Below are positions 1 through 32,533 of a stretch of DNA of 32,533 nt, one piece after another. The notes under the pieces were generated by a model. That model ran no database searches, had not been told where the DNA came from, and saw only the letters and a list, made by a program, of their open reading frames with translations. Source of the DNA: an uncultured Bacteroidota bacterium (GTDB lineage Bacteria > Bacteroidota > Bacteroidia > Chitinophagales > Chitinophagaceae); assembly GCA_903924075.1 (NCBI GenBank), contig CAIYAG010000188.1, positions 1 through 32,533 on the forward strand, in the 5' to 3' direction. The stretch's first letter is position 1, and every line of letters begins with the position of its first letter. Made by a program: the position numbers and the translations under genes.

Positions 1-155
1 CATTTCAGCCTCGCTCCTGCGTTTATAGGGCTGGCTACTTTTGGGACTCCGTTTAGACTTGTTTGGCACTTTGACTGTCATTCTGAATAGTTTTTTGACA
101 AGCTATTTCAGGACTAGACACCGGTATTAGGGGGTCAATTTGCGTGGATTTTCCA
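1..155 (-). mobile_element. Left-edge fragment of an insertion sequence; minus-strand ORF start at 81..1 (MTVKVPNKSKRSPKSSQPYKRRSEAEM...), exact element boundary uncertain (about 122-155)
   Basis: Reverse complement of 1-81 is an open frame from ATG, with a basic N-terminus resembling small transposase/helper ORFs; it sits directly next to an abruptly truncated ORF. Family not assignable from 27 codons. Confidence 0.5.
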
Positions 156-338
156 ACCTAATAACCCAAAAATGGCACTCATAATGTCGGTAATAGAAGT
201 AGTAGGGGTTTCAGGGATTCTTTTTTTATGCCACACTCCTAAACGATATCCTGCAAAGTTGATCAAAAGCATTGAAAACACCGAAATACTAAATATCAAC
301 CAGCCTGTACTATTATCTAAAATATTTTCTTTGAACAT
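135..338 (-). pseudogene. Truncated N-terminal fragment of a membrane protein, possibly DUF4239/bestrophin-like
   Basis: N-terminal TM segment followed by GYRLGVWHKKR...SAIFGLLG, resembling the start of DUF4239-type proteins; reading frame stops shortly after, at the presumed IS junction. Confidence 0.4.
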
Positions 339-553
339 AATTTTTTAATTAAAGGCCGGCAAGATAATTATAAAAAAATATCAATGAAAGATTTATTACA
401 TGTTTTTCATATGCAATTAACTTCCCATGTTTAGCCATTCATAAATTTATTGTGCTTACATTAATGAAATTCATAATTTTACTAAACCTTTTAATGTGTT
501 AGGCGTTATTGGATGAAGTTCCCCAATTTGTAACTTGATATATTTAATAATAG

Positions 554-1741
554 ATGAATCCAATTCCATTTTTTTATCAAGGAAGTTTGATCATTGGTAT
601 TCCTGTTATTGTGATACTATTTTACTATAGTAGAAAAAATCGGAACAATTTATTTTTAGCCATTTCCCTCTTGAATATTTGGTATGCACTATTAATAAAT
701 AACTTAAATCAGAGTTTACAAATATTAGAATTCCCTTATCTTATTAGAACTGGTAGTATCAGTGTCTTTTTGTTTTTCCCTTTTCTTTATTTATATGCTA
801 GGGGGGCCTTTTACCCAAATGTATTTTTTAAGAAAGCTGATCTGCTTTGGTTCTTACCCTTAACCATTTATTTAATTGATTTGGGGCCTTTTTTCCTTTC
901 AGACTCAAATTATAAAATAGCTGTATTTCAAGAAAGGCTCAAAGATGCGGCATTTGCATCGAAAATTGGTGAGGGATGGATCAAGTTAGTTGGTTTTGAA
1001 ATTTTATTAAGGTATTTATCAGGCGTATTATTTTTAATATTCCAGATTAATATTATATGCAAGTATTGGAAAACTCATTCCATTCAGAAAAAGCCGGAGA
1101 ATCGGATAGTCTTTTGGCATATCCTAATTTTGACAGTCACCTATGGGTTACTAGTATTTCCAGGGATTTTTGGAGTTTTACTGCATCTTTCATGGTATAA
1201 TATCTCTTTTGTAGGTATCAATCTCTCTTTATCATTAACTATCACCGCGTTTTTTTTACTCTTTTCTCCCCGCATTTTGTATGGTTTTTTGCCATTTTCT
1301 ATAGTTCAAGGTATGGATGATCTTAAAAACTATAGGGCTGAAAAACCAGTTATAACAGAATCGACTAAAGAGTCAAAAAATAGGTATGAGGATGAAAAAA
1401 TTGCTGAACTCATAGCTAAAATTGAAGATTACGTTAATAAGAATCAGGTCTTCCTAGACCAGAATTATACCATTTACTCCTTGTCAACAGATATTGGAGT
1501 GCCAGTTTATCAGTTATCGCCCCTGATCAATAATTATTATGATGAAACTTATAGTACTTGGATCAATCAATTTAGGGTGCGTTATTTTATGGAATTGTGT
1601 AAAGACCCTTTGTATAAAGAACTGACTTTAGAAGCCCTAGCCAAAGAATCAGGCTTTTCAAACCGTACAACTTTTATCAATTCCTTTAAAAAAATCACTG
1701 GCACAACTCCGAGTGCCTACCTGAAACAAGGCCTGAAATAG
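554..1741 (+). CDS. AraC-family transcriptional regulator with N-terminal multi-TM sensor domain
   Basis: About 7 hydrophobic helices, then C-terminal HTH (LTLEALAKESGFSNRTTFINSFKKITGTTPSAYLKQ), typical AraC HTH. Confidence 0.9.
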   Translation: MNPIPFFYQGSLIIGIPVIVILFYYSRKNRNNLFLAISLLNIWYALLINNLNQSLQILEFPYLIRTGSISVFLFFPFLYLYARGAFYPNVFFKKADLLWFLPLTIYLIDLGPFFLSDSNYKIAVFQERLKDAAFASKIGEGWIKLVGFEILLRYLSGVLFLIFQINIICKYWKTHSIQKKPENRIVFWHILILTVTYGLLVFPGIFGVLLHLSWYNISFVGINLSLSLTITAFFLLFSPRILYGFLPFSIVQGMDDLKNYRAEKPVITESTKESKNRYEDEKIAELIAKIEDYVNKNQVFLDQNYTIYSLSTDIGVPVYQLSPLINNYYDETYSTWINQFRVRYFMELCKDPLYKELTLEALAKESGFSNRTTFINSFKKITGTTPSAYLKQGLK

Positions 1742-1769
1742 TAGTTTTTCCCTTTGTAATAGTCTTTAG

Positions 1770-1809
1770 TGTCAATATTTGACTAATTCTTGTCAATATT
1801 TGACTAATT
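1770..1809. promoter_or_regulatory. Two tandem 19-bp direct repeats TGTCAATATTTGACTAATT (1770-1788 and 1791-1809), each containing the inverted repeat GTCAA-TAT-TTGAC; candidate operator pair
   Basis: Perfect repeats with 21-bp periodicity between the AraC regulator and the 18-gene run. Confidence 0.6.
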
Positions 1810-1828
1810 ATAACAAATCCCATCTTTG
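1800..1828 (+). promoter_or_regulatory. Candidate Bacteroidota promoter: TTG (1800-1802), N18, CATCTTTG (one mismatch to TAnnTTTG)
   Basis: Spacing and motif approximate the known Bacteroidota -33/-7 consensus; overlaps the second direct repeat. Confidence 0.4.
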
Positions 1829-1941
1829 AAAAAGAACCGCAAGCTTTTTCGTAGACTAATTTTCAGTTATTAATTGAAACGTTGAAAACTAAGGGCTATT
1901 AGTTTTTTGCCCTGTTATTCAACCCCCAAAACTATTTTTCT

Positions 1942-2409
1942 ATGAGAAAAGCTATTTTCTTCTGTAGCATTTTTGTAATGTCATGCTTATTGGCATCTTC
2001 CCAAAGTTCAGTAATTACACCTAAAGCGAGTTACACATCGGCTGTTGGTATCAAATTCTTTCCACTGGCAGTATCATTAAAACATTTCGTTAGCACTAAT
2101 AAGGCCTTAGACCTATATGCCTACTTTAATGAAGGTACCCGGATCACTGGTCTATATGAATGGCATGGTACTTTAAGCAATGAGGGTAATTTAAAATGGT
2201 ATCTCGGACCAGGTATGCATGTTCAATTTTACGATTATGAACATGGTGGAGGTACCAATGTGGGAGTAGATGGCATCGTTGGATTAGAATATAAGCTATC
2301 AAAATTGCCTTTTGCTTTTTCTATTGACTGGCAGCCTTCTTTAGAATTTAGTAGCAAATCCACATTTGCTGGCGGATGGGGCGGAATTGGCGGAAAGTTC
2401 ACTTTCTAA
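1942..2409 (+). CDS. Small secreted/outer-membrane protein, unknown function
   Basis: Signal peptide (MRKAIFFCSIFVMSCLLASSQ); alternating beta-barrel-like C-terminus ending in GGKFTF. Confidence 0.75.
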   Translation: MRKAIFFCSIFVMSCLLASSQSSVITPKASYTSAVGIKFFPLAVSLKHFVSTNKALDLYAYFNEGTRITGLYEWHGTLSNEGNLKWYLGPGMHVQFYDYEHGGGTNVGVDGIVGLEYKLSKLPFAFSIDWQPSLEFSSKSTFAGGWGGIGGKFTF

Positions 2410-2453
2410 AACAACTCATCAGACTTTCCTTTTAAAAGATCAAAAACAATTAC

Positions 2454-4976
2454 ATGAAATCGAAAATTATCGCAATAGTCAGCTTTTTATTACTGACTTT
2501 ATCTTTTTACAATAAGATCTCTGCGCAACAGAATTACGGAATGGCCAATGGTAACTATGCTGGCATTACTGGGGTTTCAATGAACCCCGCTAGTATTGTA
2601 GACAACAGGTATAAGTTTGATATGAATATCGCTGGATTCGATTCCTATTTCAATAATAACTACCTAAAATTCAATAACGATTTTTTTCTCAGAAGAACCT
2701 ATTCTAAAGATCCTTATAATAGTGCGTTCAGTTATGTGAAACAAGATCAGGTGTCTCAATTGCTAGCAGTGAAAGAGCGGGTACAAGCTGGGGTTAAAAC
2801 AAATATTCAGTTGCCTTTATCATTCATGGTTACCACCGGCAAGAAGTCTGCCATTGCATTTACCCTGAATAATCGTTCTGTAATGCAAGTATCTGGTATG
2901 AATACCCAAACTGCTGAGATCTTCTATTCTGAACTAAAAAATCCTTCTTTATACAATACACCCATGAACAATGATGGGTTGAGGGCTAATTTTCTTAGCT
3001 GGCAAGAAGCTAACCTTACCTATGGTACCGTTTTGTTGAATACTGGTCACCATTTTATTAAAGGTGCATTTACAGGAAAATTAATGGCTGCTAGTGCAGG
3101 GGCTTATATTCAAGCTGATCAACTAACACTCAATTTTCAGGATCAAAACCATGTAACGATACAATCACCCCTAATTCATTATGCGCGTACTGAACACGCT
3201 GATATTCAGGATATTAAAACAAGAGAGTTATTTAATAATATCGAAAATTATCAATTTGGATGGGATGCAGGATTGATTTATGAGTTAAGAGGTAGTTTGA
3301 AAAATAAGAAGTTTGTAGACTATGATCTGAAAACTCAATTAAGACAAGACGTTAATAAGTACATTCTTAGAATTGGAGTTGCGATCGTAGATGTAGGCAA
3401 CTTTAATTTTCAAAGAAAACCTTTGACAAGAGATCATTCTGCCAATATTAACAATTGGGATTTCTCGAATGTGAAAGCAGGTAGCTTAAGTCAATTTGAT
3501 GTACCATACTCTAAATTGGTGCAGTACACTACTGATACTTCATCATTATTCACCTATAAGTTGCCAACCGCCTTAACTGCGAATATTGATTTGCATTTGT
3601 TTGAAGGGTTCTATGTGAATTTGGCAACCAAACAACCACTTGAAAACTTTGGTAAAAAAACATCTACTGGATTAGTGTCAGAAAAATGGGTGGCTCTTAC
3701 TCCTAGATTTGAAAGCAGGTTATTAGGTGTATATGTTCCGATCTCAAATATGTACAACAGAACCAATATTGGTTTAACAGTTCGCTTCGGACCAGTTTAT
3801 GTTGGATCTAATAATTTCTACCATATTTTATCGAATGGCAGATCTCCAGAAGCAGATATACATGCTGGATTTAAAATTTCCATTGCTTATGGTGCTCCTT
3901 CCAAAAACATGAAGGCATTCCAATATATCACTGGACTAAAATTAGGCGAAGATTCCTTGATCAGCAATGAAAAAGCAGATCGTCGTAAAATTGATTCGAT
4001 AGCGATGCAAGTAGATATTTTGAAGAAAATGCTTCGTGATTCTTCATTCAGTTATAAACCCGTAAACATTGTGATCAATAATGTAGCAGGTTCTACAACT
4101 GCTACTACAGCAAACAGATCAGGTGATTCATTAATCATTTCAAATCCAGTAATTACAGGAAATGCCAATGCATATAACAGTTCACGCGATTCTAGTATTG
4201 ATCGTTTGATCACTGAATTAGCAAAGAGTAATTTGGCATTGAGAGATGAACAAGAAAAAAACAAAAACACCCAGATCAAACCCGATAAAAAATCAGCTAA
4301 AAAAGCAGACCAGCAAAGGAAAGAAGACATCAAACGTCAGAATAGTTATAACGATGATTTAGATAAAGAGATCAAAAGACTAAGAGTGTCAATGATGGCT
4401 AGTGACGCTGCCATTGCAACTGCAATTGTTGCATCAAATAGCAATAAGTCTACAGCTAAAAAAGACACTGTTTATATTACAAATATCGATTCTGCATTCA
4501 GAAAAACAGAAAGAGACACTATTCAGAATAACACAAGCTCAGTGATTATTTTGCCTGCGAACCAAGCAGCGGGGCAACCTACCAATCCGGTAAGTACAGA
4601 TGTAACTAAATCTGCCAATCCTGATGCTACAAAAGCTCCTAATTATTCTGAATATTTCAATACCATTTATTTCGATTTAGGTACAACAAATATTAAATCT
4701 GCTGATATCGGAAAACTGAAACGTATAGCGGAAGAATTGGGCAAACATCCAAGATGGAAATTAGAAATTACAGGTAGAACTGATGCCTCTGGTTCTTATG
4801 AGGCCAATAGAAAAGTAGCTGAAAAAAGAATGAATTCAGTTAAGAAAATATTGTATGACGAAGGCATAACAGACGACAGAATGATTGTTTCATCGGAAGC
4901 GGCAACTAGTCAGTTTGGAGAGTCCTCTAACAAAGACCGTAGAGTTGATATTAAATTAGTGATACCACAACAATAA
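2454..4976 (+). CDS. DUF5723-like outer-membrane protein with C-terminal OmpA domain
   Basis: Signal peptide; N-term GMANGNYAGITGVSMNPASIVDNRYKFDMNIAG; coiled-coil linker; C-term IYFDLGTTNIKSADIGKLKRIAEELGKHP...NKDRRVDIKL (OmpA/PG-binding). Confidence 0.85.
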   Translation: MKSKIIAIVSFLLLTLSFYNKISAQQNYGMANGNYAGITGVSMNPASIVDNRYKFDMNIAGFDSYFNNNYLKFNNDFFLRRTYSKDPYNSAFSYVKQDQVSQLLAVKERVQAGVKTNIQLPLSFMVTTGKKSAIAFTLNNRSVMQVSGMNTQTAEIFYSELKNPSLYNTPMNNDGLRANFLSWQEANLTYGTVLLNTGHHFIKGAFTGKLMAASAGAYIQADQLTLNFQDQNHVTIQSPLIHYARTEHADIQDIKTRELFNNIENYQFGWDAGLIYELRGSLKNKKFVDYDLKTQLRQDVNKYILRIGVAIVDVGNFNFQRKPLTRDHSANINNWDFSNVKAGSLSQFDVPYSKLVQYTTDTSSLFTYKLPTALTANIDLHLFEGFYVNLATKQPLENFGKKTSTGLVSEKWVALTPRFESRLLGVYVPISNMYNRTNIGLTVRFGPVYVGSNNFYHILSNGRSPEADIHAGFKISIAYGAPSKNMKAFQYITGLKLGEDSLISNEKADRRKIDSIAMQVDILKKMLRDSSFSYKPVNIVINNVAGSTTATTANRSGDSLIISNPVITGNANAYNSSRDSSIDRLITELAKSNLALRDEQEKNKNTQIKPDKKSAKKADQQRKEDIKRQNSYNDDLDKEIKRLRVSMMASDAAIATAIVASNSNKSTAKKDTVYITNIDSAFRKTERDTIQNNTSSVIILPANQAAGQPTNPVSTDVTKSANPDATKAPNYSEYFNTIYFDLGTTNIKSADIGKLKRIAEELGKHPRWKLEITGRTDASGSYEANRKVAEKRMNSVKKILYDEGITDDRMIVSSEAATSQFGESSNKDRRVDIKLVIPQQ

Positions 4977-4986
4977 AAATTAAAGT

Positions 4987-7353
4987 ATGAAAATCTATTT
5001 CGTAGCCATTTTTAGTGTATTGCTTTTCTCGCAGTGTAAAAACCCTGCACAAGAAAAAGCAACAACAGAATCTGAAGTTGGAAGTGTTCTTCCTTTTGCC
5101 GAACCGCCTTCTGCAAGTATCGCTGGTGAATCGCTTGCGGAAAGTAAGCATGTAAGAAGAGCGCAATCAGATCATTTGCCAAAAGATGCGCCGAATATCC
5201 TGATCATTTTAATGGATGATGTTGGATTTGGTACCCCATCTACTTTTGGTGGTGAGGTTAATACGCCAACCCTAACAAGAGTTTATAATGAGGGTATTGC
5301 TTATAATGAATTTCATACTACTTCTATCTGTTCTCCAACCAGAGCTGCATTGTTAACCGGCCGAAATCATACACGTATTGGTAACGGAACCATTGCAGAA
5401 CGTGCAGTTGATTGGGATGGCTATACTGGTATCATACCTAAAGAAGCTGCTACTGTTGCTGAAGTTTTGAAAGATTATGGTTACAATACTTCAGCATTTG
5501 GTAAATGGCATAATACTCCTGCTAATCAAACTACTTCTCAAGGACCCTTCGACTATTGGCCTAACGCATATGGTTTCCAACATTTCTACGGATTTCTGGG
5601 AGGAGAAACCTCTCAGTGGGAACCGCATTTAGTTGAAAATTATAGTCAGGTTGAATTACCCAAAAATGAAAAATATCATTTAACTACTGATCTTGCAGAC
5701 CATGCAATTGATTGGATGAGCGAGCATAAAGCTTACGCGGCTGATAAACCTTTCTTATTATATTTTGCACCTGGCGCTGGTCACGGTCCTCATCAGATCT
5801 ATAAAGAATGGGCTGATAAATACAAAGGTAAATTCAATGATGGTTGGGACAAATACCGTGAAAGAGTATTCAAACGCCAGAAAGATTTGGGCTGGATTCC
5901 AGCAAATGCACAATTAACTCCAAGAGATAAAACCATGACTGCCTGGGATAGTATTCCACAGTCTCAAAGAGCTTTCCAAGCTAGATTGATGGAAGTGTTT
6001 GCAGGATTTGTAGAACATGCAGATTCTGAAATAGGAAGAGTAATTGATGCGGTTGAAAAAAATGGACAGAAAGACAATACATTGATCTTCTTTGTTTGGG
6101 GAGATAATGGTTCTAGTGCAGAAGGACAAAATGGGTCGATCAGTGAATTACTTGCACAAAATGGGATCTCAAATACCATCGATCAGCAAATTGCTGCATT
6201 GAATAAAATAGGTGGCCTTGATGCATTGGGCGGGCATGTTACAGAAAATATGTATCACTCTTCTTGGGCTTGGGCTGGTAACACACCATTCAGATATACA
6301 AAATTGGTTGCGTCGCATTTTGGTGGAACTCGTAATCCTTTGGTAGTATCTTGGCCAGGTCATATTAAAGCAGACAAAACCCCTCGTTCACAATTTCACC
6401 ATGTAAATGATATTGTTCCTACTATTTATGATATCCTAGGAATTAAAGTTCCAAAAGTGGTGAATGGTTTTGATCAAATGCCAATGGATGGAATTAGTAT
6501 GAAATATACTTTCGATAATGCAAAAGCTCCAGCTGCTGCTAAAACACAGTTCTTCGATAATAATGGAAGTAGGGGTGTATATAATGATGGTTGGTATGCT
6601 TGTACTTTTGGTCCATTGTATCCATGGATCCCAGCTCAAAAGGGTTTAGACAAATGGGATTCTAAAAAAGACGTATGGGAATTGTATAATTTAAATGAAG
6701 ACTATACACAGTTCAACGATCTAGCTGCTAAAGAGCCAGAGCGTTTGAAAAAAATGCAAGCGCTTTATTTAGAACAAGCAAAAGACAATAAAGATTTTCC
6801 AATTGGTGCAGGTATCTGGTTACGCTTGCATCCTGAAGATGCTATTGCATCTCCTTATAAATCATGGGTGTTCAATCAATCCACCTATGGCATGCCTGAA
6901 TTCAGTGCTCCTGGATTAGGTAAAAAAAGTAACAAAGTGGAAATTGATCTGGAAGTTGGCGCAAATGCATCAGGTGTTGTTTACGCACTGGGCGGATCTG
7001 GCGGTGGACTAACCTGCTTCATGGATAATGGCAAATTAACTTATGAATACAATATGATGTTAATTGAAAATTACTCTGTGGAGACAAAAGAAAAATTAGC
7101 ACCAGGTAAGCACCATATTATCATTACCACCACCATTGCGAAACCTTTTGCTCCTGCAGTTGTGAAAATCAATATTGACGGAAAAGATGTAGCTAACTGT
7201 GATGTGAAACGCACAGTGCCGGCAGCTTTCAGCGCAAACGAATCATTTGATGTGGGTAGGGATTTGGGAGCTCCAGTATCATTGCGATATGCAAAAAGAG
7301 CACCTTTCAAATTCACTGGTACCATTAGTAAAGTAAAAGTTGATCTATTATAA
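4987..7353 (+). CDS. Arylsulfatase (formylglycine-dependent S1 type, about 790 aa with C-terminal beta-sandwich), probable lipoprotein
   Basis: NILIILMDDVGFGTPS; CSPTRAALLTGR signature (Cys at 5329-5331); GKWH; N-terminal signal with Cys (LLFSQC). Confidence 0.95.
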   Translation: MKIYFVAIFSVLLFSQCKNPAQEKATTESEVGSVLPFAEPPSASIAGESLAESKHVRRAQSDHLPKDAPNILIILMDDVGFGTPSTFGGEVNTPTLTRVYNEGIAYNEFHTTSICSPTRAALLTGRNHTRIGNGTIAERAVDWDGYTGIIPKEAATVAEVLKDYGYNTSAFGKWHNTPANQTTSQGPFDYWPNAYGFQHFYGFLGGETSQWEPHLVENYSQVELPKNEKYHLTTDLADHAIDWMSEHKAYAADKPFLLYFAPGAGHGPHQIYKEWADKYKGKFNDGWDKYRERVFKRQKDLGWIPANAQLTPRDKTMTAWDSIPQSQRAFQARLMEVFAGFVEHADSEIGRVIDAVEKNGQKDNTLIFFVWGDNGSSAEGQNGSISELLAQNGISNTIDQQIAALNKIGGLDALGGHVTENMYHSSWAWAGNTPFRYTKLVASHFGGTRNPLVVSWPGHIKADKTPRSQFHHVNDIVPTIYDILGIKVPKVVNGFDQMPMDGISMKYTFDNAKAPAAAKTQFFDNNGSRGVYNDGWYACTFGPLYPWIPAQKGLDKWDSKKDVWELYNLNEDYTQFNDLAAKEPERLKKMQALYLEQAKDNKDFPIGAGIWLRLHPEDAIASPYKSWVFNQSTYGMPEFSAPGLGKKSNKVEIDLEVGANASGVVYALGGSGGGLTCFMDNGKLTYEYNMMLIENYSVETKEKLAPGKHHIIITTTIAKPFAPAVVKINIDGKDVANCDVKRTVPAAFSANESFDVGRDLGAPVSLRYAKRAPFKFTGTISKVKVDLL

Positions 7354-7392
7354 ATTTTGAATTAAAAACTTTAAAAAAATAAAAATTTCGTT

Positions 7393-7767
7393 ATGAAACT
7401 ATTTTCAAAAATCTTATTTCTTGCAATTTTCACTTTGTCTTTGCAGGCTGCATCAGCACAGATCATGAACAAAAAATCTATCATGTCTGATCTCGGAAAC
7501 ACTGAAGGGGTTAAGCTTGACTCTAAACAACAAAAAGAGTATGAAAAAAGCAATAATGACCTAGCTGAAAGCTTATTGAAAGTAGATAAGAGTCCGAAAT
7601 CAAAGAACGATCGCGACAAAGAAATTGATGGCCTTTTTGATAAAAGGGATAACGATATAGATAACATATTTGGAAAGGATTCAAAATATGAAGAATCAAG
7701 AAAAAGTATGAAAAAAACTTCCAATAAAATGCGTCGTAAAATGAAGTTGGCAAAGTTTGCTTTGTAA
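7393..7767 (+). CDS. Small secreted, highly charged hypothetical protein (124 aa)
   Basis: Clear signal peptide (MKLFSKILFLAIFTLSLQAASAQ), Lys/Asp/Glu-rich mature part, collinear in operon. Confidence 0.7.
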   Translation: MKLFSKILFLAIFTLSLQAASAQIMNKKSIMSDLGNTEGVKLDSKQQKEYEKSNNDLAESLLKVDKSPKSKNDRDKEIDGLFDKRDNDIDNIFGKDSKYEESRKSMKKTSNKMRRKMKLAKFAL

Positions 7768-7818
7768 TTCCATTTCTATTTAAAGCAATCGATTATCAAT
7801 CTATTTAAAAAAATAAGT

Positions 7819-8841
7819 ATGTCATTTAATAACATTAAAAAAGGACTAACATTTTGTCTTTTTATTCTAATTGCAAATTTTGTAAATGCACAAAAAGATA
7901 CCCTTGTACTTAAAAATAAAGATGTCATTATTGGAGAAGTAAAAGGGATGGATAGAAGTGTGATTACTATTGGAACAGACTATAGCAAAGACGACTTTAA
8001 GGTAAAGTGGGAAGGGATTAGTACAATTAGTACGAATTCATCTTATATCATTACTTTGAAGAACGGGAACAGGCTTCATGGCACCGTAAAAACTTCTGAT
8101 TCAAGTGATGTTAGCATTAAAACAGTTGACGGTAAATCAAAAATAGTTAAGTATGAAACCATCGTTTTTCTAAAGCCCATCAAAACAGGATTTATTGATC
8201 GTTTACATGCAGCAGCTGATTTCGGGTTTAGTTTAACTAAGGCTCAAAACTTAAAACAAATTACTTTAAGGAGTACTGTTGGATATCTTGCAGAAAATTG
8301 GTCGGCAGATGTTTCTTATAATACCCTTTTCTCTAATCAAGATAAAACCGATAAGATCAAAAGAACTGACGGAGGACTTACATTCAATTATCTGTTACCA
8401 AAAGATTGGTATATCCCAGCATCTGTAACGTTTCTTTCTAACTCAGAACAACAACTAGATCTTCGAATGCTTGAGAAATTAGGGGTAGGTAATTACCTAG
8501 TACACTCTAATCGCAGTTATTGGGGAGTTGCAGGTGGTTTAACTTATAACAGTGAAACTTATTACAGTACTCCTGCCAGAAAAAGCTGGGAAGCATATAT
8601 TGGTACGGAGCTGAACATGTACAATATTGGTGACTTGAACCTGTTAACCAGATTTGCAGCTTATCCAAGTTTAACCGAATCAGGACGTTGGAGATACGAC
8701 TTCAACTTTGATGCGAAATACGATTTGCCATTGAATTTTTATATCAAACTTGGGGTTACTTATAACTATGATAATCGACCTGTGGCTGGTGCATCAAATA
8801 CAGACTATGTCATGCAAACAGGTATTGGCTGGAAATTATAA
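7819..8841 (+). CDS. DUF481 family outer-membrane beta-barrel protein
   Basis: Signal peptide; KDVIIGEVKGMDRSVITI...LKNGNRLHGTV repeat-type N-term; barrel with terminal YVMQTGIGWKL. Confidence 0.8.
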   Translation: MSFNNIKKGLTFCLFILIANFVNAQKDTLVLKNKDVIIGEVKGMDRSVITIGTDYSKDDFKVKWEGISTISTNSSYIITLKNGNRLHGTVKTSDSSDVSIKTVDGKSKIVKYETIVFLKPIKTGFIDRLHAAADFGFSLTKAQNLKQITLRSTVGYLAENWSADVSYNTLFSNQDKTDKIKRTDGGLTFNYLLPKDWYIPASVTFLSNSEQQLDLRMLEKLGVGNYLVHSNRSYWGVAGGLTYNSETYYSTPARKSWEAYIGTELNMYNIGDLNLLTRFAAYPSLTESGRWRYDFNFDAKYDLPLNFYIKLGVTYNYDNRPVAGASNTDYVMQTGIGWKL

Positions 8842-8866
8842 ATCGATTTATTTTAAATAACCATAC

Positions 8867-11212
8867 ATGAAAAAAGTATTATTTGGTTTTGGTTTCTTTA
8901 TTTCTGCAGCTGTTTCAGCTCAGCAAATACTGCCATTTCCCCCAACACCATCTGCATCAAAAGCAGGCCTTACAATGGAAACATCAACTTATCAAAAAAG
9001 AGTTGATGCAAAGCATTTGCCTGAAGGGTCACCGAATATTTTGATCATCTTGATGGATGATCTTGGTCCGGGTACCCCATCAACTTATGGTGGTGAAATT
9101 CATACACCAACACTGGATCGTGTTTCTAAAATGGGAATTTCCTATAATCGTTTTCATTCAACAGCCATGTGCTCTCCAACAAGAGCATCATTACTAACTG
9201 GACGGAATCACACATTTGTTGGCAACGGACAGATCTCTGCAATTGCAAATGATTTTGATGGCTTTAGTGGCATCATTCCAAAATCATCTGCAACTATTGC
9301 AGAAGTATTGAAAGATTATGGATACAATACTGGTGCCTGGGGTAAATGGCATAACACACCAGAAGAACAGATCACAAATAAAGGTCCATTTGATTATTGG
9401 CCAACAGGATATGGATTTGAATATTTTTACGGATTTCTTGCAGGCGAAGCATCACAATATGAGCCAACCATGACGCGCAATACCACTCAAGTAACAGAAG
9501 AAAAACCAAAGGGTTATCATGTTACGGAAGACATTGCTCAAGATGCGATCAAATGGTTACGCGAACAGAAAGCATACGCACCAGATAAACCATTTTTTAT
9601 GTATTGGGCACCAGGTGCAGCACATGGTCCGCACCAGGTAATGAAAGAATGGGCAGATAAATACAAAGGAAAATTTGATGATGGTTGGGACGAATATCGT
9701 AAACGAACTTTTGCACGTGCAAAAGAAAAAGGTTGGATCCCTCAGGATGCACAACTTACGCCAAGACCTGCTTCAATGACAGCATGGGATTCAATTCCTG
9801 ATGCTGAAAAACCTTTCCAACGCAGATTGATGGAAGTGTTTGCTGGATTTGCAGAACACGCCGATTATAATGCCGGAAAAGTAATTGATGAAATTGAAAA
9901 AGAAGGAAAGTTAGACAATACACTGATATTTTATATCTGGGGTGATAACGGTTCTTCTTCAGAAGGATTGAATGGAACCATCAGTGAGCAATTAGCACAA
10001 AACGGAATCCCTACAAAAATTTCTCAACACATTGATGCATTGAAAGAATTGGGCGGATTGGATGCACTGGGTGGACCAAAGACCGACAATATGTACAATG
10101 CTGGTTGGGCTTGGGCAGGAAGTACCCCTTATCAGGGAACCAAATTGATGGGTGCTTACTTTGGTGGTATCCGTCAACCAATGGCTATCTCTTGGCCTAA
10201 AGGAATTAAAGCAGATCCAACTGCTCGGCCACAGTTTCACCACGTAATTGATATCGTTCCTACAGTATATGATCTATTAAAAATCACAGCGCCACATATC
10301 GTAAATGGGTTTGAACAAGATCCAATTGATGGAACAAGTATGGTGTATAGTTTTACTGATGCAAAAGCAAAGGGAACAAGACAAACACAGTTCTTCGATA
10401 TTATGGCAAGCCGTGGTATTTATCACGATGGTTGGTTTGCAAGTGCTCGTGGCCCGCGTGAACCATGGGTAGGTGGTATGCCAAAAGGAATCAAAGAATG
10501 GTCTCCACTTACAGACAAATGGGAACTCTACAATATTGATAAAGATTGGAGCCAGGCGAATGATTTAGCTGCTTCTGAACCTAAGAAATTAGAGGAAATG
10601 AAATCCCTCTTTATCATGGAGTCTACCAAATATAAAAATTTACCAATCGGTGGTGGTATGTGGTCTACAGCCATGTTCCATCCAGAAGATGCACCAGCTT
10701 CTTCACTTACAGAATGGACTTTCGATGCACCCATCGTTGGTATGCCAGAATCTGCTGCACCTAAACTAGGTAAGAACAGTAGTTTGGTTACAATGGAATT
10801 AGAAGTGCCTGCAAAAGCAAATGGGGTATTATATGCATTGGCAGGGTTCTCGGGTGGTGTTACTTGCTTTGTAAAAGATGGCTTCCTGAATTATGAATTC
10901 AATTTGTTTGAAGTACAAAGAACCAAAGTAAAATCTAAAACAAAACTGCCAGTTGGTAAAGCAAAAATAGAAGTTGAATCAAAATTGGTTGATCGTATTG
11001 GCGGAGCAATGGATATCACATTGCGTGTAAATGGAGAAGTAGTTGGCACTGGTAAAGTTCCTGCTGCCATGTCGCTTCACTTTACATCTAATGCAACTTT
11101 TGATATTGGTATTGATACTGATTCTCCAGTTGCACTTGATTACTATGATCAGGCACCATTTAAATTCAATGGAAAAATTGGTAAGACCACAATCGCCTAT
11201 TTAAAAAAATAA
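8867..11212 (+). CDS. Arylsulfatase (formylglycine-dependent, paralog of 4987-7353)
   Basis: Signal peptide; NILIILMDDLGPGTPSTYGGE; CSPTRASLLTGR (Cys at 9170-9172); same C-terminal domain ending APFKFNGKIGKTTI. Confidence 0.95.
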   Translation: MKKVLFGFGFFISAAVSAQQILPFPPTPSASKAGLTMETSTYQKRVDAKHLPEGSPNILIILMDDLGPGTPSTYGGEIHTPTLDRVSKMGISYNRFHSTAMCSPTRASLLTGRNHTFVGNGQISAIANDFDGFSGIIPKSSATIAEVLKDYGYNTGAWGKWHNTPEEQITNKGPFDYWPTGYGFEYFYGFLAGEASQYEPTMTRNTTQVTEEKPKGYHVTEDIAQDAIKWLREQKAYAPDKPFFMYWAPGAAHGPHQVMKEWADKYKGKFDDGWDEYRKRTFARAKEKGWIPQDAQLTPRPASMTAWDSIPDAEKPFQRRLMEVFAGFAEHADYNAGKVIDEIEKEGKLDNTLIFYIWGDNGSSSEGLNGTISEQLAQNGIPTKISQHIDALKELGGLDALGGPKTDNMYNAGWAWAGSTPYQGTKLMGAYFGGIRQPMAISWPKGIKADPTARPQFHHVIDIVPTVYDLLKITAPHIVNGFEQDPIDGTSMVYSFTDAKAKGTRQTQFFDIMASRGIYHDGWFASARGPREPWVGGMPKGIKEWSPLTDKWELYNIDKDWSQANDLAASEPKKLEEMKSLFIMESTKYKNLPIGGGMWSTAMFHPEDAPASSLTEWTFDAPIVGMPESAAPKLGKNSSLVTMELEVPAKANGVLYALAGFSGGVTCFVKDGFLNYEFNLFEVQRTKVKSKTKLPVGKAKIEVESKLVDRIGGAMDITLRVNGEVVGTGKVPAAMSLHFTSNATFDIGIDTDSPVALDYYDQAPFKFNGKIGKTTIAYLKK

Positions 11213-11215
11213 TTG

Positions 11216-12043
11216 ATGAATTGTTTGAGAGCAAGTTTAGTTTTGGTATTGTTAGGTTGCCTAGCCTTGCCTGCATTGGCCCAAGAAAAAGCGGCTGATG
11301 CAGGTTTGGGCGAAGCAGCATCTAATGCTACCAATCCAATGGCTTTTGTAACCAAATTACAGATCCAGCCCAACTTTGCTTGGAAAGATGCTAGTGGTAG
11401 ACAGATTAATTTAACAACAAGAATCATTCAACCTACAGCTTCGATTCTTTTACCTTTTATTAAAAGCAATGACCCTTCTAAAGTGTATACGCTATATAGA
11501 TTGGAATTGCCCTTTATTAGTCAAACATTACCAGCAACAACTGCATTAAATGCAACGGGTATGAGTGATGTAATTGTACTTGACCTTGTTGCTTTTAAAC
11601 AAAGTTGGGGATTATTAGGTGCTGGACCAGGATTGGTAATTCCCTCGGTAACTCCAGCTGCTTTAAGTGGAGGTAAATGGTGTACTGGACTAACAGCTGT
11701 AGCGCTAAATACTAAAACAAAGGGTACACAGTTTGGTGCATTAGTACAACAGTTTTATTCATTTGCAGGAAGTGATTCTCGAGCAAAAAGAAACTTCATG
11801 TTGTTTCAACCCATTTATAATAAAGTACTAGGTAATGGATATTTTATGGGAGTAAGTCCCATCATCACTTTTGATTGGGAGAATAACACTTCTACAATTC
11901 CCTTGAATGTTTCTTTTGGAAAAGCATTTGCCAAAAATTTGAGTGCATTTGTTGCCCCTCAGTATATAGTAAGTGGACCAACTAAAGGAGACTTCATTCT
12001 TCAGTTTCAAATCAATGCCATGTTTCCTACTTCAAAAAAATAA
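11216..12043 (+). CDS. Outer-membrane beta-barrel, transporter-like (neuromedin U-annotated type)
   Basis: Signal peptide ending ALAQ; barrel-like alternation; ORF track gives a TTG start 1 codon earlier, ATG at 11216 preferred. Confidence 0.6.
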
Positions 12044-12080
12044 TAAATCAATCTTTTACAAAAACAAAAAAATCAAAAAA

Positions 12081-12758
12081 ATGAAAAAGTATTTAGCGGA
12101 ATTAATCGGTACGTTTTGGTTAGTATTCGGTGGTTGCGGTAGCGCCTTATTAGCAGCAGCTTTTCCTAATGTGGGGATTGGTTTAGCAGGTGTATCACTT
12201 GCATTTGGTTTAACAGTGGTTACCATTGCTTATTCATTTGGACATATCTCTGGAGCGCATTTAAATCCTGCTGTAACAGTAGGGGCATGGGTTGCAGGAA
12301 GAATTCCTACTTCTGATGTTCTTCCATATATCGTTTCTCAAATTATAGGAGGTATCATTGCTGCAGGTGCATTGTATGTAATTGTAACTGGCAATGGTTC
12401 AGCAATCGGAACTTTCGCAGCTAATGGTTATGGAGAACATTCTCCAGGAAATTACAGCATGGTTGCTGCAATTGTTATTGAATTTATCATGACTTTCATG
12501 TTCCTTCTTATTATACTTGGCTCTACTGATGAAGCTGCTCCAAAAGGTTTTGCAGGTTTAGCAATTGGACTTGCACTTACCTTAATTCATTTGGTAAGTA
12601 TTCCAGTAACAAACACTTCCGTGAACCCTGCTAGAAGTATTAGTCAGGCTTTATTTGTAGGAGACTGGGCATTATCACAATTATGGTTGTTCATCCTTGT
12701 TCCAATTTCAGGTGCTGCATTGGCAGGGTTGGTTTATAAATATTTCAAAACCAAATAA
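12081..12758 (+). CDS. aqpZ: Aquaporin Z-type water channel (MIP family)
   Basis: Two NPA motifs ([21 protein letters not shown]) and AqpZ-like [17 protein letters not shown] selectivity region; start trimmed to ATG 12081. Confidence 0.95.
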
Positions 12759-12768
12759 TTCAATTGTC

Positions 12769-14295
12769 ATGTTTAAAAGAAGCTTATTTCTTGTAATTGT
12801 ACTTTTTTCTGTCAGTTTTTCTTTTGCACAAAAAAAGCCCAATATCATTGTGATCATGGCCGATGATATTGGTATGTCAAATCTTTCTTGTTATGGAGGA
12901 GATATTATGGGTGTGCCAACTCCAAATATCGATCGACTTGCAAAAGAAGGGAAAAAAATGACTGCATTTTATGGTCAACCAAGCTGTACTGCGGGTAGAG
13001 CTGCGTTTATTACGGGGCAGTTACCAGTAAGAACAGGACTTACAACAGTTGGAATTGCAGGTACTGATGTGGGATTGCAAGCAGAAGATCCAACATTAGC
13101 AGAAGTATTAAAAACCCAAGGTTATAACACTGCTCAGTTTGGCAAAAACCATTTAGGCGATTTAGAGAAATTCATGCCTCATAGACATGGATTCGATGAA
13201 TTTTTTGGGAACTTATATCATTTAAATGCAAATGAAGATCCTGAAGATAAAGACAGACCAAACACAGCAGAATTCAAGAAAAAATTCGATCCTAGGGGAG
13301 TAGTTTCTGGTACAGCTAATGGCCCAACAGTAGATGAAGGCCCGCTTACTGTAGAAAGAATGAAAACTTTTGATGAAGAGATCTTAGCAAAAACAACCGA
13401 CTTTATTAAGAGAAAATCAAAAGAAGACAAACCGTTTTTTGTTTGGTACAATCCTTCAAGGTTGCATGTATTTCAACACTTGAAAGATAAAGACAAAGGT
13501 CAATCTCGTGCTTCACATAATGGGGAAGATGTATTTGGAGATGCTTTGGCTGTTCATGATAGAGAAGTTGGAGAATTATTGAAACTATTGGATGATTTAA
13601 AATTAACAGAAAATACGATTGTTATTTATACAACGGATAATGGCCCTTATCAATATATGTGGCCAGAAGGTGGTACCAGTCCTTTTAAAGGAGATAAAGG
13701 AACAACCTGGGAAGGTGGTGTTCGTGTACCATGTTTGGTTCGTTGGCCAGGGAAAGTTGAAGCGGGAAGCCAAAGTGCTGATATCATGTCATTAGAAGAT
13801 TGGTTTACTACACTTGCGTCTATTGCAGGTGATCCAACGATCGTAGAAAAATTAAAAAAAGGGGCTTCTTATAATGGAAAGTCGTTCAAAGTATTATTAG
13901 AAGGAATTGATCAAACTGATTTTATAACAGGTAAGAGCCCATCAAAAAGAGATTTTTATTTCTATTATGATGAAGCAAATTTGACCGCAGTTCGATACAA
14001 ACAATTCAAATTGAATTTCGCTTCTAAAAGAAATGCAAAGTGGGATGGATTTTTGCAACCTTATGGTAGACCATTACTTGTGAACTTATTATTAGATCCT
14101 TATGAAAGGCAAGTGGATAGCGATATTCCCCGTCAAATGTCAGAACATAAAGGTTGGGTTTATGCGCCAATGTTAGGGCTGTTACAAAAACACCTAGCTA
14201 GCTTTAAAGAATTCCCTCCTCGCCAAACTCCATTATCAGGTGATTTCACAAAAATGATCGAGGGGATGATGAGGCAAATGAGTGCTAAAGAATAG
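12769..14295 (+). CDS. Arylsulfatase with CxAxR signature (SCTAGRAAFITGQ)
   Basis: NIIVIMADDIGMSNLSCYGGD; Cys at 12985-12987; GKNHLGD; signal peptide ending FSFAQ; start trimmed to ATG 12769. Confidence 0.93.
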   Translation: MFKRSLFLVIVLFSVSFSFAQKKPNIIVIMADDIGMSNLSCYGGDIMGVPTPNIDRLAKEGKKMTAFYGQPSCTAGRAAFITGQLPVRTGLTTVGIAGTDVGLQAEDPTLAEVLKTQGYNTAQFGKNHLGDLEKFMPHRHGFDEFFGNLYHLNANEDPEDKDRPNTAEFKKKFDPRGVVSGTANGPTVDEGPLTVERMKTFDEEILAKTTDFIKRKSKEDKPFFVWYNPSRLHVFQHLKDKDKGQSRASHNGEDVFGDALAVHDREVGELLKLLDDLKLTENTIVIYTTDNGPYQYMWPEGGTSPFKGDKGTTWEGGVRVPCLVRWPGKVEAGSQSADIMSLEDWFTTLASIAGDPTIVEKLKKGASYNGKSFKVLLEGIDQTDFITGKSPSKRDFYFYYDEANLTAVRYKQFKLNFASKRNAKWDGFLQPYGRPLLVNLLLDPYERQVDSDIPRQMSEHKGWVYAPMLGLLQKHLASFKEFPPRQTPLSGDFTKMIEGMMRQMSAKE

Positions 14296-14315
14296 TTTAA
14301 TTTAATATAAGTAGG

Positions 14316-15278
14316 ATGAGATATTTTAAATTTTTAATTGTATTAGTAGTTAGTTCATGTTTAACAGTTAATGTTTTTGGCCAAGGAGATGGACCAAGAA
14401 ATCTACTTTGGGGACCTACAGGAGTAACTGCTTTAATTCCTAAGTGGATGGACATGAAACAAAACATGACCCCATCAAACATATTGATTAAGGATGCAAA
14501 AATAAATATTGATGTATTTCCAATTACACTTGTGCACAATTTCAATATTGGTGGAAGGTTTGCACAAATCATGTTGAATGCAGTTCCTGGTTATTTAAAC
14601 GCAACAGTAGATGCTAATTCTACAAATATAGCTGTGCCAAAATACAATAACTCTGGTTTTGCTGATGGTTTTGTTGGCTTCAAATTTGGCCTTGTAAATG
14701 CCCCTGCATTAAATGTGTTGGAGTTTTCTAAGTATAAGCAAGGCTTTTCAATGATGTTGTATACTAGGCTCTGGTATTCTGGTACTTATAGTATCAATGA
14801 TCCCATTAATTTAGGCTCGAATAGATTTAGCTTGGATGTTGGATTCCCGATGAACATTCAATTAAGCAATAACCCTAAACGTGCAACCTGGATTGAGTCT
14901 TACCCAGCATTTCATTATTATGCTGCCAACAATAATCCAACCATCATTTCAAAAGCTAATAAGCTCAAGCAATTGCCTTTGTTTTCATTTGAAAACCACC
15001 TGACGCACAATTTTACTGATAAATTTTGGGCTGGCGCAACATTGCGTTATCAATATGGAGGAGCAGTTGCGCTAGATAATTTAATCGATGATCAGTCATA
15101 TATTAATATGGTTGGAACTGGCATTTCTGCTGGCTACCAAGTATTACCAATGCTAGCGCTACAGAGTGGGTATAGCTGGATTTTAGCTGGCAAAAACGAT
15201 ATAAATGCAAATATGTTTAGGGTTGTAGCAGTTTTATCATACGCAAATTTGAAAAAACTAAAAACACAACAAAAATAA
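14316..15278 (+). CDS. Outer-membrane transporter-like beta-barrel (MetA-pathway/phenol-degradation type)
   Basis: Signal peptide; GSNRFSLDVGFPMNIQL and barrel features like the family; similar to 18653-19549. Confidence 0.6.
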   Translation: MRYFKFLIVLVVSSCLTVNVFGQGDGPRNLLWGPTGVTALIPKWMDMKQNMTPSNILIKDAKINIDVFPITLVHNFNIGGRFAQIMLNAVPGYLNATVDANSTNIAVPKYNNSGFADGFVGFKFGLVNAPALNVLEFSKYKQGFSMMLYTRLWYSGTYSINDPINLGSNRFSLDVGFPMNIQLSNNPKRATWIESYPAFHYYAANNNPTIISKANKLKQLPLFSFENHLTHNFTDKFWAGATLRYQYGGAVALDNLIDDQSYINMVGTGISAGYQVLPMLALQSGYSWILAGKNDINANMFRVVAVLSYANLKKLKTQQK

Positions 15279-15325
15279 TTAGCAAAGAGTATTTAAAATA
15301 TTCAAATAATATTAAAAAATAAAAA

Positions 15326-16087
15326 ATGAAACAAACAAGTTTTGCAATAATTGTGCTTAGCGTTTTATTTGTTGCTTGTGGACCAAGTAAGAAATTACAA
15401 AATGCAAACGCACAAATCAATACACTGAATGGTCAGGTAGAATCGCTTAATAAGCAAGTTGCTACAGATCAGAAAAATATTTATCAATTAAAAAATGAAA
15501 ATATTGCGTACAGTAAAGAAGCTGAGCAATGCAGAAAGGTGAAAGAAGCGATCAATCAAAGAGTTGAAAATTTTAATAAAGCTTTAGCAGAGCACGGAAC
15601 TTCAATGGAAGAACTGAGAGCAAAAGCTGCAAAAGCCTTGCAAGATTTTAATGATGCAGGCTGCACAGTAACCTATAAATATGGGTTGATCCATGTAGTT
15701 ATGCCAGAAGCCCTTTTGTTTGAAAAAAATAGCACTAAAATTAGTGATATGGGGAAACAAGCGATTTCTGTAGTTGCTGATGTGATGATCGATTATAAAG
15801 GAATGAAAGCTGTGATCATTGGAAACTCAGATTCTACAGTGGTAACTGGTACTGGATCTAAATTCCAGGACAATTGGGCTTTGAGTACGGAAAGATCATT
15901 ATCTGTAATTCGTGTATTACGTGATAAGTTTGATATTGATCCAAAAAGATTGACTGCAGCAGGACGTAGTAAGTACGATCCTATTGCCGACAATGCAACA
16001 GAAGAAGGACGTTCAAAAAACAGACGAATTGAAGTGATATTGGATCCAGAATACAGAAGGATCTGGGAAATGTCAGAGAATAAATAG
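15326..16087 (+). CDS. OmpA-family peptidoglycan-binding lipoprotein with coiled coil
   Basis: Lipoprotein signal (VLFVACGPSKK); coiled coil; OmpA C-domain (LTAAGRSKYDPIADNATEEGRSKNRRIEVIL). Confidence 0.88.
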   Translation: MKQTSFAIIVLSVLFVACGPSKKLQNANAQINTLNGQVESLNKQVATDQKNIYQLKNENIAYSKEAEQCRKVKEAINQRVENFNKALAEHGTSMEELRAKAAKALQDFNDAGCTVTYKYGLIHVVMPEALLFEKNSTKISDMGKQAISVVADVMIDYKGMKAVIIGNSDSTVVTGTGSKFQDNWALSTERSLSVIRVLRDKFDIDPKRLTAAGRSKYDPIADNATEEGRSKNRRIEVILDPEYRRIWEMSENK

Positions 16088-16126
16088 GCCAATTTTCAAC
16101 TAAGTTTTCAATTTTAAAAAATCAAT

Positions 16127-16993
16127 ATGAAAAATATATCTGTTAAATTTATAATGATCCTTTTGGGGATTGTTTTGATTTTACCAAGTCAATCTTTGCT
16201 TGCTCAACCAAAGAAAGGCAAACCTACTGCTGCAAAATCAGCACCATCAAGACCTTCACCATCTTCAGGCAATAAGGTGAGCAATTCTGGAAACAAAACC
16301 ACCAATGTGGGTTCTGGTAATAAAAATGTTGGATCGAATAATAAAGTAAGTGTTGACAATAGCAAGAAAAACGTTAATGTGAATGTAGATAATAGCAAAC
16401 ACACTAATATCAATAATTCACACAACACAAATATTCACAACAATTCTGTTAGAAGAAATTCTTATCATCCTTATACAAGGCCTCCATACCGTTATGGTGG
16501 CAGAAGCTATTATTGTCATTATGGATATCATTATCATCCGTATCATCCATTCTATTGGGGACCAATGTGGCATCCATGGGGATTCTTCATTGCCACTTTA
16601 GCAACTACCGCTATTATTATCAGTGTTGAAAATCAGCACTACCATTACGACCAAGGTGTTTATTATGCACAAAGTGGATCTGGCTATACTGTTGTTCAGG
16701 CTCCAGTTGGGGCAACAATCACTACACTTCCACCAAGTTCACAAACTGTGGTAGTTAATGAAACAACTAATAACTATTACTATGGTGGTACTTATTATGA
16801 GAAATCTGATAAAGGATATACAGTAGTTCCTCCAACAGCTGGAACAATCGTTGAAAATTTACCAGAGGGAGCTAAAGAAGAAAAAGTGGGTGACCAAACC
16901 TATATGAAATTAGGAGATGTGTATTACCAACCGATATCTAAAGATGGTAAAGACATGTATGAAGTTGCGCAGGTTGATGAAGACGATAATTAA
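16127..16993 (+). CDS. DUF6515-like exported protein with Asn-rich and His/Tyr/Pro-rich segments
   Basis: Signal peptide; low-complexity N-repeat; HYGYHYHPYHPFYWGPMWHPWG; C-term VVVNETTNNYYYGGTYYEKSDKGYTVVPPTAGTIVENLPEGA. Confidence 0.7.
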   Translation: MKNISVKFIMILLGIVLILPSQSLLAQPKKGKPTAAKSAPSRPSPSSGNKVSNSGNKTTNVGSGNKNVGSNNKVSVDNSKKNVNVNVDNSKHTNINNSHNTNIHNNSVRRNSYHPYTRPPYRYGGRSYYCHYGYHYHPYHPFYWGPMWHPWGFFIATLATTAIIISVENQHYHYDQGVYYAQSGSGYTVVQAPVGATITTLPPSSQTVVVNETTNNYYYGGTYYEKSDKGYTVVPPTAGTIVENLPEGAKEEKVGDQTYMKLGDVYYQPISKDGKDMYEVAQVDEDDN

Positions 16994-17011
16994 TAATTTA
17001 AAAAACAATAA

Positions 17012-17440
17012 ATGAAAATCAATAATAGAATCAAACTGACATTCACTTTGGCTTTTATGTTCTTTGCATTTCTTGCATCAGCTCAAACTGTGGTTGCACC
17101 AAAAGGTGGTGGAGGTGGTTGGAGATTATTAGGATCTATAACAGCCAACCATACAGCAGACCATGATCAGATCATCGTTGTAGGGCCCCACGATTATTTC
17201 CGTCGTTTAAAATTCAAAGTGATGAACTCTCCTTTGAATTTGCAAAGAATGATTGTTCGATATGATGACGGTGGCGCACCAGAAAATATTGATGTGCGTT
17301 CAAATATTCCAAAGGGCGGAGAAAGCCGTGAAATTGATTTGAAGGGCGGGAAACGCAAATTAAAATCTGTTGATTTCTGGTATGATACCAAGGGATTCTT
17401 GAATGGTAAGGCTGATGTAACACTTTTTGGAATTAAATAA
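17012..17440 (+). CDS. DUF2541-like secreted protein
   Basis: Signal peptide; WRLLGSITANHTADHDQIIVVGPHDYFRRLKFKV...VDFWYDTKG. Confidence 0.6.
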   Translation: MKINNRIKLTFTLAFMFFAFLASAQTVVAPKGGGGGWRLLGSITANHTADHDQIIVVGPHDYFRRLKFKVMNSPLNLQRMIVRYDDGGAPENIDVRSNIPKGGESREIDLKGGKRKLKSVDFWYDTKGFLNGKADVTLFGIK

Positions 17441-17465
17441 TACCGACTTTTTAAAAATAAAATTT

Positions 17466-18041
17466 ATGAGCAATTTTTCAATAAAAAACGTATTTGGCAA
17501 GGGTTTAGTAATTGCAATTCCACTTGGAGTTGTAGTATATATTGCCATGAAAATTTTTGAAATGTTTGCAAAAGTGGTGGAGCCAATATCAAAGCAGTTT
17601 GGTGTTGAAAGGATATTTGGCGAACTAACAATAACTATATTAGTTGTTTTTATCCTTTTGATGATTGTATTTGTTCTTGGGCTTTTAATGAGAATCAATA
17701 TCATTGCTAACATTGGCAAAAGTTTGGAAGATCTTGTATTTAAGTTTTTTCCCTCATTAAATCAATTAAAGGTCACTGCTGCAGAAAAGCTAAATCTTGA
17801 AACGAAAGCTGAAGCATGGAAACCAGTGCTAATTCTTTTTGAAAATAAATACAATGCGGCTTATGAAATTGAGCAGAATGACACTTATGTTACACTTTTT
17901 GTTATTAAGGGAATTGAAATTAGCGACGGTGAGATCTTAATTACAAAAAAAGAGGATGTACAGATTCAAAATATTACTTCAAAAGAGTTGCATCATTTTA
18001 CAAAACAATATGGAAAAGGGTTTCTTTCGTTGATCAAGTAA
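17466..18041 (+). CDS. DUF502 family inner-membrane protein
   Basis: GKGLVIAIPLGVVVYIAMKIF and second TM; DUF502-like arrangement; start trimmed to ATG 17466. Confidence 0.75.
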   Translation: MSNFSIKNVFGKGLVIAIPLGVVVYIAMKIFEMFAKVVEPISKQFGVERIFGELTITILVVFILLMIVFVLGLLMRINIIANIGKSLEDLVFKFFPSLNQLKVTAAEKLNLETKAEAWKPVLILFENKYNAAYEIEQNDTYVTLFVIKGIEISDGEILITKKEDVQIQNITSKELHHFTKQYGKGFLSLIK

Positions 18042-18050
18042 AACTAGCCA

Positions 18051-18632
18051 ATGAATCAGAATATTTTCTTTAATAAGTGGTGGTTATTATTATTGCAGGG
18101 TGTCCTTTTAATGACGTTGAGCTATGCTCATTTTAATAACCTTACTACTATTGTTGAATCAGTTTCAAATACAACTGGTTTTGTTGCACTGCTTACAGGG
18201 AGTAGTGCGGTAATTGGTTATTTTCTTGCTGATAAAGAGGAAAGCAATCAATTTGATTTGATCTTAGGAGCACTAAGTTGTTTAGTAGCAATACTGTTTA
18301 TCACAAGATTATATTTTGATTCTGAACTATTAATCTGGTTTCTCATCTCTTATATGATCATTAATTCTATTTATTTGATCACGAATACCTGGCAGTTGAA
18401 GTCTATCATTAATTGGTGGTGGTTGAGTATTTTAATTTTAGGATATACAGTTTTCCTGAGTTTATTTATTATCACAAGATTGCCCCAACTAAATCACGCC
18501 ATTTCTTTGATTGTTGGTTTTCAGTTTTTTGGAAATGGGTTGTTACTTGTATTAATGGCTTTTGTACTTCGAAAATTGCAAAGCGAGTATGGGAAAACGA
18601 TTAGTCAAATTCGAGATAATGCTATTCAATAA
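18051..18632 (+). CDS. HdeD/DUF308-like multi-TM membrane protein
   Basis: WWLLLLQGVLLMTLS start and six hydrophobic helices in paired pattern. Confidence 0.6.
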   Translation: MNQNIFFNKWWLLLLQGVLLMTLSYAHFNNLTTIVESVSNTTGFVALLTGSSAVIGYFLADKEESNQFDLILGALSCLVAILFITRLYFDSELLIWFLISYMIINSIYLITNTWQLKSIINWWWLSILILGYTVFLSLFIITRLPQLNHAISLIVGFQFFGNGLLLVLMAFVLRKLQSEYGKTISQIRDNAIQ

Positions 18633-18652
18633 TCATTAATCAGAAAATTAAA

Positions 18653-19549
18653 TTGATAAAAAAACTTATTCTTATTATCGGTGTTCTGTTTATTCTCGAT
18701 AATTGTAAAAGTCAGGAATTAGATCCGAGACTGTATGCAAATCTTCCAAAAAAGATGAATGCATTTGCACTCTATTATGGTTATATGAGTGGTAATGTTG
18801 TTGCAGATCCTTCTTTACCAATTGAAGATTTTAAAATTACAAGTCACAATATTGCAGCTGCCTATGTACACACATTTAGTTTGGCAAAAAAACTGGCAAG
18901 ATTCCAAGTTTCTTTGCCCTATACTATGATGGATGGCAACCTTAAAATTAATGGCGTAGATACCAGCGGATCCAGAAACGGACTTGGAGATTTAAAACTC
19001 AGATTTGGAATGAATCTATTTGGCTCACCGGCCTTAGATAGAAAAGACTTTCGGAAATACAAACAAAAAACAATTGTTGGGTTTAGTGTTGTTGCCACAA
19101 TACCTACTGGATTATATTATGCTGATAAAAGAATCAATATTGGTTCTAATAGATATACTATTAAGCCGGAGATTGGCATTTCAAGGAGGTTCAATCGTAT
19201 TTATGCAGAGGGTTATTTAGGAGTTTGGATATACGGTAACAATACCGATTACATGACTAATAAATTGCTAAAGCAGGCACCAGTGTATACTTTGCAAGCA
19301 CACACAAGTTATTATTTCAAAAACCAAGTTTGGATTGGGATCGATGGTAACTGGTTTAATGGAGGCCAAACAAGTGTAAACAATAAATCTGTGGGTGAGC
19401 TAAAAGATAATTGGCGGGTTGGTGCAACATTATCTGCTCCATTATCAAAATCTCAATCTTTGAAATTTCAAGTGAATGCTGGCGCATTCAAGAATGCCGG
19501 GTTAAACTATGACATTTATTCAGTTAGTTATCAATACGTCTTCTTCTAA
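18653..19549 (+). CDS. Outer-membrane transporter-like beta-barrel (MetA-pathway type); TTG start
   Basis: LDPRLYANLPKKMNAFALYYGYMSGNVVADPSLPIEDF...GLGDLKLRFGMNLFGSPAL...INIGSNRYTIKPEIGIS; ends YQYVFF. Confidence 0.8.
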   Translation: MIKKLILIIGVLFILDNCKSQELDPRLYANLPKKMNAFALYYGYMSGNVVADPSLPIEDFKITSHNIAAAYVHTFSLAKKLARFQVSLPYTMMDGNLKINGVDTSGSRNGLGDLKLRFGMNLFGSPALDRKDFRKYKQKTIVGFSVVATIPTGLYYADKRINIGSNRYTIKPEIGISRRFNRIYAEGYLGVWIYGNNTDYMTNKLLKQAPVYTLQAHTSYYFKNQVWIGIDGNWFNGGQTSVNNKSVGELKDNWRVGATLSAPLSKSQSLKFQVNAGAFKNAGLNYDIYSVSYQYVFF

Positions 19550-19568
19550 TCAATAATAAACTAAAACC

Positions 19569-20702
19569 ATGAAAAAAAGTCTTCAATTGAAACAATGGAT
19601 TCAAAGTCTGCTGCTGATAGTTATTGTTATTGCAATCAATTGTATATCTGTATTTGCACAATCTAATGTTGCAGAGGTTCAAAAAAAGTTCGAACCTATG
19701 TTTAAAGCAGGTGTAAATATTTCCTTATTAGAAAACTATTGGAGTAAACCTGATATTTTATTGCAGAAAGAAAACATAAAAAAACTGGATAAGGCTTATG
19801 CGCTTGGATTTAAAACTGTGCGAATTCCAATTAAGTTCGATATGTTCTTAATGCCCGACAAAGTTACTTTTAATCCAGAGGTCTTAAAAAAACTGTCTAA
19901 AGTTTATGGTTATCTTGAGTCGCATGACATGACCATGATCTTAACCTATCATTTTGGAGTTACCAGAAACAAAATGCAAATTGATGAATTACAAAAGGAA
20001 ATTAAAAGAGGGTTTGATATCTGGGCTCAGATTGTAAATCTTTTTAAAGGCAAAGGATATGATCGTATATTTTTTGGTCTTTATGATGAACCAAGAATGG
20101 AAGACAACTCCAGATGGGACTTGATCAACAAAACAGCTATGGCAAAATTGCGTCCATTAGACCCTGATAGATACTGGATAGTAGGATCCAATAATTATAT
20201 GAATGTTACAGCATTTGAATCTTTAATCCCAATTCCGAATGATGATAAGGTTTTGTATGCATTTCACTTTTATGATCCATATATTTTCACCCATCAAGGA
20301 GCGCCTTGGGATAAAGACAAAGCTTACATGAAGGTTTTACCTTATCCATTTGTTGAAGCTGAAATGCCTCCAATGCCAGAGCGGGCAAAGAACGATAAGG
20401 ATATGTCTTATAACTATAACCATTACTCAGAGGTTTCAAATAGGAAATTTATTGAGGATAAAATAAAGCTTGCTCATGATTGGTCAATAAAATATAATGC
20501 CCCAGTAATTTGCACAGAAGCAGGAACAATTGCAACAATTCCAGAAAAATATCGCAGCAATTATATTAAAGATGTTTCTGAGGTATTAAAAAATTATGGC
20601 ATTCCGATGGTAATTTGGGATATGGAACAAAGCTTTAAAATTACCAATCAGAACAATGAACTAATCCCTGGGGTGAGCAATTGGGTAAATTCATTTAAAT
20701 AA
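19569..20702 (+). CDS. Secreted glycoside hydrolase family 5 (cellulase-like)
   Basis: Signal peptide; FKTVRIPIKF; LYDEPR (acid/base region); FHFYDPYIFTHQGAPW; APVICTEAG (nucleophile region). Confidence 0.88.
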   Translation: MKKSLQLKQWIQSLLLIVIVIAINCISVFAQSNVAEVQKKFEPMFKAGVNISLLENYWSKPDILLQKENIKKLDKAYALGFKTVRIPIKFDMFLMPDKVTFNPEVLKKLSKVYGYLESHDMTMILTYHFGVTRNKMQIDELQKEIKRGFDIWAQIVNLFKGKGYDRIFFGLYDEPRMEDNSRWDLINKTAMAKLRPLDPDRYWIVGSNNYMNVTAFESLIPIPNDDKVLYAFHFYDPYIFTHQGAPWDKDKAYMKVLPYPFVEAEMPPMPERAKNDKDMSYNYNHYSEVSNRKFIEDKIKLAHDWSIKYNAPVICTEAGTIATIPEKYRSNYIKDVSEVLKNYGIPMVIWDMEQSFKITNQNNELIPGVSNWVNSFK

Positions 20703-20716
20703 GCGAAATTTGTATC

Positions 20717-21682
20717 ATGATTAATTTAACTTCTAAAAAAGCTACTTTGCTTTTTAAGTGGTGGGGTAGTAGATCTATCTTATGTACTTTTATTATTTTA
20801 TTGTTTACAATTACATCTAATGCACAGGTTACTCCATTCGAAAAATCGGTTTTAGATTCCTTGTCTGCTAATGATTTTAATTTTAGTGTTGGATTCTTAT
20901 TCAATGCAAGTGAAGACGGTACCAGTTCATTAACAACGGGCACTGATATTGGAATGATGTACTCAACCAAAAAGTCGAATTATGAAGTTATACAAAGCAG
21001 TTATTTCAGTAGACTCGAAAGTTTTTCTAGTTCCAATCGATTTATTGCATTGATCAGGGGAGATATTTTTAGTCATGATACACTAGGCCAAAGAGTAATA
21101 GAAAAACGATTTTATCCCGAACCATTTGCTTTGTATATGTTTGATGCAAGCAGATCATTAAACTTTAGAATTCAATTGGGAGTGAATGCCATGTGGGCTC
21201 CCAAGCCCACAAAATTGGTAAGAATTAGGGTTGGGTTAGGGATATTGAGAGAAAGGGAAAATTGGCAAATGGTCAAGCATGAACAATTACCATCTCTAGA
21301 TACACTACCACCAGCTGTGCTGCAATATATTTATGATAGTGTGGGCATTAACAAACAAGGTAGATTAGAAAGAGATAACTGGAGGGCCAATTTATATTCG
21401 AACTTCCTATTTAATTTCACGAAGAATATCAATATGAATGCGTTTGTATCTATGCAAATGCCGTTTGAACCTCCTTATTCAGGACTGCCACAGAATAGTC
21501 ATTTCCCTGTTGTTACAAAGCTATATCCTAGGCTTACTTTAGATATGCAGTTGAATATACATGTATGGGGTAAACTCGACTTTGTTACTGCTTTCCATTA
21601 TATGTATGATAAGGGGCAGATCCCAATCTATGTTCCCAACTGGTTGTATAATTTTTCTCAGGGATTACAGTTGAGTCTTTAA
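20717..21682 (+). CDS. Secreted/outer-membrane protein, unknown function
   Basis: Signal peptide (FIILLFTITSNAQ), beta-rich, C-term YNFSQGLQLSL. Confidence 0.6.
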   Translation: MINLTSKKATLLFKWWGSRSILCTFIILLFTITSNAQVTPFEKSVLDSLSANDFNFSVGFLFNASEDGTSSLTTGTDIGMMYSTKKSNYEVIQSSYFSRLESFSSSNRFIALIRGDIFSHDTLGQRVIEKRFYPEPFALYMFDASRSLNFRIQLGVNAMWAPKPTKLVRIRVGLGILRERENWQMVKHEQLPSLDTLPPAVLQYIYDSVGINKQGRLERDNWRANLYSNFLFNFTKNINMNAFVSMQMPFEPPYSGLPQNSHFPVVTKLYPRLTLDMQLNIHVWGKLDFVTAFHYMYDKGQIPIYVPNWLYNFSQGLQLSL

Positions 21683-21705
21683 AACAGATGACTTTTCATA
21701 AATAC

Positions 21706-21751
21706 TTACAGAGGAATGTGATTTCCTGATATAAATCATATTCTTCTGTAA
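21706..21751 (+). promoter_or_regulatory. 19-bp inverted repeat (two G-U pairs as RNA), 8-nt loop, upstream of SQR-like gene
   Basis: TTACAGAGGAATGTGATTT / AAATCATATTCTTCTGTAA with loop CCTGATAT; no downstream T-tract. Confidence 0.6.
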
Positions 21752-21787
21752 CTAGTATCACAATGCCGATTAATTGTTAAAATGACC

Positions 21788-21810
21788 TTTGTTCTTCCAA
21801 AAAGAACAAA
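21788..21810 (+). promoter_or_regulatory. Perfect 9-bp inverted repeat ending 1 nt before the SQR-like ATG
   Basis: TTTGTTCTT-CCAAA-AAGAACAAA followed by aATG at 21812. Confidence 0.55.
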
Positions 21811-21811
21811 A

Positions 21812-23044
21812 ATGAAAAGTTTAGTCATTTTAGGTGCAGGAACTGCAGGAACAATGATGGCGAACCATCTAAATAAAAAGCTGAATAGAAAAGAATGGGA
21901 TATTACCATAATAGATGAACGAAAAGAGCATCACTATCAGCCAGGATATCTGTTTCTTCCTTTCGATATTTACAAGCCAACAGATATTATCAAAAATATC
22001 AAAGATTTTATCCCCTCAGATGTTGAGTTGATCCAAGAGCGCATAGAGAAGATCAATGCAAAGGAAAACAGTATTCTTCTGGATGCGGGAGAAATTATCA
22101 AGTATGATCTACTCATTATTGCAACAGGTGCAAAAATCGCGCCTGAAGAAATTGAGGGTATGAGCGGCTCGGAATGGCAAAAATCTGTTTTCGATTTTTA
22201 TACTTTTGAGGGAGCACTTGCTTTGCGTAATAAATTGCGTGAATGGGAGGGTGGAAACCTTGTTGTGCATATCTGTGAAATGCCTATTAAATGCCCGGTG
22301 GCACCACTAGAGTTTGCATTTTTAGCAGATTCATTTTTTGAGCATAAAAAAATGCGGGAGAAGGTTAAAATCACCTATGTAACGCCACTTAGTGGGGCAT
22401 TTACAAAACCAAAATGTACGGAAGCTTTAGAGTACTTGTTAGAAGATAAAGGTATCATACTGGAAAGCGATTTTGCAATTGCAGAAGTTAATAATGAAGA
22501 GAAAACAATTGTTGATTATGGAGGCAAGTCAATTCCTTTTGATTTATTGGTTACAGTGCCAACAAATAAAGGTGACGAATTGATGGAAAGATCTGGTTTG
22601 GGCGACGAGCTTAATTATGTACCAACTGAGAAAGCAACGCTTCAATCAAAAGCATTTGAAAATATCTTTGTAATTGGTGATGCTACTAATGTGCCTGCAT
22701 CTAAAGCAGGTTCAGTGGCACATTTTGAGGCAGAAATTTTAACGGAGAACATCCTACATTATATTAAACAGGAACCATTGGCAGCTAGTTTTGACGGTCA
22801 TGCCAATTGTTTCATTGAAACAGGCCATCAGAAAGCCTTGCTTATCGATTTCAATTATACACACGAACCAGTGTCTGGATTATTCCCATTCCCTGGAATT
22901 GGCCCATTACAATTGCTCAAAGAAAGCGTGTTTAATCATTGGGGTAAATTGGCATTCCGCTGGATCTATTGGAATATGTTATTAAAAGGTATCCCAATTC
23001 CTTTTGTAGGTTCTCATATGAAAACCGCAGGCAAAAATTTTTAA
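21812..23044 (+). CDS. FAD/NAD(P)-binding oxidoreductase, sulfide:quinone oxidoreductase-like
   Basis: N-term VILGAGTAGTMMANHL; ICEMPIKCPVAPLEF cysteine region; IFVIGDATNVPASKAGSVAHFEA; SQR-type C-term. Start trimmed to ATG 21812. Confidence 0.85.
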   Translation: MKSLVILGAGTAGTMMANHLNKKLNRKEWDITIIDERKEHHYQPGYLFLPFDIYKPTDIIKNIKDFIPSDVELIQERIEKINAKENSILLDAGEIIKYDLLIIATGAKIAPEEIEGMSGSEWQKSVFDFYTFEGALALRNKLREWEGGNLVVHICEMPIKCPVAPLEFAFLADSFFEHKKMREKVKITYVTPLSGAFTKPKCTEALEYLLEDKGIILESDFAIAEVNNEEKTIVDYGGKSIPFDLLVTVPTNKGDELMERSGLGDELNYVPTEKATLQSKAFENIFVIGDATNVPASKAGSVAHFEAEILTENILHYIKQEPLAASFDGHANCFIETGHQKALLIDFNYTHEPVSGLFPFPGIGPLQLLKESVFNHWGKLAFRWIYWNMLLKGIPIPFVGSHMKTAGKNF

Positions 23045-23063
23045 CCAACAATAAAACCATTTT

Positions 23064-23372
23064 ATGGACAAGTTAATCGCAGGTAAAACCATACAAGTAA
23101 ACGAAGAAGGATTCATGACCAATTTTAGTGAATGGAATAAGGAAATCGGAGAGGCCCTAGCTGGTGAATCACAAATTGTATTAACTCCAAAACATTGGGA
23201 GCTGATCAATTATATTCAAACTGAAGTTAAAAATGAATCTCCACTAAGTATCCGCAAAATTGGAAAAAGTGGGGTAGTAGATATCAAAGAATTCTATGCA
23301 CTATTTCCAAATGCACCATTGAAAACTGCCACAAAAATTGCTGGTGTACCTAAACCCGCAAGCTGTATTTAA
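23064..23372 (+). CDS. TusE/DsrC-family sulfur relay protein with only the C-terminal penultimate Cys
   Basis: C-terminal arm KTATKIAGVPKPASCI; DEEGF-like N-term (VNEEGFMTNFSEWNKEIGEALA). Confidence 0.92.
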   Translation: MDKLIAGKTIQVNEEGFMTNFSEWNKEIGEALAGESQIVLTPKHWELINYIQTEVKNESPLSIRKIGKSGVVDIKEFYALFPNAPLKTATKIAGVPKPASCI

Positions 23373-23391
23373 CAACAATAAAATTTTAATC

Positions 23392-23874
23392 ATGAGTGAA
23401 TATAATGGCGAGATCAGAAAAATGATGATCATCCTTTCTAAAGCCTCCATCGAAAATGTTTATGCAGCTTTTGTTTTGGCAAATGGCGCAAGAATGGAAG
23501 GTATTGAAGCAGAAATGTTCTTTACTTTCTTCGGACTTGAAGCAGTTCACAACAAAAAGCTAGATCATTTGCATGTTGCTACAGTAGGTAATCCTGCTAT
23601 GCATATGCCAACGATGTTAGGCGGTTTGCCTGGTATGGAAGCTTTGGCAACTAGTATGATGAAAAAAGAAATGGAAAAACTGGATATGCCTGAAGTGCGA
23701 GAATTCCTAGAAATATTAAAAGCATCCGGAGTTAAGCTCTGGGCCTGTAAACTAGCCATGGAAATGTTCCATTACGAAAAAACAGACATGTTCCCTGATT
23801 TAGATGGTGTATTAACAGTGGGCGATTTTTATAATCAATCAAATGGTATTGGCACACATATGCTATTCATATAG
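23392..23874 (+). CDS. DsrE2-like DsrE/DsrF/DsrH-family protein
   Basis: KMMIILSKASIENVYAAFVLANGARMEGIEAEMFFTFFGLEAV; GVKLWACKLAMEMFHYEKTDM conserved Cys; start trimmed to ATG 23392. Confidence 0.88.
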   Translation: MSEYNGEIRKMMIILSKASIENVYAAFVLANGARMEGIEAEMFFTFFGLEAVHNKKLDHLHVATVGNPAMHMPTMLGGLPGMEALATSMMKKEMEKLDMPEVREFLEILKASGVKLWACKLAMEMFHYEKTDMFPDLDGVLTVGDFYNQSNGIGTHMLFI

Positions 23875-23923
23875 TTTTAAGGATATTCAACTTATCTAAT
23901 TGATAATCATCAATTAATTCTCA

Positions 23924-23957
23924 AAAGCCTTTCAATTTTATTGGGAGGCTTTATTTT
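23924..23957 (+). terminator. Rho-independent-like terminator after the sulfur module
   Basis: AAAGCCTTTCAA-TTTTA-TTGGGAGGCTTT (12-bp stem, two G-U) followed by ATTTTT. Confidence 0.65.
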
Positions 23958-24163
23958 TACAGCATTATTGGAATAAAAGGAAGTGAAATCACAATAAACC
24001 TGAATTAAAGCATTTTTTAATATACTTCAACAGACTATAATCTCTATTTTGCCGTTATCTTATTATATCTTGACTATTCTATGCATCGAAACCTGCAAGT
24101 ATGGTCAGGTGAAATATTTATATAATATATAAAATTGGAATCTTAGTATACTAAAACTCATTT

Positions 24164-25000
24164 ATGGAGATCAACAACCCCTATGTTTTCGGGAATGTAT
24201 CCTTGTTAATTACACATTATAATCGGAGCAAATCATTACATCGCTTGCTAGATGCCATGCAAAAGCTACATGTAACATTTGGTGAGATTGTTATTTCTGA
24301 TGATGGCAGTTCTTATGCACACCTGCAAAACTTATTGGAATACCAGAAAATATTTAATTTCAGATTGATCACAGCACCTGTAAATAAGGGTCTTCCAAAT
24401 AATATTAATAAAGGTCAGGATGCCGTTTTAAAACCCTATACGCTTTATGTACAAGAAGATTTTGTGCCAAGTGCTTCATTCCCTTTAAAGTTTAAGCATT
24501 CTTTAGAGATCATGGAAGAAAGGCCAGATGTGGATATAGCTAGGTATTGGGCTTATTGGAAATATCCGTATCTAAAAACGATCCGCAACGGTTTTTCAGA
24601 TATGACATTCAGCATTTTTAAACTGGGTTATAAAAAGTTTTATGTGTATAGCGATGCTAGCCATTTGAGAAGAAGCAATTTTCCTCAAAAATTTGGTAAG
24701 TTTTTAGAAAACCTTCCAAGTGATAGAGCAGAATATTTGATGATGATGTCTTTTATACGGAAAAACGGTAAGGCGATCTATAACGACAATTATAACGATA
24801 TGTTCGATCACCTAAATAGTGAAGACGAACCAAGTACAGTTGAAAGAGATTTTATTTCATATAGCGATAGCAATCCTGTTATTACTATCATTCGGAACTT
24901 ATATAGAAATGTCAAGTTCAACCTTGATTATCTGTTTCTATTCTCATGGCGATTGGAAAGATTCATTAAAGCCGTGAAGAGTATTGGCAAAAAACCATAG
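24164..25000 (+). CDS. Glycosyltransferase family 2
   Basis: SLLITHYNRSKSLHRLLDAM...IVISDDGSS...YVQEDFVP. Confidence 0.85.
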   Translation: MEINNPYVFGNVSLLITHYNRSKSLHRLLDAMQKLHVTFGEIVISDDGSSYAHLQNLLEYQKIFNFRLITAPVNKGLPNNINKGQDAVLKPYTLYVQEDFVPSASFPLKFKHSLEIMEERPDVDIARYWAYWKYPYLKTIRNGFSDMTFSIFKLGYKKFYVYSDASHLRRSNFPQKFGKFLENLPSDRAEYLMMMSFIRKNGKAIYNDNYNDMFDHLNSEDEPSTVERDFISYSDSNPVITIIRNLYRNVKFNLDYLFLFSWRLERFIKAVKSIGKKP

Positions 25001-25088
25001 CAAGCTTTGTAAATTTGATATTGAATACGAGGGAGGTGGGAACGGAATCAATGAATGACCATTAAGTTTAATAGATAATTTATTTTTT

Positions 25089-25895
25089 ATGTCGGCTTCT
25101 AATTACCATTTTGATGGAGTAAGTTTAGTGATTACACACTATAACCGAAGCAGCTCCTTGGAATGTTTATTAAATACTTTTAAAAAATTGCAGTGCAGTT
25201 TTGAAGAAGTGATTGTTTCAGACGACGGAAGTAGGCCAGAACACCTCTCAAAAGTTCAGGAGCTACAGAAACAGTTTTTATTTACACTATTAACCACTCC
25301 AGTTAATAAGGGGTTGGGACATAATAATAATGTATCCCAAGACGCAGTTAAAACGGAGTATACCCTATATGTGCAGGAAGACTTTGTTCCAAGGCCCATT
25401 TTCCCAGCACTTTTTGAGAAGTCAATGAAGATCATGAGGTCGCAACCAGATATTGATATCATTAGATATTACTCTTATTTCAGTTATCCTTATCTCAAGC
25501 CTTTTGATGAAGACTTTTCATTATTAGATTTCCATCCTGAATTCTGGTATGCAAATCATCGAAAATTCTATTTCTATAGCGATCATCCGCATGTTAGGCG
25601 CAGTAATTTCTTCAGCAAATTTGGTCGCTATCTCGAAGGCATCAAAGGAGATACTACTGAATATCGAATGAGTCTTTCTTTTGTACAGAAAAAGGCAAAA
25701 GGATTATTTTATACCAAGTTTAACGAAGTATTCGACCAACAAAACACAGACGCTGAGCCAAGCACTATGCAAAATGAGCGTCCAGAATGGAAATTGAGCA
25801 AGAACTTAATTGTTAGATTCTTAAGGTTCCTTTACTTGGTTTACAAGTACACAAAATGGAGCCTGGAATATGTGTTTGTTCCCAAAAGACCTTAA
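25089..25895 (+). CDS. Glycosyltransferase family 2, paralog of the preceding gene
   Basis: SLVITHYNRSSSLECLLNTF...VIVSDDGSR...YVQEDFVP. Confidence 0.85.
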   Translation: MSASNYHFDGVSLVITHYNRSSSLECLLNTFKKLQCSFEEVIVSDDGSRPEHLSKVQELQKQFLFTLLTTPVNKGLGHNNNVSQDAVKTEYTLYVQEDFVPRPIFPALFEKSMKIMRSQPDIDIIRYYSYFSYPYLKPFDEDFSLLDFHPEFWYANHRKFYFYSDHPHVRRSNFFSKFGRYLEGIKGDTTEYRMSLSFVQKKAKGLFYTKFNEVFDQQNTDAEPSTMQNERPEWKLSKNLIVRFLRFLYLVYKYTKWSLEYVFVPKRP

Positions 25896-25906
25896 AACTA
25901 AATCAT

Positions 25907-25943
25907 AAAAAAAGCGTCCCGATTTTATCTGGACGCTTTTTTT
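25907..25943. terminator. Bidirectional intrinsic terminator between convergent genes
   Basis: AAAAAAAGCGTCC-CGATTTTATCT-GGACGCTTTTTTT: 13-bp perfect stem with A/T tracts on both flanks. Confidence 0.9.
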
Positions 25944-25968
25944 ATTTGATATAGTAGTAGTTCAAATA

Positions 25969-27300
25969 TTATGAAATTTTACTAGAAATAAAGGACCGTA
26001 TTTCTTTGATTCCGATAGAAAGGGTATCGCTGAAATCGATCTTAATTGTTTTTTGAATATAGTAGTAGGAAATGATGATAGCATACAGCGTAGGAAATAT
26101 ATTGGTGATAGCTATTCCATAGACTGATTTAAAATAGAAGACCACTACAAAGTCTGCGATCAAATTAATAACAAGCATCACAAGTAGTTTATAGAAGTTT
26201 ATCTCAGGTTTATTGATGACGTCAAGGGTAATTGCAAAAAATCGATCCGCAGGAAATAAAAGAGATAAAAGTATTAGGATTCGAAACAGATTCGGCGCTT
26301 CTGTTGTAACATATTTTTGCCCCCCGATCAATGCGATCAAAGGTTCTGCGAAGATTAATGATACTATTGCTACTCCAATGAAAATTGTAGTTAGAATACC
26401 AATAATCTTTTTCAGTGTAAAAACCATTTTATCTTGTTCATTATTATTATAGAACCCAGACAGGAGCGGCATTCCAGAGCCTGCAATGCTATAAAGTGGG
26501 ATCTCAATGATTTGCATCAATTTTGATCCGATATTAAAAACGGCTACTGATGCTGGGCCGAAAAAGTAATCCAGGAAAAAAGTGTTCGTGAAACTAAATA
26601 AATTGGCACTCAAGCTACTTCCCATGCTGTACTTCCCAAAATGATACATTTCAAGGACTCCTTTTTTAGTTGCGTCTTTAATCATGGAAACCTTCGACCA
26701 GCCAATGATCAATACCACAATACTGACAAAGACATTACATAATATATAAGAAACAATGATCGTGTTTAAAGTTGTTTCTTTTAGAAATATTAAGGCAACG
26801 ATAGTTCCTGTAAACAATACCTGGTTCAATAATCTGATCCTTAGTAAAAGGTCAAATCTTTTTTCAGACTGTAATACAATGCCAGCAATGAAAAATGGCA
26901 GCGTTGAAACAATGATCAGTGAGAAATATTTGTTGAGGAGGTCTAAAGTAATATTATCAGTGTTGTGGTAAAATATAAAGGAAACTAAATTCGCAAACAC
27001 TAAGACTGCAATGATCAAGATCGTTAAGATCCAGGTAGAGCCTATTACTTCTGCAGCACGTTTTTCATCAGAACCTGAATAATATTTGATAAATGCCGTT
27101 GTCATAAAGCCAGATTTAACGGTATCTATTAAATTGATCAGCGTAAATAAGAAAATATAAATACCGGCATCAGTTGGCGTCAAAGCCCGATACAAAAGCG
27201 ATAGCGTTACAATTCCGAATAATGACATGGAACCATTTAACAGTAATGACTGAAAATGGATATTTTTAAATATAGAGATTGCTTTTTTTATTAAAGACAT
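25969..27300 (-). CDS. Polysaccharide flippase (MOP superfamily, Wzx-like)
   Basis: Multi-TM; SLLYRALTPTDAGIYIFLFTLINLIDTVKSG start; 443 aa. Confidence 0.85.
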   Translation of the reverse strand: MSLIKKAISIFKNIHFQSLLLNGSMSLFGIVTLSLLYRALTPTDAGIYIFLFTLINLIDTVKSGFMTTAFIKYYSGSDEKRAAEVIGSTWILTILIIAVLVFANLVSFIFYHNTDNITLDLLNKYFSLIIVSTLPFFIAGIVLQSEKRFDLLLRIRLLNQVLFTGTIVALIFLKETTLNTIIVSYILCNVFVSIVVLIIGWSKVSMIKDATKKGVLEMYHFGKYSMGSSLSANLFSFTNTFFLDYFFGPASVAVFNIGSKLMQIIEIPLYSIAGSGMPLLSGFYNNNEQDKMVFTLKKIIGILTTIFIGVAIVSLIFAEPLIALIGGQKYVTTEAPNLFRILILLSLLFPADRFFAITLDVINKPEINFYKLLVMLVINLIADFVVVFYFKSVYGIAITNIFPTLYAIIISYYYIQKTIKIDFSDTLSIGIKEIRSFISSKIS

Positions 27301-27328
27301 ATGGGATTATAATTTGAAGATAATTTGA

Positions 27329-28045
27329 TTAAGCAGGGATCTCGAAATTTATCTGATCTAGGCTTACAAAGGAATAACCCTCTTTCTTTAATTCAGTAAC
27401 AACTATTTTTACGGTCTCTAAAGTTTTACTATTCCATCTTCTAATGATTCCCCATAATTTATTTGCATTTGAATCATGCATTAAAATGATCCCTTTTTTC
27501 TCAGCTCTGATCAATTTTAAATAATGCTCCGCACATTTTATTGCAGCATCCTTATCAAATTTGCTCCAAAACCACCAGTCCGATCCATCAATATGCCAAC
27601 CAATTGGGCCAATATAGTTAAGGTCTGTTTTTAGATCCTTGTTCAATTGTTTACTCATTTCTGCATTCCACCTTCCAAACGGAGGTCTGAAATAAATGTT
27701 CTGGTTAGTAACGTAATCTTTAATTAAATGTTCCGTAACCGCTAGCTCAGGTGCAAGATTCTTACCCTTGCTAAATGCGCGATTCATATCAGGATGATTG
27801 GTAGTGTGATGTCCAATGATATGGCCCAGATCTTTTACCTGTTTTACAATTTCTGGATATTTCTTTATGTACTTACCAACCATGAAAAATGTGGCCACTA
27901 TGCCCTCGTCATGTAAATATTGGGCAAGTTCAAGGGTTTTTGGCCCTTTATTCTTAAATGAAGGTTGCCCGGGTCCATCATCAAATGTGAAGCAAACCGT
28001 TTTATCTGGTAGTGTGGATCCTATTAAGATGTTTTCTGCTAACAT
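27329..28045 (-). CDS. Polysaccharide deacetylase (NodB/CE4), no obvious signal peptide
   Basis: CFTFDDGPG; GHHTTNHPDM; FRPPFGRWN motifs. Confidence 0.9.
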   Translation of the reverse strand: MLAENILIGSTLPDKTVCFTFDDGPGQPSFKNKGPKTLELAQYLHDEGIVATFFMVGKYIKKYPEIVKQVKDLGHIIGHHTTNHPDMNRAFSKGKNLAPELAVTEHLIKDYVTNQNIYFRPPFGRWNAEMSKQLNKDLKTDLNYIGPIGWHIDGSDWWFWSKFDKDAAIKCAEHYLKLIRAEKKGIILMHDSNANKLWGIIRRWNSKTLETVKIVVTELKKEGYSFVSLDQINFEIPA

Positions 28046-28229
28046 TTGTGTTTTTTAAAGAGGGTCTGTTAACCCAAATTGTAATAATTACCCTTTTATA
28101 ACTAAGCAGTCTAAGGTAAACCTTTTTCAACTATCCATTTAAACGCAATAGTGGCATGAATAGGTATATGTATCTGCTTAATTTTTTAAAAATGAGCGAA
28201 TTATTTATTTGGAACTGAATGGAAAATAG

Positions 28230-28275
28230 TTGGTTGAATAACATTTATTATTACTTTTGTTAACCATTTGGTTAA
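28230..28275 (+). promoter_or_regulatory. Promoter TTG(28230)-N19-TACTTTTG(28252-28259) abutting operator palindrome TTAACCA-TT-TGGTTAA (28260-28275)
   Basis: Exact TAnnTTTG box and 7-bp perfect dyad immediately upstream of the TetR ATG at 28280. Confidence 0.65.
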
Positions 28276-28279
28276 TTAT

Positions 28280-28897
28280 ATGGCAAAAAAGGGAAAAGAT
28301 ACTAATACAGAAGAAAAGATATTAAATGCGGCAAGGCAAGTTTTTATAGAAAAAGGTCTTTCTGGAGCGAGGATGCAGGACATTGCGGATAAAGCTGAGA
28401 TCAATAAAGCAATGCTTCATTATTATTTTAAAAATAAGGAAATGCTGTTTAAACTGATTTTTCAAGAAACCGCTGGAAAGCTATTTCCTCATTTTGAAAA
28501 GCTAATGGATTCTGATCTGAATTTCTTTGATAAAATCCGTTCCATAGTTGCCAGTTATATTGATGTGATCATTCAAAACCCTTATATACCATTGTTTGTA
28601 ATGAATGAAATGAACAAAAACCCTGAAATTGGAATGAAGACATTTTTTGAAGCACAAAAGCCCGGGTTCGTTAAAAAATTTCGACAAGCTATAGAAAATA
28701 GTATCGAAATGGGTTTGATTGAACCAATAAACCCCATTCATTTAATAATGAATATGTTTTCGATGTGTGCTTTCCCATTTATAGCAAAACCCATGATTAA
28801 AATACTAACAGGGGTAGAAGAGGAACAATTCAGAAACCTAATGGAGCAACGCAAGGTTTTAGTAGCTGAGTTTATCATCAATTCAATTAAAAAATAA
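28280..28897 (+). CDS. TetR/AcrR-family transcriptional regulator
   Basis: EEKILNAARQVFIEKGLSGARMQDIADKAEINKAMLHYYFKNKEMLF HTH; start trimmed to ATG 28280. Confidence 0.93.
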   Translation: MAKKGKDTNTEEKILNAARQVFIEKGLSGARMQDIADKAEINKAMLHYYFKNKEMLFKLIFQETAGKLFPHFEKLMDSDLNFFDKIRSIVASYIDVIIQNPYIPLFVMNEMNKNPEIGMKTFFEAQKPGFVKKFRQAIENSIEMGLIEPINPIHLIMNMFSMCAFPFIAKPMIKILTGVEEEQFRNLMEQRKVLVAEFIINSIKK

Positions 28898-28904
28898 TTT
28901 TTTT

Positions 28905-30197
28905 ATGTATAAATTAACTAAATGGTTAATTGTATTATCTGGATTTTTAAGCGTATCAATTAACCCAGTTCGATCAAGCGCCCAGGGTACCATTACTTCG
29001 CTTAATTTAGAGAAGGCTTACCAGCTGGCAAGGGCAAATTATCCATTGATCAGACAAAAAGATCTGATCAGTAAATCTGCTTTCTTAACGATAGAAAATA
29101 TCAATACCGCATATTTGCCTCAGATCAGTGTGAATGGTCAGGCAAGCTATCAGTCTGATGTAACTAGTATTACAATTCCAGTTCCAGGTATTACAATTGC
29201 CCCCTTAAGTAAAGACCAATATAAATTCTGGGGTGAATTGAATCAGTTGATTTATGATGGTGGTATGGTAAAAAATCAAAAGGAATTACAAGAACGTTCT
29301 GTATTAGTAGATGATCAGAAACTGGAGGTGGAATTGTATAAATTGAAAGACAGGATCAATCAATTGTATTTAGGGGTGCTTCTATTAGATGCTCAGTATG
29401 CACAAACAAATTTAGCTAGGGAGAATATTCAAATCGGACTAAAAACGGTAAATGCGCAACTGGCAAACGGAACGGTATTTAAATCTTCTGTACTTGTTTT
29501 AGAAGCACAATTACTTCAGACAGATCAAAAAGTGGTGGAACTTACATCAAACAAACACTCCTTACTGCGGGTTTTAGAATTATTCCTTCATGAATCGATC
29601 AGCGATGATGTACAATTAGAAAAACCAATTATTTCTGAACAACTAGATACTACCATTGCGAGACCTGAGTTGAAACTATATGCTTATCAAGATAGCTTTT
29701 GGCATACCCAAAACCAAATGGTAAGTGCAAAGTCCAATCCCAAGCTCAGTTTATTTGCCCAAGGTGGATATGGAAAACCAGGTTTGAATATGTTGAATAA
29801 TAATTTTGCCCTTTTTGGAATTGGAGGGATACGCTTAAACTGGTCGCTCAGCAATTTATATACCAATAAGAGAGAACATCAGATCATCGAATTGAATCAG
29901 AAAATAAACGATGTACAAAAAGATGTATTTGTTTTCAATACCAATACTCAATTATCTCAACAATTGGAAGAGATAAAAAAATTAAGAGAGATTTCAAACA
30001 TTGATGCTAAAATTGTAGCAGTTAGGGCAAACATCACGGCAGCTTCAAAAGCTCAATTAGAAAATGGAGTGATCAATTCAAATGATTATCTCCGAGAGAT
30101 CAATGCTGAAGACCAGACTAAAAGCAGTTATATACTGCATCAGATTCAATTATTACAAGCCAAAATTAATTACCAGAATATTAAAGGAAATCAATAA
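28905..30197 (+). CDS. TolC-family outer-membrane efflux protein
   Basis: Signal peptide; LNLEKAYQLARANYPLIRQKD; long coiled coils; ESRSN-type features near the C-terminus. Confidence 0.9.
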   Translation: MYKLTKWLIVLSGFLSVSINPVRSSAQGTITSLNLEKAYQLARANYPLIRQKDLISKSAFLTIENINTAYLPQISVNGQASYQSDVTSITIPVPGITIAPLSKDQYKFWGELNQLIYDGGMVKNQKELQERSVLVDDQKLEVELYKLKDRINQLYLGVLLLDAQYAQTNLARENIQIGLKTVNAQLANGTVFKSSVLVLEAQLLQTDQKVVELTSNKHSLLRVLELFLHESISDDVQLEKPIISEQLDTTIARPELKLYAYQDSFWHTQNQMVSAKSNPKLSLFAQGGYGKPGLNMLNNNFALFGIGGIRLNWSLSNLYTNKREHQIIELNQKINDVQKDVFVFNTNTQLSQQLEEIKKLREISNIDAKIVAVRANITAASKAQLENGVINSNDYLREINAEDQTKSSYILHQIQLLQAKINYQNIKGNQ

Positions 30198-30207
30198 AAA
30201 TTATTTT

Positions 30208-31149
30208 ATGAATCTTAAAAATTTCATTTTTGCAGTTTCGAGTTTTACACTCTTTAGTGCATGTGGTTCCAGTCAATTGCAACACGATGCTGCGGGTATT
30301 TTTGAAGCAGATGAAGTAATTGTGTCATCTGAAGTAGGAGGCAAGATTTTGCAATTCAAAATTAATGAGGGCGACCAATTAAAAAAAGATAGCCTGGTAG
30401 CATTGATCGATGCGTTACCTGTGAGCTTGCAGCAACAACAATTAGAAGCTTCAGTAAATGCCCTTTCTGAAAAAACACAAAATGTGGAACCACAGATCAA
30501 ACTGTTGAAAGACCAGATCTCTGTTCAAGAAACACAGTTGGCAAATCTGCAACATGAGAAAGCCCGTATAGAAGCACTCATTAAAGCCGACGCTGCAACT
30601 ACCAAACAGTTAGATGATATTAATTTTCAAATAGAATCTACAAAAAAACAAATAACTGTGACGCAACAACAAATTGCAGTTCAGGTAAATAATGTGCAAA
30701 CTCAGAACAGATCTATTTTAAGCGAAAAAGCACCACTTCGCAAACAGATCGACCAATTGAAAGATAAAGAGCAGCGTTCAAGTATCATGAATCCAGTGAA
30801 TGGAACCGTACTTACAAAATATGCCATGGAGGGAGAAATTACCAGTGCAGGGAAGGCATTATATAAAGTAGCGGATTTAAGTAGTTTGATTTTGAGATCC
30901 TATATCAGCGGCACACAATTGCCTGAAATCAAACTCGGTCAGTCTGTAAAAGTTTTTATTGATGCGGGAGAAAAAAAGTATAAAGAGTATGTGGGCACCA
31001 TCACCATGATCTCTGATAAAGCTGAGTTTACCCCAAAGACCATTCAAACAAAAGATGAACGAGCTAATTTGGTTTATGCTGTTAAGGTAGTAGTGAAAAA
31101 TGATGGGTTCTTGAAAATAGGCATGTATGGTGAAATCCAATTCAAATAA
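30208..31149 (+). CDS. HlyD-family periplasmic adaptor, lipoprotein
   Basis: LFSACGSS lipobox; biotinyl-lipoyl-like GIFEADEVIVSSEVGGKILQFKINEGDQLKKDSLVALID; start trimmed to 30208. Confidence 0.9.
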   Translation: MNLKNFIFAVSSFTLFSACGSSQLQHDAAGIFEADEVIVSSEVGGKILQFKINEGDQLKKDSLVALIDALPVSLQQQQLEASVNALSEKTQNVEPQIKLLKDQISVQETQLANLQHEKARIEALIKADAATTKQLDDINFQIESTKKQITVTQQQIAVQVNNVQTQNRSILSEKAPLRKQIDQLKDKEQRSSIMNPVNGTVLTKYAMEGEITSAGKALYKVADLSSLILRSYISGTQLPEIKLGQSVKVFIDAGEKKYKEYVGTITMISDKAEFTPKTIQTKDERANLVYAVKVVVKNDGFLKIGMYGEIQFK

Positions 31150-31150
31150 T

Positions 31151-32080
31151 ATGTCTGCAGTAATTGTCGAAAATATTATCAAAAAATACAAGGTTGAAAA
31201 ATCTGAAGTAGTTGCAATCAAAGGGGTATCCTTTGAAGTTGCAAAAGGAGAACTATTTGGAATTGTTGGTCCGGATGGAGCAGGTAAAACAAGCCTATTT
31301 AGGGTACTCACCACCTTGTTATTGGCTGATAGTGGAACTGCAAAAGTGGAGGGCTATGATGTAGTCAAAGATTATAAAGCCATTAGGAAAATGATCGGAT
31401 ATATGCCTGGTAAATTCTCATTGTATCAGGATCTATCGGTTGAAGAAAATCTTGATTTTTTTGCCACCATATTTAATACAAGTATCTCAGAGAATTACGA
31501 GTTGATCAAAGATATCTATCAGCAAATTGAACCATTTAAGAAGAGAAGAGCAGGCAAATTGTCGGGAGGCATGAAACAGAAATTGGCGCTATGCTGTGCC
31601 TTGATCCATAAACCTTCGGTTCTATTTTTAGATGAACCCACAACAGGGGTGGATGCGGTTTCAAGAAAGGAGTTTTGGGATATGTTGCAACGATTAAAGC
31701 AACAAGGAATTAGTATTCTAGTTTCTACACCTTATATGGATGAAGCCAGTATGTGCGACCGAGTAGCATTGATGCAAAATGGTGAAATATTGGCAATCGA
31801 TAAACCCTCTGCCATTAATGATAGGTTCTCAAAACCACTTTGGGCTGTTCAATCCACTAACATGTTTGCCTTACTTAAATCCTTAAAGCACTGGGACGAG
31901 GTAGAATCCTGTTATTCTTTCGGAGAATTCTACCATGTGGTAATGAAATCTGATGCAATGGGTGCCAATGAAATAGATCAGTTTTTAAGGCATAATCAAT
32001 TTCAAGAAATAGTGGTCAAGAAAATCAATGCCAATATCGAAGATTCGTTCATGGCTTTAATGAATACATCCAATGAGTAA
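31151..32080 (+). CDS. ABC transporter ATP-binding protein
   Basis: Walker A GPDGAGKTS; signature KLSGGMKQKLAL; Walker B SVLFLDEPT; start trimmed to 31151. Confidence 0.93.
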   Translation: MSAVIVENIIKKYKVEKSEVVAIKGVSFEVAKGELFGIVGPDGAGKTSLFRVLTTLLLADSGTAKVEGYDVVKDYKAIRKMIGYMPGKFSLYQDLSVEENLDFFATIFNTSISENYELIKDIYQQIEPFKKRRAGKLSGGMKQKLALCCALIHKPSVLFLDEPTTGVDAVSRKEFWDMLQRLKQQGISILVSTPYMDEASMCDRVALMQNGEILAIDKPSAINDRFSKPLWAVQSTNMFALLKSLKHWDEVESCYSFGEFYHVVMKSDAMGANEIDQFLRHNQFQEIVVKKINANIEDSFMALMNTSNE

Positions 32081-32533
32081 AGAAAAAGTAATCATTGCCG
32101 AGGGGCTCACAAAGCGATTTGCTGATTTTATAGCAGTCGACCATATTTCATTTGAAGTATCCAAGGGTGAAATTTTTGGATTCTTAGGTGCTAATGGTGC
32201 AGGTAAAACTACAGCCATGCGTATGCTCTGCGGTTTGTCGATACCAAGTTCAGGAAAAGCAATAGTTGCGGGCTATGATGTTTATAAAGAAACAGAAAAT
32301 ATCAAAAAAAGTATTGGATATATGAGTCAGAAATTCTCCTTATATGAGGATCTGACCATCAAAGAAAATATACGATTTTATGGGGGTATTTATGGTTTAA
32401 CAAAAAAACAAATACAAGATAAAACAAGTTATCTGGTTGAACATTTGCATTTACAAAACCACCAAAATAGCCTTGTAAAGTCATTACCCTTGGGCTGGAA
32501 ACAAAAGCTAGCTTTTTCTGTGGCAATAGTACA
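32073..32533 (+). CDS. Second ABC transporter ATP-binding protein, truncated by window end
   Basis: ATG overlaps preceding stop (ATGAGTAA); translation MSKEKVIIAEGLTKRFADFIAVDHISFEVSKGEIFGFLGANGAGKTTAMRML...SLPLGWKQKLAFSVAIV. Confidence 0.9.
   Translation, partial: MSKEKVIIAEGLTKRFADFIAVDHISFEVSKGEIFGFLGANGAGKTTAMRMLCGLSIPSSGKAIVAGYDVYKETENIKKSIGYMSQKFSLYEDLTIKENIRFYGGIYGLTKKQIQDKTSYLVEHLHLQNHQNSLVKSLPLGWKQKLAFSVAIV

Follow-up and report, generated by a model that had tools for sequence, protein, structure and literature searches.

The window, i.e., the whole stretch of 32,533 nucleotides analysed, carries on its forward strand a three-gene operon (21812-23874) whose ORFs encode a sulfide quinone reductase (SQR) of the type III subfamily in its Cys form (gene 1, 21812..23044, 410 aa), a single-Cys protein of the TusE/DsrC-family (gene 2, 23064..23372, 102 aa), and a DsrE2-like sulfurtransferase (gene 3, 23392..23874, 160 aa). 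The ORF coordinates agree with the 19-bp gaps reported for the three genes in the first-pass annotation, both the SQR-TusE gap (23045..23063, forward strand) and the TusE-DsrE2 gap (23373..23391, forward strand) being of this length, and their sequences share an 11-mer, CAACAATAAAA (at 23046-23056 and 23373-23383, respectively), which in the TusE-DsrE2 gap is possibly an A-rich ribosome-binding context. The annotated coordinates and SQR start codon were also correct; homologues favour the start at 21812 and lend no support to an in-frame upstream ATG at 21782. The operon has its own terminator, as had been claimed, in the form of an intrinsic-terminator-like hairpin and T tail (23924..23959, forward strand; hairpin at 23924-23952 with 13 pairs, a loop of 3, and the tail ATTTTTA). 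An upstream regulatory region of its own had likewise been proposed; here the operon is preceded by a 129-bp non-coding stretch (21683..21811, forward strand; the ORF list has no entry of 60 aa contained entirely in it) that we presume to be the promoter region, but in a promoter scan sigma-70-like sites were no commoner in it than in shuffled sequence. An Rfam search identified no RNA elements in the window. Elsewhere the window contains three sulfatase genes clustered with outer-membrane proteins (4987-14295), and two similar tandem family-2 glycosyltransferases (24164-25895) beyond which lie a flippase and a polysaccharide deacetylase on the opposite strand.

The three encoded proteins

Profile searches matched the gene 1 product to Pyr_redox_2 and to NF049943, the NCBI model for "type III sulfide quinone reductase, selenoprotein subtype", against which it scored 636.1 bits over its full length (cut-off 525 bits; the next-best Bacteroidota group scored ≤365 bits), and gave no match to an NDH-2 model. 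Its nearest PDB relative by sequence was human SQOR (158 bits, versus 48 bits for NDH-2), and its predicted structure (pLDDT 89.8) had a TM-score of 0.86 to human SQOR versus ~0.72 to NDH-2. The predicted redox cysteines, C161 (MPIKCPVAP) and C333 (DGHANC), align with the human SQOR cysteines in KCAGAP and TSC and were invariant in an alignment of 23 homologues. Based on the HMM, the PDB score, the fold and the two cysteines we reject an NDH-2 identity; the first-pass annotation had regarded a kinship with NADH dehydrogenases as fatal to its reading, and both score and fold place the flavoprotein with the SQRs. F334 adjoins C333, as the quinone-site Phe357 adjoins Cys356 in the SQR of A. ferrooxidans, the C-terminal YWN.LL.G segment is retained, and no signal peptide is apparent, the Rossmann fold beginning at residue 2.

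The selenocysteine members of NF049943 have the motif HxxU according to a review (PMC13188914), and as this fits H330-A-N-C333 of the window protein we infer that selenocysteine replaces the equivalent of the catalytic C333 in some relatives. The window codon itself specifies Cys, and the NF049943 model admits Cys forms. Members above the cut-off in the Bacteroidota genomes had no internal stop, and 250 Bacillota genomes yielded no selenocysteine form, such forms having been reported from Desulfosediminicola (PMC12013277). Our literature search found no report of SQR activity measured for a protein of precisely this subfamily. The type III homologue CT0876 of Chlorobaculum tepidum is reportedly devoid of SQR activity.

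The gene 2 product matched PF04358 (89.8 bits) and TIGR03342 (TusE/DsrC/DsvC; 76.7 bits, cut-off 53.5), but against the E. coli TusE equivalog NF008562 it reached 58.4 bits, well short of the 191-bit cut-off. Its only cysteine is the penultimate C101, and in the alignment T90 occupies the site of the second DsrC cysteine. Among 110 aligned family members from the retrieved loci the penultimate Cys was present in 109, and a second-position Cys in only one, a green sulfur bacterial DsrC. In organisms without DsrAB the second DsrC cysteine is replaced by Ala, Ser or Thr (PMC3397948), a rule with which T90 and the absence of dsrA from the host both agree; with T90, and no dsrA in the host, the protein is not a DsrC of a dissimilatory sulfite reductase system.

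The DsrE2-like gene 3 product scored 108.5 bits against PF13686 (DrsE_2; cut-off 25), and fell short of the DsrE2 equivalog NF047629 (97.9 bits, cut-off 210), a model to which green sulfur bacterial DsrE2 scored 219 bits. It has one invariant cysteine, C119, which was conserved in 103 of 103 sequences, and the predicted structure (pLDDT 89.6) had the DsrE-like 2qs7 as its best PDB match. We also noted that in five genomes (G230, G238, G348, G352 and G395) a DsrE2 domain forms part of an ORF of ~820-840 aa, which presumably encodes a large fused sulfur-transfer oxidoreductase. At locus L038 (G350:C1:116465-116927) the triad DsrE2 is broken across two frames, which may reflect a pseudogene or an error in sequencing.

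Conservation of the triad and its neighbourhoods

We counted SQR proteins over the NF049943 cut-off in 396 Bacteroidota genomes and found them in 96, 57 of which belonged to one family (f18) that we identified as the green sulfur bacteria because the FMO protein was present in 6/6 members tested. In all 39 non-green-sulfur Bacteroidota genomes with such an SQR, TusE and DsrE2 genes lay directly downstream on the same strand. The match-to-match distance between SQR and TusE was 36-125 bp in 30 of these, where nothing intervenes, and 732-836 bp in the other nine, and in the six long-gap genomes examined a gene of the DUF1641 family (~230 aa) fills the gap; the DUF1641-bearing triads include L032, L033 and L046. 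Only three further genomes outside the green sulfur bacteria, each from family f33, had a TusE without an NF049943 SQR, alongside one sub-cut-off match; of those examined, one encodes a DsrC with two Cys next to dsr-like genes and another a divergent protein with CLCE at its end. The association is thus 39/39 versus 3/~291 genomes (Fisher p ~1e-47, uncorrected for kinship), and these conservation counts and statistics led us to reject a chance clustering of the three genes. In the host family (f1), four genomes with SQR have all three genes and ten without SQR also lack TusE, which points to gain or loss of the triad as a unit. The genes flanking the triad differ among genomes.

A scan of named genomes yielded 80 loci, with TusE in 79 and all three genes in 76 of the 77 with a long enough contig, so that the conservation of the triad, which the first-pass annotation had left to neighbourhood statistics, is borne out at both scales. 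The named loci include ones from Chitinophagaceae, Saprospiraceae, Flavobacteriaceae, Vulcanibacillus and Tepidibacillus; the triad thus occurs in Bacillota too, and also in MAGs labelled Verrucomicrobia and Cloacimonadota, labels that are possibly wrong in places. The three proteins have correlated pairwise distances (r 0.77-0.80, versus ≤0.21 when permuted), for which shared ancestry alone would suffice. The exception, locus L073 (6001-8750), has an SQR 87% identical to that of the window with no TusE and DsrE2 beside it; a CcoG-like gene lies directly 3' of this SQR, and as the order is TusE-DsrE2-CcoG in a relative of the window from the same genus, the absence looks like a deletion. Given L073, SQR may function without TusE and DsrE2.

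Several triads have candidate regulators directly upstream. In Bacillota these are CsoR-family genes with two Cys (L172:2753-3022 and L173:3270-3548, assigned by Pfam, and L174:2901-3179, assigned by sequence likeness), and the Bacillota triad L148 has a gene similar to a CsoR-family repressor upstream. MerR-type regulators directly precede SQR in L032 (6417-6857, Cys-rich), L033 (7730-8152) and L046 (6245-6691); they may serve to sense sulfide or persulfide.

Related clusters place the triad among other sulfur systems. In the green sulfur bacterium G177 (L170) an NF049943 SQR heads a cluster rhodanese-DsrE2-TusA-cobyrinic acid diamide synthase-like-DsrC-DsrA-DsrB (rhodanese, DsrE2, TusA and DsrC identified by model, DsrA and DsrB by likeness to the dsrA-positive L045). 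Both this cluster and the host operon combine, on one strand, a DsrE2 and a DsrC-family gene with an SQR that exceeds the NF049943 cut-off, the SQRs being 44-45% identical; the green sulfur cluster differs in having rhodanese, TusA, a two-Cys DsrC and DsrAB, whereas the host operon comprises only the triad, with a single-Cys TusE. More distantly, in two Bacillota loci (L175 and L176) a type III SQR under the cut-off (~355 bits) follows DsrE-TusA, with DUF1641 next in L176. These clusters resemble the host triad in that a DsrE protein accompanies an SQR from the broader type III group, and differ in having TusA in place of TusE and an SQR below the subfamily cut-off. The occurrence of DUF1641 both inside Bacteroidota triads and beside the distant SQR in L176 suggests an SQR-linked role for this family.

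Sulfur-transfer partners in triad genomes and a candidate relay

No TusA over the cut-off was found in the host draft genome, and among the 39 Bacteroidota triad genomes TusA was present in one and absent from 38. DsrA over the cut-off was found in none of the 39, the host included, the green sulfur controls being positive. The statement of the first-pass annotation that tusA and dsrAB are not in view therefore extends from the window to the whole draft genome; its similar statement about rhodanese is true of the window but not of the genome, where there were 13 matches. Outside Bacteroidota, TusA was present in four of seven triad genomes tested (some Bacillota, Cloacimonadota and Verrucomicrobia). 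The host genome has no DsrE protein besides that of the operon. We thus reject, for the host, both a remnant of a Dsr pathway, as dsrA is absent, and an E. coli-type Tus relay, as TusA and any other DsrE are absent.

The host does possess a second set of sulfide genes. On contig 142 (L163:1-2846) a type-I-like SQR, which scores 144 bits against that of Aquifex, adjoins a metallo-beta-lactamase/rhodanese fusion resembling persulfide dioxygenase/rhodanese, a pair that is likely to form a separate sulfide-to-sulfite route, and a CoA-disulfide-reductase/rhodanese fusion is encoded elsewhere. Because of this second SQR and its persulfide-dioxygenase-like/rhodanese neighbour, bulk sulfide detoxification may be covered outside the triad.

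Three known systems share parts with the operon. Rhodanese-TusA-DsrE2 sulfur transfer feeds Dsr or sHdr systems in A. vinosum and other organisms; like it, the triad pairs a DsrE2-family carrier with a DsrC-family carrier, but the host has neither TusA nor DsrAB and has SQR as the sulfur entry instead, and for want of TusA we do not assign the triad to this relay. The E. coli Tus relay (IscS-TusA-TusBCD-TusE-MnmA) likewise has a single-Cys TusE, which a DsrE-fold protein supplies with sulfur, whereas the host lacks TusA and TusBCD-like DsrE proteins, and an SQR heads its operon. Mitochondrial SQOR, which works with persulfide dioxygenase and thiosulfate sulfurtransferase, is the nearest solved relative of the host SQR and both cysteines are kept. 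The sulfur acceptor of human SQOR is a small molecule; unlike the mitochondrial case, the host SQR gene has those of two protein carriers next to it.

We consider it somewhat probable that the operon encodes a cytoplasmic sulfur relay that needs neither TusA nor DsrAB, is powered by the oxidation of sulfide and runs from SQR to DsrE2 to TusE. SQR (FAD, C161/C333) would oxidise sulfide and reduce the membrane quinone, with the sulfane sulfur staying on an active-site cysteine; this sulfur would pass to Cys119 of DsrE2 and from there to the penultimate Cys101 of TusE, which would ferry it onward to its user. The sulfide oxidation chemistry is proposed by analogy with known SQR proteins, as is transfer from a DsrE-family protein to a TusE/DsrC protein; that SQR hands sulfur to DsrE2, and that DsrE2 precedes TusE, is our conjecture. 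Sulfur transfer from DsrEFH to the penultimate Cys111 of DsrC has been shown in vitro in A. vinosum, where neither DsrEFH nor DsrC takes sulfur from glutathione persulfide or thiosulfate (PMC3397948); as these carriers could not use glutathione persulfide, a protein donor is favoured.

Counting for the relay are the scarcity of TusA (1/39) and the lack of dsrA (0/39) in the triad genomes, and the related SQR at the head of the G177 cluster. Counting against it are the absence of an acceptor gene from the operon, the TusE and DsrE2 scores below the equivalog cut-offs, the reported inactivity of CT0876 and the L073 SQR that stands apart from TusE and DsrE2, and, against its being TusA-free, the presence of TusA in some Bacillota, Cloacimonadota and Verrucomicrobia triad genomes. 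The first-pass annotation had proposed a minimal sulfide or persulfide relay, to which the fold and score of the SQR, the conservation of the triad and the published DsrE-family precedent lend weight; the genome does hold further sulfide-oxidation genes, in the second SQR-like gene and its neighbour. As the triad travels together in Bacteroidota and in other phyla without TusA, it is probably a stand-alone route for sulfide sulfur. We put forward more tentatively, at somewhat below even chances, that SQR passes sulfur directly to DsrE2 in a self-contained TusA-free pathway that is present in several phyla and ends in an undescribed acceptor.

An unlikely alternative is that the triad feeds biosynthesis, SQR capturing sulfide sulfur that DsrE2 and TusE deliver to MnmA (tRNA 2-thiouridine) or another enzyme in replacement of IscS-TusA-TusBCD. 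E. coli TusE does deliver to MnmA (PMC3397948), and the host genome has an MnmA-family gene; however, the MnmA family is present in 14/14 control genomes and the triad in only 4/14 host-family genomes, so MnmA works without the triad, and the window TusE scores under the E. coli TusE equivalog cut-off. We give the same low weight to the flavoprotein being some other thiol, persulfide or polysulfide oxidoreductase in vivo, with the carriers shuttling sulfur for redox sensing or defence. The said inactivity of CT0876 would fit this, as would the regulators upstream of triads (two-Cys CsoR-family repressors in L172 and L173, the similar gene in L148, and MerR-type regulators in some Bacteroidota), which suggest a stress-induced operon, but the SQR keeps both catalytic cysteines, the Phe beside C333 and the YWN.LL.G segment, and its closest fold is human SQOR. 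Slightly less probable again is that SQR makes free polysulfide or low-molecular persulfide, buffered by DsrE2 and TusE for a dioxygenase or rhodanese elsewhere in the genome: the host has suitable genes in its second SQR-like gene with the metallo-beta-lactamase/rhodanese fusion and in its CoA-disulfide-reductase/rhodanese fusion, but rhodaneses are equally common in genomes with and without the triad, and the A. vinosum carriers refuse glutathione persulfide and thiosulfate (PMC3397948).

Implications of a possible SQR-loaded relay

In prokaryotic sulfur-transfer chains the DsrE and DsrC/TusE carriers are generally loaded via TusA or rhodanese. Our literature search, with most subscription papers outside its reach, found no paper combining SQR, DsrE2 and TusE; all three parts belong to known families, and what appears to be undescribed in the literature searched is their combination, free of TusA, into a stand-alone SQR-TusE-DsrE2 unit, and how widely this unit is spread. 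Its presence in 39 of 39 sampled non-green-sulfur Bacteroidota with the SQR, in genomes that lack DsrAB and nearly always TusA as well, suggests that an SQR can itself load a protein relay. SQR would then be a likely sulfur source for the single-Cys TusE proteins of bacteria that lack DsrAB, and the destination of the TusE sulfur is directly testable in cultured isolates, e.g., Lutibacter, Gramella, Aequorivita and Tepidibacillus.
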